DNA of 64,000 nt from Algibacter amylolyticus (GTDB taxonomy: Bacteria; Bacteroidota; Bacteroidia; Flavobacteriales; Flavobacteriaceae), in NCBI RefSeq assembly GCF_014202225.1, contig NZ_JACHGE010000003.1, positions 1-64,000 on the forward strand. Direction: 5' to 3'. The notes under the pieces are model-generated. The model was not told the DNA's origin. It saw only the letters and a list, made by a program, of their open reading frames with translations, and did no database searches. Numbering within the stretch: position 1 is the stretch's first letter; every line of letters starts with the position of its first letter. Positions 1-64,000 of this stretch are shown piece after piece. The translations under genes were made by a program, and so were the position numbers.

Positions 1-268
1 CACTTGATAAATTTTATCAACTGTTTTTCCTACTATTTGATTAATAAAGTTGTTAGATTTCAATTTCGTGTTCGTTTTTTTTAATTAATGCCAACTCGTT
101 ATATAGTTACGTTTATATTTTATATCCCGCAAATAGACCAGAATATCGTAAGTTTCTTGTTGTTATCCCGTAAATATAAATAATTTTTCTTACCAAACTC
201 AATACAAACAAAAAACCACCTTGCTTTCGCAAAGTGGTTTTTAAATAGTCATTTTTCTTTTTCTAACT
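1..268. other. Intergenic region at window start
   Basis: No coding sequence is convincing here. Positions 4-20 form a palindrome, TTGATAAA-T-TTTATCAA, with 8-base arms and a single-base centre. The rest is AT-rich and ends in a bidirectional terminator at 211-242. Any gene to the left lies outside the window. Confidence 0.5.
211..242. terminator. Rho-independent terminator, probably bidirectional
   Basis: AAAAACCAC and GTGGTTTTT pair as stem arms, with TTGC/GCAA extending the stem and a short loop. The A-run and T-run flanks let it work in either direction. It follows the stop of the DUF6952 gene on the minus strand. Confidence 0.75.
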
Positions 269-547
269 CTATTTATCAATAGAACCTAAAACACGTTTCA
301 TAAAGTTATTAACGGCGTCTTTTTTAGAGGTACCTTCTTTAATCATTTTATTAACTTCAATGGCGCCATACATGTTAGAGATTAGCTCTCCAATAACGTC
401 TAATTCTTCATCTTTTAACGAAGATACTTCGGTTAAGGCTTCTAGAGTTTCAATGGTTTCAACTATATAGTCTTCATCATTGTCTTCTATAAATTGTGTT
501 AAGTGTTTTATTACTGGTAGTTTCATTGATTCATATATTTTTTTCAT
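269..547 (-). CDS. DUF6952 family protein
   Basis: A 92-residue, acidic, probably all-helical protein without signal peptide, membrane segment or cysteine, so cytoplasmic. I recognise it as the DUF6952 type, a small family of unknown function that in Flavobacteriaceae lies next to thioredoxin and peroxiredoxin genes. Here it is the last gene of a three-gene minus-strand unit after the peroxiredoxin (1001-1645) and thioredoxin (600-908), about 50 bases after the latter, and ends at a strong terminator. The context suggests a role in peroxide or thiol redox homeostasis, but nothing in the sequence shows an enzymatic activity. Family assignment is from memory of the sequence pattern. Confidence 0.75.
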   Translation of the reverse strand: MKKIYESMKLPVIKHLTQFIEDNDEDYIVETIETLEALTEVSSLKDEELDVIGELISNMYGAIEVNKMIKEGTSKKDAVNNFMKRVLGSIDK

Positions 548-599
548 TTCTGCACTTATACTAGGCTTAGTATATACTGCAAAAACGTAAGTTGTTTTA

Positions 600-908
600 T
601 TATGCTACTTCGTCAACTAATTCTTTTAAAACATCTACTTTATTGGTTTGCGTTTGGTTTACAAAAGCACCTCCTTTAAAGGTTGCAAAAGTTGGTAAGT
701 TATCTACGGTAGCTAATTTTCTTGATTCTGGAAATTTTTCCGCATCAGCGATAACAAACGTAATGTTTTCTAACTCGCTAGCTAATTTCTTAACTTTTGG
801 TTTCATAATACGACAGTTACCACACCAAGTTGCAGAGTATTGCACCACAACAGTATCGTTAGCAGCAATGATTTCGGCTAAATTATCTTGACTTAATTCT
901 TGTACCAT
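600..908 (-). CDS. Thioredoxin family protein (WCGNC)
   Basis: A 102-residue single-domain thioredoxin fold. The active site WCGNC has Cys29 and Cys32; the usual CGPC proline is replaced by Asn. The cis-proline loop is visible as NLPTFATF. There is no signal peptide, so it acts in the cytoplasm. It lies about 90 bases downstream of a 2-Cys peroxiredoxin gene on the same strand and upstream of the DUF6952 gene. The natural inference is that it reduces the peroxiredoxin's disulfide. The CGNC site would be expected to shift its redox potential relative to standard thioredoxin. Confidence 0.9.
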   Translation of the reverse strand: MVQELSQDNLAEIIAANDTVVVQYSATWCGNCRIMKPKVKKLASELENITFVIADAEKFPESRKLATVDNLPTFATFKGGAFVNQTQTNKVDVLKELVDEVA

Positions 909-1000
909 AATGTTTAAATTTATAGGAGTAAAATTCCAAATTCTAAAAGCTGTTAATCTGTAGTTTTAGGAATTTGGATTTTACTACTTGTAATTATTAA

Positions 1001-1645
1001 TTAGTTAGAATGTGCAGCTAAATACTCGGCAGTTGCTTTTGCATTAGCACTCATAGCATCTTTTCCTTCTTCCCAGTTTGCAGGACAAACTTCTCCTTTT
1101 TCTTGAACGTGCGTTAAAGCATCTACTAAACGAAGGTACTCACCAACATTTCTACCTAATGGCATATTGTTAATGCTTTCGTGTTGTACAACACCATCTT
1201 CGTCAATAATATATGTAGCTCTGTATGTTACGTTATCGCCTTCAACTTGTACAGTTCCTGTAGCTTCGTCGTAAGTTTCGTTAGTAATATCTAAAATACC
1301 TAAGATGCTAGATAAGTTACGGTTGCTATCTGCAAGAATAGGGTAAGTTACACCTTCAATTCCGCCGTTATCTTTAGCTGTGCTTAACCATGCAAAGTGT
1401 ACTTCTGGTGTATCACAAGATGCTCCAATTACGATAGTGTTTCTTTTTTCGAATTCTGCCTTAGCAGCTTCAAAAGCATGTAATTCTGTTGGACAAACAA
1501 AAGTAAAATCCTTTGGGTACCAAAACAATACAACTTTCTTTTTGTTATTTACCGCTTCTTCTAGAACGTTTACTTTAAAAGTATCGCCCATTTCGTTCAT
1601 TGCGTCAACGTTTAAATCTGGAAATTTTTTTCCTACTAATGCCAT
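1001..1645 (-). CDS. 2-Cys peroxiredoxin (AhpC/Prx1 class)
   Basis: A 214-residue typical 2-Cys peroxiredoxin that reduces H2O2 and organic hydroperoxides in the cytoplasm. The peroxidatic cysteine is Cys51 in the motif DFTFVCPTE, with the supporting Thr and Pro in place. The resolving cysteine is about Cys187 in GEVCPANW. The C-terminal YF helix is not obvious, so it may be less prone to over-oxidation; that is inference. It is the first gene of the unit with thioredoxin and DUF6952. Its upstream region carries TATATTTG on the minus strand (1694-1687) and an inverted repeat at 1699-1714. Confidence 0.95.
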   Translation of the reverse strand: MALVGKKFPDLNVDAMNEMGDTFKVNVLEEAVNNKKKVVLFWYPKDFTFVCPTELHAFEAAKAEFEKRNTIVIGASCDTPEVHFAWLSTAKDNGGIEGVTYPILADSNRNLSSILGILDITNETYDEATGTVQVEGDNVTYRATYIIDEDGVVQHESINNMPLGRNVGEYLRLVDALTHVQEKGEVCPANWEEGKDAMSANAKATAEYLAAHSN

Positions 1646-1686
1646 GTTATTAAAATTTTATAATTATTGATTGTTTTTTTCTCATG

Positions 1687-1714
1687 CAAATATACACTTG
1701 AAAATACGTTTTCA
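1687..1714 (-). promoter_or_regulatory. Peroxiredoxin promoter with inverted repeat
   Basis: On the minus strand TATATTTG (1694-1687) matches the Bacteroidetes -7 box TAnnTTTG, about 40 bases before the peroxiredoxin start. Directly upstream is TGAAAA-TACG-TTTTCA (1699-1714), six-base arms with a four-base centre. Its place between the -33 and -7 regions suits an operator. The -33 box itself is weak. Confidence 0.5.
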
Positions 1715-1789
1715 GAATGAATAAAATTTTAAATTTTTATTAAGGAATAGATATAATTTATACTGAAGTTAATCTTGTATAGCTTAGGT

Positions 1790-3259
1790 TTATTTGCTTG
1801 TTTTTAACTGTCTGATTTTTAAGTTTAAAGCAGCAAAAAGCAGTGTTGTAAACGGACTTAGCCAATTAAAAATGGCATACAAGAAATATTCGCCAACACC
1901 AACTCCTAAAACTCCAGATTGGTAAGCGCCACAGGTGTTCCATGGTATTAAAACCGAGGTTACTGTACCAGAATCTTCTAAGGTTCTACTTAAATTTTCG
2001 GGGGCTAATCCGCGGTCTTCGTATGCTTTTTTAAACATTTTCCCTGGTATTACTATGGCCAAGTATTGATCGGAAGCAATGGCGTTTAAACCCAAGCAGC
2101 TTATTACTGTGCTTGCAAATAGTCCAAAAATAGAAGTAGCTACCGAGAGTAGGGCACTTGTAATTCTAGCAAGTGCTCCAATACCATCCATAATACCACC
2201 AAAAACCATGGCACAAAGAATTAAATAAATGGTCCATAACATACCTTGCATGCCTCCAGCAGAGAAAAGATCGTTAAGTTTCTCGTTATCGGTAGTAATT
2301 TGGGTATCTGTAAGAATAGAAGTGATTATCGCTGAAAATTTAGAATCTGCTAAACCATCTAGAATATTACCTTGAAATATAAAGGCGAATATAGCTGCTA
2401 AAATAACCCCAGAACATAAGGCTATTAATGGTTTTGTTTTTAAAAGAATTAATGCAACAACCGTTACTGGAACCAAAAATAACCACGGTGTAATAGTAAA
2501 TGTAGTGTCTATAGTACTTAGTAAATTACTAATATCTGCACTACCAGTAGTTGTTATTGAAGCGCTTATAACGGCAAAAACAATAAGCGTGATAATTATG
2601 GTTGGTACCGTAGTAATGGTCATGTATTTAATGTGCGTAAACAAATCGGTTCCGGCCATAGCAGGAGCAAGGTTAGTGGTATCGCTTAATGGCGACATTT
2701 TATCTCCAAAATAAGCACCCGAAATTACAGCACCAGCAATCATTCCTGGGTTTATACCTAAAGCTGTACCAATACCAACAAGCGCTATACCTACGGTTGC
2801 AGAGGTGGTCCAGGAACTGCCCGTTGCAATAGAAATTATGGCTGCTATAATTACAGAAGCTGGTAAAAATATTTCTGGACTTAACACTTGTAAGCCGTAG
2901 TAAACCATGGCAGGAATTACACCGCTAACTAGCCATGTTCCTGCTAATGCACCTACTAGAAATAAAATCATGATTGGGATAAAAACACTTTTTATGTTTT
3001 CCCAAATTTCGGTATACATGCGTTTTAAAGATACTTTATTAAAAAGACCTACAATGGCAGCAATACCACCACCAATTAATAAGATAAATTGATTTGAGTA
3101 ATCGCCTAAAAGTGCCCCATCGGCAAAAAAGATGTTATAAAACAAGAGGGCCATAAGAAGAACAACAGGAATAAGGGCTTCTATGAAATTAAGTTCTTTA
3201 TTTTCTATAATAGTTTCGTGGTCTGCCTTAATTTCAGAAATGTTTTCTTGGTCTTGCAT
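1790..3259 (-). CDS. nhaC: Na+/H+ antiporter, NhaC family
   Basis: A 489-residue polytopic inner-membrane protein with roughly eleven to twelve hydrophobic segments. Features typical of the NhaC family are visible: a long Ser/Thr-Gly-rich stretch (ATGSSWTTSATVG), a motif GAYFGDKMSPLSDTTNLAPA in the middle, and the C-terminal DSGTVTSVLIPWNTCGAYQSGVLG. The family exchanges Na+ for H+ and supports pH and salt homeostasis; some relatives carry organic acids, so substrate is inferred. It is transcribed alone on the minus strand. Length matches the family. Confidence 0.88.
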   Translation of the reverse strand: MQDQENISEIKADHETIIENKELNFIEALIPVVLLMALLFYNIFFADGALLGDYSNQFILLIGGGIAAIVGLFNKVSLKRMYTEIWENIKSVFIPIMILFLVGALAGTWLVSGVIPAMVYYGLQVLSPEIFLPASVIIAAIISIATGSSWTTSATVGIALVGIGTALGINPGMIAGAVISGAYFGDKMSPLSDTTNLAPAMAGTDLFTHIKYMTITTVPTIIITLIVFAVISASITTTGSADISNLLSTIDTTFTITPWLFLVPVTVVALILLKTKPLIALCSGVILAAIFAFIFQGNILDGLADSKFSAIITSILTDTQITTDNEKLNDLFSAGGMQGMLWTIYLILCAMVFGGIMDGIGALARITSALLSVATSIFGLFASTVISCLGLNAIASDQYLAIVIPGKMFKKAYEDRGLAPENLSRTLEDSGTVTSVLIPWNTCGAYQSGVLGVGVGEYFLYAIFNWLSPFTTLLFAALNLKIRQLKTSK

Positions 3260-3369
3260 GTAAAATATTTTGGTGTTGTAATGTTACGATTTTCTTAAAT
3301 TCTTTCAAAATTATGTGACTTATTTGAAAGATTAGCGTCCTAACTGTATAATATCTAAATTATTAGACC

Positions 3370-3564
3370 ATGACTTTGACTGCAATAATCGTATTTTTTT
3401 TAGCTGCAATATATTTTTTGATTTATCTAAAATATAGTTCAAAGGCCAATTCTATAAAACTTCTTAATAATAAAGGTTTAACCGATAAAGAAAATATCAT
3501 TTCTCGCACCAAGTCTTGCGTTTCGGCTGTTCTACTACCAGACGAGTTGTATTTTCCTTACTAA
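3370..3564 (+). CDS. Possible small membrane protein
   Basis: A 64-residue ORF starting with an uncharged stretch of about 20 hydrophobic residues (positions 2-21), followed by a basic, polar tail. If real it would be a single-pass membrane protein with a cytoplasmic tail. I do not recognise it. It sits alone between the divergent nhaC gene and the promoter of the YadA-head protein. No clear -7 box precedes it. It could be spurious. Confidence 0.35.
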   Translation: MTLTAIIVFFLAAIYFLIYLKYSSKANSIKLLNNKGLTDKENIISRTKSCVSAVLLPDELYFPY

Positions 3565-3602
3565 AGTTAATGGATTCTATTTCGATAGTTATACTATTTA
3601 AT

Positions 3603-3610
3603 TATATTTG
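3603..3610 (+). promoter_or_regulatory. -7 promoter box of the YadA-head protein gene
   Basis: TATATTTG matches TAnnTTTG and lies 30 bases before the ATG at 3641. No good TTG box sits 19 bases upstream. Confidence 0.5.
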
Positions 3611-3640
3611 TACATTCTACACTTCTCTCAATAAATAGGT

Positions 3641-5713
3641 ATGAAAAACATAATATTATTAACGTTCCTTGGGTTATCTTGGTGTTCAAGTAATGCGCAA
3701 GTTGGCGTAAATAATGCAAGTCCAAAAGCTTTGTTAGATGTTGAAGCAACAACACCTAATACACCCAATGCTAATGATGGATTATTAATTCCTAGAATAA
3801 ACCAATTTCCGGCTACAAATCCTATTGCAGATCAAAATTCGATGATGGTTTACTTAACCACTAATTTATTTGCAGTTAATATTAACGGTACAGCAAAAGA
3901 TTATACTTCGGGTTTTTATTACTGGGATAATGCACAAACAGATTGGATTCGCTTTCTTCAACAAACAGGTTGGACTATTAATGGAAATGACAATACAGAT
4001 AGCAGTTTAAATTTTTTAGGCACCACGAATAATCAAGATTTAGTTTTTAAACGAAATAATGTTGTTGCAGGTTTGTTACATACTAGCAATACCTCTTTTG
4101 GGGTTAGTAGTTTAGTTGCTAATGCATCTGGCATTAATGGCACTGCTATTGGTGTTAATGCTTTAAGTAGTAATTCTGGCGGGTCTAGCAATACGGCTAT
4201 TGGAAGTAGTGCTTTAGCTGCCAACGTATCAGGCATTAGAAACACTGCTATAGGTCATAATGCCTTACTAAATAATTTAGGAGGACGAAATACCGCCATT
4301 GGATATGGAGCAGGAGATACGAATACTAATGGAGATTTTAACACGTATATTGGAGAGAATGCGGATGCAACAAATAACAATTTACAATCTGCAATTGCAA
4401 TAGGTAATGGGGCTAGAGTAGGTGCTACAGCTACTGTTTCTATTGGTAATAATGCAGAGGCTACAGAGCAAGATGCCATTTCAATAGGTAGAAACGCCGA
4501 TGCCTTTGGAATAAATTCTATTTCAATAGGTCGAAGTACAGGTAGTAATGGTCTAGGTGCCGTTGCCGTTGGAGCTAATAGTGATGCTAGTTCCCAATAT
4601 GGTTCTGCTTATGGGTCGTTTGCTCAAGCCATCGGAACAAGATCTACGGCTTTAGGTTATAGTAGTGATGCTAACGCAACAGATGGCGTGGCAATTGGAA
4701 GTAGTAGTCAAGTTTCAGGATTAAATGGTGTTTCAATTGGATCTTCATCTGAAACTACCGGAACAGATTCTGTTTCCATAGGAAATTCGGCATCTGTAAC
4801 AGCAGGGAATTCTGTTGCCATTGGAAGTTCTACAATTGCATCGGCAGACCGCACAACTAGTGTGGGTGAACAAGCTGTAGCAAATGCGGCGAATGCTTTG
4901 GCCTTTGGAAGTGGAACAGTTGCTTCGGGTGTAAGAAGTTTGTCTTTAGGTAGAATAGCGGAAGCATCTGGAGAAAACTCAAGTGCTGTAGGAGAGAATT
5001 CTATATCTAGTGGGGTGTCCAGTTCTGCATTTGGTAGTAAAGCTGAAGCTACAGCAGATTACAGTTTAGCTTTGGGGTTTTTAGCTCATGCGGCAGACGA
5101 GTCTTCAGTGGTAGTTGGTAGTTATTCAGAAGTAACAGGAGCAAGTTTAAATTCTATTATACTTGGTAATTCATCTCTTATTTCAGGAAGTTCTACAAAT
5201 AGCATCGCAATAGGTAACGATATTACTATTACAGGCTCAAAAACTAATGCTACAGGTGTTGGTTACCAAGCATCGCCAACAGCGTCCAATCAAATAATGT
5301 TGGGTAATGCGGCTGTTACTGAAGTTGTAACATCGGGAGCAGTTAGAGCTAACTCTTTTATATCCAACACTACAACATATCCCGATTATGTTTTTGAGGA
5401 TTATTTTAAAGGTTTCTCTGAAATTAAAGCTGATTATAAGTTTAATACTTTAGAAAAAGCAGAAACTTTTGTTAGTGAAAATGGTCATTTACCGGGTGTA
5501 AAATCATATGCGGAAGTAAAACGCAGTGGGTTTAAATTGGATATTACTGAAGCTACAATAACTAATCTAGAAAAAATTGAAGAGCAGTTTTTGTATATTA
5601 TAGAGCTTAACAAGAAAATAAAATCTCAAGAGCAATTAATTAACTCTCAAAATTCAAAAATTGAATCGCTTGAAGAACGCTTAACCAGAATTGAAAAACT
5701 TCTTGAAAAATAG
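3641..5713 (+). CDS. Secreted YadA-type head-repeat protein with C-terminal coiled coil
   Basis: A 690-residue exported protein with a signal peptide (cleavage after SNAQ, about residue 19). Residues about 20-120 form an N-terminal domain starting VGVNNASPKALLDV, common on Bacteroidetes fibre-like proteins. Residues about 160-560 are a long array of short repeats with core AIG or SIG every 14 residues, as in trimeric autotransporter heads (YadA/Hia). The end carries a degraded endosialidase-chaperone-like stretch (about 575-640) and a coiled coil over the last 45 residues. There is no membrane anchor of the YadA barrel type, no T9SS tail and no lipobox, so how it stays at the surface is not clear. 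Probable role: trimeric fibre or adhesin. Confidence 0.8.
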   Translation: MKNIILLTFLGLSWCSSNAQVGVNNASPKALLDVEATTPNTPNANDGLLIPRINQFPATNPIADQNSMMVYLTTNLFAVNINGTAKDYTSGFYYWDNAQTDWIRFLQQTGWTINGNDNTDSSLNFLGTTNNQDLVFKRNNVVAGLLHTSNTSFGVSSLVANASGINGTAIGVNALSSNSGGSSNTAIGSSALAANVSGIRNTAIGHNALLNNLGGRNTAIGYGAGDTNTNGDFNTYIGENADATNNNLQSAIAIGNGARVGATATVSIGNNAEATEQDAISIGRNADAFGINSISIGRSTGSNGLGAVAVGANSDASSQYGSAYGSFAQAIGTRSTALGYSSDANATDGVAIGSSSQVSGLNGVSIGSSSETTGTDSVSIGNSASVTAGNSVAIGSSTIASADRTTSVGEQAVANAANALAFGSGTVASGVRSLSLGRIAEASGENSSAVGENSISSGVSSSAFGSKAEATADYSLALGFLAHAADESSVVVGSYSEVTGASLNSIILGNSSLISGSSTNSIAIGNDITITGSKTNATGVGYQASPTASNQIMLGNAAVTEVVTSGAVRANSFISNTTTYPDYVFEDYFKGFSEIKADYKFNTLEKAETFVSENGHLPGVKSYAEVKRSGFKLDITEATITNLEKIEEQFLYIIELNKKIKSQEQLINSQNSKIESLEERLTRIEKLLEK

Positions 5714-5747
5714 AGCTTTAAAAGTGTTATTTTCGTTTGCTAATAAA

Positions 5748-6962
5748 TTATGCTTTCTGTAATTCTAGTATCCCGACATCAATCATACAAGTTCGCATCA
5801 TTTTATAAGTGCGGTTAATATCAGCATCTAACCCAATAGAAAACCGAATTAAACCATCGCTTAGTCCCATTTCTTTTTGTTCGTCTTCAGGGATTTCTGA
5901 TGATGTAGAACTTCCCGGAGCGCTAAACAATGTTTTATAAAAGCCAAGGCTAACTGCAAGGTATCCTAAATTTCTATGTTGCATTAATTCCATTAATTCA
6001 TTTGCTTTTTCTAAAGAGCCAACATCAATAGTTAACATACCGCCAAACCCATAGGCTTCATTCATCATACTTTTAAATAATTCATAAGAAGGATGCGATT
6101 TTAATCCTGGGTAAACCGTTTTTAAACCATCTGCTTCAAACCTTTCGGCTAAAAACAGACCATTTTTACTGTGTTGTTGCATTCTAATGTGCAACGTTCT
6201 TAAGTTTTTCAAAATAGATGCAGCTCTTAAGCTATCCATAGTAGAGCCAAGTAGCATGGATGCACCATCGTTTACGTTTCGTAAGTTATTTATAAATTCT
6301 TGAGTGCCACAAACAACGCCACCAACCGTGTCGCTAGAGCCATTAATAAATTTAGTTAAGCTATGTATAACTATATCTGCTCCCAAAGTAGCTGGCGATA
6401 TAGATAATGGTGAAAATGTATTATCAACTACTAATTTTAAACCATGTTTTTTAGCAATTTCGGATAAGCCTTTAATATCGGCAACCTCAAGAAGCGGGTT
6501 ACTTACAGATTCGCAATATAAAACTTTTGTGTTTTTGGTAATAGCGGCTTCTACGCTATCCAATTTTGTAATATCTACAAAAGTCGTTTTAATATTAAAC
6601 CGAGGAGTGAAATTTTTAAAAAACGCATAGGTTCCACCATAAATGGTTCTACTAGAAATAACATGATCTCCTGCTCCACATAATTGAAGGATAGTGGCGG
6701 TTATTGCTCCCATACCAGAGGCAGATACATTGGCGGTTTCTGTGGCTTCCATAGCTGCTAATGCTTCACCTAAATATAAATTTGAAGGTGTTGAATGTCG
6801 CGAATAGAGGTAGCAACCATCCGCATTACCTTCAAAAGTATCAAACATGGTTTTTGCAGAAAGAAAAGTATATGTAGAAGAGTCTGAAATGGAAGGATTA
6901 ACGCCTCCAAATTCGCCAAAATATTGTAAGTCTTGAATGTTATTTGCAGGTTTAAATGCCAT
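5748..6962 (-). CDS. Trans-sulfuration PLP enzyme, probably methionine gamma-lyase
   Basis: A 404-residue Cys/Met-metabolism PLP enzyme (fold type I). The cofactor lysine is Lys204 in HSLTKFING, with Asp180 in VVDNTFSP binding the pyridine nitrogen, and the phosphate-binding SGMGAIT loop near residue 82. Family members cleave or exchange the side chain of methionine, cystathionine or homoserine esters. In Bacteroidetes this type beside an Lrp/AsnC gene is usually annotated methionine gamma-lyase, giving methanethiol, ammonia and 2-oxobutanoate. It is divergent from such a regulator (7152-7610), with 189 bases between, which supports amino-acid-dependent control. Cystathionine lyase or synthase activity cannot be excluded from sequence alone. 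Confidence 0.85.
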   Translation of the reverse strand: MAFKPANNIQDLQYFGEFGGVNPSISDSSTYTFLSAKTMFDTFEGNADGCYLYSRHSTPSNLYLGEALAAMEATETANVSASGMGAITATILQLCGAGDHVISSRTIYGGTYAFFKNFTPRFNIKTTFVDITKLDSVEAAITKNTKVLYCESVSNPLLEVADIKGLSEIAKKHGLKLVVDNTFSPLSISPATLGADIVIHSLTKFINGSSDTVGGVVCGTQEFINNLRNVNDGASMLLGSTMDSLRAASILKNLRTLHIRMQQHSKNGLFLAERFEADGLKTVYPGLKSHPSYELFKSMMNEAYGFGGMLTIDVGSLEKANELMELMQHRNLGYLAVSLGFYKTLFSAPGSSTSSEIPEDEQKEMGLSDGLIRFSIGLDADINRTYKMMRTCMIDVGILELQKA

Positions 6963-7061
6963 AGTTTTAGTTTGTTGTTAGGTTTATAATAGTTGAAATC
7001 TAGTGTTATTTACATCAAAAATCGTTATATTTAGAATGAAATACAATATAATATTACTTAA

Positions 7062-7103
7062 GTAGAATATAAAACTATAATATATTATATTTGTAGAATA
7101 TAA
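7062..7103 (+). promoter_or_regulatory. Lrp-type control region between the PLP enzyme and regulator genes
   Basis: GTAGAATATAA occurs twice in direct orientation (7062-7072 and 7093-7103), 31 bases apart, which is three helical turns. Between them is a perfect palindrome TATAATATATTATA (7076-7089), overlapping the -7 box TATATTTG (7086-7093) that would serve the regulator gene. The layout suits autoregulation by the Lrp/AsnC protein, whose binding sites are AT-rich and phased. Confidence 0.5.
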
Positions 7104-7151
7104 GACTGATTTAAGCGTGTTTACGAGCGTTTTAATGAAATATTTTCAAGT

Positions 7152-7610
7152 ATGATATTTGATGCTACCGATAAAAAACTATTAGAATATATCCAACAGG
7201 ATAGTAAGCAGACTAATAAGGAGCTTTCCAATAAATTAGGGCTTTCTGTTACTGCAGTATACGAACGGATTAAAAAGCTGGAAAAAGAAGGTTATATTAA
7301 CGGATATATAGCAATAGTAAATAAAAAAAAGGTTGATAGAGATTTTGTGGTGTTTTGCCATGTAAAGCTCTTGCAGCATAGTCAGGAATTTGTGAAGCGT
7401 TTTGAGAAAGAGGTAACCTCTATTAACGAGGTTTTAGAATGCTATCATTTAAGTGGCGACTATGATTATTTACTTAAAATTATCGTAAAAGATATGGCTG
7501 AGTACAGAGAGTTTATGGTAAATAAGCTTACTAATATTAACCATATTGGGAGCACACATAGTATGTTTGTAATTTCTGAAGTAAAATACACTAATGCCAT
7601 AAGTTTTTAA
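7152..7610 (+). CDS. Lrp/AsnC family transcriptional regulator
   Basis: A 152-residue regulator. An N-terminal winged helix-turn-helix covers about residues 4-60 (recognition region KELSNKLGLSVTAVYERIKKL), followed by the ligand-sensing RAM domain with the GDYDYLLKI motif near residue 110. Family members bind amino acids and control their metabolism as octamers or dimers. It is divergent from the trans-sulfuration enzyme gene and so probably controls that gene and itself. The TAA stop touches the ATG of the CPBP-type gene at 7611, so the two are co-transcribed. Confidence 0.93.
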   Translation: MIFDATDKKLLEYIQQDSKQTNKELSNKLGLSVTAVYERIKKLEKEGYINGYIAIVNKKKVDRDFVVFCHVKLLQHSQEFVKRFEKEVTSINEVLECYHLSGDYDYLLKIIVKDMAEYREFMVNKLTNINHIGSTHSMFVISEVKYTNAISF

Positions 7611-8237
7611 ATGAAGTCTGTTACCTATAAAATTATAGAGTTTGTAATTATTTTTTTAATAATCCCAATAAGCTTTGCAGTGCCTTATTCACCTTGGTTA
7701 AAATTAAGTTTTGGGCTGTTAGGTTTTCTTTATGTTATTTATATATTGCTAAGAGTGGAGCAGTTAAAATTAAAAGTATCTAAAACCATAAAATGGAAAC
7801 CCTTCTGGAAACTAACAGGTATTAAACTTCTCCTAATTGCTTTTTTAACGACCATATTTGTTTGGATTACGGATAGTGAGTCTTTATTTACTGTTTTATT
7901 AAACAAACCTTTAAAATGGCTTATGCTGCTTTTTATTTATAGTTTCTTTTCAGTATATCCGCAAGAGCTATTGTATAGAGCATTCTTTTTTAAGCGGTAT
8001 CAAAGCTTGTTTAAAAACGAACCTCTTTTCTTATTGGTAAATGCCATTTTATTTGCCTTAGCTCACTTGTTTTTTGGAAGTGTATTAGTGTTAGTTATTA
8101 CCTTTATTGGTGGTTTATTATTTGCCTTTACCTTTAAAAAAACGCAATCTACACTTTTAGTCTCTATTGAACATGCTATTTATGGTTGTTGGTTGTTTAC
8201 TGTTGGTATGGGCAGTATGCTCGGTTTTCCAACCTAA
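7611..8237 (+). CDS. CPBP family intramembrane protease-like protein
   Basis: A 208-residue integral membrane protein with six or seven hydrophobic segments. The CPBP (CAAX protease and bacteriocin-processing) signature is present in order: PQELLYR (Gln118, Glu119, Arg123), LFALAH with His152, and a later His188 in SIEHAIYG. Most members have two glutamates in motif 1; here the first is Gln. The catalytic second Glu and both His remain, so activity is possible. Family roles include CAAX processing and bacteriocin self-immunity. Its start codon directly follows the Lrp stop, giving a two-gene operon; any link with sulfur amino-acid metabolism is unknown. Confidence 0.85.
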   Translation: MKSVTYKIIEFVIIFLIIPISFAVPYSPWLKLSFGLLGFLYVIYILLRVEQLKLKVSKTIKWKPFWKLTGIKLLLIAFLTTIFVWITDSESLFTVLLNKPLKWLMLLFIYSFFSVYPQELLYRAFFFKRYQSLFKNEPLFLLVNAILFALAHLFFGSVLVLVITFIGGLLFAFTFKKTQSTLLVSIEHAIYGCWLFTVGMGSMLGFPT

Positions 8238-8331
8238 TTGTAGTATAATGAAATAGAAAAACTAATAATAGCCTTTAGTTAAATCTTTTTATTACTTTTA
8301 TGGAGCTATTAACAACCTTAACTAACAAAAC

Positions 8332-8850
8332 ATGAAAAAATTAGGACCAGTCATTTTCGGATTTATTATTGGAGCAATTTTAACCTATTATTTTTGTCCG
8401 AGACCTCTTGGAGATAAGCCAACTATGGGTGAGGAATATGTAGTGCCAAAAGACACTATTTCGGTAAAGGAAGCTAAATTATTTAGTGCTAATTGGGAAA
8501 AAAATAACGAAACAGAAATAGATTCTACAATTGAAGTGGAGGGCCCAAGAAAGAAAATGCGCTCGGTATGGTGGTCATTAAAAGAAGTAAACCAATATTT
8601 AGCTTATGCTAAAGCGCAATCGGACACCTTAGGATTTAAAATGACAGGTGTGCGAATCTATCTAGGGAACTATGGGGATCGAAAAAAAGGATCTAAAAAG
8701 AACAGAAATACTATGTTTATTGTACCTACAGGTCCAAAATCGACATCTAAAGCTAGTAGTGTAAATATGTTTTTTCCACCTAGTGATCCAGATATTCCTG
8801 TACCGCCTTTAAACGATGGTGGTGGAGGTGATAGTGGTTACCCGAATTAG
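8332..8850 (+). CDS. Membrane-anchored protein of unknown function
   Basis: A 172-residue protein I cannot name. Residues 6-22 form one hydrophobic segment, with Lys at 2-3 and a Cys-Pro just after it, so it is either an uncleaved N-anchored protein facing the periplasm or exported. The middle is a compact polar domain (about 40-130) with the pattern GVRIYLGNYG and TMFIVPTGP. The tail is rich in Pro, Asp and Gly. It is the first of four closely packed genes leading to a histidine kinase, so it may be a periplasmic ligand sensor for that unit; this is inference from position only. Confidence 0.7.
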   Translation: MKKLGPVIFGFIIGAILTYYFCPRPLGDKPTMGEEYVVPKDTISVKEAKLFSANWEKNNETEIDSTIEVEGPRKKMRSVWWSLKEVNQYLAYAKAQSDTLGFKMTGVRIYLGNYGDRKKGSKKNRNTMFIVPTGPKSTSKASSVNMFFPPSDPDIPVPPLNDGGGGDSGYPN

Positions 8851-8860
8851 GCGTTTTTTT

Positions 8861-9580
8861 TTGGAAGAATTTTTATACCAACATAGATGGATTATAACAA
8901 GAGCCGTAGAAATTATTGCGGCTCTTACTGGTATTGTATTTTTTAAGAAATATAAATCTACTAACGCGAAGTATTTTATATATTTTTTAATATACCTATC
9001 TATTTGCGATTTTTTAAATACTTATACCTTGTATACAGGAAAAGGACAGTTTTTTTATTTTTTAAGGGAAACTGTATTTAAATATAATTATTGGTGGTCT
9101 ACTTTGTATTGGAAAATTGGAGCTATTATGTTTTTTGTTTTTTTTTACAATAAAATACTATCCAACAAAAAATTTAAAAACATAATAAAATTTAGTGGCT
9201 TGTTTTTTCTGCTTTTTTCTATTATTTATATTCTTTTAAATTTTGATGATTATTTTGTTAGATTCTTTCCACCAATAAGTATTTTAGGTGCATTTATTAT
9301 ATTTTTATGTACCGTGTTTTACTTTATTGAGGTTCTATTAAGTGATAAGATTTTAGTTTTTTATAAATCATTAAATTTTTACATCAGCTTCGCAATATTT
9401 ATTTGGTGGTTAATTATAACTCCCATTGTGCTGTATGATATATACATGCTTCACAAAGATTTTAATTATATCAAATTAAGATTTTTAATTTACTTATTGG
9501 CTAATATTACTATGTATTCAACATTTACTTTCGCGTTAATTTGGTGCAAACCAGAATTAATAAAAAATGAACTTACATAA
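8861..9580 (+). CDS. Seven-helix membrane protein, first of a tandem pair
   Basis: About 239 residues with seven hydrophobic segments and almost nothing else. The frame is open from an ATG at 8816, which overlaps the previous gene by 35 bases and would add a basic Val-rich leader. I prefer the TTG at 8861, because its product then lines up with the start of the paralogue that follows. Shared marks with that paralogue are FKKY-x-(S/N)T near helix 1, WWLIITPIV and DIY at helix 6, and a helix-7 pattern LxFLxANIxMYS. The stop overlaps the next ATG by one base. I know no name for the family. A sensory or channel role feeding the downstream kinase is plausible. Confidence 0.75.
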   Translation: MEEFLYQHRWIITRAVEIIAALTGIVFFKKYKSTNAKYFIYFLIYLSICDFLNTYTLYTGKGQFFYFLRETVFKYNYWWSTLYWKIGAIMFFVFFYNKILSNKKFKNIIKFSGLFFLLFSIIYILLNFDDYFVRFFPPISILGAFIIFLCTVFYFIEVLLSDKILVFYKSLNFYISFAIFIWWLIITPIVLYDIYMLHKDFNYIKLRFLIYLLANITMYSTFTFALIWCKPELIKNELT

Positions 9581-10281
9581 TGATTGATTTTTTAACGCGT
9601 AATTTTAATTTTATTTCTTATGCGTTGGAGTTTCTTGCCGCATTTGTAGGTTTGCTATGTTTTAAAAAGTATCGAAATACGTCCACACGATATTTTATTT
9701 ATTTTTTGGTTTACATTTTTTTTGTTGAAGTTATTGGAGCCCTGTTAGTTTACGCTCCATTTTTTTTACCCATTCAATTATTAAGAAAAGCGGGTGTTCG
9801 TGTTAATAATTGGTATAATGTGTTATGGCTTTTTGGAAGTATTGTATGTGTAGTTTTCTATTTTCATGCTATTATAAATCGAAAAAAACTTAAGCTTGTA
9901 ATAAGGGTTGTAGGCGTTTTGTTTATAGCAGTTATGCTATCTCATTTCGTATTTTATTATGATGTGTTTTTAAACTCGAGATCTATGTTTTATCAAATAG
10001 CTGGTCTTATAACCACAGTTGTTTGTATTACTACATATTTTATTGAATTAACAAATAGTGATTCTATTCTAAATATGTTTAAAATATTTAGCTTTTACGC
10101 TAGTGTTGGTCTATTTTTATGGTGGTTAATAATAACGCCCGTCATATTTTTTGATATTTATAATACAGAATCCGATCGGGATTTTGTTATTTTAAAAAGA
10201 CTCATTTTTTTATTTGCCAATATATTTATGTATTCTTGTTTTATACTAGGTTTAATAATTTCAAAACCAAATAATGCTTAA
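9580..10281 (+). CDS. Seven-helix membrane protein, second of a tandem pair
   Basis: A 233-residue paralogue of the preceding product, also with seven hydrophobic segments. The clearest conserved block is near residue 180: WWLIITPVIFFDIYN, matching WWLIITPIVLYDIYM upstream. The ATG overlaps the upstream stop (TAATG), and the gene's own end overlaps the histidine kinase start by 8 bases, so translation of all three is probably coupled. The two copies have diverged widely, so the duplication is old and both have been kept. Two different subunits in one complex with the kinase would fit. Function unknown. Confidence 0.78.
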   Translation: MIDFLTRNFNFISYALEFLAAFVGLLCFKKYRNTSTRYFIYFLVYIFFVEVIGALLVYAPFFLPIQLLRKAGVRVNNWYNVLWLFGSIVCVVFYFHAIINRKKLKLVIRVVGVLFIAVMLSHFVFYYDVFLNSRSMFYQIAGLITTVVCITTYFIELTNSDSILNMFKIFSFYASVGLFLWWLIITPVIFFDIYNTESDRDFVILKRLIFLFANIFMYSCFILGLIISKPNNA

Positions 10282-11092
10282 TTTATTTAATTTTTTATTT
10301 CTAATTCAGTCAGCGGTATCTACAGCCTCAGAACGCTATTTATTGGTGTATATGATAATCGTTTTAATTATCATTACATCCTTAGTGATTGTATTTTTTG
10401 TGGTATTCCAGAAGCGAAAGAATAAATTACTTCAGGATAGAATTAAGCAACAACAAGCTTTTGAAGCCGAAATTATACAGGCACAAACTGAGGCTCAAGA
10501 ACAAACTTTAAAAAATATTGGTTGGGAATTGCATGATAATGTGGGGCAGTTATTGTCTTTTGCCAGCATGCAATTGAGTATATTAAAAATGCAAGTAGCT
10601 GATGATGTTAAAGATAAGTTTAAAGACACCTCAGAAGCACTTAGTAATGGTCTAAAAGAAGTTCGTGCACTTTCAAAAACACTTAATAACGATGTTATTT
10701 TAAATATTGGTTTTGAAAAATCCATTACCAATGAGTTGGACCGCATGAAAAAGATGAAGTTTACATCGGCAGAATTAAAAATTATTGGAGATAAAGTACC
10801 TTTCGCTGATCGAAAACATGAAATAATTGTGTTTAGAATACTTCAAGAGTTTTTGTCCAATTCAGTAAAATATTCTGATGCAAAAAATATTGGAATTACT
10901 TTAAATTATAAGCCAGAACGCATCATTATTACTGCAACTGACGATGGTAAAGGTTTTGATATTAAAGAGATTGAACAAGGTTCTGGTTTAATTAATATGA
11001 AAAGTAGAGCGGCGTTAATTCATGCAGATTTCGAATTGAACTCGCAGCCAAATAGTGGTGTTCAATTGGTACTTAACTATCCTTTAAACTAA
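10274..11092 (+). CDS. Sensor histidine kinase, HisKA_3/NarX-LytS-like, without own sensor domain
   Basis: A 272-residue inner-membrane kinase. A single transmembrane helix covers about residues 22-46, followed by a coiled-coil linker. The HisKA_3 dimerisation helix carries WELHDNVGQ with the phospho-acceptor His87. The ATP-binding domain has the N box ending NSVKYS (Asn196) and the G1 box DDGKGF (223-228), plus GSGLINM. There is no periplasmic or PAS domain, so input must come from another protein; the two seven-helix proteins encoded just before it are the obvious candidates. NarL-type response regulators normally partner such kinases, but none lies nearby: the next gene is a convergent aldehyde dehydrogenase 11 bases away. 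Confidence 0.9.
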   Translation: MLNLFNFLFLIQSAVSTASERYLLVYMIIVLIIITSLVIVFFVVFQKRKNKLLQDRIKQQQAFEAEIIQAQTEAQEQTLKNIGWELHDNVGQLLSFASMQLSILKMQVADDVKDKFKDTSEALSNGLKEVRALSKTLNNDVILNIGFEKSITNELDRMKKMKFTSAELKIIGDKVPFADRKHEIIVFRILQEFLSNSVKYSDAKNIGITLNYKPERIIITATDDGKGFDIKEIEQGSGLINMKSRAALIHADFELNSQPNSGVQLVLNYPLN

Positions 11093-11103
11093 ATACCTGC
11101 TTA

Positions 11104-12483
11104 CTATCCTAAATACTTAAAAACGGTTTTTAGTAAACCAACTTTTTTATTGTAAGGCGCATATCTAAACGAAGGATCAATCCAATTACCTCGTTTTACA
11201 ATTGGTTTTGTATTAGAAAAAGCATTAAAACCATGTTTGCCATGGTATTCCCCAATACCACTAGCGCCAACACCTCCAAAAGGTAATCTGTGGTTTCCAA
11301 AGTGGATTAGTAAATCGTTAATTACACCACCGCCAAAACTAAATTTATTAATCGTTTCATTTATAAATGATGATTTGTTAGAAAATACGTAAAGCGATAA
11401 TGGCTTATCTAAATTCCATATAATTTTTTCAATATCAGACGCCGTATCATACACTAATATTGGTAAAATAGGACCAAATATTTCTTCTTGCATTATAGGG
11501 CTTTCTATATTTGGCTCATCAATTAAAGTAGGAGCGATGTAACAGGTTGATTCGTCTATTTCACCACCATGCACTATGGTAGTGTCTTTAATTAATTCAG
11601 ATAATCTTTTGGTGTTTTTTTTATTTACAATTCTAGGGAAGTCAGCAGAATTTTTAGGGTTATCACTGTATCTATTAATTATTTCGGCTTTTAAAGCCTT
11701 GATAAGATCTTGTTTAATATTAGATTTTACAATAACATAATCTGGTGCAATACAAGTTTGACCTCCATTTAAAAGTTTGCCCCATACCAAGCGGGTTGCT
11801 ACAAGTTTTATATCAACCGAATCGTCAATAATACAAGGCGATTTACCACCAAGCTCTAAAATAGTGGGCGTTAAGTGTTTTGCTGCCGCTTTTGCTACAA
11901 TTTTACCAACCGTTGTGCTGCCAGTAAAAAATATAAAATCCCACTTTTGCGCTAATAACTCGGTAGACGTTTCTACACCACCTTCAATTGAAATAGCAAG
12001 GTCTTCTGGAAAAACATATTCAATTATCGAGGTGATTACTTTTGAAGTATTTACAGTTAGTTCGCTTGGTTTTAATACAACCGTGTTACCTGCCGCAATA
12101 GCCATTATTAAAGGTTCCATAGCTAACAGAAATGGGTAGTTCCAAGGCGCAATAATTAATACCGTTCCGTAAGGCTCTTTATAAATATAATCTTTAGAAG
12201 GAAAGGTTAACAGCGACGCTTTAATGCGTTTAGGTTTTGCCCATTTTTTTAGGTTTTTAATAGCTAAGTTGAGTTCGGAAAGGACAATACCTATTTCGCT
12301 AAGGTAAGCTTCAAATTCCGATTTTTTAAAGTCTTGATATAAGGCATCTAAAATGTCCTGCTCCCTAGCTAGAATTTCTTTCTTTAAGGCTTTTAACAAG
12401 GATAGCCGATAGTCGATATCTTTAGTTTTTTGCGATTTGAAAAAAGAGTGTTGTACCGAAATAAGTTCTGAAATTGATTTCAA
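11104..12483 (-). CDS. Aldehyde dehydrogenase, NAD(P)-dependent, class 3-like
   Basis: A 459-residue aldehyde dehydrogenase. The Rossmann segment has PWNYPF and KPSEL near residues 110-140, the FTGSTTVGK coenzyme loop follows, the general base Glu is in LELGGKSP and the nucleophile Cys in GGQTCIAPDY. Length near 460 with a hydrophobic-basic C-terminus resembles fatty or class 3 aldehyde dehydrogenases rather than the 490-residue betaine type. It oxidises aliphatic or aromatic aldehydes to acids. It converges on the histidine kinase gene. Physiological substrate is not evident. Confidence 0.92.
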   Translation of the reverse strand: MKSISELISVQHSFFKSQKTKDIDYRLSLLKALKKEILAREQDILDALYQDFKKSEFEAYLSEIGIVLSELNLAIKNLKKWAKPKRIKASLLTFPSKDYIYKEPYGTVLIIAPWNYPFLLAMEPLIMAIAAGNTVVLKPSELTVNTSKVITSIIEYVFPEDLAISIEGGVETSTELLAQKWDFIFFTGSTTVGKIVAKAAAKHLTPTILELGGKSPCIIDDSVDIKLVATRLVWGKLLNGGQTCIAPDYVIVKSNIKQDLIKALKAEIINRYSDNPKNSADFPRIVNKKNTKRLSELIKDTTIVHGGEIDESTCYIAPTLIDEPNIESPIMQEEIFGPILPILVYDTASDIEKIIWNLDKPLSLYVFSNKSSFINETINKFSFGGGVINDLLIHFGNHRLPFGGVGASGIGEYHGKHGFNAFSNTKPIVKRGNWIDPSFRYAPYNKKVGLLKTVFKYLG

Positions 12484-12530
12484 AGTTTTCTTTTAAAGGT
12501 ATGAAAAAAATAAAGAAAGTGAAGTTGTTT

Positions 12531-13241
12531 CTATTTAAGACAAGCATTCCAAATGGCATCATCTGGTAAAGGCGCATCAATAGAAATAGGTTCGTTTTTT
12601 ACAGGGTGTATAAACTCGATATGTCTAGCGTGTAAACTAATGCTTGCATCTTTGTTGCTTCTATCAAACCCATATTTTAAATCCCCTTTTATTGGGCAAC
12701 CTATATTGGATAGCTGCACACGTATTTGGTGGTGTCTGCCGGTTTCAAGGTTCACTTCTAATAGAAAATAATTGTCTAATTTTTTAATTATTTTATAATG
12801 AAGAATAGCCTTTTTGCTTTCCGGAACTTCCTTTATGTGAGCTTTAGATTTATTGTTTTTAGGATTCTTTTTTAGCCAATTAACAAGTGTGTCCTCTTGT
12901 TTTGGTGGTTCGTTTTTTACAAGTGCCCAATAGGTTTTGCTAATATCTTTTGAAACAAATAACTTATTTAATCTAGGTAAAGCTTTACTGGTTTTTGCGA
13001 AAATAACAAGTCCTGTTGTGGGTCTATCTAGCCTGTGTACGGTTCCTAAATAGACGTTTCCTGGTTTGTTGTATTTGTCTTTTATATATTCTTTTACAAC
13101 ATCGCTTAGTGGTTTATCGCCAGTTTTATCGCCTTGCACAATATCGCCTGCCCGTTTATTTACCACGATTATGTGGTTGTCTTCAAGTAAGACTTGGAGA
13201 TTGGATTTGTTTGAAAGAATTTTGTTTGACACGAATTTCAC
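12531..13241 (-). CDS. RluA family pseudouridine synthase
   Basis: A 236-residue RNA pseudouridine synthase. The catalytic motif HRLDRPTTGLVIFAKT carries the essential Asp. The domain start IVVNKRAGDIVQ and the end motif LHARHIEFIHP are also present. There is no N-terminal S4 domain, so it belongs to the short RluA/TruC-like class that modifies tRNA or rRNA uridines; the exact position cannot be told. It lies in a minus-strand run with panB upstream, separated by about 75 bases carrying a short ACTG-rich repeat. Confidence 0.92.
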   Translation of the reverse strand: MKFVSNKILSNKSNLQVLLEDNHIIVVNKRAGDIVQGDKTGDKPLSDVVKEYIKDKYNKPGNVYLGTVHRLDRPTTGLVIFAKTSKALPRLNKLFVSKDISKTYWALVKNEPPKQEDTLVNWLKKNPKNNKSKAHIKEVPESKKAILHYKIIKKLDNYFLLEVNLETGRHHQIRVQLSNIGCPIKGDLKYGFDRSNKDASISLHARHIEFIHPVKNEPISIDAPLPDDAIWNACLK

Positions 13242-13280
13242 AAATTTGTACGAATGCTTCTCTTATAATTTTTAAGCTTA

Positions 13281-13320
13281 CGAGTGAGACTGATTACTTA
13301 GACTGTTACTGAAAACTTAA
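13281..13320. repeat. ACTGAGACTG-type intergenic repeat, copy a
   Basis: The stretch reads as ACTG-spaced units (GAGTGAGACTG, GACTGTTACTG, ending GAAAACTTAA). Similar stretches occur at 14355-14386 and 17155-17194, always between genes. The last bases overlap the panB stop. Confidence 0.5.
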
Positions 13321-14135
13321 TACTTCTCATTTTCATTAGGGAAATCGGTACTTTTTACATCATCTACATATTGCGAAATAGCAGTGGTCATTTCATCATA
13401 CAAACTTAGATACCTGCGTAAAAAACGAGGGTTAAATTCGTGTGTCATCCCTAGCATATCATGTAATACAAGCACTTGTCCGTCTACATCTGGTCCTGCA
13501 CCAATACCAATAATTGGAATACTAACACTTTCGGCCACTTGTTTAGCAAGTTTAGCCGGTATTTTTTCTAAAACAATAGCAAAACAACCAATTCTTTCGA
13601 GCATTTTAGCATCTTCAATAAGTTGTTCTGCCTCTTCTTCCTCTTTGGCACGAACGGTATATGTTCCAAATTTATATATGGATTGTGGTGTTAAACCTAA
13701 ATGCCCCATTACAGGGATTCCTGCATTTAAAATACGTTTGATGGATTCTTTAACTTCTTTACCACCTTCTAGTTTAACCGAATGCGCTCCACTTTCCTTC
13801 ATGATTCTAATAGCAGAACGTAAAGCCTCTTTAGGGTCACTTTGGTAGCTTCCAAAAGGTAAATCTACAACAACCAAACACCTGTCGATAGCACGAATTA
13901 CAGAAGAGGCATGATAAATCATTTGGTCCAATGTAATAGGTAATGTGGTTTCGTGTCCAGCCATAACATTACTAGCAGAATCGCCCACAAGAATAACGTC
14001 AATACCAGCACCATCAACTATTTTGGCCATAGTATAATCGTAGGCCGTAAGCATAGATATTTTTTCGCCATTGGCTTTCATATCTACTAATGTTTTAACG
14101 GTAATGCGTTTGTATTCTTTTTTTGCTACAGACAT
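13317..14135 (-). CDS. panB: 3-methyl-2-oxobutanoate hydroxymethyltransferase
   Basis: A 272-residue TIM-barrel enzyme of pantothenate (vitamin B5 and CoA) biosynthesis. It transfers a hydroxymethyl group from 5,10-methylene-tetrahydrofolate to 2-oxoisovalerate, giving ketopantoate. Diagnostic stretches are [12 protein letters not shown], the Mg-binding [27 protein letters not shown] and [21 protein letters not shown]. Length matches the family. It is cytoplasmic. panC and panD are not in the window. Confidence 0.97.
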
Positions 14136-14354
14136 GTATTTTAAATTTAGTTCGTCTGTAAAAATACTAAATAAAGAAGATACTTTAATAGTTTTCTTTT
14201 AGGTGAATTTTGAGAGTTGATTATCAGTTGTTTGGTTGAGGATTTCAGGATGTCGATGTTCAAAAATATATTTCTCGCAAGGTTGAATTAGATAAAAAGA
14301 GAACATAAAATAGAGAAAAGAAAATGCGGACTTGAAAGTGAAATTATAAGTGTA

Positions 14355-14386
14355 CCTGAAAACTGAGACTGTGACTACAAACTGAA
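14355..14386. repeat. ACTGAGACTG-type intergenic repeat, copy b
   Basis: CTGAAAACTGAGACTGTGAC and following bases resemble the copies at 13281-13320 and 17155-17194. It lies between panB and sdaA, at the 3' end of sdaA. Confidence 0.5.
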
Positions 14387-14388
14387 TT

Positions 14389-15810
14389 CTAGCAATCTGT
14401 TAAATAAACACCAACAGCTAAACCACCTTCGCTAGTTTCCTTATATTTAGAGTGCATATCTTTTGCGGTTTCCCACATGGTATTAACCACTTTGTCTAAA
14501 GGTACTTTTACATTTTCGGGATTGGTATCCAAGGCTAATTCTGCAGCGTTTATAGCTTTAATAGCTCCCATGGCATTACGTTCAATACATGGTATTTGTA
14601 CTAAGCCTCCAATAGGATCGCAGGTTAACCCTAAATGATGTTCCATGGCTATTTCTGCTGCAATTAAAACTTGTTCTGGTGTGCCTCCAAGTAATTCGGT
14701 TAAGGCGCCGGCTGCCATGGCAGACGACACTCCAATTTCTGCTTGACAACCACCCATTGCTGCACTTATTGTGGCACCTTTTTTAAAGATACTTCCTATT
14801 TCGCCTGCAACTAACAGAAATCGTTTAATATCCTCGAAATCGCCATCGTGGTTTTCTATAACCAAATAATACATTAAAACCGCTGGAATAACACCAGCAC
14901 TTCCGTTTGTAGGCGCTGTTACCACACGACCTAATGATGCATTAACCTCGTTTACGGCTAAGGCAAAGCAACTTACCCATTTTAGTATTTGGCGAAATTT
15001 AACTTCGGTATCTCGTATGCTATAAATCCACTCTACGGGCGTAGTGTATGGCAATTTACCAACTAAGGTTTTATGCATATCGAATGCACGTCGTCTTACA
15101 TTTAAACCACCAGGAAGACTGCCTTCTGTATGGCATCCTGTGTACATAGAATCTAGCATAACATTCCAAATGCGTTTTAATTCTGTATCAATTTCGGTTT
15201 CTGTACGGATCGATTTTTCGTTTTCTAAAACAACCTGCGATACGGGTTTGTTTAGTGTTTTACAAAATTGAAGTAGCTCTGTACCTTTATCTATAGGATA
15301 GGGGAATGCGCATTTTATTTCGAAATTCCGTTTTGAGTTTTTTCGTTCTTCTTTTACAACAAATCCGCCACCAATTGAATAGAAGGTTGATGCTGTTTTT
15401 TTACCATGACATACTGCTGTAAATTTTAATCCATTGGCATGAAAAGGCAAAAACTTTTTATTGAAAACAATATCTGTTTTAGGGTTAAACTCAATTAGGT
15501 GTTCATTATTAAAAGATAAGGTGTTTGTGTCTTTTACTTTAGAAATGATGTCGCTAATGGTTTCGGTAGGAATGGTTTCTGGATTTGCGCCATATAGACC
15601 TAGTATAACAGCATAATCTGTGGCATGTCCTTTTCCGGTTAAAGATAGTGAGCCATATAAATCGACTGTGATACTTTGCACAGCGTCGAACTTTTTGGCG
15701 TCTTTAAGTTCTTTAATCCAACGTTCGGCAGCTCGCCAAGGTCCAAGTGTATGTGAACTTGAAGGGCCAACACCTATTTTTAACATGTCGAAAACCGATA
15801 TACACTCCAT
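14389..15810 (-). CDS. sdaA: L-serine ammonia-lyase, iron-sulfur type
   Basis: A 473-residue single-chain L-serine dehydratase that converts serine to pyruvate and ammonia through a [4Fe-4S] cluster. The beta-domain begins with [20 protein letters not shown]. The alpha-domain has [17 protein letters not shown], the glycine-rich [14 protein letters not shown], and the cluster-region cysteines in GGCQAEIG and [14 protein letters not shown]. Length and order match the fused type common in Bacteroidetes. It is followed by the ACTG repeat, not by an obvious hairpin terminator. Confidence 0.96.
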
Positions 15811-15889
15811 AAATTAGTCGTTTTGTTGTAAAGATATATCAAAATTTCCTCATAAAAGTAAAGTTGTTAAGCCTGTTATTTTAAAAATA

Positions 15890-16843
15890 TTAGAGTTTAA
15901 AAATCTTTTTAGTTATAATTGTATTAGTGCCTTTTATGGAAAGAAAATAAACACCACTTTCTAAATTTTCTGTGTTAATTTCTCTTTTATTATTAATGAG
16001 TCCTTTTTGTAAAATTTGACCACTTAGATTTACGAGATTGTAGTTTGTTAAATCATGATGATTATTACTAAAGTGTAAGTTGATTTTGTTTTGAGCTGGG
16101 TTTGGATAAATTTTTAAGAAATCGTTATCGACAGTAGTATTGGATGTGGATAAGGTAAAGGAGGATAAAGCACAAACGGCATCAATATCTGCTCCAGGCG
16201 TAGTGCCAGAACAAGAACCGTTTGGAATATCTGTAATTTGAATGGCATTAAATTTTAAAGTTTTTTGAGAATATCCGGTTATTACAGCGTCTATATCAAA
16301 TCCGCGTATTGAGCCGCTTATGGAACCTATTTCATAAAACCCATCATCATCTATATCGGGTATGTTATTGTTAATGAGTTGCGTTTCTGTAAATGCATCG
16401 GCTGGTCTAATAGCTAAATCGCTGGCTTCTACTTGCGGACCAATTTCAAAAACAAATACATCATTTTCCTCTGTGCCACTATTGGTTAAGAGATTGTTTG
16501 TAAAACCTAGTTTTATAGAGCCACCCTGACCTAAATAAACATAGCTGTAAGGATCTCCAGACACAAAATCATTTAGGCCAATAGCGCCCTCTGGATCGGG
16601 GTCGGCATTATCACATCCTGGGTTGTAATCAATAAGTACGTCTGCAAAGGTTATACCGTCTGTACATAGTTCGCAACCATTATTAGACCCTAAATTTTGG
16701 CAATCTGGGTCGTTACAGTCAATAAGAGTGTCGTTGTCATTATCTATACCGTCGGCACAGGTTAAGGCTGTATTTTCTTGACCAAAAGTAGACATGGTTA
16801 AAAATGAAAATAAAAGAAATAGATGGATTGTAAATGTTTTCAT
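15890..16843 (-). CDS. Secreted protein with T9SS type A sorting domain
   Basis: A 317-residue exported protein. The signal peptide ends near FGQ (residue 21). Next is a Cys/Asp-rich segment (CADGIDNDNDTLIDCNDPDC), typical of calcium-binding thrombospondin type 3-like loops. The central domain (about 70-235) is of unknown function. The last 75 residues are a Por secretion tail, starting KIYPNPAQNKINLHF and ending KIFKL, the signal for T9SS export and cleavage or surface attachment. It is transcribed alone. Confidence 0.88.
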   Translation of the reverse strand: MKTFTIHLFLLFSFLTMSTFGQENTALTCADGIDNDNDTLIDCNDPDCQNLGSNNGCELCTDGITFADVLIDYNPGCDNADPDPEGAIGLNDFVSGDPYSYVYLGQGGSIKLGFTNNLLTNSGTEENDVFVFEIGPQVEASDLAIRPADAFTETQLINNNIPDIDDDGFYEIGSISGSIRGFDIDAVITGYSQKTLKFNAIQITDIPNGSCSGTTPGADIDAVCALSSFTLSTSNTTVDNDFLKIYPNPAQNKINLHFSNNHHDLTNYNLVNLSGQILQKGLINNKREINTENLESGVYFLSIKGTNTIITKKIFKL

Positions 16844-17021
16844 GAGAGTAAGGTTTTGTGTGTTAATAGCTTGATTTAAAGATAGTAAAAGAAAGTGTTA
16901 TGTGAATGTTCTTACGTGTTAAAGTTTTGATTTATAATTAGTTGTAAAAAATGAAGCGTTTTTTAATAGATATTTAATGTAATAACCCAATTTAAATATG
17001 AAGTATGAAGTTTTTAGATAG

Positions 17022-17111
17022 TTGCGCAAGGGATAGTAGAGGAAAGCCCACAGCCCGACAAAGGAGGTGCGAGGACTTGTAACGGATAGCCCGACCCTTG
17101 TGGTTGCGCCC
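17022..17111 (+). repeat. Dispersed GCGCAAGGGATAGTAG element, copy 1
   Basis: A 90-base GC-richer element beginning TTGCGCAAGGGATAGTAG and ending GGTTGCGCCC, with GCCCGAC twice inside. Copy 2 at 29866-29963 is nearly identical over most of its length; copy 3 at 19373-19473 lies in the opposite orientation with a different centre. The ends are partly complementary (TTGCGC with GCGCCC). Confidence 0.8.
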
Positions 17112-17154
17112 AAAAAAAAATAAAATTGACCGAAGACTGAAGTTTTGATGCGCA

Positions 17155-17194
17155 TGAGTGAGACTGTAAACTGAGACGGTGACTGAAAACTAAA
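17155..17194. repeat. ACTGAGACTG-type intergenic repeat, copy c
   Basis: GAGTGAGACTGTAAACTGAG followed by ACGGTGACTGAAAACTAAA. It lies directly before the dnaK operator. Confidence 0.5.
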
Positions 17195-17197
17195 AAT

Positions 17198-17239
17198 ATG
17201 ACACTATGTCATAAATTTTCAGTTGGCATAATGATTGAC
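17198..17239 (+). promoter_or_regulatory. dnaK control region: palindrome plus sigma-54-like promoter
   Basis: ATGACACTATGTCAT (17198-17212) is a perfect inverted repeat with six-base arms. Ten bases later TTGGCATAATGATTGAC (17223-17239) resembles a sigma-54 -24/-12 promoter (TTGGCAnn-N4-TTGC): the GG is present and the TTG is correctly spaced, but the -12 C is A. The dnaK ATG follows at 17318. No sigma-A TAnnTTTG box is seen here. This suggests heat-shock control by a dedicated activator or repressor. Confidence 0.55.
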
Positions 17240-17317
17240 TTATACAACCTGAAATTAAAAATGAATACAAAGTTTCTGTGAAGACGGAAATCTATAAACA
17301 ATAAATAAAAAAATATT

Positions 17318-19222
17318 ATGAGTAAAATTATTGGAATCGATTTAGGAACAACCAACTCTTGCGTTTCTGTAATGGAAGGTAACGAGCCAGTAGTTATTCC
17401 TAATGCAGAAGGAAAAAGAACGACACCATCTGTTATTGCTTTTGTTGAAGGCGGTGAAATTAAAGTTGGTGATCCGGCAAAAAGACAAGCCGTAACTAAC
17501 CCTACAAAAACGGTTTATTCTATTAAACGTTTTATGGGTAACAAATATTCTGAGTCTAAAAACGAAGCAGAACGTGTACCATATAAAGTGGTAAAAGGAG
17601 ATAATGATACACCTCGTGTAGATATTGATGGTCGTTTATATACACCTCAAGAATTAAGTGCAATGATTCTTCAAAAAATGAAGAAAACTGCCGAAGATTA
17701 CTTAGGTACAGATGTAACACGTGCGGTAATTACTGTACCTGCTTACTTTAACGATAGCCAACGTCAAGCTACTAAAGAAGCTGGTGAGATTGCTGGTTTA
17801 AAAGTAGAGCGTATTATTAATGAGCCTACTGCTGCTGCTTTAGCATACGGTATGGACAAAAAAGGAACTGACCAAAAAATAGTAGTATTTGATTTTGGTG
17901 GAGGAACACATGATGTATCTATCCTTGAATTAGGAGATGGTGTATTTGAAGTACTTTCTACAGATGGTGATACACACTTAGGTGGTGATGATGTTGATGA
18001 GAAAATTATTAGCTGGTTAGCCGATGAGTTTAATGCTGAAGAAAATATGGACTTACGTAAAGACCCAATGTCTTTACAACGTTTAAAGGAAGCTGCTGAA
18101 AAAGCGAAGATTGAGTTATCATCTTCTGCGCAAACAGAAATTAACTTACCTTATATTACTGCTACAGCTAGTGGACCAAAGCACTTAGTACGCACATTAA
18201 CACGTAGTAAATTTGAGCAGTTAATTGACGATTTAGTAAAACGTACTATCGAGCCTTGTCAATCTGCATTAAAAGCAGCAGGTTTATCTAAATCTGATAT
18301 CGACGAAGTTATTTTAGTAGGTGGTTCTACACGTATTCCTGCAGTACAAGCAGCAGTAGAGAAATTCTTTGGAAAAGCACCAAGTAAAGGTGTAAACCCT
18401 GATGAAGTTGTATCTCTAGGAGCTGGTATTCAAGGTGGTGTATTAACAGGAGATGTTAAAGATGTTTTACTTTTAGATGTAACACCTTTATCTCTTGGTA
18501 TTGAAACTATGGGTAACGTATTTACTAAGCTTATTGAAGCTAATACTACGATTCCTACTAAAAAATCGCAAGTATTCTCTACAGCAGCAGATAATCAACC
18601 ATCTGTAGAAATTCACGTATTACAAGGTGAACGAGCAATGGCTGCCGATAATAAAACTATTGGACGTTTTCACTTAAGTGATATTCCACCAGCAAGAAGA
18701 GGGACTCCACAAATTGAAGTAACTTTTGATATTGATGCTAACGGTATTATTAAAGTATCGGCTGAAGATAAAGCAACTGGTAAGAAACAAGATATCCGTA
18801 TCGAGGCTTCTTCTGGATTAAGCGAAGAGGAAATCGAGAAAATGAAAGCTGATGCTGAAGCAAATGCTGAAGCAGATAAAGCTGCAGCTGAAAATGCTCA
18901 GAAATTAAACGAAGCTGATTCTATGATTTTCCAAACGGAAAAACAATTAGAAGAGTTTGGTGATAAATTATCGGAAGATAAAAAACAACCTATCGTTGAT
19001 GCTTTAGCAGAGTTAAAAACAGCTTACGAGTCTAAAGACTTAGCTGTAATTACTCCAGCTTTAGATAAAATTAACGAAGCATGGAAAGTAGCTTCTGAAG
19101 AAATGTACAAAGCACAAGCGGAAGCGCAAGGTGGTGCTCAACCAGGACCAGATGCAGGAGCAGGAGATGCTCAAGCTGAAGGAAGTGATGTTGAAGACGT
19201 AGACTTCGAAGAAGTTAAGTAA
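17318..19222 (+). CDS. dnaK: Molecular chaperone DnaK (Hsp70)
   Basis: A 634-residue cytoplasmic Hsp70. The ATPase domain (1 to about 385) begins [18 protein letters not shown] and has [14 protein letters not shown] and the [12 protein letters not shown] signature; the substrate-binding domain and helical lid follow. The end has a Gly/Gln/Ala-rich linker and the [11 protein letters not shown] tail for co-chaperone contact. It refolds and holds client proteins with DnaJ and GrpE, which are not in this window. It is a single-gene unit, followed by hairpins and a terminator at 19335-19370. Codon use is strongly biased, as expected of a highly expressed gene. Confidence 0.99.
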
Positions 19223-19234
19223 GCAGAGAACCAT

Positions 19235-19290
19235 TCTCGATTTTTTATCGAGATTGAGTGAATCGCTTATTCCGAACTTGTTTTCGGAAT
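19235..19290 (+). other. Two hairpins in the dnaK 3' region
   Basis: TCTCGAT (19235-19241) pairs with ATCGAGA (19247-19253). ATTCCGAA (19269-19276) pairs with TTCGGAAT (19283-19290). Neither is followed by a long T-run, so they may protect the mRNA 3' end rather than terminate. Confidence 0.5.
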
Positions 19291-19334
19291 CTTTAAAATA
19301 AAGCTTGAAGTTGTAAGACTGAAGCTAGAAGTTT

Positions 19335-19370
19335 AAAAAACGCAATCATTAATTTGGTTGCGTTTTTTTT
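19335..19370 (+). terminator. Terminator of dnaK
   Basis: AAAAAACGCAA (19335-19345) pairs with TTGCGTTTTTT (19358-19368) around a 12-base loop, then more T. The A-run on the left means it can also act on the other strand. Confidence 0.8.
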
Positions 19371-19372
19371 AT

Positions 19373-19473
19373 GGCGTTACCCAAGGGTCGGGCTTTTGGC
19401 AGTCGCTTTTTTGTGTTGCATAGGTGCAACAACACAAAAAGAGCTTCAACAAATGCCTCAATCCCTAACGCAA
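19373..19473 (-). repeat. Dispersed GCGTTAGGGAT element, copy 3, inverted and with altered centre
   Basis: Read on the minus strand it starts TTGCGTTAGGGATTGAGG and ends GCCCGACCCTTGGGTAACGC, matching the ends of copies 1 and 2. The middle is replaced by an imperfect hairpin (TTTTTGTGTTG paired with CAACACAAAAA, about 19408-19440). Confidence 0.65.
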
Positions 19474-19537
19474 TTATCTACTAGGTTTGTTTTATAATGG
19501 AAAGTTATTTTGACTTTTGGAGAGGTTCGTTTGATGG

Positions 19538-19667
19538 TGTTGTGTACGGTTACTTGCGTGTTTAAGCAACTAATTTAGTAAACAAAAACGAACGCGAGAA
19601 AATTCCGAAGGAATTTTCCAAATAAGCACTTGCCCAAGCAATTAATTATACACGGTATTGTGCATAG
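19538..19667. repeat. Structured boundary element beside a lipoprotein gene
   Basis: The outer arms include GTGTA near 19542-19546 and TACAC near 19649-19653. Inside are TTGC/GCAA pairs and a perfect nine-base hairpin, GAAAATTCC-gaa-GGAATTTTC (19598-19618). The right edge TATTGTGCATAGTAT (19656-19670) recurs inverted at 20354-20370 on the far side of the lipoprotein gene. From memory such sequences recur in Flavobacteriaceae genomes; a search would be needed to show it. Confidence 0.5.
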
Positions 19668-19670
19668 TAT

Positions 19671-20342
19671 TTATTGAAAGTCCGTCGAATTTATTTCTAC
19701 CTCATACTCGTACAATTCCGTAGTATTATTCAATGGTATGACAATATAATGATTCAAATAAGGGCTTGTTGTTCTGATTTGAAAATTAATTTCATTTTCT
19801 ACATTTTTATCAGCCCAAATCCTTCTAACAGAACTTTGAGTTGAAGGTGGTATTGGGTCAATTTGCCTTCCTGGATGTTGTTTATACACATTAATTTCTT
19901 GAGTTATTTCATCGGTAGTAATGACTCGCAAATCAATAGGAAAAAGCCTTAAAGCCTCAAAATTCAACTCTTCTTGGTTTCCAATGTTTTCATCTTGAAT
20001 AATTTTCTCCAAATTTGGAATGTGAACCTCTTCGTTATAATCAAGTTGAATTGAATATTTATTTCCGTTTCCAGTTGTAGTGAATGGCAAACTATACTCT
20101 CCATTTATGGCAGTTGTTGTTGAATCTATAAATCCTTTAAAAATATAATTCGTTCCAGCGAAAGTTCCTTGAGTACTAAATTCGGCTATTTTTACTTTTT
20201 CATTTACTATTGGAATATCATTAGTTGAATCATAAATTTTTCCAAATACTAAAGTTTCAATATCAGCTGGAATTGGGTCTTTTTCACAGCTTATAATTAG
20301 AAGCGAAAAACAGGTCAAAATGTAAATCAAATTTTTCTTCAT
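19671..20342 (-). CDS. Lipoprotein of unknown function
   Basis: A 223-residue protein with a clear lipobox, LLIISC (Cys at residue 19), so it is membrane anchored. Residues about 30-105 look like a carboxypeptidase regulatory-like beta-sandwich (VFGKIYDSTNDIPIVNEKV, then GEYSLPFTTTGNG). The rest is not recognised. It is bracketed by inverted copies of TATTGTGCATARTAT and sits between unrelated housekeeping genes, so it may be a recent insertion or a cassette-like unit. Confidence 0.75.
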   Translation of the reverse strand: MKKNLIYILTCFSLLIISCEKDPIPADIETLVFGKIYDSTNDIPIVNEKVKIAEFSTQGTFAGTNYIFKGFIDSTTTAINGEYSLPFTTTGNGNKYSIQLDYNEEVHIPNLEKIIQDENIGNQEELNFEALRLFPIDLRVITTDEITQEINVYKQHPGRQIDPIPPSTQSSVRRIWADKNVENEINFQIRTTSPYLNHYIVIPLNNTTELYEYEVEINSTDFQ

Positions 20343-20353
20343 AGCAGTAGGTT

Positions 20354-20420
20354 TATATTATGCACAATATTTTTACGAATATGAAATCGTTTTAATATTT
20401 TATACCCAACGTTAAACGAA
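20354..20420. repeat. Inverted boundary repeat upstream of the lipoprotein gene
   Basis: TATATTATGCACAATAT (20354-20370) is the reverse complement, with one difference, of the edge at 19656-19670. ACCCAACGTTAAACG (about 20404-20418) follows. Confidence 0.45.
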
Positions 20421-20527
20421 TTTAGTTGATTATTTTTACAAAGTCAAGCGCTTTATTAATTTATAACTCATTATAAAACTTGACATATATCCATTCAAAA
20501 CATTTATTTTTACAAGAAATTCAAAGC

Positions 20528-21757
20528 ATGTCCTTTTCATCAAAAATAAAATCTAATTACATCCCAAAACGATTAGCTGTAAAGTTAAACGCTAAAGGCG
20601 AGCAGTTTGTTGTGCAAGGGCATCCTTGGGTGTTTTCAAATAATATTACAAAAATAAATGACGATGCAAAATCTGGAGATTTAGCCATCATTTTTAGTAA
20701 AAATAAGAACAGAGTAGTTGGTTTAGGGTTGTACGATGCCAATTCGCCCATTCGTATTAAAATGTTGCATAGTAGCTATGAAAAAGCAGAAATTAATGCC
20801 GCTTTTTTCAAAAGTAAAATTGAGCTAGCTTACCATAAAAGAGAACCCTTATTACGCACTAATACCAATAGTTACCGTTTGCTTTTTGGAGAAAATGACG
20901 GTTTTCCAGGTCTTATTGCCGATGTTTATGCCTCGGTTTTAGTGGTTAAAATTTATTCGGAAATTTGGTTACCTTATCTAGAAAGTATTATTCCTAGTTT
21001 ACAGCAAACAGCCCAAGCCGAAACTGTTGTAGTGCGTTTAAGTAGAAGTTTAGAGCAATCTAAAGCACATACACTTGAAAATGGCGAAGTGGTTTATGGC
21101 GTTTTAGAAAATGAAGTTGTAGAGTTTGTAGAACATGGTGTTAACTTTTCGGCAAACGTTATAAAAGGACATAAAACTGGTTATTTTTTGGATCATCGTG
21201 CCAATAGAAAACAAGTAGGCGAGTGGAGCAAGGGCAAATCAGTGTTGGATGTTTTTAGTTACGCTGGCGGATTTTCAGTACACGCTTTAGCCAATGGAGC
21301 CAAGGAAGTTACAAGTTTAGATATTAGTAAACAAGCTCTAGAAATAGCCATAGAAAATGGAAAACTTAATAGCTATTCCGGAACGCATAAAACTATTGCT
21401 GGCGATGCTTTCGCGGAATTGAAGCAACTTATAAAAAATAACGTGACTTTTGATGTCGTGGTTATAGATCCTCCAAGTTTTGCAAAACAAGCTTCGGAAA
21501 TTGATTTAGCTAAAAAGAAATACGCTCAACTAGCAGAATTAGGCGAGCAATTAACAGCTAAAAATGGCTTATTGGTTTTAGCATCGTGTTCATCACGAGT
21601 TTTAGCCGATCAGTTTTTTGAAATTAACCATAAAACCTTATCAGCTACAAAAAGATCTTATAAAGTCGTTTTAAAAACGGGTCATGATACCGATCATCCT
21701 ATTGGATTTCCAGAAGGCGCTTATTTAAAATGTGGTTATTATAGGTTTAAAGGGTAG
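20528..21757 (+). CDS. RlmI-like class I SAM-dependent rRNA methyltransferase
   Basis: 409 residues from the ATG at 20528; an upstream in-frame ATG at 20480 would add 16 residues with no homology. The N-terminal PUA-like part has the HPWVFSNNI motif. The Rossmann methyltransferase part has the SAM loop DVFSYAGGFSVHALANGA (near residue 245) and VVIDPPSFAK, followed by ASCSSRV. This matches the RlmI family that makes 5-methylcytosine at 23S rRNA position 1962. The gene stands alone and is preceded by an AT-rich stretch that probably holds its promoter. Confidence 0.9.
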   Translation: MSFSSKIKSNYIPKRLAVKLNAKGEQFVVQGHPWVFSNNITKINDDAKSGDLAIIFSKNKNRVVGLGLYDANSPIRIKMLHSSYEKAEINAAFFKSKIELAYHKREPLLRTNTNSYRLLFGENDGFPGLIADVYASVLVVKIYSEIWLPYLESIIPSLQQTAQAETVVVRLSRSLEQSKAHTLENGEVVYGVLENEVVEFVEHGVNFSANVIKGHKTGYFLDHRANRKQVGEWSKGKSVLDVFSYAGGFSVHALANGAKEVTSLDISKQALEIAIENGKLNSYSGTHKTIAGDAFAELKQLIKNNVTFDVVVIDPPSFAKQASEIDLAKKKYAQLAELGEQLTAKNGLLVLASCSSRVLADQFFEINHKTLSATKRSYKVVLKTGHDTDHPIGFPEGAYLKCGYYRFKG

Positions 21758-21802
21758 TTTTTAAATGTTTATTTTGTTATGCGTGCATAATAAAATAATG
21801 AT

Positions 21803-21810
21803 TATATTTG
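21803..21810 (+). promoter_or_regulatory. -7 box of the nitronate monooxygenase-like gene
   Basis: TATATTTG lies 18 bases before the ATG at 21829, giving a very short leader. Confidence 0.5.
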
Positions 21811-21828
21811 TCGAAATAAGATGAAACC

Positions 21829-22776
21829 ATGACAACTAAAATCACGCAACTTCTACAAATTAAATATCCAATAATTCAAGCGCCAATGTTTTTGGTTTCT
21901 AACGTTTCTATGGTAAAAGAAGCTATGAATGGCGGTATAGCAGGTTGTATTCCTGCCTTAAATTACAGGACTTTAGAGGAGTTACGTATGGCTTTAAGAG
22001 AGTTAAAATCTGCCAAACCAGAAGGTGGTTCTTTTGGGTTTAATCTTATTGTAAACAAATCGAATGTAAAATATTTAAACCAACTGGAAGTCATTTGTGA
22101 AGAAGGTTGCGATTTTATAATTACCTCTCTAGGAAGTCCAGAAGAAACCATAAATCAAGCCCATAAAGCAGGGATTAAAGTTTTTTGTGATGTTACCGAT
22201 TTACGTTTTGCTAAAAAGGTGGAAAGCTTAGGAGCCGATGCTATTATTGCTGTTAATAATTTAGCTGGAGGGCATCGCGGAAACATATCGCCAGAAGTTT
22301 TAATAAAAGATTTAAGTACAAATTGTAATATCCCTGTTATTTCTGCGGGTGGTGTAGGATGTAAAGCCGATATTGATAAGATGTTAAGCTATGGAGCAGA
22401 AGGCGTCTCCGTTGGGAGTCCGTTTATTGCATCTATTGAAGCAGGAGTAACAGACGAGTATAAACAAGCGTGTGTAGATTATGGCGCAGAAGATATTGTA
22501 ATGACCGAGCGCATCTCTGGAACACCATGTACAGTAATAAATACAGATTATGTTCAAAAAATTGGCACTAAACAAACGTGGTTAGAGTCTGTTTTAAACA
22601 AGAATAAAAAACTTAAAAAGTGGGTTAAAATGATTCGCTTTTCAATTGGTATGAATGCGACTAAAAATGCAGCAACCAAAGCCACATATAAAACCGTTTG
22701 GGTTGCAGGACCAAGTATAGAACATACCGATAAAATTTTACCTACTAAAGCAATAATAGAGCGTTTGGTAAGTTAA
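21829..22776 (+). CDS. Nitronate monooxygenase family flavin oxidoreductase
   Basis: A 315-residue FMN-dependent TIM-barrel protein. It begins with the QIKYPIIQAPM pattern typical of 2-nitropropane dioxygenase/nitronate monooxygenase. Further along are the NNLAGGHRG loop (catalytic His region), ISAGGVG and EGVSVGSPFIAS, the FMN phosphate site. The family oxidises alkyl nitronates; relatives include FabK-type enoyl reductases, so the true substrate is open. It converges on the DUF3857 gene with only 24 bases between stops. Confidence 0.88.
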   Translation: MTTKITQLLQIKYPIIQAPMFLVSNVSMVKEAMNGGIAGCIPALNYRTLEELRMALRELKSAKPEGGSFGFNLIVNKSNVKYLNQLEVICEEGCDFIITSLGSPEETINQAHKAGIKVFCDVTDLRFAKKVESLGADAIIAVNNLAGGHRGNISPEVLIKDLSTNCNIPVISAGGVGCKADIDKMLSYGAEGVSVGSPFIASIEAGVTDEYKQACVDYGAEDIVMTERISGTPCTVINTDYVQKIGTKQTWLESVLNKNKKLKKWVKMIRFSIGMNATKNAATKATYKTVWVAGPSIEHTDKILPTKAIIERLVS

Positions 22777-22800
22777 AAGAGGGCTTGTATTCGTGTACGC

Positions 22801-24861
22801 TTACCTTTTCTTATTTTGAAAGTACATAAAAACTAATAAGCCAATAACCACTATAAAACCTAATATTAATATAAGTTTTATTATATCAAATATTCCTGAA
22901 AAATTATTGGTATTGCCATCAAAAAGGATTGATGAACTGGAGAAGTTTTTAGGTATAAAAAGCAAATAGCCAGAACTTTGGTCTACCTTTTTTACATCGT
23001 TTAAATATTGTTTAAACTCACCTTTAGTAATGTGGTCTTTTTGGGTTTCTAAATAATAGTATAAATTTATAGCTTTTTGCGATCTATCATAATTTACTTT
23101 CCATTCGTAATAGAAACCAGGAGAGTTAACAAATAGTTTATTATTTGTAATGTCCCAAGCTGTAGGCAAGTTGACTTTAATTTTATGTTCTCTTATTATA
23201 GGGTAGGTAATAGCTATTTCAGATGTTCTTTTTTGCTTGTTAGGGATATACAGCGAATTCAAAAGGTTGGTTGCCGTAAATGAAGCCGCTATGTGGTTTT
23301 CCTTTTCAACCATAGGTTCCCAAATACTATCAATTTTATAGGTTTCAAAAACTTTAAAAATATTGCTGATTTTTCGATCCTTGAAAGTAGGAGCATTAGG
23401 TGAAGACACGTTAAAATAGTAATTGGAATAGAAGTTTTCGTATTCTTTTTTAATTGCGTTCTTACCATTGTTTTTAAAGTAATTACGCATATTATCTGCT
23501 TCAGATTCATAATACGTACTAACAACTTTAAGTATTGCACCTTTGCCTATAGTATCAATAGTAAACTCTTCTAAAACTTCAACTTTATTTTCAGATTTGG
23601 GTTTAATTTCATCAAACTCCGTATTACCTTTTTGTAAAACTAAACCAAATCTATAGTCAGGAAAATGAGTACTATCATAATCACCTCCTTGGTTTGTTAT
23701 AGTAGGGTCGTAATAATATTTACTTTTATTATCAACGACCTTTACCACACAATGATCAAAAAATTTAGGAGATGGTAATAGTTCTTTTATAGAGTGTTTT
23801 AAAGTCGTATTTACTAACATGGGATAAGCTTCAATTCCCATTTCTTTCAGCATCGTTATCATTAACAGACTTTTATCTTTACAATCTCCAAAACGTCTTT
23901 CAAATACAAGATTTGGAGTAAATGGTTTGTAGCCACCTATGCCAAATTCAAACCCAAGGTATCTAACATCATTTTGCACAAAATCGAGTGTGGCTTTTAT
24001 TTTTTCACCTTTAGAGGTAAAAGCGTTATTAATTTCATTAATTTTTAATTGTAATTTGTTGTCAATTTTTGTGTTTACCTCGTATAATTTTATTCCCCAA
24101 TCTACAACCTCTGCCCAAGAGTTGTACTCACTAACAAACAGCGTGTTATATATAAATTTCCAAGAAGGTATATTTTCTTCGTAATCCAATTTTGTAGTAT
24201 TGGAAACGACCCAGTGGTATTTATTAAGGTTATTTACTTTAGTAAGATTTAAAACAGGACTCGTATTAAATGTTTTGTGATTTAGTTTGTTATTTGATAA
24301 AATAGAAACATTTATTTTACCAATAGGATCTATATCGTTTAAATAAAACGATTGAGAGTACTTTTTACTAAGCGGATTAAACCCATAAATGGAATAGGAA
24401 TAATCAATAATATCGCCAGTTCTTACATCCGAAATATTCATAACTGCCGATAGCGATCCATCATACAAGTAAATCTCCGTATTAAGTTCGCGGCGCATTA
24501 CTTGAAAGTTTGATAGGTCTAGTTTATCAATAATTTTATTGTCTCTTATTACATTAATGCTATGGAATTTTAAAGATTGATACGCTGGATCGTAAGAAAC
24601 ACTTACTGTTGATGCATTTTGAATACCTACATTGTCTGTGATTTTCATTACCAACCTTGAGTATTCTATTTTTTTCGATGCATGTATTTGATTGTCATAT
24701 AATAAAATAAATGAACCATCTGAAACATCATCTATATGCATTACATCTTCAGTGTAAGTATTAGTATCAACCCAATTGGGTGTTTTTTCTTTTAATACTT
24801 GCGAAAAAAGTTTAGTTGTGGATATAGTAATTACTAGTATTGCAATAAAAAATGATCTCAT
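22801..24861 (-). CDS. DUF3857 and transglutaminase domain protein
   Basis: A 686-residue exported protein. The signal peptide ends near LFSQ (residue 21). Residues about 50-220 are a DUF3857 domain, then a transglutaminase-like core near 260-400 with FGDCKDKSLLMITMLKEMG containing the catalytic Cys, and HCV and DPT supplying candidates for the His-Asp pair. A transmembrane helix lies near the end (about 660-680) followed by basic residues. In Bacteroidetes such proteins are periplasmic or envelope bound with unknown substrate. Confidence 0.88.
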   Translation of the reverse strand: MRSFFIAILVITISTTKLFSQVLKEKTPNWVDTNTYTEDVMHIDDVSDGSFILLYDNQIHASKKIEYSRLVMKITDNVGIQNASTVSVSYDPAYQSLKFHSINVIRDNKIIDKLDLSNFQVMRRELNTEIYLYDGSLSAVMNISDVRTGDIIDYSYSIYGFNPLSKKYSQSFYLNDIDPIGKINVSILSNNKLNHKTFNTSPVLNLTKVNNLNKYHWVVSNTTKLDYEENIPSWKFIYNTLFVSEYNSWAEVVDWGIKLYEVNTKIDNKLQLKINEINNAFTSKGEKIKATLDFVQNDVRYLGFEFGIGGYKPFTPNLVFERRFGDCKDKSLLMITMLKEMGIEAYPMLVNTTLKHSIKELLPSPKFFDHCVVKVVDNKSKYYYDPTITNQGGDYDSTHFPDYRFGLVLQKGNTEFDEIKPKSENKVEVLEEFTIDTIGKGAILKVVSTYYESEADNMRNYFKNNGKNAIKKEYENFYSNYYFNVSSPNAPTFKDRKISNIFKVFETYKIDSIWEPMVEKENHIAASFTATNLLNSLYIPNKQKRTSEIAITYPIIREHKIKVNLPTAWDITNNKLFVNSPGFYYEWKVNYDRSQKAINLYYYLETQKDHITKGEFKQYLNDVKKVDQSSGYLLFIPKNFSSSSILFDGNTNNFSGIFDIIKLILILGFIVVIGLLVFMYFQNKKR

Positions 24862-24998
24862 AAAAGGTTGGTCTTATAAGTGGTAAAGTTAAATTTTTAT
24901 GTAAACTTTATATTTGTTTTTAGGAAAATCGATGTATAAATTTTCTTATTTTCGATTAAATGCTAATTATTACAGCCTTAATAATTTGAAAAAATAAC

Positions 24999-25064
24999 TG
25001 AATAATGTTCCATACAAATGGAAAAAAAGGTATCCTTTTATATGGGATTGCTAAAATTATTCAG
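24999..25064. repeat. Cloverleaf-like multi-hairpin element
   Basis: CTGAATAAT (24999-25007) pairs with ATTATTCAG (25056-25064). Enclosed are TCCAT-acaa-ATGGA (25009-25022) and AAAAGG-tat-CCTTTT (25025-25039). Read on the minus strand the second hairpin followed by T's could terminate the acetyltransferase transcript. It does not match a tRNA. Confidence 0.5.
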
Positions 25065-25109
25065 CTTAATTAATTCAATATTTTAAGAGCTGTGTTTAAG
25101 TTTTAATGA

Positions 25110-25682
25110 TTAAAATCCTTTAAAAATAGATGTTTTTATAGTGTCCCATTCTTCTATTAAAATACTGTAACAACACGTACTACGTTTAAATCCATCGGGC
25201 ATTAATACATCGTTCCTCAAAATACCTTCTAGAGTACCACCAATTTTTTCAACCGCCTTTCTAGATCTTATATTTCGTTCATCTATTGTAAATCCAACTT
25301 TATCAAATTTTAAGGTTTCAAAGGCATATTGTAGCATTAAAAACTTCATATTCATATTTAATCCTGTACTTTGAAACTCTCGTCCAATCCAAGTCCAACC
25401 AATATATAAAACTTTGTTAGTGGTGTTAATAAATCCGTATCGCGTGCAGCCAGCATAGGTTTGTTTTTCTTTATCGAAAATAATAAATGGCATAGCTTTA
25501 TTTGCTTCGGCTCTTTCTAAAGCTGTTTTTACATAAATTTCCAAATCTTTGGGTGTGTCAATTTTACTAGGGGAATATTGCACCAATTTATCTTGTTTGG
25601 CAATGTCTATTACATGCGTGTAATTTTCTAAACTTAAGGGGAGTAGTTTTACGCGGTTATTTTCTAAGATTGGTGTTTTCAT
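25110..25682 (-). CDS. GNAT family N-acetyltransferase (RimJ/RimL type)
   Basis: 190 residues from the ATG at 25682; an in-frame ATG at 25709 would add nine polar residues. The start MKTPILENNRVKLLPLSLENY is typical of the RimJ/RimL acetyltransferases. Later marks are the acetyl-CoA-binding region (TWIGREFQSTGLNMNMKFL) and NIRSRKAVEKIGGTLEG, where the Asn and Ser positions are characteristic. The family acetylates amino groups of ribosomal proteins or small molecules. Substrate unknown. It is divergent from the menaquinone genes. Confidence 0.88.
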   Translation of the reverse strand: MKTPILENNRVKLLPLSLENYTHVIDIAKQDKLVQYSPSKIDTPKDLEIYVKTALERAEANKAMPFIIFDKEKQTYAGCTRYGFINTTNKVLYIGWTWIGREFQSTGLNMNMKFLMLQYAFETLKFDKVGFTIDERNIRSRKAVEKIGGTLEGILRNDVLMPDGFKRSTCCYSILIEEWDTIKTSIFKGF

Positions 25683-25801
25683 TAATAGGTCTTTTTTATC
25701 ATGCCCCAAAGGGAATGAATCTCTTAAATTGAACTTAAATTTATCTATGATTGTTCTAGCATTTTGTACTTTTACAACTGCGAATAAAAATAAACTATTA
25801 T

Positions 25802-26224
25802 ATGCAATTATCTAAAAAAGATACGCTGGAGCGCGCTAAATTGGCGTGTAAAAACACTTTAATGGAAACATTACAAATTGAAATGATTGACTTTGGTGAA
25901 GACTTTCTAATTGCAAGAATGCCCGTTAACTCTAGAGTATATCAGCCAGATGGTGTTTTACATGGCGGTGCTACAGCAGCTTTAGCAGAAAGCGTTGGTA
26001 GTTTTGCTTCTCATATTTTTATTGATACCGATAAGTTTTTTGTTCGCGGCATAGAAATTTCGGCAAATCATTTAAAAAGTGTTAAGGAGGGATTTGTTTA
26101 TGCAAAAGCAACGTTTATTCACAAAGGCAGAACAACACAATTATTGGAAATTCGAGTAACCGACGACGCCGATAATTTAATTTCTATCTGTAAGCTTTCA
26201 ACTATTGCTTTACCTAAAAAATAA
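25802..26224 (+). CDS. PaaI-type hotdog thioesterase, probable DHNA-CoA thioesterase
   Basis: A 140-residue hotdog-fold acyl-CoA thioesterase. The helix motif HGGATAALAESVGSFAS has the usual catalytic Glu region, and ISANHLKSVKEGFVYAKA is the central strand pair. It is the first gene of the menaquinone cluster, two bases before the isochorismate synthase gene. That position suggests hydrolysis of 1,4-dihydroxy-2-naphthoyl-CoA (the MenI step). The step is known in the pathway; assignment to this gene is inference from context. Confidence 0.85.
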   Translation: MQLSKKDTLERAKLACKNTLMETLQIEMIDFGEDFLIARMPVNSRVYQPDGVLHGGATAALAESVGSFASHIFIDTDKFFVRGIEISANHLKSVKEGFVYAKATFIHKGRTTQLLEIRVTDDADNLISICKLSTIALPKK

Positions 26225-26226
26225 GA

Positions 26227-27342
26227 ATGATTTCAAACGATTTTTTTGAGCGTATTGAATCGCATTTTCAAAATAAATTACCATTTGTAAGCTACAGAAA
26301 ACCTAACTTAGGTAAAGTTTCGGCACGACTACAAAAGGATTCGAGTTTACATTTTACTGCAGATTTTACAGAAGATGGTTTTGTGTTTTCGCCGTTCGAT
26401 GACATAACAAAAACAGTGTTAATGCCTAGTGCTTTATCCGAAATTATTTCAACGTCTTATGTCGTTGAAGAATCCGTTGAAGCTTCTAAATCGTTACCAG
26501 GCGCATCACCCGAAGCGGAGCATTGTCATATTAATTTGGTTAATAAAGGCGTAGATGCCATTTTAAATTCAGAATTAAAGAAAGTGGTGTTATCGCGACA
26601 AGAAACGGTAAAACTAACAGAAGATAATCCGTTTCAGATTTTTAAACGGCTTTTAAACACCTATAAATCGGCTTTTGTATATTGTTGGTATCACCCAAAA
26701 GTAGGGTTGTGGTTAGGTGCAACGCCAGAAACGTTAATTAAAATTGAAGGCCAACGGTTTTCAATTATGGCGTTAGCAGGCACACAAGAGTATAACGGTA
26801 GCTTGGATGTAGTTTGGCAAAACAAAGAAAAACAAGAACAGCAATTTGTAACCGATTTTATAATTGATAACCTTAAACCATCGGTGGAGGATTTTAAAGT
26901 TTCGGAAGTCGAAACCGTAAAAGCCGGAAATTTAGTGCATTTAAAAACCATGATTATGGCGCAGTTAAAAGCAAATACGCCATTAAAACAAGTTATTGAA
27001 GCCTTGCATCCAACACCTGCAGTTTGTGGTTTGCCAAAGCAAATGGCTAAACAATTTATATTAGAAAACGAAAATTATAACCGCGAATTTTACACAGGTT
27101 TTTTAGGTGAGTTAAATTGCGAAACCATTATCGCACCAAGATCAAGTAAACGTAATATAGAAAATAGAGCCTATGCTGTAAAGCGCAAAAGCACCCAGTT
27201 GTATGTTAATTTACGCTGTATGCAGCTAAAAAATGAAGCAGCCATAATTTATGTTGGTGGTGGTGTAACCGAAAGCTCCAATGCGGTTAGCGAGTGGGTT
27301 GAAACGGTATCAAAATCGGTAGTCATTAAATCTGTTTTATAA
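26227..27342 (+). CDS. menF: Isochorismate synthase
   Basis: A 371-residue chorismate-binding enzyme. The C-terminal catalytic region has KKVVLSRQE, WLGATPETLI, MALAGTQ, HPTPAVCGLPK and REFYTGFLGEL, all hallmark stretches with Mg-binding glutamates. It converts chorismate to isochorismate, committing it to menaquinone. Its place between the thioesterase and menD favours MenF over a siderophore EntC. The stop-to-start spacing with the thioesterase (2 bases) shows co-transcription. Confidence 0.93.
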   Translation: MISNDFFERIESHFQNKLPFVSYRKPNLGKVSARLQKDSSLHFTADFTEDGFVFSPFDDITKTVLMPSALSEIISTSYVVEESVEASKSLPGASPEAEHCHINLVNKGVDAILNSELKKVVLSRQETVKLTEDNPFQIFKRLLNTYKSAFVYCWYHPKVGLWLGATPETLIKIEGQRFSIMALAGTQEYNGSLDVVWQNKEKQEQQFVTDFIIDNLKPSVEDFKVSEVETVKAGNLVHLKTMIMAQLKANTPLKQVIEALHPTPAVCGLPKQMAKQFILENENYNREFYTGFLGELNCETIIAPRSSKRNIENRAYAVKRKSTQLYVNLRCMQLKNEAAIIYVGGGVTESSNAVSEWVETVSKSVVIKSVL

Positions 27343-27366
27343 ATGGTAATTTAAAGGGCTATTTTG

Positions 27367-27374
27367 TATTTTTG
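27367..27374 (+). promoter_or_regulatory. -7 box of menD with long leader
   Basis: TATTTTTG matches TAnnTTTG and lies 178 bases before the menD ATG, so menD may have its own promoter and a leader of about 170 bases that holds a hairpin at 27489-27501. Confidence 0.4.
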
Positions 27375-27488
27375 TAGCACTCATCTTGACTTTTTTATTA
27401 TATCCAGAAAAGAGTTAAAATATGTTTATATAAAACTGTTTTTTTAGGCAAAGCATCGCTAAGTATATTGAAATAGACAAAATAAGGG

Positions 27489-27506
27489 CGGATTATATCC
27501 GTTTTT
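27489..27506 (+). terminator. Weak terminator or attenuator before menD
   Basis: CGGAT-TAT-ATCCG (27489-27501) followed by TTTTT. Short stem. It could end the menF message or attenuate menD. Confidence 0.4.
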
Positions 27507-27551
27507 ATGGAGTTTAAAAAATCAAGAAGAGTTCTTTTATAAAATTGCTAC

Positions 27552-29312
27552 ATGATTTACCCTAAAATTCCGCTTGCCCAAACCGTTATTCAACTTTGTA
27601 AAACTAAAGGTGTTAAGCACATTATTATTTCACCAGGAAGTAGAAATGCACCTTTAACTATTGGTTTTACTAACGATCCTTTTTTTAAATGTTATAGTAT
27701 TGTTGATGAGCGCTGTGCAGCTTTTTTTGCACTAGGAATAGCGCAACAATTAAAGGAACCTACGGCTGTAGTTTGTACTTCGGGTAGCGCGTTACTTAAT
27801 TATTACCCAGCGGTATCTGAAGCTTTTTTTAGTAATATTCCGTTAATAGTTATTTCGGCAGATAGACCTAAACATTTAGTAGGTATTGGAGATGGACAAA
27901 CCATTAATCAGAAAAATGTTTTTGAAAATCATATTTTATATTCGGCTAATTTAAAGCTAGATTTAAAAGATGAAAAACAGGTGCCTAGTCATGAAGAACT
28001 GCCTATTTTTAAAAACCTAGAAGATAAGTTTGAACGTTTATTAGGACTGCAAAAAGATATTCAAACCAATAATGAAGAAGAAATAAATACAGCCATAAAT
28101 GCGGCAAACATAAAAAAAGGTCCCGTACATATTAATGTTCCTTTTGATGAGCCTTTATATGATATGGTTGAAACCTTGAGCGTTTCGCCAAAAATAATTG
28201 AAGCTGTAGCTAAGGAAGAGGATGTTGAAGATTATGTTTTAAAATCTTGTTTTGAAGATTGGAATTCGGCATCGAAAAAAATGATTTTGGTAGGTGTAAA
28301 CGGACCGAATGAAATAGAGAAGAAATGGTTAGACGAAATAGCCGAAGATGATAGTGTAATTGTTTTAACCGAAAGCACATCAAACCTACACCATTCTAGT
28401 TTTTTTCCTAGTATTGATAAGTTAATTGCACCGCTTAACCCGGAGGAAAAAAAGCAGTTACAACCCGATATTCTAGTAACATTTGGAGGTTTAATTATCT
28501 CTAAAAAAATTAAGCAGTTTTTACGGCAATACCAGCCTAAACACCATTGGCATATTGATGCTAAAATGGCTAAGGACACGTTTTTTTGTTTAGATACGCA
28601 TATTAAAAAATCGCCAAACGCGTTTTTTGAATTGTTTTTGCCTAGAGTTACGCATTACGTAAAGAGTAATTATAAAGCTACTTGGACAGCGGTAAAACAA
28701 CATAGAAGTAAGAGACATAAAGCCTATATGGCAGAAATTCCATTTTCTGATTTTAAGGTGTTTAATAGTGTTTTAAAATCGATTCCAGATGATTATATAT
28801 TACAATCTGGAAATAGCTCGACCATTAGGTATACACAACTATTTAAAATACATAAAAGTATTGATGTGTTTTGTAATAGAGGTACGAGTGGTATTGATGG
28901 AAGTACATCTACAGCCATTGGTTGTTCTGTTGCTAGCACGAAACCAACCGTTTTTATAACAGGCGATTTAAGTTTCTTTTATGATAGCAATGCGCTTTGG
29001 AATAATTACATACCTAAAAGCCTTAGAATTATTGTTGTGAATAATAAAGGGGGAGGTATTTTTAGAATTTTACCTGGACATAAAAACACTGAGAATTTTG
29101 ATACGTATTTTGAGACCAATCATAACTTAACTGCCGAACATTTATGCAAAATGTATGGTTTAAATTACGAGGTAGCAACAGACGAAGCAACGCTTAAAAC
29201 AAGCTTGGAATCGTTTTACATGGAAAGTGAGCATCCTAAACTTTTAGAAATTTTTACACCGAAGGATATTAATGATGAAATACTGCTAAATTACTTCGAG
29301 TTTGTAAGATAA
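27552..29312 (+). CDS. menD: SEPHCHC synthase
   Basis: A 586-residue thiamine diphosphate enzyme of menaquinone synthesis. It joins 2-oxoglutarate (after decarboxylation) to isochorismate. Visible: HIIISPGSRNAPLT at the start, DERCAAFFALGIAQQ with the catalytic Glu region, TSGSALLNYYPAVSEA, and the C-terminal diphosphate site GDLSFFYDSNALWNN. Length matches the family. It follows menF by 209 bases with a possible promoter of its own. menB, menC and menE are not in the window. Confidence 0.97.
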   Translation: MIYPKIPLAQTVIQLCKTKGVKHIIISPGSRNAPLTIGFTNDPFFKCYSIVDERCAAFFALGIAQQLKEPTAVVCTSGSALLNYYPAVSEAFFSNIPLIVISADRPKHLVGIGDGQTINQKNVFENHILYSANLKLDLKDEKQVPSHEELPIFKNLEDKFERLLGLQKDIQTNNEEEINTAINAANIKKGPVHINVPFDEPLYDMVETLSVSPKIIEAVAKEEDVEDYVLKSCFEDWNSASKKMILVGVNGPNEIEKKWLDEIAEDDSVIVLTESTSNLHHSSFFPSIDKLIAPLNPEEKKQLQPDILVTFGGLIISKKIKQFLRQYQPKHHWHIDAKMAKDTFFCLDTHIKKSPNAFFELFLPRVTHYVKSNYKATWTAVKQHRSKRHKAYMAEIPFSDFKVFNSVLKSIPDDYILQSGNSSTIRYTQLFKIHKSIDVFCNRGTSGIDGSTSTAIGCSVASTKPTVFITGDLSFFYDSNALWNNYIPKSLRIIVVNNKGGGIFRILPGHKNTENFDTYFETNHNLTAEHLCKMYGLNYEVATDEATLKTSLESFYMESEHPKLLEIFTPKDINDEILLNYFEFVR

Positions 29313-29408
29313 TAATGTGACCGTTAGATAATTATTGTGTCAAAAAATTAGTACCTTTAAAACGGATAACTATTTAATTTTTTTCTAACATATTTAAACT
29401 TTATTATT

Positions 29409-29747
29409 ATGAGTAAAAGAGACGAGCTTATTGTAAAATATGCTGCCGATTTAAAAGACAAATGCGGTGTTAACCCAGACATGGATTTATTAACTAAAGT
29501 AACTATTGGTTGTGGACCATCTATTTATAATAAGGATGCGGCAACGGTTTCAGGATCGGATGACTCTGAATTAGCTACTGTTAAAAATAACTTCTTAATT
29601 AAAAAATTAGGATTAAGTGATGGACCTAAGTTGGATGAAGCTATTGCATCTGTAATGGAAACTTATGGAAAATCTAACCGTAACAAATATAGAGCTGTTG
29701 TATACTACATGCTTACTAAGCATTTTGGTAAAGAGTCTATTTACTAG
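29409..29747 (+). CDS. DUF2853 family protein
   Basis: A 112-residue, cytoplasmic, helical protein of the DUF2853 type, recognised from KRDELIVKYAADLKDKCG at the start and KYRAVVYYMLTKHFGKES at the end. Function unknown. It lies 96 bases after menD and is followed by a terminator, so it is probably its own unit or the end of the men unit. It contains two cysteines, one in TIGCGPSIY. Confidence 0.88.
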   Translation: MSKRDELIVKYAADLKDKCGVNPDMDLLTKVTIGCGPSIYNKDAATVSGSDDSELATVKNNFLIKKLGLSDGPKLDEAIASVMETYGKSNRNKYRAVVYYMLTKHFGKESIY

Positions 29748-29768
29748 AACCTAGTTTATAAAATATTT

Positions 29769-29799
29769 AAAACGTTACATTGCTGTAGCGTTTTTTTTT
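29769..29799 (+). terminator. Terminator of the DUF2853 gene
   Basis: AACG-T-TACA pairs with TGTA-G-CGTT around TTGC, followed by nine T's. Confidence 0.75.
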
Positions 29800-29865
29800 G
29801 TTTTTAATTTTATGGATATCGTAATTAAGAATTTTTGTTGTTTGTACTTTATTGCTGCCATGACA

Positions 29866-29963
29866 TGCGCAAGGGATAGTAGTGGAAAGCCCACAGCCCG
29901 ACGTAGGAGGTGCGAGGACTTGTAGCGGATAGCCCGACACCGACCTTAGGAGGTGTTGCGCCC
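29866..29963 (+). repeat. Dispersed GCGCAAGGGATAGTAG element, copy 2
   Basis: Shares with copy 1 the start GCGCAAGGGATAGTAG, the GGAAAGCCCACAGCCCGAC block, GGAGGTGCGAGGACTTGTA, CGGATAGCCCGAC and the end TTGCGCCCAA. It differs mainly by a short extra stretch near the 3' end (about 29940-29955). Confidence 0.8.
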
Positions 29964-30040
29964 AAAAAATTAATTAAATTTTGCTGTATAATTAGTATAA
30001 CTTGAGTGCTTATTAATATCGTGTAAGATTTAAAATTTAT

Positions 30041-30048
30041 TACCTTTG
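30041..30048 (+). promoter_or_regulatory. -7 box of the CvfB gene
   Basis: TACCTTTG ends four bases before the ATG at 30053. A transcript beginning about five bases after the box would start at or very near the ATG, so the mRNA may be leaderless. Confidence 0.5.
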
Positions 30049-30052
30049 TGGC

Positions 30053-30886
30053 ATGATAAAATTAGGGGAAATAAATACGCTTGAAATACTTCGTGAATCT
30101 GAACATGGAGTTTATTTAATTGATGATGAGGATAACCAAGTGTTATTGCCTAATCGATACGTTCCTGAAGAATTTAAGATTTGGGAAAAGCTTGATGTAT
30201 TTGTGTATTTGGATAATGAGCAGCGTCCTGTTGCTACTACCGATATGCCTTATATTAAAATTAACGAATTTGCATTATTACGTTGTAACCAAGTTACAGA
30301 TTATGGTGCTTTTTTAGATTGGGGATTGGTAAAAGAATTGTTTTGCCCATTTAGCGAGCAGGCTTTTAAAATGAAGCAAGGTGGTTGGTATTTGGTACAT
30401 TGTTATATAGATGAAAAAACCGATAGGTTAGTGGCGTCTAGTAAAACAAACCGCTTTTTAGATAATAACGAGTTAACGGTTAGTGAGTTTGAGGAGGTTG
30501 ATTTAATTGTTTCGCATCCATCGGACATTGGTGTTAATGTTATTGTAAACAAAAAACATATTGGTTTAATTTATAAGGACAGTATTTTTAGGGATTTAAG
30601 TGTAGGTGATAAGCTTAAAGGAATCGTTAAAAAGATTAGACCAGGAAATAAACTAGATATTACTTTAGGCCAAGTAGGGTATAGGAATATTGAACCTAAC
30701 GCCGATCGTATTATGAAAGCGTTACAGGATGATAATGGGTTTTTAAACTTAACGGATAAATCGAGTCCGGAAGCCATTAAGGATACCTTACAAATGAGTA
30801 AAAAGAACTTTAAAAAGGCTATTGGAACGTTATATAAAAAGCGCTTAATAGAGATTAAAAGCGATGGGATTTATTTAGTAGAATAA
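30053..30886 (+). CDS. S1 RNA-binding protein, CvfB family
   Basis: A 277-residue protein of the CvfB/YitL type. It has three S1-like OB folds in order (about 1-65, 70-135, 145-215), seen in GVYLIDDEDNQVLLPNRY, DYGAFLDWGLVKELFCPFSEQ and GVNVIVNKKHIGLIYKDSIF, and ends in a winged-helix-like domain (about 220-277, MSKKNFKKAIGTLYKKRLIEI). It binds RNA; the role in gene expression is not well defined. In Flavobacteriaceae it belongs to the menaquinone neighbourhood. Its end overlaps the convergent gene by 16 bases. Confidence 0.9.
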   Translation: MIKLGEINTLEILRESEHGVYLIDDEDNQVLLPNRYVPEEFKIWEKLDVFVYLDNEQRPVATTDMPYIKINEFALLRCNQVTDYGAFLDWGLVKELFCPFSEQAFKMKQGGWYLVHCYIDEKTDRLVASSKTNRFLDNNELTVSEFEEVDLIVSHPSDIGVNVIVNKKHIGLIYKDSIFRDLSVGDKLKGIVKKIRPGNKLDITLGQVGYRNIEPNADRIMKALQDDNGFLNLTDKSSPEAIKDTLQMSKKNFKKAIGTLYKKRLIEIKSDGIYLVE

Positions 30887-31299
30887 AAGGAATTACTTTG
30901 TACTTTATTGTAGATGGAATTTACGGCATCGAATAAACTGTCGTATTCTACTTTATCTGCTTTACAGAAATCGTTTTCTATAGCAGCATTCATTTTTCCT
31001 GCTAAATCATGACCAACAACACCATAAGCATATAGATTTTTAGCCATTTTTCTAATTAAGGGTACGTGCACTAGGTTTACGGAGTACGAATTAATACGGT
31101 TTGCAACTACACCATAAGGCATAGTTTCTTTAAAATATTTGTTTAGTTCATTTATAATTTTTGGTGCATTATTAATATCTAAATGTACGCCTTCATTTAT
31201 TTCAACAACGGCTATATGGTTAAAGAAATAAATATAGCCAACTTCGTTTTCGACGAACTTTGTAATTTGTTCAGAAAATTCAGATTCTAATATTTTCAT
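30871..31299 (-). CDS. SpoIIAA/STAS-like protein of unknown function
   Basis: A 142-residue cytoplasmic protein without signal. The pattern, with YIYFFNHIAVVEINEGVHLD, PYGVVANRINSYSV and NLYAYGVVGHD, resembles a flavobacterial group related to SpoIIAA-like/STAS folds that bind lipids or partner proteins. Its 3' end overlaps the CvfB 3' end by 16 bases, so both messages are complementary there. Upstream lies a perfect palindrome (31358-31374). Confidence 0.7.
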   Translation of the reverse strand: MKILESEFSEQITKFVENEVGYIYFFNHIAVVEINEGVHLDINNAPKIINELNKYFKETMPYGVVANRINSYSVNLVHVPLIRKMAKNLYAYGVVGHDLAGKMNAAIENDFCKADKVEYDSLFDAVNSIYNKVQSNSFYSTK

Positions 31300-31357
31300 T
31301 TTGTTTGCAAGTCTTTTCCTCGTTGCACTAGGTGGATTAATATGAGGTAATTAATTG

Positions 31358-31391
31358 TTTATGTGACACATAAATACTTAGCAGGTCACAT
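31358..31391. promoter_or_regulatory. Palindromic operator candidate
   Basis: TTTATGTGACACATAAA (31358-31374) is a perfect palindrome with a one-base centre. GTCACAT (31385-31391) repeats the inverse of its ATGTGAC half. It lies upstream of the SpoIIAA-like gene, 59 bases from its start. Confidence 0.45.
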
Positions 31392-31683
31392 TATAAGTAT
31401 AATAAAGTGTTAAATAAACTATAATTTTTAAGACCAATAGTTATTGTTATGTAGTATTTATCTGTTAAAATTCTTCGAAAAAATTATATTTATTTTTTTT
31501 ATTGTTGAATTCTTTTTACCATTTAGGGGTTTTTTATAAGAACTCAATAATTGTAAACTGCTGTAAAGTTTTATATTAAAAAACATTAAACTTTTTTTTG
31601 TTGAGTGTAGAAAATAAGAGAGTAGCCCCATTAATTTATTTTTAAACTTTGAAATAAGGCTAGGATGATTTTAAAAATTATTT

Positions 31684-31716
31684 GCTATTAATAGCATTTC
31701 AAATTTAGTATTTTTA
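31684..31716 (+). promoter_or_regulatory. mnmE promoter region
   Basis: GCTATTAATAGC (31684-31695) is a perfect 12-base palindrome. TATTTTTA (31709-31716) is close to TAnnTTTG and ends four bases before the ATG. Confidence 0.35.
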
Positions 31717-31720
31717 CCAC

Positions 31721-33112
31721 ATGATAAATCAAGACACTATAGTAGCTTTAGCAACGCCATCGGGCGCTGGTGCGATTGCTGTAATAAGACTTTCTGGTAA
31801 CGAGGCTATAGCATTAGCAGACGCCTGTTTTAAATCTGTTAAAACTAATAAGGCGTTAGCCTCACAAAAAACGCATACCATACATTTAGGTCATATTATG
31901 GATGGCGATAGAACTATAGATGAAGTTTTAGTATCTATTTTTAAAAACCCGAATTCTTATACTGGTGAGGATGTTGTAGAGGTTTCTTGTCATGGTTCCA
32001 ATTACATCCAACAAGAAATTATTCAATTATTTGTTAGAAAAGGATGCCGAATGGCTACTGCTGGCGAGTTTACACTTCGAGCGTTTTTAAATGCTAAGTT
32101 AGATTTGAGTCAAGCTGAAGCTGTTGCCGATTTAATTTCTAGTGATAATGAGGCGTCTCATCAAATAGCTATGCAGCAAATGCGTGGTGGCTTTTCTAGT
32201 GAAATAGCCAAACTTAGAGAGGAACTTTTAAATTTTGCATCGTTAATAGAGTTGGAACTTGATTTTGCAGAAGAGGATGTGGAGTTTGCAGATAGAACGC
32301 AGTTTAAGGAATTGGTGGAGCGTATTCGTTTTGTTTTAAAACGTTTAATAGATTCGTTTGCTGTGGGTAATGTGATTAAAAACGGTATTCCTGTGGCTAT
32401 TGTAGGTGAACCAAATGTGGGGAAATCTACGCTTTTAAACGCCCTATTAAATGAAGAACGTGCTATAGTTTCGGACATTGCAGGAACGACTAGAGATACC
32501 ATTGAAGATGAAATTTCTATTGGTGGTATTGGATTCCGATTTATTGATACCGCTGGTATTAGAGAAACTAAAGATGTGGTAGAAAGTATAGGTATTAAAA
32601 AAACATTCGAGAAAATAGACCAAGCACAGGTGGTTATTTACTTGTTTGATTCTACAGAGTTTGAATCGGCTAGTGCAACTTTTAAAGTAGAAATAGAAAA
32701 AATAAAAAACAAGTATCCTTTAAAACCGCTTATTGTTATTGCTAATAAAATGGATAAACTTTCTGAGGATGCTATGCAGGTTATTCAGTCGCAAATAGAA
32801 GGTTTAACCTTAATTTCTGCTAAAAGTGGCGATGGTGTTGATGCGCTTAAAAACCAGTTACTTAGTTTTGTTAATACAGGAGCTTTAAGAAATAACGATA
32901 CCATAGTAACCAATTCGCGTCATTACGATTCTCTTTTAAAAGCTTTTGAAGAAATTGATAAGGTTAAGTACGGTTTAGATTCTGGATTATCTGGCGATTT
33001 ATTAGCCATTGATATTCGTCAGGCTTTGTACCACTTTGGTGAAATTACCGGAGAAATTACTAACGATGATTTGTTGGGTAATATTTTTGCTAATTTCTGT
33101 ATTGGAAAGTAA
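31721..33112 (+). CDS. mnmE: tRNA modification GTPase MnmE
   Basis: A 463-residue GTPase that, with MnmG, makes cmnm5U34 on tRNAs. The N-terminal formyl-THF domain starts DTIVALATPSGAGAIAVIRLSG. The inserted G domain has GEPNVGKSTLLNALL (P-loop), DTAGIRETKD and NKMD, and the conserved C-terminal CIGK (Cys four from the end) is present. Length matches the family. It stands alone on the plus strand. Confidence 0.98.
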   Translation: MINQDTIVALATPSGAGAIAVIRLSGNEAIALADACFKSVKTNKALASQKTHTIHLGHIMDGDRTIDEVLVSIFKNPNSYTGEDVVEVSCHGSNYIQQEIIQLFVRKGCRMATAGEFTLRAFLNAKLDLSQAEAVADLISSDNEASHQIAMQQMRGGFSSEIAKLREELLNFASLIELELDFAEEDVEFADRTQFKELVERIRFVLKRLIDSFAVGNVIKNGIPVAIVGEPNVGKSTLLNALLNEERAIVSDIAGTTRDTIEDEISIGGIGFRFIDTAGIRETKDVVESIGIKKTFEKIDQAQVVIYLFDSTEFESASATFKVEIEKIKNKYPLKPLIVIANKMDKLSEDAMQVIQSQIEGLTLISAKSGDGVDALKNQLLSFVNTGALRNNDTIVTNSRHYDSLLKAFEEIDKVKYGLDSGLSGDLLAIDIRQALYHFGEITGEITNDDLLGNIFANFCIGK

Positions 33113-33150
33113 TAAAAACAACCACTCCGTATTTAAATTCTTTAACCAAA

Positions 33151-33173
33151 AACGCCATAAATAGGAGGGCGTT
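33151..33173 (+). terminator. Possible mnmE terminator
   Basis: AACGCC (33151-33156) and GGCGTT (33168-33173) pair around 11 bases. There is no clean T-run. Confidence 0.35.
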
Positions 33174-33592
33174 AATTTACTATTTGCATGTAAAATAATG
33201 TTCTCTTTTGTGTAACTTGAGCTTAGCTTAAAGTTTTTAATGTCTTTACTTAAAAAAAATATTCTATTAAGTTTATTTCACAAAATAAGTAGCATTACTT
33301 TTTTACGAGACCACGTAAAAGAGTGGGGGATTTATGTATAATGCTAATTGAAATATTTTTCTTATATTTGATGTAGTTACTTAATTTATAGGTAATTAAA
33401 ATCTCCCTTTTAAAAAATACAATAGCAACTTTTTTTATTACCCAATAAGTATGGGGTATGTTATGGTTTTAAATGAAGCCATAATAAAGTGTATTGTATA
33501 ACTAAAACAACCAAAAAGTAATACGCTTCTTAAATAGGACGGTTAATAGCTGCAATAAAATCAAACGCATCTTTAAATTTTATTATAAAGAC

Positions 33593-33630
33593 ATGAGGAC
33601 ATTACAAAATGAGTGGTCATTTTGCCTCAT
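33593..33630 (+). promoter_or_regulatory. Leader hairpin before the PG-binding/YkuD-like gene
   Basis: ATGAGG (33593-33598) pairs with CCTCAT (33625-33630); inside, AAAATGA-GTGG-TCATTTT (33606-33623) is a perfect seven-base hairpin. The same stretch starts an 18-codon ORF (33593-33649). Eighty bases remain before the gene start. Confidence 0.45.
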
Positions 33631-33709
33631 TGTTGGATATGAAATTTGATGTTAGAGATTAATATCTAGTGAAATTAAAACAATTAGTTTAACATTTAAA
33701 AGCAAACCA

Positions 33710-34945
33710 ATGGCATTATTATTTTTAGGAAGTACTGATACTTCAAGATATCCAAGCGATCGAAAAAAATTTCTGCGGCCTTATCACAAAGATGGTTTAT
33801 TAGTTGAAAAAGTTACATTTAGAGATGATGACCGTACCACATGGAGATCGTTTAGGAAAGAAGAAGGTAATGAAGTTGAAAAACTGCAACAATTTCTTAT
33901 GAATTCTGGGTTTTTAACGAGTAGAATGAACATTGGTGTATTTGATTATGCAACGCAGTCGGCAGTTCGTTTATTTCAAGAGTATGTAAGAACTATTGAT
34001 GAAGAAGGCGATAAAACCGTGGTGCCAGATGGATTTGTTGGTAGCGGTACTATGAAACATATTAATAGGTGGATTGCTCAAAACAAAGTTTGTAGTTGGG
34101 GGCCAATGTCTTCCCCTTCACAAGAATATAAAGATTGGTTTAAACTGTTAGAAAAAGCGAAAACATTTTACACCTCTAATCCCGGGCCTATTTTAAAACA
34201 TGTAAATAGCCTAAGTAAAACATATTCCACCCGAAAGGTAAAGGATTGGAAATTTAACCAAGATGAAATTCATTTAATAGGAATTCGTCGTAATCAGGAT
34301 AAGGCAGTACACGACCGCGAAAATGATGATATTTTTATATTACTAGTTAACGGTCAGGTGTTTAAGTTTTGGGGTTCTACAGATCCAAGTGCTCGAATGG
34401 CAGGTCGAAAAGACGAACCTTTTTTAGTAGAAGGGCAACATGATTATCGATTTGGCTGGCATAAAATCTGGAAAGAATCAAAAATTTATAAAGCAGGAAA
34501 ACCTAATATTGCCACTGGTGTTTTAGTTTTACGAGACTGGGATAATGATAATTCTCTGTCGCCTAAAGATCTTGATATAACAGATAATAATGGTAAAGCT
34601 TTAGGCATACATGTAAATAATTCAATTAACATTCATTGGTCTGGTATGGGGAGCACTAATTTCTCGGCAGGTTGTCAAGTAATTTCTGGTAAAAGTTATA
34701 TAAATAACCATAATCAGGTTATTGATTGCTCAAAGTTTGCATCCAGAAGTTATGGCGATTTAACTACATCTGCTAAGAAAACCAAAGGCGCTTATAATAT
34801 GCTTGCAGATATGGTTATCTGTTATACAAAACCAGGCGTTAATAACTTTTTGTATACTTTAGGGCGAGAAGAGTCTTTAGATATTGATTCTAGTTTTGGG
34901 GCAAATTATGCTAAAAACGCTTTAGATAAAATGACAGGGGGTTAA
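33710..34945 (+). CDS. PG-binding domain protein with YkuD-like SxGC motif, no signal peptide
   Basis: A 411-residue protein. Residues about 54-122 look like a peptidoglycan-binding domain (EVEKLQQFLMNSGFL, then GVFDYATQSAVRLFQEY, VPDGFVGSGTM). The C-terminal half has His301 in LGIHVN, His309 and FSAGCQV with Cys322. The H-x20-SxGC arrangement resembles the L,D-transpeptidase (YkuD) catalytic motif. There is no signal peptide, lipobox or T9SS tail, so it is either cytoplasmic or delivered by an unusual route, as phage- or contractile-system-linked lytic enzymes are. No such system is seen here. Enzyme class is inference. Confidence 0.65.
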   Translation: MALLFLGSTDTSRYPSDRKKFLRPYHKDGLLVEKVTFRDDDRTTWRSFRKEEGNEVEKLQQFLMNSGFLTSRMNIGVFDYATQSAVRLFQEYVRTIDEEGDKTVVPDGFVGSGTMKHINRWIAQNKVCSWGPMSSPSQEYKDWFKLLEKAKTFYTSNPGPILKHVNSLSKTYSTRKVKDWKFNQDEIHLIGIRRNQDKAVHDRENDDIFILLVNGQVFKFWGSTDPSARMAGRKDEPFLVEGQHDYRFGWHKIWKESKIYKAGKPNIATGVLVLRDWDNDNSLSPKDLDITDNNGKALGIHVNNSINIHWSGMGSTNFSAGCQVISGKSYINNHNQVIDCSKFASRSYGDLTTSAKKTKGAYNMLADMVICYTKPGVNNFLYTLGREESLDIDSSFGANYAKNALDKMTGG

Positions 34946-35006
34946 AGCTAGAATTCTAAAATATCATCAGTATTGTAATTATTACACGAGTTTAGTTTTG
35001 GAAAAC

Positions 35007-35034
35007 GAGAGGTCTGACAAGGCCTCTCTTTTTA
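35007..35034 (+). terminator. Terminator of the PG-binding protein gene
   Basis: GAGAGG (35007-35012) pairs with CCTCTC (35023-35028), followed by TTTTTA. Confidence 0.8.
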
Positions 35035-35090
35035 TTTAAAAAAACAACCTTAATCTAATTTAACATGTTACCGGTCGAAATTATTTATTA

Positions 35091-35168
35091 ATGCGTTTGT
35101 TTTCCATTTCCTTTATAAATAATCTAAGCAAAAAATGTAAAGATTTGTTTATATCATTTTTAAGTTAA
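35091..35168 (+). CDS. Possible 25-residue peptide between two terminators
   Basis: ATG at 35091 to TAA at 35166-35168. The peptide is hydrophobic with a basic centre (NNLSKKCKD) between two hydrophobic ends, so it could be amphipathic. It lies 13 bases upstream of a strong terminator. Coding is not proven. Confidence 0.2.
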   Translation: MRLFSISFINNLSKKCKDLFISFLS

Positions 35169-35180
35169 TTTGTTTAAGAG

Positions 35181-35210
35181 AAGAACTGAGAGTTCAGTTC
35201 TTCTTTTTTT
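35181..35210 (+). terminator. Strong terminator
   Basis: AAGAACTGA (35181-35189) and TCAGTTCTT (35194-35202) form a perfect nine-base stem with a GAGT loop, followed by CTTTTTTT. It implies a transcript that starts after the previous terminator. Confidence 0.8.
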
Positions 35211-35259
35211 AGTTCTAGTTTAGAAATATGTGTTAACAATATTTCTGTTAAATTATATG

Positions 35260-35586
35260 GATTTAAAAGGTAGCATAAAATATTTAAAACCTTATTACAC
35301 ACTTGTTCATCAAGAAACCTTAACCCATCAAGAAACATACATTAAGTTTATCAATTGGGTTTCTGGAGAATTCGATTTATATCTTCAGGAAAAAACTGAA
35401 GGTTTAAAAATTTACTATCCTAATGTCTATTTTAATATTAAAAATATAGCTAATAGTGGGCAGGAAATAAAACTTCAAATTACTATATTGAGCAGGTCTA
35501 AAGAGATATGCTACAAAATAAACAAACAGCTACAATCTATTTTTAATCAAATAATTCAAATTTATAATAACCAATCAAGAAAATAA
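35260..35586 (+). CDS. Small protein of unknown function
   Basis: 108 residues from the ATG at 35260; the frame is open from a GTG at 35230, which would add ten hydrophobic residues. It has no signal peptide, no cysteine pair and no motif I recognise. Start DLKGSIKYLKPYYTLVHQET; the C-terminus is a basic helix. It ends six bases before the sugar transporter start, so the two are co-transcribed. Confidence 0.6.
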   Translation, partial: DLKGSIKYLKPYYTLVHQETLTHQETYIKFINWVSGEFDLYLQEKTEGLKIYYPNVYFNIKNIANSGQEIKLQITILSRSKEICYKINKQLQSIFNQIIQIYNNQSRK

Positions 35587-35592
35587 TTAATT

Positions 35593-36927
35593 ATGGATCA
35601 AAGTAATCAACCATTATCAGAACCAAAAAATAAAACCTTAGTTCCAATTTTAATTATAGCTGGTCTATTTTTCATATTTGGTTTTGTAACCTGGATAAAT
35701 GGTGCTTTAATTCCTTTTATGAAAACTATAAGCGAGTTAACATCGGCTCAATCACTTTTAGTGGCATCGGCTTCATATATTTCATTTGTAGTTATGGCTT
35801 TGCCCGCCTCTTATATTTTAGAGAAAACAGGTTATAGAAAAGGAATGTCTTTAGGATTATTTATTATGGGTTTAGGAGCGTTAGTTTTTATACCTGCAGC
35901 CGAGGCTAGAACATATTGGATGTTTTTAGGTGGTATTTTTATACAAGGAGCCGGAATGACACTTTTACAAACAGCATCCAATCCTTATATTACTATTTTA
36001 GGCCCTATAGAAAGTGCAGCTAAACGTATTTCAATTATGGGAATTGCCAACAAGGTGGCTGGTGCATTAGGATCGCTTATTTTTGGTGCGCTTTTACTAT
36101 CAGGAATTGACGAGATTAACGAGCAATTAAAAACCGTTTCGAGTACTGAAAAAGCACAGTTGTTAGATACTATGGCAGATAGTGTAGTAATGCCTTATAT
36201 AACTATGGCTGTTGTTTTATTTGTATTAGGCTTATTAATTTTAAAGGCACCATTACCACACGTTGAGCCGGAACCAATAGAAGAAACAGCAAATGGAACA
36301 ACTACAAAAACTAGTATTTTTCAGTTTCCGCATTTATGGTTAGGTGTGTTAACCTTATTTATGTATGTAGGTGTCGAGGTTATTGCAGGCGATACTATTA
36401 TAGCTTATGGTATTTCATTAGGAATTCCTACAGCAGACGCCAAATTTTTTACAACCTTTACATTAATGGCTATGGTGGCAACCTATGCGCTTGGTGCTAT
36501 TTTAATACCAAAATATATTAGTCAAACTAAGGCCTTAAAATTAAGTGCGCTATTAGGTATAATATTTTCATTGTGCATTGTTTTTACAACAGGTTTTACT
36601 TCGGTATTATTTGTGGCAGCATTAGGTATTGCCAATGCTTTAGTATGGCCAGCAGTATGGCCTTTAACATTAAATGGTCTTGGTAAATTTACCAAAACGG
36701 CATCGGCACTATTAATTATGGCTATTTCAGGGGGTGCTATAATTCCGCCTCTGTATGGGCAACTAGTAGATGGAAATAAAGCAGCATATTTAGCCGAAGG
36801 CATGAATGAGGCTTTAGCTACTGCAACGGCATCTACAAAGGGCTACTGGATTTTGTTACCGTGCTATACCATAATTTTATATTATGCTATTTCAGGCCAT
36901 AAATTAGGATTGAAAAAAGATAATTAA
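35593..36927 (+). CDS. FucP-family sugar MFS transporter
   Basis: A 444-residue, twelve-helix inner-membrane H+ symporter of the fucose/glucose-galactose permease group. Family marks are FFIFGFVTWINGALIPFMK in helix 1, GYRKGMSLGL in the loop 2-3, QTASNPYITILGP in helix 4-5 and WPAVWPLTLNGLGKFTKTASALLIMAISGGAIIPP in the second half. Substrate is probably a monosaccharide. It follows a small unknown gene by six bases. No sugar kinase or regulator is next to it. Confidence 0.93.
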   Translation: MDQSNQPLSEPKNKTLVPILIIAGLFFIFGFVTWINGALIPFMKTISELTSAQSLLVASASYISFVVMALPASYILEKTGYRKGMSLGLFIMGLGALVFIPAAEARTYWMFLGGIFIQGAGMTLLQTASNPYITILGPIESAAKRISIMGIANKVAGALGSLIFGALLLSGIDEINEQLKTVSSTEKAQLLDTMADSVVMPYITMAVVLFVLGLLILKAPLPHVEPEPIEETANGTTTKTSIFQFPHLWLGVLTLFMYVGVEVIAGDTIIAYGISLGIPTADAKFFTTFTLMAMVATYALGAILIPKYISQTKALKLSALLGIIFSLCIVFTTGFTSVLFVAALGIANALVWPAVWPLTLNGLGKFTKTASALLIMAISGGAIIPPLYGQLVDGNKAAYLAEGMNEALATATASTKGYWILLPCYTIILYYAISGHKLGLKKDN

Positions 36928-37090
36928 TACTCTAATTTTTTGGTTGACAAAAGGCTGTTTTTATTAACACATAAGTAAATTTCAACAAAACTTAAACTAC
37001 TTTTGTTTAAGTTAGAAGTTGTATATCCTTATTGGAAAAATACATTAGCCATTTATTTGGAGACGTACACCTTCTGTAAATAAATGTAAT

Positions 37091-39163
37091 ATGGTGTTAA
37101 GACTCTTTTCTTTAGTAGTAATATTTCTGTTAGTTATTTCTTGTGGTAGCGATGACGATTTACAAGATAATCAAGGTGTTAATAGTTTTTATAGTAATAC
37201 ATACAAATCGGCTTCAGAAACAGATTTGTATGGTATTTGGGCTATTTTTAATGTTGAATACCAAGGCGTTGTTGCAGATGTACCACTTAACTACCAAGAG
37301 TGTGGTAGAGATTTCTTTATTTTTTCAGAGAATAAAAGATATACCGAATATGTATTTGAAAGTAGTGGATGCGATTATTTTTTAAATGTGCTTAACTGGG
37401 AGTTAGCCAATGGGATAATTAATTTATCTAATAATTTTAATCAAAATGATGAGCTTGTTATTACTAAATTAGACAAGAATCAATTAGTATTTAAAAGTAG
37501 GTTTGATATTGATGAGGATGGCGAATTAGATGTTATAACAATTTACGCTAAACCTTATAAACCAAACGAAATTGATGTAATTTCGAATACCTTTTATAGA
37601 AATAATGAGTCTGGGTTTGAAAACTTAATAAGTTATAATTGGGATGCTTATGCAGGGTTTAATGAATTTGATCGTTACGAGATTTATAGAAGTGAAGGCG
37701 ATAATTGTTCTAAAGGAAATGCCACACTTATTAAAACCATAACAGATGTAAATGAAACTGAATTTACAGACTTAAATCCGCCAAAATCCGCAAAAAGACT
37801 TTGTTATTTTATTAAAGTTTATACCAATCAAGGTTTATTAGGAGAAAGTTATCTTAATGATTTTACTACAGAATATATTAGACCGTCGCCAGTAAATCTT
37901 TACGAGCCTACTGTAAACTCCAATCAAATTTCTTTTAATTGGAGTAAAAGTGAAGATCCGTACTTTTCACATTACGAATTAGCGTTTTCAAATTATGGTG
38001 GAGGTACTGGTTCTGGTCAACAGGAATATACCGTTGCTATCTTGAATAATATAGAAACCACGTCTTTTGTTGATGAAAATCCGCCTTACCTAGAAAATCC
38101 ATTTTACGTGCTTTATGTGCATAATATTTTTGGTAATAAAACGAGTTTCGTTAATTATGATGTTACTACGTTTTGGGAGGTAAACTATAAACGACAAGAA
38201 ATTATAGATATAAAGGCTATAGAAAGTTATGCAGTAGATAACACCGAACCCGTAGTTTATTTTTATGGTAAGGAGCGTGGGCAAGAAACCATTTATAACA
38301 TTCATCGTTTTAATTATGAAACTAAGCAAACCGAAGCTGTTTCCAATTATACCCCAAATTTTTCAACAGGAATACCAATAAAAACAATACGTACAAGCTA
38401 TGGTAATGAACTTTTTATAGAGCAAGCATCAGAGTTATATGTTTATGATGCGGCTACACTGGAATATAAATATGCTTTAAACCCTAATATATTAGGAGTC
38501 CATGATTTTATTTACACCAATAATGGTTATTGGCTTTTTATAACTAATAATGACGTTTATACATTTACTAGAGATAATGCCAATTTAACCCTTGTAGATA
38601 CTAAGCCACATTTTACAAACCATCAGGGTAGTTTTTATTATAAATGTTTTGGTTTAAATAATAACAAAATAATTGTTGGTCATAATAATGAAGTGAATAG
38701 TTATGTGTTTGATGTGGATGTAAATGGTAATTTAACATTTAATCAAATTGTACCAATACCAATTCTAAATAATTGGGAATCTAAAAGCGAATATAGCGCT
38801 GTAGGCCAATATATAATCAGTTATAAGGAAAATAAATTATATTCAACAAGTTCTTTCGGTTTACTAGAATCGTTTGAAGAACCTTATTTTGCTTCAGGTT
38901 TAAGCATTAATGGAACAACTATTTTCGGAACCAATAACGATCCTAATTGGCAAGTCAATTCAGAAAGTATTCACAAAAAAGAAGTTTTACAACTTAATAG
39001 AAATACGCGTTTAGTAACCAAAACCCCAACAATTGGTTATCCTTTATTTGTTTTTGAAAACTACAAAGGCGATGTAATGAGCATTTCCAGTGGTTTAAAA
39101 AAAGAAAGGTTAACTGATAATATAAATGATAAAGCTGATATTTTTATCGAGCGTATTAAATAG
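37091..39163 (+). CDS. Large lipoprotein with fibronectin-like segments
   Basis: A 690-residue lipoprotein; the lipobox is LLVISC with Cys at residue 18, followed by GSDDD, which in Bacteroidetes often accompanies surface lipoproteins. Residues about 40-150 resemble a lipocalin-like domain, about 175-360 contain two fibronectin type III-like stretches (ISYNWDAYAGFNEFDRYEIYR and similar), and the rest looks like a beta-propeller. No enzyme motif is seen. Function unknown. Confidence 0.75.
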   Translation: MVLRLFSLVVIFLLVISCGSDDDLQDNQGVNSFYSNTYKSASETDLYGIWAIFNVEYQGVVADVPLNYQECGRDFFIFSENKRYTEYVFESSGCDYFLNVLNWELANGIINLSNNFNQNDELVITKLDKNQLVFKSRFDIDEDGELDVITIYAKPYKPNEIDVISNTFYRNNESGFENLISYNWDAYAGFNEFDRYEIYRSEGDNCSKGNATLIKTITDVNETEFTDLNPPKSAKRLCYFIKVYTNQGLLGESYLNDFTTEYIRPSPVNLYEPTVNSNQISFNWSKSEDPYFSHYELAFSNYGGGTGSGQQEYTVAILNNIETTSFVDENPPYLENPFYVLYVHNIFGNKTSFVNYDVTTFWEVNYKRQEIIDIKAIESYAVDNTEPVVYFYGKERGQETIYNIHRFNYETKQTEAVSNYTPNFSTGIPIKTIRTSYGNELFIEQASELYVYDAATLEYKYALNPNILGVHDFIYTNNGYWLFITNNDVYTFTRDNANLTLVDTKPHFTNHQGSFYYKCFGLNNNKIIVGHNNEVNSYVFDVDVNGNLTFNQIVPIPILNNWESKSEYSAVGQYIISYKENKLYSTSSFGLLESFEEPYFASGLSINGTTIFGTNNDPNWQVNSESIHKKEVLQLNRNTRLVTKTPTIGYPLFVFENYKGDVMSISSGLKKERLTDNINDKADIFIERIK

Positions 39164-39245
39164 AATTAAGTTAAACATAAGTGTCTATTTTGTAGGTAAA
39201 AACTGTTTATGTTTAAAAAAAAGTAAAAATAAATCGATAAAATGA

Positions 39246-39275
39246 TTGTTTTTAACGATTAATTACATAAATTTG
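39246..39275 (+). promoter_or_regulatory. Consensus sigma-A promoter before the 39301 gene
   Basis: TTG (39246-39248), 19 bases, TAAATTTG (39268-39275): the exact TTG-N19-TAnnTTTG arrangement. Confidence 0.75.
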
Positions 39276-39300
39276 TGTAAGAACCCCAAAAATCTACAAC

Positions 39301-39747
39301 ATGAACATAAAGGTTATAGTAATCAGTTTAAGCCTTTTATTCTTTACAGGCATGAGTTATGCACAAAAAAAGAAGGCTCCTAAAAGTTTTATTAGCGAGA
39401 AAGTTACCATTAGCAAATATCATAACAAAGGAGAGCTAGAGCGTATGCACAAGGGGCAGTTAATAACCTTATATTCAGAGCGTATAGAGGTTTTAATTAA
39501 GACATTGCCATATATAGCATTTGCAACAAAACCAGGTATTACAATGGCTACCTTAGGTATTCCAACTAACAACGATAATAAAAAGGCGTTGGATAGTCAG
39601 TTTGATTCTACCGATACGTTTATGGAAGAATCTAACACATTTCTAGTAGAATATCTTCCCTATGCAGACACAGGTAGTTTAATTACAGGTATTTTGTTCT
39701 ATGAAGATATCATGAAATCACTACATCAGTACAACGATTTTCGTTAG
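39301..39747 (+). CDS. Secreted small protein of unknown function
   Basis: A 148-residue protein with a signal peptide (cleavage after SYAQ, residue 21) and a basic segment KKKAPK after it. The mature part is helical with the pattern YHNKGELERMHKGQLITLYSERI. No domain is recognised. It has its own consensus promoter and no close neighbour. Confidence 0.7.
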   Translation: MNIKVIVISLSLLFFTGMSYAQKKKAPKSFISEKVTISKYHNKGELERMHKGQLITLYSERIEVLIKTLPYIAFATKPGITMATLGIPTNNDNKKALDSQFDSTDTFMEESNTFLVEYLPYADTGSLITGILFYEDIMKSLHQYNDFR

Positions 39748-39893
39748 ACTTTAATCATTTGTTTTTCGATTGTTTTTAGTGAAAAATTGTCGATTTTAGA
39801 AGGTCTAACATTGTGTTTTTTAACTGTTTACTTGGTATTTCATCGATTAATAGTAGCTTGTAGGTATTAAAAAAATGTTATTTAACGAAAAAA

Positions 39894-39924
39894 TTGGTAT
39901 TTCGTGGATTTTTTTCTAATTTTG
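39894..39924 (+). promoter_or_regulatory. Sigma-A promoter before the 39976 gene
   Basis: TTG (39894-39896), 20 bases, TAATTTTG (39917-39924). The leader is about 45 bases. Confidence 0.6.
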
Positions 39925-39975
39925 AGTATCAACTAAAATGAGCAATTAATTTTAGTTTTAAAAATAAATTTAACT

Positions 39976-41301
39976 ATGAAAAATTTTACCCAAATCATTT
40001 TCATATTACTTGTTTTAACTAGTACTAGTTATGCGCAACAAGAAAAAGGAATAGTAGGCGAAGATAACTGGCTAAATAATTGGACAGATTTTAGGCCTAA
40101 CCAGAGCGAAAGCCCAGAGCCTACAAAAATATTAACAGGTAGTATAAGCGAGAACACCACACTTTATAAAAAGGATGTGTATTTATTGCTAGGTAGTGTT
40201 TTTGTTTCAGAAAACGTTACACTAACTATCGAGCCAGGAACTGTTATTATTGGTGATTATAATTCAAATGGTTCTTTAACAGTAGCTAAAGGTGCTACTA
40301 TTATGGCAGAAGGTCTTCAAACAGATCCTATTGTTTTTACATCTAACCGCAGCGTTAAAAAAGCAGGCGATTGGGGTGGATTAACCATACTAGGAGATGC
40401 ACCTTCAAATAAATTTGGTAATGGATCAGTAGCATCATTTCACAGCAATTTAAATTCAGATTCCTATGCCGCTGTAAATTACGGTGGTGAAAATAATGAT
40501 GACAGTTCTGGGATATTAAGATATGTTAGAATTGAGTTTGCAGGAAAACGAGTAGCTAATGGAAGTTATTTTAGTGGTTTATTATTGGCAGGTGTTGGTA
40601 GCGAAACCATTGTAGAAAATGTTATGGTAAGCTACGCTGCTGGAAATGCTATTGAAGTGTTAGGAGGAAACTTAAGCATGTATAATATGGTTTCTTATAA
40701 AGCAAATAGCAACGATTATAAATTTAATTATGGCGCGCAATGCCAAATCCTTAATTCAATGGCAATACGATCGCCTTATGTTTCTAGCAATGAAGGTTCA
40801 AGATGCTTGCAAGTGTTATCGTATAGTAAGGAGGATGAAGTAGATTTTACAAAAAGCGGAACACGCGTAGTTGCTAAAAATTTAACCTTTTTAAATGATA
40901 GCAAAGATTTAGAGACAGATATTAAAATGAATTTAGTTCAAGAAGCTGTTTTTATTGGTAAGGATGCTTTACTTAATATGAATAAAAGTGTTATTTCTGG
41001 ATTTAATCCTGCGGTTATTCTAGATGAAAAAATAGCAATTAATCAGGAAAATTTAGAAAAAATAAACTTTACTGCGATGCTTTTTAACAATTGTAATGGA
41101 AACATATTTGTTGAATACAATTCGAATAATGAAGACTTAGAAAACTGGTATGGTAATAGTGCTTTTTTTAACGTGTATTCTAAAGGTGATAATTTTGAAA
41201 CTTTTATAGATACCAGAAGTGCTAAACGACCAGATTACAGATTACGAATCAATAAAATTATAGCATCAAACGAAGTGGATCCAGATTTAAGAATGGATTA
41301 A
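39976..41301 (+). CDS. Secreted parallel beta-helix-like protein
   Basis: A 441-residue exported protein (signal peptide to about SYAQ, residue 21). The repeats VYLLLGSVFVSENVTLTIEPG, then GSLTVAKGATIMAEG and DPIVFTSN, match a right-handed beta-helix type that is common in Bacteroidetes surface proteins. Family members often form surface or cell-wall structures. It lacks a recognisable T9SS tail and a lipobox. It is followed by 122 bases before the T9SS gene run. Confidence 0.7.
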   Translation: MKNFTQIIFILLVLTSTSYAQQEKGIVGEDNWLNNWTDFRPNQSESPEPTKILTGSISENTTLYKKDVYLLLGSVFVSENVTLTIEPGTVIIGDYNSNGSLTVAKGATIMAEGLQTDPIVFTSNRSVKKAGDWGGLTILGDAPSNKFGNGSVASFHSNLNSDSYAAVNYGGENNDDSSGILRYVRIEFAGKRVANGSYFSGLLLAGVGSETIVENVMVSYAAGNAIEVLGGNLSMYNMVSYKANSNDYKFNYGAQCQILNSMAIRSPYVSSNEGSRCLQVLSYSKEDEVDFTKSGTRVVAKNLTFLNDSKDLETDIKMNLVQEAVFIGKDALLNMNKSVISGFNPAVILDEKIAINQENLEKINFTAMLFNNCNGNIFVEYNSNNEDLENWYGNSAFFNVYSKGDNFETFIDTRSAKRPDYRLRINKIIASNEVDPDLRMD

Positions 41302-41423
41302 AAATAAAACCCTAGTCTCAATATTTTCCTATTTACCCTCTCATAAATCTTGAAAATTTTTAATTATTCTACCTTGGTAGAAGACATTAGTTTCTAGACG
41401 TTTTATTAAAAAAATAAAATGGC

Positions 41424-42863
41424 ATGAGGAAATTTACTTTATTTTACATTCCGGTTTTGTTCGTTTTTTGTTTTAACGAATTAACTTATGCTCAAATAGT
41501 AATTAGTAAACCAAACTTAGGCTTTACACAAGCCTGTGCTAGTCCTTCTTTTAACACCTATAATGTTTCTTTTTCATTTTCGCCAGAATCCGAATTGGAA
41601 GCTTCAAACCAATTTATTGTAGAATTTTCAGATGGAACAGGAAGTTTTTCTAATGCAACGCAAGTCTATGCTTCTAATGCAGGAGCTGTAACAACATCGC
41701 CAGTAACTTTTAGTTTTTTAGTACCAAATACAACATCAGGCGAAGCCTACAGAATCCGAATTAAAAGTACGGCACCTACATCAACAAGTTTAAGCTCTAA
41801 TGCTTTTCCTGCCTATTACAAATTACAAGACACACCCTTCTCGATTAATAATTTAATAGCTTCTGGGGTGTATTGCTCTGGAGGAAGCTACTTATTAACT
41901 ATAGATAACCCTGGCGGATCGGAAAATGATTCACCATTACAATACAGTTCTTTAACCTTTAATTGGTTTAAAGAAACGGGTCCAACAACATCGGTGTTTA
42001 TTTCAGAAGGTAATACCTTATCGGTTAGCGAACCAGGAACCTTTTTTGCCGAAACTAATTACGGAACGTGTACGTCAAATTCGTTTTCTAATCGTGTAAC
42101 TATTAGTGAAGCGGCATCAGATTCAAAAAGTAGTATCAGTTCTAGTTTAGGAAACCCATATTGCTCAACCGATGGACCAACAGTATTAAGTGCTATTAAC
42201 GCCAATGGATACCAATGGTTTAAAAATGGTGAAGCAATTGAAGGCGCTACAAAGCAAATGCTAGAAACCAATGAAACTGCGGAATACACGGTAAACATCG
42301 ATTTAGGAAATTGTATGACGAGTGCGACTATAAATTTAGATGCTTCTCAATTTTCTAGTTCCATAAATGTAGAGGATGTTAATGAGTTAGATGAAAATGA
42401 ATCTTTTATAGCCACCGTTACAACTACGACTAATGATTATGAGTTCTCGTGGTTTTTTAATGATGTTTTAATTGAAAACGCAACTACAAATAGCTACGAA
42501 GTTTCAGAAGTTGGTGCATATAAAGTTACTGTTACGCAAACGGTAGGGTGCAAATCATCAACAACATATAATTTTACTGCACAATCCACATTTCCTAGCG
42601 TTGAAAAAATTCCGAATGTAATTAGTCCAAATGGCGACGGAGCAAATGATACATGGATAATACCTAAAGCTTATGTAAATGGGACTAATACCGAAGTAGT
42701 AATTATAAACGCCCAAGGCAATATTGTTTTACAAACCAAGAATTATCAAAACAATTGGCCGGAAAATCAAATCGATTTTAAAGATATAAATCCACTATAC
42801 TATTATATAATAACCACATCTAATGGTAAAACAAAAAAAGGTTCAATAACCGTATTAAGGTAG
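41424..42863 (+). CDS. T9SS type B sorting-domain protein (CHU_C)
   Basis: A 479-residue secreted protein. Signal peptide to about TYAQ (residue 24). The body (about 25-390) contains Ig-like beta domains. The last 85 residues are the CHU_C gliding-type sorting domain, starting NVISPNGDGANDTWIIP. It is exported by the T9SS and probably kept on the surface by the PorP/SprF protein whose gene starts one base after its stop. Such cargo/partner pairs are known in Flavobacterium. Confidence 0.88.
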   Translation: MRKFTLFYIPVLFVFCFNELTYAQIVISKPNLGFTQACASPSFNTYNVSFSFSPESELEASNQFIVEFSDGTGSFSNATQVYASNAGAVTTSPVTFSFLVPNTTSGEAYRIRIKSTAPTSTSLSSNAFPAYYKLQDTPFSINNLIASGVYCSGGSYLLTIDNPGGSENDSPLQYSSLTFNWFKETGPTTSVFISEGNTLSVSEPGTFFAETNYGTCTSNSFSNRVTISEAASDSKSSISSSLGNPYCSTDGPTVLSAINANGYQWFKNGEAIEGATKQMLETNETAEYTVNIDLGNCMTSATINLDASQFSSSINVEDVNELDENESFIATVTTTTNDYEFSWFFNDVLIENATTNSYEVSEVGAYKVTVTQTVGCKSSTTYNFTAQSTFPSVEKIPNVISPNGDGANDTWIIPKAYVNGTNTEVVIINAQGNIVLQTKNYQNNWPENQIDFKDINPLYYYIITTSNGKTKKGSITVLR

Positions 42864-42864
42864 C

Positions 42865-45282
42865 ATGAAAAAATATCTATGCCATATAGTTTTATTTTTC
42901 TGTATTATACAGCAACTCTATTCTCAAGCAGATGGAGTTGTGGCGTTTAATATACCTGCCCGAAATTCTTTAAAATTCAATAAACAATTTATTAACCCAA
43001 CCTTTAGTTTTGTAAGAGAGCAAAATAAATATATAAGCATTAATAATAATAGGCAATGGGCACAATTTGATAATGCTCCAGAAACTTATTTGTTTAGTTA
43101 TTCCGGTAGATTTCGAGAAAATGTTGGGGCTGGTTTAAGTCTGTTTCAACAAAATTATGGGATACTTAATACCTTTGGTGGAGTTGCCAATTTTGCATAC
43201 AATGCTGTACTTGATAGGTACAGCAATTTAACTTTTGGGCTTAATCTAGGTTTTTATAAAAGTGGTATAAATCAAGGTGCTGTGGTTACCAATGTAACCG
43301 ATGCTTCTATAGATAATTACCCTTCAAGTTCGGTAATAACCATTAACCCTGGTATAAATTATGGTCTCGATTTTTTAGATTTTGGGGTTTCGGTTAACAA
43401 TTTAGTAGCTTATAATTTTACCAACTCAAAAATGATTGAAGATAATCCAGAGCAAAGCCTTCAAGCGCATTTGTTGTATACGGGTTATGTAAATACGCGT
43501 GGTTTTTTTGATGAAAGTAAGTTTACAGGTTTAATTAGTTCAGACTTTAAAAAAGACAATACAGTTCTTTCAGGTATGGTAATGCTTATGGTACCAAAAG
43601 GAATTTGGGCGCAAGCGGGCTATAACAGTTTATATGCCGTTTCTGCGGGAATAGGTTTAAATATTACTAACCAAATTGCCGTTGAATATAACTATGAAAA
43701 AGGTGCAGGAGGATTTTCAGCCTTCGGAAATTCTCATGATATTACAATAGCGTATAAATTTAATAATAACTATAGATACGATTATAGCGGTGATGATGAT
43801 GAGGATGGGTTGCTATTGTCATCTAACAAAAAACGTAGAACATTTAAAACGCGCAAAAAGCCATCAAAAAAGAAAACGACTAATACACCAAAATCTAAAA
43901 CGCCTAAAGTTGTTGCAGCAGAAGTTCCTTCTGAGAAGGAAGAAAGTACACCAGTGGCAGTAAAGGATGAAAATAGCGCGGTTCAAGTAGCCGAAGACAC
44001 TAAAGCTAAGGAAATAGAAGCAGCAAGATTACAAGCAGAAGAGCAAGAGCAAGCCAGAATAGTAGAACAAGCAAGAGCTAAGGAAATAGAAGCAGCAAGA
44101 TTGCAAGCAGAAGAGCAAGAGCAAGCCAGAATAGTGGAACAAGCAAGAGTTCAAGCAGCAGAAGAAGCTAAGGCTAAGGAAGAAGAAGCAGCAAGATTAG
44201 AAGCAGTAGAGCTAGAGAAAGCAAGAATAGCGGAACAAGCCAGAGTTCAAGCAGCAGCAGAAGCTAAAGCTAAGGAAATAGAAGCAGCAAGATTAGAAGC
44301 AGCAAGATTACAATCAGAAAAGCAAGAACAAGCAAGATTAGCTGAACAAGAAAGAGCACAAGTAGAAGAAGAAGCTATAGTGAAAGATGAGAGCGAGGAA
44401 CAAATAGAAGAAGTTCTTTTAGATGAAGTTTTAATTGAGTTTAAAAAATCTAGAGATGATGCATTAAAATCTCAAGCGCTACTATTTAATCAGTTAAATG
44501 AAAAAGTAGACAGTAAGCAAGAGGATTTAGATAACTTAAAAGAAGAAAACGATTTAAGTGAAAAAGGCATTGTTAGTCAGCCAAAAGTATTTAAAAGTGT
44601 TTCAGCAGAAAATGCCGAAATAGAAAGCTTAAAACTTAAAATTGATAATTCAATAAGTTTTGGTAAAGCTAAAATTACCGAAATAGAAGCCTTATATGAG
44701 GAAAGACTTAAAAAAGTAAAAGATAAAAATGATGCTGTAAATATTGAATATGTAAATACTATTGAAGCATTGAAAACCGACATTTCAAAAGCACAACAAA
44801 AGAAGCAGAAATTAATTTTGGCCTTAACAGATATTAAGTTAGCAACCGATTTTGAAAGAAGGCGACGAATAAAACGTGCCGATTATGATAATGAAGAGGA
44901 TAGATATAATAAAGATAGAACAGCCTTAGAGCGCATAAAGAAATTTACAGAGCCAAGTGCAACTGTTTTAACAATAGAAGATTTTGATTTTGGAGAACCA
45001 CTTAGCAACATTCAAATAGTTAATGGTATTAATAACGTTGATGAAGGCTATTACTTAGTTATTGCCGTACATAAAGATGTAGCTAAAAGAGATGAGTTTT
45101 TAAAGAAAGCAATTCAGTCTGGAGAAATTAATGTTGACTTCTTCTATGATTTAAATACCAGTAAATATTACATTTATAGCGAAAAGTACGAAAGTATTGG
45201 AGAAGCTAAGTCGGCTATGGATAGAAGTAAAGGTAGTAAGCCATATAACAGTAACATGTCTATGGTTAAAATACAAAACTAA
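42865..45282 (+). CDS. PorP/SprF barrel fused to coiled coil and SPOR-like domain
   Basis: An 805-residue outer-membrane protein. Signal peptide to about YSQA (residue 23). Residues about 25-310 are a PorP/SprF beta-barrel, the partner type for T9SS cargo. A basic stretch (about 320-345) leads to a long Ala/Glu/Arg coiled coil (about 370-650). The last 80-100 residues (GYYLVIAVHKDVAKRDEF, then YYIYSEKYESIGEAKSAM) resemble a SPOR domain that binds peptidoglycan. This would anchor the surface cargo to the cell wall across the periplasm. Residues about 381-428 are a recent exact duplication. Confidence 0.85.
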   Translation: MKKYLCHIVLFFCIIQQLYSQADGVVAFNIPARNSLKFNKQFINPTFSFVREQNKYISINNNRQWAQFDNAPETYLFSYSGRFRENVGAGLSLFQQNYGILNTFGGVANFAYNAVLDRYSNLTFGLNLGFYKSGINQGAVVTNVTDASIDNYPSSSVITINPGINYGLDFLDFGVSVNNLVAYNFTNSKMIEDNPEQSLQAHLLYTGYVNTRGFFDESKFTGLISSDFKKDNTVLSGMVMLMVPKGIWAQAGYNSLYAVSAGIGLNITNQIAVEYNYEKGAGGFSAFGNSHDITIAYKFNNNYRYDYSGDDDEDGLLLSSNKKRRTFKTRKKPSKKKTTNTPKSKTPKVVAAEVPSEKEESTPVAVKDENSAVQVAEDTKAKEIEAARLQAEEQEQARIVEQARAKEIEAARLQAEEQEQARIVEQARVQAAEEAKAKEEEAARLEAVELEKARIAEQARVQAAAEAKAKEIEAARLEAARLQSEKQEQARLAEQERAQVEEEAIVKDESEEQIEEVLLDEVLIEFKKSRDDALKSQALLFNQLNEKVDSKQEDLDNLKEENDLSEKGIVSQPKVFKSVSAENAEIESLKLKIDNSISFGKAKITEIEALYEERLKKVKDKNDAVNIEYVNTIEALKTDISKAQQKKQKLILALTDIKLATDFERRRRIKRADYDNEEDRYNKDRTALERIKKFTEPSATVLTIEDFDFGEPLSNIQIVNGINNVDEGYYLVIAVHKDVAKRDEFLKKAIQSGEINVDFFYDLNTSKYYIYSEKYESIGEAKSAMDRSKGSKPYNSNMSMVKIQN
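44005..44148 (+). repeat. 72-base tandem duplication in the coiled-coil region
   Basis: Two units (44005-44076 and 44077-44148), each 72 bases or 24 codons, differ at only two bases, both silent. The neighbouring coil (to about 44360) holds more decayed copies. Confidence 0.9.
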
Positions 45283-45362
45283 ATGATTTTGAATATAACA
45301 TTATGGTGCTTTTTGTTGGATGTGGACAGTTTAACTAATAAGTTGAAAATAAAATAGGCAAC

Positions 45363-48300
45363 ATGGAAAAAACTACAATTAAAAACATTGGACTTTTTTT
45401 AGTTTTACTCGCTGCGAGTATACCGTTGTATGCCCAAAACTTTGTGCCTTTTTCGCCAAGGTTTAATCAAGATTTAAAAGGAGATATCCAATTAATAGGT
45501 AATAATATTTTAGGACCAGGTAATGATGCGTTTAATAATACAGGTATTTACAATCATGATGTTAACATGGTTTATATCGATATAGATGGCGATCCTTCTA
45601 CATTTAGTTCATCTAGTGCAGATTTAACAATTCCGAATCCGGGATGTTATAGAATCATTCATGCAGGTTTATACTGGGGAGCCGTTACTAACGGAAATGA
45701 ATCTATAACAGACGTTAAATTTAAAGGTCCATCGGGAGGCTACCATGATGTTACAGGTACAGTTATCTTTAATGCCAATGGCACTTCGGTTGATAATGGA
45801 GATAGTTTTCCATATGCTTGTTTTGCCGATGTAACCTCTATTGTAACCTCTTTAGCTACAGATTTAGGTACTTACACAATGGCAAATGTATCTTCTTTAC
45901 AGGGAGAAACAGCTAATTTTACACCAAGAAATGGTACAGGAAACTCGGCCGGTTGGTCGCTTTACATTGTGTACGAAGATCCTACATTACCGGGTAAATC
46001 TATTACTAGTTTTGATGGATTTAGCGCTATAAGTTTAGCGGGTGGTAATGCAACGCTAGATGTTCCTGTTACTGGCTTTAGAACCGTTCCTGCACCGGCA
46101 CCGGTTAGAGCAAATTTTGCTTTTGCAACGTTAGAAGGAGATAGCCCTATACTTGGCGATCAATTACTTTTAAATGGTTTGAATTTATCAACCGTCGATC
46201 GTCCTCAAACGAACTTCTTTAATAGTTCGGTTACTCAATTAAGCGCCTTACCTGTAACGAATAGAAATCCTAATAGCACTAATACATTGGGATTTGATAC
46301 CGGAGTTATAGTAGTTCCTAATCCTTCTAATTCAGTTATAGCAAATAATGCGACATCGGCAACAGTGCGCTTAGAAACAAGTGGAGATACTTTTTTTCCT
46401 TATTTCTTCTCTTTAGCAGTCGATATTATAGAACCGAATATCGTTTTAACCAAAATTGTTGAAGATGCTGCTGGTAATGATATTGGAGGCATGCTTGTAG
46501 ATTTAGGGGATGAATTAAATTATGTCTTAGGCTTTCAAAATACAGGAAATGATAATGCAACAAATCTTATAATTAGAGATATCCTTCCAACAAATGTGGT
46601 TTTTAATTATCCTAGTGATATTGGGTTGCTACCAACAGGTGTGTCTGTGCAAAGTTATGATGCTTCTACTAGAGAATTAATTTTTAGTGTTGATAATTCT
46701 GTGGTGGAAGAAAATGATCCTATTCAAGAAATTCGATTTAAAGTTACAGTGGTTTCAACTTGTAGTTTATTAAATGATGCGTGTTCAAATATTATTAGTA
46801 ATCAAGCATTTTCAACGTATAACGGAACGCTTAATCCAACCTTTACAATATCAGACGATCCTAGTTTTAATACAAACACAGGGTGTTTACTAACTCCGGG
46901 AGCAACTAATTTTTTAGCGGATATAGATTGCGTTTTTGAAGAGGAAGTTATTTTATGTGGTGCTAGTACGGTTTTAACATCGGGTAGTGGTTACGATTCA
47001 TATTCATGGTCTACAAGTCCGTCAGGAACACCAGTAATAGGTACTACACAATCTATTACAGTAACCGAAACAGGTACTTATTATGTAAACAACACGGCTG
47101 TAGCGCCTTGTCAATCTACAGAACAAGAATTTGAGGTTATTACTTTTGGAGCAGGAGTTACTAATCCTGTGGTTCCTTTTGCCGATGAAGTTGTTATTTG
47201 TCCTAATGATGGAAAAGAATTACCTAATATATTTTTGTGTGGTGCAAATGGTCCAAGATATATAGAAACCAATATTACAGATACTACTTCGATTATTTGG
47301 GAACAATTAGATGAAAGTAGTTGTACTGCTGAAGTTAACCCAAACTGCGCTAACGAAGATGCAGCTTGTACATGGAATCAGGTTGAAACAGGTCCTAATT
47401 TTTTAGCAGATACTGCAGGTCAATTTAGGTTAACCTTAAATTATGATGGTGGGTGTTTTAACCAGTTTTATTTTAATGTATATAGTAATTTACTAGAGCC
47501 TACAGTAACATCTAGAGATATTTATTGTACAACTCCAGGGCAAATTGTTGTTGGGAGTGTACCTAGTGGCTACGAGTTTAGTATTGATAATATAAATTAT
47601 CAATCGAGTAATACATTTTCAGTAAACACAGCGGGTATATATACAGTATACATTAAACAAATAGGAGTAGACCCAAATCCATGTGTATTTACGGTTCCGG
47701 ATGTACAGATACGCCAAACAGATTTTACAGTATCAACGGTTATTAACCAACCCTTATGTAATGGCGATTTAGGAAGTATTTCCTTAGCAGCCAACGATGT
47801 GCGACCGCAATACTATTTTTCTATTTCAAGTGGAGGAACTTTAGTAAATAGCGTAGGGCCTATTACACCAAATAATTATGAGTTTTCTAATTTAAATCCT
47901 GGTGTATATACTGTAGAAGTCTCTACTGAAGATGGTTGTACTTACACGGAAGATATCGAAATTATTGAACCCGATGTTTTAGAAGCAACTTCGGCACTTA
48001 CAACGCCGTTAACGTGTACCGATGGCGAAATTACCGTTTACCCAACAGGAGGAACAGCGCCATATTTTTATTTTGTAAATGGTGCGGCCGATTTTCAAAC
48101 CGTGCCTACAATACCCGTAACAGCTTCGGGAGTATTTAATATTCGTGTTGTAGATTCTAATAACTGTATAGCAGAAACATCTATTTCAGTCGAGGCTATT
48201 CTTCCACCAGAATTTACAGTTAATGCTAATGATATTGCATGTTCAGATTCAGGAGATGTAGGTAGTATAACCTTTAACGTTACCAATGCTAATGGTAATA

Positions 48301-51300
48301 CCTTAGCATATAGTATAGATAATGGCCTAACATACTCAAACTCTAATACATTTACAGGTTTAGCTGAAGGTACTTACGAAGCTATAGTTCAATATACTAT
48401 AGGTTCAGAGGTTTGTATAACTAATACCGAGAGTGTTACCATAGATACACTTGCTACCGTAACAGGAACAGTTGATTTAACCACACCATATAGTTGTTTT
48501 TCAGATGGCGTAATTACGGTTTCAGGAGTTTCAGGAGGAACAGCGCCGTATTCATATAGCCTAAATGGTGTAACATTTCAAAACGGCACCACGTTTACAG
48601 GTTTAACAGAAGGATCATACACAGTAACTATTAGAGATTCTAGTGGTTGTGCTTTTATTGCAGCTCCAATTACTATTCAAGCTTTAAATCCGCCTACAGA
48701 TATGGATTTTAGTGCTACAGCTATAAGTTGTCCAGCATTAACATCAAACGTAACCATTACTTCAATAACAGGTGGAACACCAACTTTAGAGTATCAAATT
48801 ATCGCACCAACGGTAATGGCTACGCCATACCAAACTTCAAACGTTTTTAATGGCTTAGTTTCTGGAGCTTACACCTTTCAAGTAAGAGACGCTAATGGTT
48901 GTACCTACAGCGAAACATATAGTATTGCACCCTTAGATCCTGTACTTATAGAAACTGTAATTACAAAAGGTTTAGATTGTACTGCATCTCCCGATGGTAG
49001 TATAGCAGGGACAATTACGGATGGTGTTGCGCCGTTTACTTATGCTGTTTCTTTTAATGGTGGCGCATTTAGTGGCTCTAATCCAGTTACGGGTAATACT
49101 TTTACTTATGCATTACCTACCGATGGTACGTATCAATTTCAAATTACAGATGCTAATGGCTGTATGGCAGAGTCTTCAGTAGAAACAATAAATGCCATTT
49201 CATTACCAGAAATCATTTCAGTGGTACAAACTGAACCTATTTTGTGTCATGACGATAGCAACGCTGCCATAGATATTACTATAAACAATTCGGTTGGTAC
49301 AGCACCTTTTACTATAAACGTGTATAACGAAACTAGAGCAACAGATTACGGTACACAAACAACAAGTTTACCAGCGGGTGTCTATACCATAACCTTAACG
49401 GATGGTAACTCTTGTATAGATACCGAAAGCTTACCAATACTAGAACCAGATGCTATAGATTTTGATATTGATAAGGTTGATATAACGTGTAATAATCCTG
49501 GAGGTTCTAGTTTAGGTTCAATTACCGTAGAAAACGTTACAGGAGGTACCGCACCATTCACCTATTACATTACCAATAATTTTGGCGATGCTATTCCTGG
49601 AAACCCATATGTTGCAACTTCAAACGAAAATCACACATTTAGTATTATCAATTTCGGAACATATACAGTAAATACTATAGATGCTAATGGCTGTAGCTTT
49701 ACAAGACAGGTTGTTATGGCTTCGCCGCCTTCCGATTTGTTAATTGATGTAACTACCGTTGTTCCAGATTGTACAACCGGAGGAACTGCGGTTGTTGAAG
49801 CTATTTCGGCGGTTGGAAGTGGAAGTTACGAGTTTGGTATTTTAGAATTCAATTCGGCGCCATATACATCAAGTTATTTGCCAGCAGATGTTGGTTTTCC
49901 TAACCAAAGAACCTTTACTAATTTAACACCAGGTGTTGTATATACTTTTGTTGTTCACGATTTGGTAACCGACTGCTATTATGTGAAATCTGCAGATGCC
50001 GCTATTGCACCAGCATCATCATTAACCTCTACTGTAGTGCCTAATAACGTAAGGTGTCAAGGTGAAGATAATGGTAGTGTAACGTTTACTATCGATAATT
50101 TTGACAGCACAACAACTTCTGTAGATTACGAAATATACAGGGCGTACACTCATGTTTTAATAGAAGGTCCTATTAACGTAGGTGTAACTTTTGGTAGTCC
50201 AACAACCATAACAACGCCATCACCAGGAACTTTATCGGTAGGTGAATATTATATCCGTTTTACAGAAAATGGTACTGGTACTTTTGATGGTTGCGAATCG
50301 GCTTCTACTATTTTTGAAATAAGGGAATCGGAAGTAGCATTATCATTAACAGCTTCAGTAGATAAAAATGCTAATTGTACGCCTAATTCCGGAATTATTA
50401 GTGCTATAGCTTCAAATGGAACGCCACCTTATGCGTATCAATTAACTACATCGGCAACACCACCTGCAGCTTCAGATCCTTTATGGGACGTTATAAGTTC
50501 GTTTAATGCCGATGCAAATAGTTATTACGTTCATACTATAGATGCTTATGACTGTATACAAACTACACCAGTTATTGTGCTAGATGCAGACCCAGAACCT
50601 ATTATTACAGCGTTAGCAACTAACGAATGTACAGCAGTCGATGGTAAGTTTGAAATCGATGTGAATTTATCAACGTCAGGTATTGCACCTTATAGTTATA
50701 GCGTTAATGGTGGTGCTTTTCAAACTAAAACGGCTCCTTTTACTATTTCAAATTTACCTTCAGGAACACATACTGTTGAGGTTCAAGATGCAAATGGTTG
50801 TGGTAATACGGTTTCAGTAGATATTCAAGCGCCTTTAAATGTGTTACCAGATATTACTGTATTTTCAACTTGTAATAATGACGACGGACAAATAATAATG
50901 AACGATGCCGGAGGTTCGGGGGCATATTCCTATGCTATTGTACCAAATCCATCTTCAATTTCATTATTAGGTAATGTGTTTTCTGGAGTGCCTTCAGGAA
51001 CCTTTACTGTAACTGTAACCGATAATATTTCGGGATGTGTTGAAGATGTCACCATAGTAATGCCAGAAGCTACACAACCTAGTATAACAAACACACCAAC
51101 AGCGGTAACCTGTTTTGGAAGCAATTCTGGTTCATTCGAACTAAATGTAAGTGGGTATTCTGGAGCTTATACTTATGAGGTTTTCGATAGTTCATCTACT
51201 TCAGTTTTAGGAGTAGTTAGCGCTAATACATCAACCAATCCAGAAGTGGTTAATGGCCTAGTAGCGGGTACCTATTCTGTAGTTATTACAGAATCGGCGA

Positions 51301-53609
51301 GTCCTTTTTGTTCCGCAGATGGTACGGTTATAATTTCATCGCCAACTCAAGGGCTTAATTTAATAGCCCTAGAAACATCTAACGTAACTTGCGATGATGG
51401 TCAAGGAACCATTTCTGCAACAGCAACAGGTGGTTGGGGGACCTTAGAATATGAGTTAACAGGAACAGCATCGGTTGCTTATTCTCCAAACGGTACATTT
51501 TCTAACTTATCTGCAGGATCTTATACTGTTAATGTAAGAGATGCTGGTGGATGTATAGATTCAGAAGTTATTATTTTAGATTTTCCAGCAGATATAGATG
51601 CTACAATTACAGCAACTCCAAGTATGTTGGCTTGTTATGGCGATGCCAATGCAACTATTACTGTAAGTGGTGTTACTGGTGGGCAAGGTAGTAATTACAC
51701 GTATACACTAAATAAACTAACGCCAACGGTAAGTACTTCAGGACCTCAAACCTCACCAGTATTTAATAATTTAAGTGTTGGTACTTATAATGTGGTTATA
51801 ACCGATGGCTATAACTGCGAGTTTACATCTACAAATGTTGTTATTACACAGCCTACAGAAATAGAAGCGAGTTTGGTTAAAACAACATCTCAAACCTGTA
51901 CCACACAAAGCACTTTAACGCTTAGCGCTTCTGGCGGAACAGGTAGTTACGAGTATAGCGATACAGCATCGTTTACAAGTACTCTAGGTACTTTTGCAAG
52001 TTCTATTACTATTCCAGTTTCAACAGGAACCTTTATGTATTACGTGCGAGATGCTAATAATTGTTCAGCAAATGTATCGAACGAGATTACTATAGATCCA
52101 CTGCCAACGCTAATAGTTAATTTAGATACTACAAACGCCACAATTAATTGTGCAGGAGATGATAATGGTGTTTTAATCGCTTCCGCGGAAGGTGGCCTAG
52201 GTAGCTACATCTACACGTTACAAGATGCATCAGGAACAGATATTACTGGAGCGATACAAGATAGCCCAGGAGTATTTACGAATCTTCCGGTTGGAAATTA
52301 CCGCGTTCAAGTTGAAAGTGGTGATTGTTTAGAAGTATCATTAAATGCACCAATAACTAATGCAGGAACATTACTCGAGGTTGTGTTTAATCCAATAGAC
52401 GTGACTTGTAATGGTGAGAATGACGGTATGTTAGAAATTACAACCACTGGCGGTACAGGAACCATTAAATACGCGATATCTCCACAATTAGATCAGTTTT
52501 TTAATGTTGAAACTGTTGAAGATTTAACACCAGGAAATTATGATATCGTGGTACAAGATGAACAAGGTTGTTATGTAACTTATAATTTTGATATCGATCA
52601 ACCAGATCCTTTAGGATTTAGATATACTATTGATAGTGAAGCACCTTGTGTTGATGATGAAACTGCATCGTTTACTGTTGAAATTTTAGGTGGAGATCCT
52701 CCATTTAGCGTAAGTTTAGACGATATTACGTATATAGCGTTACCAATTGGCGAAAACTCTTATACGTTTGAAGACTTGGAAGGCGGTGAGAAAATGGTGT
52801 ATATTTTAGATAGTGGAAATTGTGGTGGCGATAGTCCATTTTCAATTCCGTTGGCAGACCCTGTTAATTTAGATCCGCAAGCCGAAATTGAGTACGGATG
52901 TATTAATGATGCTACGGGCACAAATACAGTAACCAATACTGTAACTGTAACGGTAGATGATAGTATTGCAGATACTTCGGTATTAGAATATGCTTTAGAT
53001 GGTGGTGCTTTTGCTAAGGGAACTGGTGTTTTCGAAAACTTAAGTACGGGAGACCATAGTATTGCTGTACGCCATCCTAATGGTTGTGTTAAAATTACAA
53101 ATAACAATATACCTTTCGAAATTGAAACCTTTCAGCCATTAGCTCTAGTGCTTGAAGATGGCGGTTTAAACGAAATTGTTGCGGTAGCATCTGGAGGAGA
53201 ACCGCCTTATGAATTTATATTTAACGGACAATCGAATGGCTCTGAAAATACCTTCTTAATTTACGAGTCAGGAGATTATACGGTTACTGTAATTGATGCT
53301 AATGGTTGTGAAGTATCAGCTACACGATTTTTCGAATTTATAGATGTTTGTATTCCAAATTACTTTACACCTAATGGCGATGGTAATTTAGATACTTGGG
53401 GTCCTGGTTGTTCTAGTCAATATAGAAATTTAACCTTCGATATTTTTGATAGATATGGACGAAAAATAGCAACCTTAAGGGTAGGCGAAAAGTGGGATGG
53501 TAAATACGGTGGTATCGAATTACCTTCCGGCGATTACTGGTATTTAGTTAAGCTAAATGAACCTAGAAATAAACGCGAATTTGTTGGACACTTTACACTG
53601 TATAGATAA
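45363..53609 (+). CDS. Giant SprB-like adhesin with T9SS type B sorting domain
   Basis: A 2748-residue secreted surface protein. Signal peptide to about LYAQ (residue 25). The N-terminal part (to about 350) has a jelly-roll-like domain, with a DUF11-like domain at about 357-480. From about residue 790 to 2580 it is built from SprB repeats of about 80-100 residues (TCNGGGTxPYxYxxNG-like, ending VxDANGC). The CHU_C sorting domain starts near residue 2662 (YFTPNGDGNLDTWGPGC). In Flavobacterium johnsoniae SprB is the mobile gliding adhesin. The PorP/SprF gene starts three bases after its stop, as sprF follows sprB. Confidence 0.92.
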   Translation: MEKTTIKNIGLFLVLLAASIPLYAQNFVPFSPRFNQDLKGDIQLIGNNILGPGNDAFNNTGIYNHDVNMVYIDIDGDPSTFSSSSADLTIPNPGCYRIIHAGLYWGAVTNGNESITDVKFKGPSGGYHDVTGTVIFNANGTSVDNGDSFPYACFADVTSIVTSLATDLGTYTMANVSSLQGETANFTPRNGTGNSAGWSLYIVYEDPTLPGKSITSFDGFSAISLAGGNATLDVPVTGFRTVPAPAPVRANFAFATLEGDSPILGDQLLLNGLNLSTVDRPQTNFFNSSVTQLSALPVTNRNPNSTNTLGFDTGVIVVPNPSNSVIANNATSATVRLETSGDTFFPYFFSLAVDIIEPNIVLTKIVEDAAGNDIGGMLVDLGDELNYVLGFQNTGNDNATNLIIRDILPTNVVFNYPSDIGLLPTGVSVQSYDASTRELIFSVDNSVVEENDPIQEIRFKVTVVSTCSLLNDACSNIISNQAFSTYNGTLNPTFTISDDPSFNTNTGCLLTPGATNFLADIDCVFEEEVILCGASTVLTSGSGYDSYSWSTSPSGTPVIGTTQSITVTETGTYYVNNTAVAPCQSTEQEFEVITFGAGVTNPVVPFADEVVICPNDGKELPNIFLCGANGPRYIETNITDTTSIIWEQLDESSCTAEVNPNCANEDAACTWNQVETGPNFLADTAGQFRLTLNYDGGCFNQFYFNVYSNLLEPTVTSRDIYCTTPGQIVVGSVPSGYEFSIDNINYQSSNTFSVNTAGIYTVYIKQIGVDPNPCVFTVPDVQIRQTDFTVSTVINQPLCNGDLGSISLAANDVRPQYYFSISSGGTLVNSVGPITPNNYEFSNLNPGVYTVEVSTEDGCTYTEDIEIIEPDVLEATSALTTPLTCTDGEITVYPTGGTAPYFYFVNGAADFQTVPTIPVTASGVFNIRVVDSNNCIAETSISVEAILPPEFTVNANDIACSDSGDVGSITFNVTNANGNTLAYSIDNGLTYSNSNTFTGLAEGTYEAIVQYTIGSEVCITNTESVTIDTLATVTGTVDLTTPYSCFSDGVITVSGVSGGTAPYSYSLNGVTFQNGTTFTGLTEGSYTVTIRDSSGCAFIAAPITIQALNPPTDMDFSATAISCPALTSNVTITSITGGTPTLEYQIIAPTVMATPYQTSNVFNGLVSGAYTFQVRDANGCTYSETYSIAPLDPVLIETVITKGLDCTASPDGSIAGTITDGVAPFTYAVSFNGGAFSGSNPVTGNTFTYALPTDGTYQFQITDANGCMAESSVETINAISLPEIISVVQTEPILCHDDSNAAIDITINNSVGTAPFTINVYNETRATDYGTQTTSLPAGVYTITLTDGNSCIDTESLPILEPDAIDFDIDKVDITCNNPGGSSLGSITVENVTGGTAPFTYYITNNFGDAIPGNPYVATSNENHTFSIINFGTYTVNTIDANGCSFTRQVVMASPPSDLLIDVTTVVPDCTTGGTAVVEAISAVGSGSYEFGILEFNSAPYTSSYLPADVGFPNQRTFTNLTPGVVYTFVVHDLVTDCYYVKSADAAIAPASSLTSTVVPNNVRCQGEDNGSVTFTIDNFDSTTTSVDYEIYRAYTHVLIEGPINVGVTFGSPTTITTPSPGTLSVGEYYIRFTENGTGTFDGCESASTIFEIRESEVALSLTASVDKNANCTPNSGIISAIASNGTPPYAYQLTTSATPPAASDPLWDVISSFNADANSYYVHTIDAYDCIQTTPVIVLDADPEPIITALATNECTAVDGKFEIDVNLSTSGIAPYSYSVNGGAFQTKTAPFTISNLPSGTHTVEVQDANGCGNTVSVDIQAPLNVLPDITVFSTCNNDDGQIIMNDAGGSGAYSYAIVPNPSSISLLGNVFSGVPSGTFTVTVTDNISGCVEDVTIVMPEATQPSITNTPTAVTCFGSNSGSFELNVSGYSGAYTYEVFDSSSTSVLGVVSANTSTNPEVVNGLVAGTYSVVITESASPFCSADGTVIISSPTQGLNLIALETSNVTCDDGQGTISATATGGWGTLEYELTGTASVAYSPNGTFSNLSAGSYTVNVRDAGGCIDSEVIILDFPADIDATITATPSMLACYGDANATITVSGVTGGQGSNYTYTLNKLTPTVSTSGPQTSPVFNNLSVGTYNVVITDGYNCEFTSTNVVITQPTEIEASLVKTTSQTCTTQSTLTLSASGGTGSYEYSDTASFTSTLGTFASSITIPVSTGTFMYYVRDANNCSANVSNEITIDPLPTLIVNLDTTNATINCAGDDNGVLIASAEGGLGSYIYTLQDASGTDITGAIQDSPGVFTNLPVGNYRVQVESGDCLEVSLNAPITNAGTLLEVVFNPIDVTCNGENDGMLEITTTGGTGTIKYAISPQLDQFFNVETVEDLTPGNYDIVVQDEQGCYVTYNFDIDQPDPLGFRYTIDSEAPCVDDETASFTVEILGGDPPFSVSLDDITYIALPIGENSYTFEDLEGGEKMVYILDSGNCGGDSPFSIPLADPVNLDPQAEIEYGCINDATGTNTVTNTVTVTVDDSIADTSVLEYALDGGAFAKGTGVFENLSTGDHSIAVRHPNGCVKITNNNIPFEIETFQPLALVLEDGGLNEIVAVASGGEPPYEFIFNGQSNGSENTFLIYESGDYTVTVIDANGCEVSATRFFEFIDVCIPNYFTPNGDGNLDTWGPGCSSQYRNLTFDIFDRYGRKIATLRVGEKWDGKYGGIELPSGDYWYLVKLNEPRNKREFVGHFTLYR

Positions 53610-53612
53610 ATT

Positions 53613-54596
53613 ATGAAACTAAGAAAATTATATATAATTCTGCTTCTCATGGTTATCTCTAACAGTTATAGCCAAGAGTTAAATTTGCCAGTATTTACAC
53701 AATATTTAGCCGATAATGATTTTGTCGTTTCGCCTACCTACGCTGGTATTGGCGATAATTTAAAAATTAGGGCAAACGGTTTAACACAATGGGTAGGCAT
53801 AAAAAATGCACCCGATAACCAATCTGTTTATGCCGATGTTAGAATAGCAGATCGCTCTGGTCTTGGATTTTCATTTTATAATGATAGAAACGGAAATACT
53901 ATACAAACGGGAGGTAAAATATCGTTTGCACACCATTTAATATTGGATTATTATGAAGAGTTATACCTGTCTTTTGGTATTTCATACAACATCAATAACT
54001 TCCGTATTGATATTGATAATTTTAATACTACTTACGAAAATCCTATTATAGATCCTTTTGTTACAGACGACAGACGAACATCTAACAGTAATTTTGATGT
54101 TGGAGCTTTGCTGAGGTATAAAGGCGCATTTTTAAGCTTTAACGCAAACAATATTTTAGAGAAAAAAATAGATGAAAACATAAGGATTGCAGAACCTAAC
54201 TTGCTTTTAAATTATCAAGTGTATTCTGGTTATGTATTTAAAGGCCCTAAAAAAAGTGGTTTGGAGTACGAGCCATCAATCTATTACCAAATGTTTAGTA
54301 GCGATAGACGTTCTAGTACAGATTTAAATTTTAAATTTAGAAAATATAACAGAAACTACGATTATTATTGGGCTGGAATTTCTTATCGATTCTTAAACGA
54401 TCAGTTTTTAAAACCTTTAAATATTGGACCTATGGTAGGTTTCCAAAAATCTATATTTTACTTTGGTTATGCTTACCAAGTTACAACAAACGAGTTATCT
54501 GCTCATAATTCAGGGACACATGTGGTAACTATTGGGCTAAACTTTCTACAAAATATTAGTAATTGCCCATGTACACAAAGCGCTATTAGAAAGTAG
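53613..54596 (+). CDS. sprF: PorP/SprF family type IX secretion membrane protein
   Basis: A 327-residue outer-membrane beta-barrel of the PorP/SprF group, with signal peptide (to about SYSQ, residue 20) and the start LPVFTQYLADNDFVVSPTYAGIG. It is needed for secretion or surface retention of the preceding SprB-like adhesin in the model species. Unlike the fusion at 42865 it has no C-terminal extension. The gene symbol is by similarity and context. Confidence 0.88.
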   Translation: MKLRKLYIILLLMVISNSYSQELNLPVFTQYLADNDFVVSPTYAGIGDNLKIRANGLTQWVGIKNAPDNQSVYADVRIADRSGLGFSFYNDRNGNTIQTGGKISFAHHLILDYYEELYLSFGISYNINNFRIDIDNFNTTYENPIIDPFVTDDRRTSNSNFDVGALLRYKGAFLSFNANNILEKKIDENIRIAEPNLLLNYQVYSGYVFKGPKKSGLEYEPSIYYQMFSSDRRSSTDLNFKFRKYNRNYDYYWAGISYRFLNDQFLKPLNIGPMVGFQKSIFYFGYAYQVTTNELSAHNSGTHVVTIGLNFLQNISNCPCTQSAIRK

Positions 54597-54769
54597 TTTA
54601 GCCTTTTAGACGCTGAGGTTTTTAAGACTTTAAACAGTTATTTATTTTTAATTTTAAGTTTTTTTTAGAGTTTTTTAAAACCGACATTCTTTTTTTTTCG
54701 TTAGTATTACAAAGTCATAAAAATCTATAGTGTTTTCAAGTGAAAATACAGTGGAAAAAATGACAACCT

Positions 54770-55261
54770 ATGTTTAAAATGGATAATACTACGCATAACA
54801 TATTAAACTCTTTTTTTATAAAGATAGCCGGAATAGCTATGAGTTTATGTTATGTATTTGGACCTTCGCATTATGTGGTTAGTCAATTTCTACATGCCAT
54901 GTCTCATAGTATTGAAGCTTCTAATATCTTTTCGGGTCATGATAGTCATGAGCATCATCATCACGAGCATCAACATATCCAGACAGAACATGCGGTAACA
55001 GAAACGCATAGTCATGAAATTTTAGAGGTCATTGATTCCGTTTTAGAAAGTTCAAATTCAGAAAACGATTCAAAAAAATCTGAAATAGTAACTTTCAAAT
55101 TAGATAAACATTTAGAGACGAATAAAGATTATCAAATTCAAAATTTAGATTGGTCTTTAAAAGGGCAGTCTGCATTTAATTTCAATAAACAAAAAGTTCG
55201 TAAAGGCTATATTAATGGTTTAATAGAACCACCGCAATACGTTTGGTACATTAGTTTGTAA
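54770..55261 (+). CDS. Histidine-rich protein next to a TonB receptor
   Basis: A 163-residue protein (160 if the ATG at 54779 is used). Residues about 15-40 are hydrophobic, and about residues 52-90 hold a His cluster (HEHHHHEHQH, then THSHE). A metal-binding role in the periplasm or on the surface is likely; it precedes the TonB receptor gene by 120 bases on the same strand. I do not know a named family. It may be a metal chaperone for that receptor. Confidence 0.7.
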   Translation: MFKMDNTTHNILNSFFIKIAGIAMSLCYVFGPSHYVVSQFLHAMSHSIEASNIFSGHDSHEHHHHEHQHIQTEHAVTETHSHEILEVIDSVLESSNSENDSKKSEIVTFKLDKHLETNKDYQIQNLDWSLKGQSAFNFNKQKVRKGYINGLIEPPQYVWYISL

Positions 55262-55380
55262 TTCATTTTTATGAGACTACTACGCAAACTATAATTAAAA
55301 AAACAATCAAATTTTACTTATCAACTTCTAAGGGAATTAATACATAATTAATGGTCCTAGGGAGTGTAATACATTAAATA

Positions 55381-57618
55381 ATGTTAAAAAATATAATAAC
55401 AGGACTGTTATTCATTTTTAGCGTTGGGCTAAGTTATGCTCATGAGCTAAGTGGAACAGTTATTTCAGAGGAAAGTAATAAACCGCTTCAAGGTGTTGGA
55501 GTGTACAATAAAACCACAGGTAACTATACGTATACAAATGTTTCTGGCTATTTCGAAATTGATGATGTTTCGGTTAACGATGTTATTTACTTCTATCAAT
55601 TAGGTTTTGAAAATCAAGAGCTAATAATAGATGAAAGTCATTTAGATAGTAATATCGATGTGTTTCTATTAATCTCTAAGGCCTCTTTAGATCAAGTTTT
55701 AATAGTATCAAAAGTGAATACTTTAAGTACTTTTTTAAACGTCGATTTAAAAACAAACCCTGTAAAAACATCTCAAGAAATTTTAAGAAAAATACCAGGA
55801 TTAATTATTGGTCAGCATGCCGGAGGTGGTAAGGCCGAACAAATATTTTTAAGAGGTTTCGATATTGATCATGGTACAGATATCGCTATAGATGTTGATG
55901 GTATGCCGGTAAACATGGTGTCGCATGCACATGGACAAGGTTATGCCGATATGCACTTTATAATTCCAGAAACTATCGATAATATAGATTTTGGTAAAGG
56001 TTCTTATTATGCAGATAAAGGAAACTTTAATACCGCAGGATATGTAGATATTAATACTAAAAAATCCATAGATAATAACGTTATTTCGCTAGAAGCGGGC
56101 CAGTTTAATACAGTTAGAGCCTTAAGTATGCTTAAGTTGGTAGATACCGAAAATAGTTCGGCTTATTTAGCTTCAGAGTTAATGCTTTCTGATGGTGTAT
56201 TCGATTCGCCTCAAAATTTTAATCGTATTAACATCATGGGGCGTTATAACTTTAATAATTATATAGATCAAGAATTAACCTTATCTATGTCTCATTTTCA
56301 AAGTAAATGGGATGCCTCTGGGCAAATTCCTGTTCGTGCCGTGGAAAGTGGTCAAATTGGACGTTTTGGAGCTATTGATGATACCGAAGGTGGTAACACA
56401 AGCCGAACAAATATTTGGTTAAATCATAAAAAACAATTGGATGAGCATTCGGCTATTAAAACATCTGCTTATATTTCTAAATACGATTTTGAGTTGTTTT
56501 CAAACTTTACTTTCTTTTTGGAAGATGAGGTAAACGGCGATCAAATTCGTCAATATGAAGACAGAGCCATCGTTGGAGCAAAAACAGCTTACGAGCACTC
56601 ATTTCATTTAAAAGATCACAACGCGCAATTAAAGTATGAATTAGGAGTTGGTTTTAGATATGACGATGTTAATGATGTGCAACTATCTAGAACAAAAAAC
56701 CGACAAGAATTATTAGAACGTTTGGCTTTTGGGAATGTAGATGAGTTAAACGGATTTTCATTTGCTAATGTAACGTACAAGAAAAATAAATGGACTATTA
56801 ATCCTGGCTTACGTCTTGATTATTTTAATTTTGATTACGAAAATTTATTAACCGAAACTTATGATAGCACTAGTGAAAACAAAGTGTTACTAAGTCCAAA
56901 GTTAAATTTTATTTACGCGCCATCATCAAAACTACAGTGGTTTGCAAAAACAGGATTAGGGTATCACTCCAATGATACAAGAGTTGTAACTGCTAATAAT
57001 GGTGAGGAAATTTTACCAACAGCATTTGGTACAGATTTAGGAATTATTTCTAAACCTGCAGATCGCTTAGTTATTAATGCGGCACTATGGAGCTTATTTT
57101 TACAACAAGAATTTGTTTATGTTGGCGATGCCGGAATTGTGGAACCTAGCGGAAAAACAAAGCGTTTTGGTGTCGATTTTGGACTACAATATCAACTAAA
57201 TGATTATGTGTTTTTTAATACCGATGTTAATTATACATACGCAAGAAGTAGCGAAGAGGCGAGTGGAGAAGATTACATTCCTTTAGCACCAGATTTTACA
57301 TCTTCGGGTGGATTAAATGTTAAAGATTGGAATAATTTTTCTGGAGGAATTAGTTACAGAATGATAGGAGATAGGGCAGCTAACGAAGATAACTCTATAG
57401 TTGCCGATGGCTATTTTATAACCGATTTAAACCTTAATTACACGCTTAAAAACTGGACGTTTGGGATTATTGTAGAAAATCTATTTGATAGCGAATGGAA
57501 CGAAACACAATTTGCTACAGAAAGTAGATTGTTTAACGAACCTAATCCTGTTGAAGAAATTCATTTTACACCAGGTTCTCCATTTTTTCTAAGAGGCAAA
57601 ATTTCGGTTAAGTTTTAA
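55381..57618 (+). CDS. TonB-dependent outer-membrane receptor, probable metal uptake
   Basis: A 745-residue receptor. Signal peptide to about SYAH (residue 21), a carboxypeptidase-like regulatory domain (about 22-100), then the plug domain with LRKIPGLIIGQHAGGGKAEQ and LRGFDIDHGTDIAIDVDGMP, and a 22-strand-type barrel ending SPFFLRGKISVKF. Its plug has MVSHAHGQGYADMHF, a His-rich loop that would suit zinc or another metal. The His-rich gene upstream supports this; I infer the substrate from these two points. A terminator follows at 57639-57666. Confidence 0.88.
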   Translation: MLKNIITGLLFIFSVGLSYAHELSGTVISEESNKPLQGVGVYNKTTGNYTYTNVSGYFEIDDVSVNDVIYFYQLGFENQELIIDESHLDSNIDVFLLISKASLDQVLIVSKVNTLSTFLNVDLKTNPVKTSQEILRKIPGLIIGQHAGGGKAEQIFLRGFDIDHGTDIAIDVDGMPVNMVSHAHGQGYADMHFIIPETIDNIDFGKGSYYADKGNFNTAGYVDINTKKSIDNNVISLEAGQFNTVRALSMLKLVDTENSSAYLASELMLSDGVFDSPQNFNRINIMGRYNFNNYIDQELTLSMSHFQSKWDASGQIPVRAVESGQIGRFGAIDDTEGGNTSRTNIWLNHKKQLDEHSAIKTSAYISKYDFELFSNFTFFLEDEVNGDQIRQYEDRAIVGAKTAYEHSFHLKDHNAQLKYELGVGFRYDDVNDVQLSRTKNRQELLERLAFGNVDELNGFSFANVTYKKNKWTINPGLRLDYFNFDYENLLTETYDSTSENKVLLSPKLNFIYAPSSKLQWFAKTGLGYHSNDTRVVTANNGEEILPTAFGTDLGIISKPADRLVINAALWSLFLQQEFVYVGDAGIVEPSGKTKRFGVDFGLQYQLNDYVFFNTDVNYTYARSSEEASGEDYIPLAPDFTSSGGLNVKDWNNFSGGISYRMIGDRAANEDNSIVADGYFITDLNLNYTLKNWTFGIIVENLFDSEWNETQFATESRLFNEPNPVEEIHFTPGSPFFLRGKISVKF

Positions 57619-57638
57619 AAAAATATAATTTTTATTAG

Positions 57639-57666
57639 AAAGCGCACTATTATGGTGCGCTTTTTG
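57639..57666 (+). terminator. Terminator of the TonB receptor gene
   Basis: AAAGCGCAC (57639-57647) and GTGCGCTTT (57655-57663) form a nine-base stem, followed by T's. Confidence 0.85.
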
Positions 57667-57732
57667 TGTTTACAGCAATAATTAGTGAGGATTTTAGTTC
57701 CCGTATACACCTAAAACCATTTACTTTCTTGT

Positions 57733-57740
57733 TATTTTTG
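57733..57740 (+). promoter_or_regulatory. -7 box before the DsbD-domain gene
   Basis: TATTTTTG matches TAnnTTTG, 37 bases before the ATG at 57777. No clear -33 box. Confidence 0.45.
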
Positions 57741-57776
57741 TAACAGGTTCAAAATGCGTTTATTTAAAATATAGTT

Positions 57777-58223
57777 ATGAAAAAATTAGTTGTTGTTATA
57801 GTGCTGTTGTTTACCGTAAATTCATTTGCGCAAATTTTAGAACCTGTTAAATGGACAACCGATGTAAAAAAGATATCGGATTCTGAATATGAGTTAATCG
57901 CTATTGCTAACATTGATACCAAATGGCATTTATATTCGCAAACCGTTCCAGAAGGCGGACCTATGCCAACAATTTTTAGCTTTGTAAGTAATGGTCATTA
58001 TTTAAAAAAAGGTAATACTAAAGAAGATGTAGGCGTAACTGTTGATGATCCAACTTTTAATATGAAGGTTAAATATTTTGAAACTAAAACCGAATTTAAG
58101 CAACGTATTAAGCTAAAAAAGAAACCACCTTTTAACATTGAAACCGAAATAGAGTATATGGTTTGCGATGATAAACAGTGTATTATGCCCGATCCGGAAA
58201 ACCTTACTTTTAACATTCAATAG
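57777..58223 (+). CDS. Isolated DsbD N-terminal domain protein
   Basis: A 148-residue exported protein, signal peptide to about SFAQ (residue 19). The mature part is a DsbD alpha-type immunoglobulin fold: EPVKWTTDVKKISDSEYEL at the start, WHLYSQTVPEGGPMPT, and the redox pair in VCDDKQCIMP. In full-length DsbD this domain passes electrons to periplasmic partners. The membrane and thioredoxin parts of DsbD are not present here; the next genes encode other thioredoxin-fold proteins, so a split pathway is possible. Confidence 0.88.
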   Translation: MKKLVVVIVLLFTVNSFAQILEPVKWTTDVKKISDSEYELIAIANIDTKWHLYSQTVPEGGPMPTIFSFVSNGHYLKKGNTKEDVGVTVDDPTFNMKVKYFETKTEFKQRIKLKKKPPFNIETEIEYMVCDDKQCIMPDPENLTFNIQ

Positions 58224-58252
58224 ATTTTATATCATCAATTTTATATCTAACC

Positions 58253-59254
58253 ATGAAAAAACTTGCCTGTATATTATTAGTCGCTATAGCGTTTGTATCG
58301 TGTAACAAAGAAGTAAAGAAAGATTATGTAACGCTTTCTGGTAAAATTACAAACCCAACGTCCGATTCTTTAGTGGTAGCTCAAAACGCTATTATAAAAT
58401 CGATAAAAGTAAATCCAGACGGTACGTTTTCTGATACTTTAAAAGTAGCATCTGGAAATTATGTATTGTTTGATGGACAGGAGCAAGCTAATGTATATCT
58501 AGAAAATGGTTATGATTTAAGGCTCACGATGGATACCAATAAATTTGATGAAACTATTAAATTTGAGGGCATAGGTGAAGATGTAAATAATTATTTAGCC
58601 GAAAAAGTATTGTTACAAGAACGCCTTTTAGATTATGATGAATTAATGGCTAGTAGTAAAACGGAATTTGAAAATAAGCTAAATTCAAGTATTGAAGAAT
58701 TTAAAAGCCTCTTAACTGCAGTGCCAAATGTTGATGCTACATTTGTTAAAAATGAAAATATAAGTTTTGGTATGTTAAAGGAACAGCTAAAACTAGAGTA
58801 TAGTAAAAATAGCAAACCATCATTATTTAATGGAAAGGCGGCACCAAAATTTAACGATTACGAAAATTATGCTGGCGGTAGCACATCTTTAGACGATTTA
58901 AAAGGAAAGTATGTTTATATCGATTTATGGGCGACTTGGTGCGGACCATGTAAGGCCGAAATACCAGCGCTAAAACGTGTAGAAAAAGCATATCATGGCA
59001 AAAATATAGCCTTTGTTAGTATTTCTTTAGATAGCCCTAATGCTTACGATAAGTGGAAAGCTATGGTTAAAGAAAAAGAATTAACAGGTGTACAGTTATA
59101 CGCTAAAGGCGACCAAAAATTTGCTAGAGATTTTAAAGTAAGTACGATTCCTAGGTTTATTTTAATCGACCCAAATGGTATCGTTGTTAACGATAATGCG
59201 CCTAGACCTTCTAGTAAACAATTAACTAAGATTTTTGATAGGTTGGAGATTTAA
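58253..59254 (+). CDS. TlpA-like thioredoxin-fold lipoprotein
   Basis: A 333-residue lipoprotein: lipobox FVSC (Cys at residue 18). Residues about 25-170 are a DUF4369-like helper domain; residues about 195-330 are a thioredoxin fold with the active site WATWCGPCKAEIP and the cis-proline TIPRFIL. It acts on disulfides in the periplasm. It follows the DsbD-domain gene by 29 bases, so one operon. It could receive electrons from that protein. Confidence 0.92.
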   Translation: MKKLACILLVAIAFVSCNKEVKKDYVTLSGKITNPTSDSLVVAQNAIIKSIKVNPDGTFSDTLKVASGNYVLFDGQEQANVYLENGYDLRLTMDTNKFDETIKFEGIGEDVNNYLAEKVLLQERLLDYDELMASSKTEFENKLNSSIEEFKSLLTAVPNVDATFVKNENISFGMLKEQLKLEYSKNSKPSLFNGKAAPKFNDYENYAGGSTSLDDLKGKYVYIDLWATWCGPCKAEIPALKRVEKAYHGKNIAFVSISLDSPNAYDKWKAMVKEKELTGVQLYAKGDQKFARDFKVSTIPRFILIDPNGIVVNDNAPRPSSKQLTKIFDRLEI

Positions 59255-59303
59255 ACCAAATACCTAAAAAGAGTATTTGTATTATATACGTGTTGCTAAA
59301 CAA

Positions 59304-60290
59304 ATGAGAAAATCAGTGCTAACAATATTCTTAATACTATGGTTTAATGGCTTTTGCCAATCTAAATCAGATTGTGATAAAGTTTTAACGAAAGAAATCA
59401 CTCTGATTTCAAATGACACAGATAATCTAAAAGAAATTATAGAAGACTTTTCTCAACTTAAAAATTGTGGTCTTGATGATGGAGATATTGAAATATTTTC
59501 AAAAGGTCCAATTTTAGGAATTTTTTTAGTTGAATTAGCATCAAATAAAGAGACTGGTTCTAGATTGACGTTTCAAAAACTTTATGATAAAGTATTAGAA
59601 TTTAAAGAAACAGAAGAATATGAATTAACTAAAACCTCGATTTTAGTTTCAAACGAGTTGTCTAAAAGAACTGCAAATTTAGAAAATTGGGAAGAGGACA
59701 AAGTCCTTTTTCAAAAACTTCAAGTTCCTTCTAATATTATAGATGAATTTCATAATTATTTAAATGAACATTCAAATACGGAAAAAACATACATACAGGT
59801 TTTTGATGATTTTCAGGAAACTAAAAAGCCAAAAAAGACAGAAATAAAACGAAAATAAAAAGAGTATAACGGCATTTTTAAAAATGCTGGCAATGTAGAT
59901 TATGATAACCTTCTAAATAAATCCATAAAATTAAAAAAGCCATTACTTCTCTATTTTACTGGATATGCTTGCGTAAATGCTAGAAAAATTGAACACAACG
60001 TTTTATCCGAGAATAGAATTAAAGAAAAACTAAAAAATGAATTCTACTTTGTTAGTCTTTATGTTGATGATAGAACAGCTTTATTTGAAAATGAAAGAAT
60101 TAAATCTGAAACGAATGGAAAATTATTGAAATATGTAGGACAAAAACATTCTGAATTACAGACTAGAAAATTTAAGAGTAATTCTCAACCTTACTTTGTA
60201 ATTATAGATAAAAATGGAAACAAAGTAAAGGACATGGGCTACACCACAGAAATAGAATTATTTAATAATTTTTTAAATACAAACGAATAA
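59304..60290 (+). pseudogene. Thioredoxin-fold gene interrupted by an in-frame TAA
   Basis: The first part runs 184 codons from the ATG at 59304 (an ATG at 59277 is also in frame), with a signal peptide to about FCQ. It ends at TAA 59856-59858. The same frame then stays open for 143 codons to TAA 60288-60290, without a start codon close to the break. This second part is a typical thioredoxin domain: KKPLLLYFTGYACVNARK, FVSLYVDDRT, and NSQPYFVIIDKNGN. The intact family has CVNC; here the second Cys is Ala. Nonsense plus active-site loss point to a decaying gene, though stop read-through cannot be ruled out. Confidence 0.8.
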
Positions 60291-60359
60291 TTAAGTGTTT
60301 GGAGCTATATAGCTAATAAAAATCCAAGTAAATATTCTTAAAGTAAGTCCATTAACTCT

Positions 60360-61394
60360 CTATTTCTCCAAAATCTCAACCTCAAATAATTTATCCCAAC
60401 GTTTTCCTGTAACAAAAATGGTTTTTGTTTTTGGGTTATAAGCAATACCGTTTAAAACATCTAAACCGGCATGTTGGGTAACTAACTTTTTTAATGGTTT
60501 AAAATCTACTACGCCAATTACAGCACCATTTTTCGGATTAATAATGGCTACACCATCTTTTTGGTAACGGTTGGCATATATTTTACCATCTATCCATTCC
60601 ATTTCGTTAATACCAACAATTTTACCTTTGTTAGTATACACTTGTATGTATTCTTGCTCTGCTAAAGTTTCAGAGTTTAATAACCATATTTTTTCGGTAC
60701 CATCACTTTTATAAATAGTGTTGTTATAATTACATAAACCCCAACCTTCTTTACTATTACCATACTTAAAGCTACTTAGTTTTTCAAATGTATTTACATC
60801 GTAAACAAAGCCAGTGCCTTTTTGCCATGTTAATTGGTATACTTTATTGTTTAAAATGGTTAAGCCTTCACCAAAATACTCATCGGCTAAATCAATGTTT
60901 TTAATAATGTTTCCTGTTTTATAGTCTAGCTTTCTAAGTTTCGATTCTTTGTGCTGCCCTGTGCTTTCATAAAGGGTGTCGTTATAAAACTCTAAACCTT
61001 GGGTGTAAGAAGTAATATCGTGCGGATATTCATTAATTATTTTATATGTATACACTTTTGGTAATTCGCTATTTAAAATGGTAACTGCCGATGTGGTTGT
61101 TTGTTTTTCGCCTTCAACATAAACCGTAGCTTCAATGCTGTGTTTTCCTAGTTTAAAATCTTTTAAATCTGAATTTTCATTAATTCGTTTACCATCTAAA
61201 TGATAGGCAACCGAGTCGATAGTTAACCCTTTTTTGTTCTCAAGAGACAATTTTAAGGTGCTATTATTGGCTATATTCCCTTTTTCAGCATTAGTTTTTA
61301 TAGAAAAATCACTTTTTTTCTGACCAGAATTAGATCCGCAACCAATTAAAATTCCTCCTAAAAATATGATAGTGAGATATTTGAATGTTTTCAT
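60360..61394 (-). CDS. Glutaminyl-peptide cyclotransferase (lipoprotein)
   Basis: A 344-residue lipoprotein: lipobox LIGC (Cys at residue 19). The C-terminal 250 residues match the bacterial glutamine cyclotransferase beta-propeller: FPHDITSYTQGLEF, ESTGQHKESKLRK, YFGEGLTI, EMEWIDGKIYAN, LNGIAY and FVTGKRWDKLFEV. It converts N-terminal Gln to pyroglutamate on exported proteins. T9SS organisms commonly carry it, since many T9SS cargo proteins have a pyroglutamate start. It converges on the broken thioredoxin gene. Confidence 0.92.
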   Translation of the reverse strand: MKTFKYLTIIFLGGILIGCGSNSGQKKSDFSIKTNAEKGNIANNSTLKLSLENKKGLTIDSVAYHLDGKRINENSDLKDFKLGKHSIEATVYVEGEKQTTTSAVTILNSELPKVYTYKIINEYPHDITSYTQGLEFYNDTLYESTGQHKESKLRKLDYKTGNIIKNIDLADEYFGEGLTILNNKVYQLTWQKGTGFVYDVNTFEKLSSFKYGNSKEGWGLCNYNNTIYKSDGTEKIWLLNSETLAEQEYIQVYTNKGKIVGINEMEWIDGKIYANRYQKDGVAIINPKNGAVIGVVDFKPLKKLVTQHAGLDVLNGIAYNPKTKTIFVTGKRWDKLFEVEILEK

Positions 61395-61448
61395 TTTCGA
61401 TATATAATTTATAGCAAGATATTTATTTAAAATCGGTTTAAAAAATCA

Positions 61449-61478
61449 TTGTGAAAATTTTAAAAGTTTGTATCTTTG
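61449..61478 (+). promoter_or_regulatory. Promoter of the SRP RNA
   Basis: TTG (61449-61451), 19 bases, TATCTTTG (61471-61478), the exact Bacteroidetes consensus. Transcription would start at about 61484, the first base of the RNA. Confidence 0.85.
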
Positions 61479-61482
61479 CAAC

Positions 61483-61578
61483 CGGCAAGTCCTACACAAC
61501 CAGCTCCTGTTGAATCCTCCAGGTCGGGAACGAAGCAAAGGTAAATGGTCGTAGCGGTGTGATGTAGGTAGCTTGCCT
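61483..61578 (+). ncRNA. ffs: Signal recognition particle RNA, small bacterial type
   Basis: About 95 bases. The ends GGCAAG and CTTGCC close the helix. The apical part contains CAGGTCGGGAACGAAGCAAAG, with the GGAA tetraloop-like and internal-loop bases typical of domain IV that bind Ffh, and the partner GGTCGTAGCGGTGTGATGTA. The closing stem followed by TTTTTTT doubles as terminator. It targets membrane and secreted proteins with Ffh and FtsY. Confidence 0.95.
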
Positions 61579-61707
61579 TTTTTTATGCAATAAACTCAAA
61601 TCTTGAAAGCTTAGGCGAATCAGGATTTTTTAGTTTTATAAACATTCTTGCAAGGGTTGAACCTTATAAGTATTATTGTATTTTTAAAGCATTAAATAAC
61701 GTTTTTT

Positions 61708-62511
61708 ATGTCTAAAGTCGTATTAATAACAGGTGGTTCTTCTGGTATTGGAAAATCTATAGGTGAATTTTTAATTGGTAAAGATTTTATAGTGTATGGC
61801 ACCAGTAGAAGCCCAGAGAAGTATAAGGACAGTAAATTTCCTATTCTTGCACTTGATGTTAAAGAGAATCTTACCATTTCTGAAACGGTACGTACTATTA
61901 TTGAAAAGGAAGGCAAATTAGACATTGTTATTAATAATGCTGGTGCCGGAATTACGGGACCTATTGAGGAAACGCCCGATGAAGAAATAAAGAATAATTT
62001 TGACACTAATTTTTTCGGACCAATACGCGTTATAAAAGCGGTGTTACCGCAAATGCGTAAGCAAAACTCGGGGTTAATTATTAATGTTACCTCAATTGCG
62101 GGTTATATGGGTTTACCATATCGTGGTGTTTATAGCGCTAGTAAAGGTGCTTTAGAGCTTTTAACCGAGGCTTTTAGAATGGAAATAAAGGATTTTAATA
62201 TAAAAATGACCAATGTAGCACCAGGTGATTTTGCTACCAATATAGCCGCTGGAAGATACCATGCGCCATTACTTGAAACGTCGCCATACAAAAAACCTTA
62301 TGGAGATACTTTAAACTTAATGAATACACATGTTGATAATGGCAGCGATCCTGATATTATGGCAAAAGCGATTTATAAGATTATTAATAATCCCAACCCG
62401 AAAGTCCATTATAAAGTAGGGGAGTTTTTGCAGAAATTTTCTATTGTCTTAAAACGTATTTTACCAGACACCGTTTACGAGAAAATGTTAATGAACCATT
62501 ATAAACTGTAA
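61708..62511 (+). CDS. SDR family oxidoreductase
   Basis: A 267-residue short-chain dehydrogenase. The nucleotide loop is GGSSGIGKSIG, the NAG motif NNAGAGITGP, the catalytic Ser near INVTSIAGYMG and the YxxxK motif YSASKGAL. There is a long C-terminal part (PSKYKKPYGDTLNL-like) seen in the bacterial group near retinol dehydrogenases. The substrate is unknown; NADP is suggested by the Arg after beta-2 (TSRSPEKY). It follows the SRP RNA by 130 bases. Confidence 0.93.
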   Translation: MSKVVLITGGSSGIGKSIGEFLIGKDFIVYGTSRSPEKYKDSKFPILALDVKENLTISETVRTIIEKEGKLDIVINNAGAGITGPIEETPDEEIKNNFDTNFFGPIRVIKAVLPQMRKQNSGLIINVTSIAGYMGLPYRGVYSASKGALELLTEAFRMEIKDFNIKMTNVAPGDFATNIAAGRYHAPLLETSPYKKPYGDTLNLMNTHVDNGSDPDIMAKAIYKIINNPNPKVHYKVGEFLQKFSIVLKRILPDTVYEKMLMNHYKL

Positions 62512-62725
62512 CTTTAAGCAAAACCTTAAGTTGGCAGATGATTTAGCCCTGATAGTAGCGGCATCCTTTTTTGTGTTTCTATATTTTTGTTAAATAGACT
62601 TAATTATTTTAGTAAACTTAACTGTATTAAATGTAGAAAATATTTAATACAAAAAAGATATAGCGGATAGTAGGAATAGCTTCAAATTATTATTACTAAA
62701 ATTGAGGTGAAATAGGGGTAATGTA

Positions 62726-64000
62726 TTACCTATTAATTAACCCAAGTAATTGTTCTTCAAAATTAACCGAGAACATATTGGTATTGCTGTTTACAATTTT
62801 ATTGTTTTTATCTACCAATATGGTTTTTGTCATGGGGTAAATAGCTAAAACATTCGATGCTACTTCTGGGTTTTTAAACAGGTATTCGTTAGGGCTATAA
62901 AACCCATTACTTTTAAGAAGGTTTTTAGACTTCTCTATGTTTTTCCCGTCCATACTAATGGAAATAAAATTAATCTCGGGATATTTAACCTTTAACTCTT
63001 TTATTTTATAATGGCTTTCCTTAAAATGGTCAAAATATTTGGAAGACCAAAAGCATAATACCGTTGGCGCATATACTTTTGCGTTAAGTCTATATTCGCT
63101 CTCGTCGTAACCAAAAATTTTAATATTAGGTAATTTATCGCCGTTTTTAAGGTTGTTAACAGAGCTTGTAAAACGCAACATGCGCTCTTTTCCTTTTTCA
63201 CTTTTACTTATGCTTAGGTAGTTTTTTAATAACTCCTTATTATGTTCTATATTTTTACTTTTAGCTAAGTAACCAATTGTAAAATGGTAAAGTAAATCGT
63301 CCTTAACCTCTGGGTTTAAAATTAAACTATCAATTAATTTGAGTCTGTCTAAATTAAAACACAATGATTTTTTATCGAAACAGGCATTCTTTTCGTGGGT
63401 ATCGTGCGTTTTTAGCGATAAATTACTTAAGTTATAACGTAAAAATTTATTGTAACCATGGTGGTTACTTAAAAAAGAATCGTTGTAATTAATTTCTTTT
63501 CTGTAGTTATAAAAATTCTTAGGTAAAGATTTTAAAAGCGCTGCTTTGTTTTCGCCAACATGTACAAAAGGATACACCTCTTTACTCAGGTAATATTTAT
63601 AATCGATATTAGCATGCGCAATTTTTAAAAATAAATCCGACGGATCGTTTTTCTCAACAAAATGGTCTAAACGTTCTGCCTTGGAGTCTCTTAAAGAGTC
63701 TGCCTTTTTTTGAAAATCTTCGCCGTTAAGCTGGCAAATTTTAATGATATATTTTTCTTCCTTTTCGTTTTCTATATATTCATTAATAAAGTAATTGTTT
63801 TTATTGTCGCCTTTACCACTGTAAACAAGCGATTCATCAAAATCTAAAGTATTAAGCCTAAACAATAAACTATCTTCGGGTTCTAACAATATTAATTGAT
63901 ATTCGCCACCATGCCTAAACGTGTAAAGCCCTTTGTTTAAATTATCAATTTTATAAAGAAATCTGTTTCTACCATCTAACTTAACCGTATCAATAATAGT
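62726..64000 (-). CDS. Partial redoxin-like protein without CxxC, 5' end outside window
   Basis: The reading frame is open from the window edge; a TTG at 63889 is not the true start, since 37 further codons upstream remain open to 64000. The visible part has at least 424 residues. The N-terminal part is DUF4369-like (DTVKLDGRNRFLYKIDNL). The C-terminal 150 residues are a TlpA/redoxin fold (GDKLPNIKIFG, FISISMDGKN, TKTILVDKNNKIV), but the usual WCxxC is replaced by FWSSKYFDHF, so it cannot be a dithiol oxidoreductase. It probably acts as a structural or binding protein in the envelope. Confidence 0.8.
   Translation of the reverse strand, partial: TIIDTVKLDGRNRFLYKIDNLNKGLYTFRHGGEYQLILLEPEDSLLFRLNTLDFDESLVYSGKGDNKNNYFINEYIENEKEEKYIIKICQLNGEDFQKKADSLRDSKAERLDHFVEKNDPSDLFLKIAHANIDYKYYLSKEVYPFVHVGENKAALLKSLPKNFYNYRKEINYNDSFLSNHHGYNKFLRYNLSNLSLKTHDTHEKNACFDKKSLCFNLDRLKLIDSLILNPEVKDDLLYHFTIGYLAKSKNIEHNKELLKNYLSISKSEKGKERMLRFTSSVNNLKNGDKLPNIKIFGYDESEYRLNAKVYAPTVLCFWSSKYFDHFKESHYKIKELKVKYPEINFISISMDGKNIEKSKNLLKSNGFYSPNEYLFKNPEVASNVLAIYPMTKTILVDKNNKIVNSNTNMFSVNFEEQLLGLINR

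Follow-up and report, generated by a model that had tools for sequence, protein, structure and literature searches.

A conserved gene module of marine flavobacteria in which seven-helix membrane proteins and a one-helix histidine kinase appear to form a split sensor

Four genes lie in tandem on the forward strand of contig NZ_JACHGE010000003.1 of Algibacter amylolyticus, within the 64,000-nucleotide stretch (positions 1 to 64,000) that was analysed here and is referred to as the window. We designate them NA, T7a, T7b and HK, and use T7 for the family to which both seven-helix proteins belong.

8332-8850, + strand: NA, a small protein (172 aa) with an N-terminal membrane anchor and a conserved G/P-rich C-terminal tail
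8861-9580, + strand: T7a, a seven-helix membrane protein, the paralogue of the variable clade, 239 aa from a TTG start inferred from homologues
9580-10281, + strand: T7b, a seven-helix paralogue of 233 aa belonging to a separate, kinase-proximal clade, with 34% identity to T7a
10274-11092, + strand: HK, a one-helix histidine kinase of 272 aa with a coiled linker, HisKA_3 and HATPase_c domains and no sensor domain

The longest open reading frame for T7a spans 8816-9580, and its ATG at 8816 sits 35 bases within the NA gene. Because homologues align from the TTG at 8861 and not from this ATG, T7a probably corresponds to 8861-9580 (239 aa), without overlap with NA. The initial annotation of this DNA, made from the sequence alone, had described T7a and T7b as paralogues sharing a block at helix 6, with a one-base overlap between their genes and an eight-base overlap between T7b and HK. 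These observations were borne out: the overlaps lie at base 9580 and at 10274-10281, the block reads WWLIITP[IV]..[DF]IY in both proteins, and the two align with 34% identity (E 9.5e-38), T7b being the sole other T7 match to T7a in the genome. Elsewhere in the window, a protein of 690 aa is encoded at 3641-5713; it carries YadA-head repeats (Pfam E 3e-21), and its C-terminal region is predicted to be coiled.

By its domain content, HK is a two-component histidine kinase of the HisKA_3 type, with Pfam matches to HisKA_3 (E 1.6e-10) and HATPase_c (E 3.2e-9) and with H-, N- and G-box sequences that, as read from the translation, are intact. Its best NCBIfam profile is that of UhpB (E 6.8e-28), a match far below the cut-off. 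There is one clear hydrophobic segment, and the stretch ahead of it is short, leaving no room for an extracytoplasmic domain; the linker matched no sensor family in Pfam or NCBIfam. The Pfam domains and the single hydrophobic segment thus agree with the earlier description of a kinase that has one helix and catalytic domains and is devoid of a sensor. HK shares with intramembrane-sensing kinases the defining trait of this group, the lack of an extracytoplasmic domain, and since HK itself lacks a sensor, control of its activity must act through the single helix or the cytoplasmic part. A role in a defence system was also considered and was rejected, as PADLOC returned just a weak match to the kinase (E 0.002, 15 bits).

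Neither NA nor T7 matched any Pfam, NCBIfam or PADLOC family above cut-off, and for T7 this includes all transporter and enzyme families. The structural model of T7 consists of seven long helices (mean pLDDT 88), and all 31 diverse relatives aligned keep the helix-6 proline. The alternating mean charge of the loops in these 31 sequences predicts an outside N-terminus and an inside C-terminus, a topology which is also that of GPCRs and rhodopsins. In structural searches with VIA-align, the best 50 entries were all GPCRs or the GPCR-like domain of LYCHOS, with Z up to 12.8 over 205 residues and an rmsd of 4.0, where Z values below about 13 are not decisive for helical bundles; the best Foldseek match had an E of 0.035, and rhodopsins were among the matches. 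By contrast with this resemblance in fold, the T7 profile (A3) gave no sequence match to PDB chains at E up to 10, and none of the 31 members matched a Pfam GPCR family. The modelled arrangement of T7 can be described as roughly receptor-shaped, GPCR- or rhodopsin-like without detectable sequence homology. A stretch in helix 7, N-I-x-M-Y, resembles the NPxxY of GPCRs, with N in 17 and Y in 22 of the 31 rows of the wider family.

Known seven-helix groups were considered as possible homes for T7. The presence of rhodopsins among the Foldseek matches and the identical topology might point to a light-sensing relative of microbial rhodopsins, a reading to which we assign a negligible probability. 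T7 matches none of the PDB chains in sequence, and this candidate was rejected upon finding no conserved retinal-binding lysine in helix 7 (positions 205-225, 31 rows). Equal helix number and partnership with a histidine kinase would also be expected if T7 were an unfused member of 7TMR-DISM or HisKA_7TM. However, none of 31 T7 members matches either Pfam family, profile-profile comparison with hhalign, using alignments of the relatives, gave probabilities of just 0.8% (7TMR-DISM) and 0.3% (HisKA_7TM, PF16927), and the frames carrying these domains in Bacteroidia span about 319-1107 aa, against about 200-310 aa for those around T7 matches, among which no fusion of T7 to a kinase was seen. Membership of T7 in these families, ruled out on the Pfam and profile-profile comparisons, is thus highly improbable. 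Both families resemble T7 in providing seven helices as kinase input, but they have no sequence relation to it, and every example found in this class lies in a longer protein, apparently as a fusion with output domains; for 7TMR-DISM in Bacteroidia, this matches the statement of the initial annotation that such inputs are usually fused.

A single-sequence search of 299 Flavobacteriaceae genomes found T7 in 139, and a search of the same genomes for HK at E 1e-30 found it in 151. Both proteins were present in 136 genomes, T7 only in 3, HK only in 15 and neither in 145, a co-occurrence with a Fisher p of about 6e-63, not corrected for kinship. When a T7 profile was used, T7 was recovered in 14 of the 15 HK-only genomes, the exception being an assembly of 670 contigs with 8% contamination. 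T7 thus seldom occurs in the absence of the kinase (both in 136 genomes, T7 alone in 3), whereas the initial annotation had named a wide occurrence of T7 without HK as evidence against its own proposal of a sensory link.

Gene neighbourhoods were read in 94 T7-centred loci (the window included), in 20 loci centred on a related response regulator and in 20 loci from T7 matches in other families of Bacteroidia. Among the 131 loci with T7, a count in which a few genomes enter twice, a one-helix kinase was the next gene or the next but one after T7 in 128, and NA was located upstream of T7 in 119. With over 100 loci showing it, the order NA-T7-HK is not due to chance, and the kinase does not partner a different neighbouring sensor. 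Neither of the two conditions that the initial annotation had set for its refutation was thus found. Overlap or a distance of at most 20 bases was found for 92% of T7-HK pairs, with overlaps exaggerated by the use of the longest frames. One T7 copy is present in 102 loci and two to five in 29, five being reached in 1 locus. The core consists of a single T7 for each kinase, tandem duplication is variable, and the full module, including the response regulator (RR), is NA-T7(1-5)-HK-RR. In genome G034, the kinase is on a separate contig from NA-T7, next to the gene for the aldehyde dehydrogenase that is encoded after HK in the window, indicating that a rearrangement split it from NA-T7 and that both were kept. 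Other arrangements include five tandem T7 genes followed by one kinase and one regulator (L183:5519-10604, G206 C8), a second T7 standing alone (G049), an array of T7-like genes (G483) and NA-T7 pairs without an adjoining kinase (L221, L296 and L297, from G032, G120 and G212).

NA belongs to the gene set on account of its position. Its model has a pLDDT of 71 and no convincing PDB match. Its N-termini are heterogeneous: 73 are TM-anchored, 17 are lipobox-like, and the other 46, about one third of the proteins, start without a hydrophobic segment and seem to lack an N-terminal signal, which is difficult to reconcile with a single location. One operon encodes two NA proteins, one without an N-terminal anchor (L033:4816-5166) and one with it (L033:6024-6512).

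In a tree of 176 T7 proteins, T7b falls into a clade of ten members (SH-aLRT 99) restricted to operons with at least two T7 genes, and its members are kinase-proximal in nine of ten cases, which, as the species are related, do not represent nine independent events. In the alignment, this clade is marked by a one-residue deletion after an invariant tryptophan. T7a falls instead in a large clade that also contains single-copy T7 proteins. Because the tree puts them in different clades, T7a and T7b are, as far as phylogeny can tell, two separated lineages and not the product of a recent duplication, and the pattern suggests that they differ in role.

The two paralogues also differ in their recent history. 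In the comparison with Algibacter pectinivorans (L032), dS was 0.65 for NA, 1.29 for T7a, 0.08 for T7b and 0.76 for HK, against 0.20-0.32 for the downstream genes and 0.23 for the Rce1-like gene just upstream. Amino acid identity was 63% for T7a, 97% for T7b and 91% for NA. In a sliding comparison, identity fell to 0.62-0.73 across most of T7a and stood at 0.94-0.99 within T7b; the changes are abrupt and lie close to the ends of the T7a gene, and this mosaic looks like allele exchange by recombination within the cassette. When 23 pairs of loci were compared, conservation was usually lowest for NA and T7 and highest for HK and RR, as would be expected of input and output components, respectively. 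For 53 single-copy loci, the distances of T7 and HK remained correlated beyond those of PanB and RluA, two neighbouring housekeeping proteins (partial r 0.59), while T7-NA and NA-HK distances gave a partial r of 0.25 each. Linkage alone poorly explains the T7-HK correlation, because T7 is linked as closely to NA as to HK; the correlation could also reflect co-transfer of linked genes.

Rapid change in NA and T7, together with an apparent swap of T7a between close species, raises the question of a peptide-based system. In agr-like cell-cell signalling, a precursor peptide is processed, exported and bound by a receptor; NA would then be the ligand precursor or carrier, T7 the receptor and HK/RR the read-out. 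The small size of NA, the anchor or lipoprotein-like start that it shows in many loci and its conserved G/P-rich tail would suit such a role. However, in a specificity peptide the tail is where conservation would be least expected, NA has diverged just moderately at the locus where T7a looks swapped (91% versus 63% identity), T7-NA distances are less tightly linked than those of T7 and HK, and the operon contains no processing or export gene. We consider this explanation quite unlikely.

A LuxR-type response regulator with Response_reg and GerE domains (Pfam) follows the kinase in 60 of the 131 loci, and its gene is absent from the operon in the clade of the window. In a search for a relocated cognate regulator in 20 genomes of this clade, the nearest proteins had about 30% identity, one orphan excepted. 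The orphan is a LuxR-type regulator in the genome of the window (C7:23313-23936; L135:6311-6946, G000 C7) with no adjoining kinase, showing 48% identity to the operon regulator of L039 and up to 60% to second-module-type regulators. It belongs to a related subfamily and is a candidate partner of HK.

As regulators often adjoin their targets, T7 might alternatively be an effector, transporter or membrane enzyme under the control of HK/RR, with the adjacency being that of regulator and target. T7 has no known ligand or family, and NA-T7 is kept without an adjoining kinase in three genomes, both of which could be understood in this way. Yet HK would then be left without any other sensor, T7 stays with HK even in the clade devoid of the regulator, and the T7 and HK genes are co-encoded and mostly overlapping rather than divergent. 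Seven helices in a GPCR/rhodopsin-like arrangement, with no above-cut-off match to a transporter or enzyme family, also speak for a receptor, and we judge it unlikely that T7 is a target of the kinase.

Since HK lacks a sensor and T7 is its near-invariant neighbour, T7 is the obvious input. In our assessment, the products of the four genes are likely to form a split histidine kinase of the intramembrane-sensing kind, which dedicated T7 receptors would drive in trans. Linkage and co-occurrence support what the initial annotation had proposed, namely that the seven-helix proteins form the sensory part of a split sensor kinase; the physical complex of T7 and HK, the direction of signalling, the roles of NA and T7b and the ligand are elements that we infer. 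In such a system, the T7 proteins would be seven-helix receptors of the inner membrane, with the N-terminus outside and the C-terminus inside. T7 alone or the T7a/T7b pair, assisted by NA as an accessory partner, would sense a signal within or outside the membrane, which would pass to the single transmembrane helix of HK by helix-helix contact; the coiled linker and HisKA_3/HATPase_c would then alter kinase activity. In complete modules, the phosphate would be transferred to the LuxR-type response regulator whose gene comes next in the operon, and in the clade of the window another regulator would have to serve as output. T7b, as an old, specialized kinase-proximal paralogue, may be the constant coupling subunit, and T7a the variable, ligand-defining one. 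A further step would be to view the system as GPCR-like in trans, in which T7 and its small partner couple non-covalently to the one-helix kinase with an exchangeable T7a and a constant T7b. Given that it draws on a fold similarity of uncertain weight in predicted structures, we regard this extension as tentative and rather doubtful.

Several known systems share part of this organization. The UhpB/UhpC/UhpA system, reportedly described by Island and Kadner in 1993 (a study cited in [PMC12691602]), combines a HisKA_3 kinase, a separate membrane-protein sensor and a LuxR-type regulator, as NA-T7-HK-RR would do. Unlike T7, UhpC is a transporter homologue and, unlike HK, UhpB has its own multi-helix input domain.

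T7 as the input of HK would work on the principle known from intramembrane-sensing kinases, for example BceS, whose separate sensor is the ABC transporter BceAB [PMC8534201]. Like HK, BceS has no extracytoplasmic domain and needs a separate membrane protein to sense [PMC8534201], but it has two helices instead of one, and its partner is an ABC transporter, whereas T7 is an unnamed family present in 1-5 copies and accompanied by NA. BtsS, a LytS-type kinase and seven-helix pyruvate receptor, resembles T7 in having seven helices and an outside N-terminus, and it binds its ligand in the membrane domain [PMC10653868]; in contrast with T7/HK, receptor and kinase are fused in a single protein, and the kinase is from another family. 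For NA, comparisons are offered by the accessory lipoprotein of QseG-QseE [PMC12691602] and by the overlapping, fast-evolving sensor genes of VtrA/VtrC [PMC9214523], both belonging to multi-part sensory systems. Their proteins are unrelated to those of the module, neither includes a seven-helix receptor, and VtrA/VtrC has no kinase.

Separate membrane sensors for kinases and seven-helix inputs fused to kinases are thus already known. In the open-licence literature, we found no description of the NA-T7-HK module, nor of a dedicated, unfused seven-helix family of variable copy number serving a one-helix kinase, and the module is apparently undescribed. It is present in about half of the sampled Flavobacteriaceae genomes, and its two main input proteins have no Pfam or NCBIfam family name. 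If the proposed mechanism is true, the intramembrane-sensing kinases, best known for sensing through transporters, would gain a class of dedicated seven-helix sensors that act in trans. With a receptor copy number that varies between kinases, and a swapped T7a next to a near-identical T7b, the module provides a natural system for studying receptor integration and diversification, and the small size of the gene set makes the question directly testable in a laboratory host. If the GPCR-like reading also holds, one kinase could read several, fast-changing ligands. In marine flavobacteria, the module is conserved, and receptor and kinase appear to be separate parts of one sensing device.
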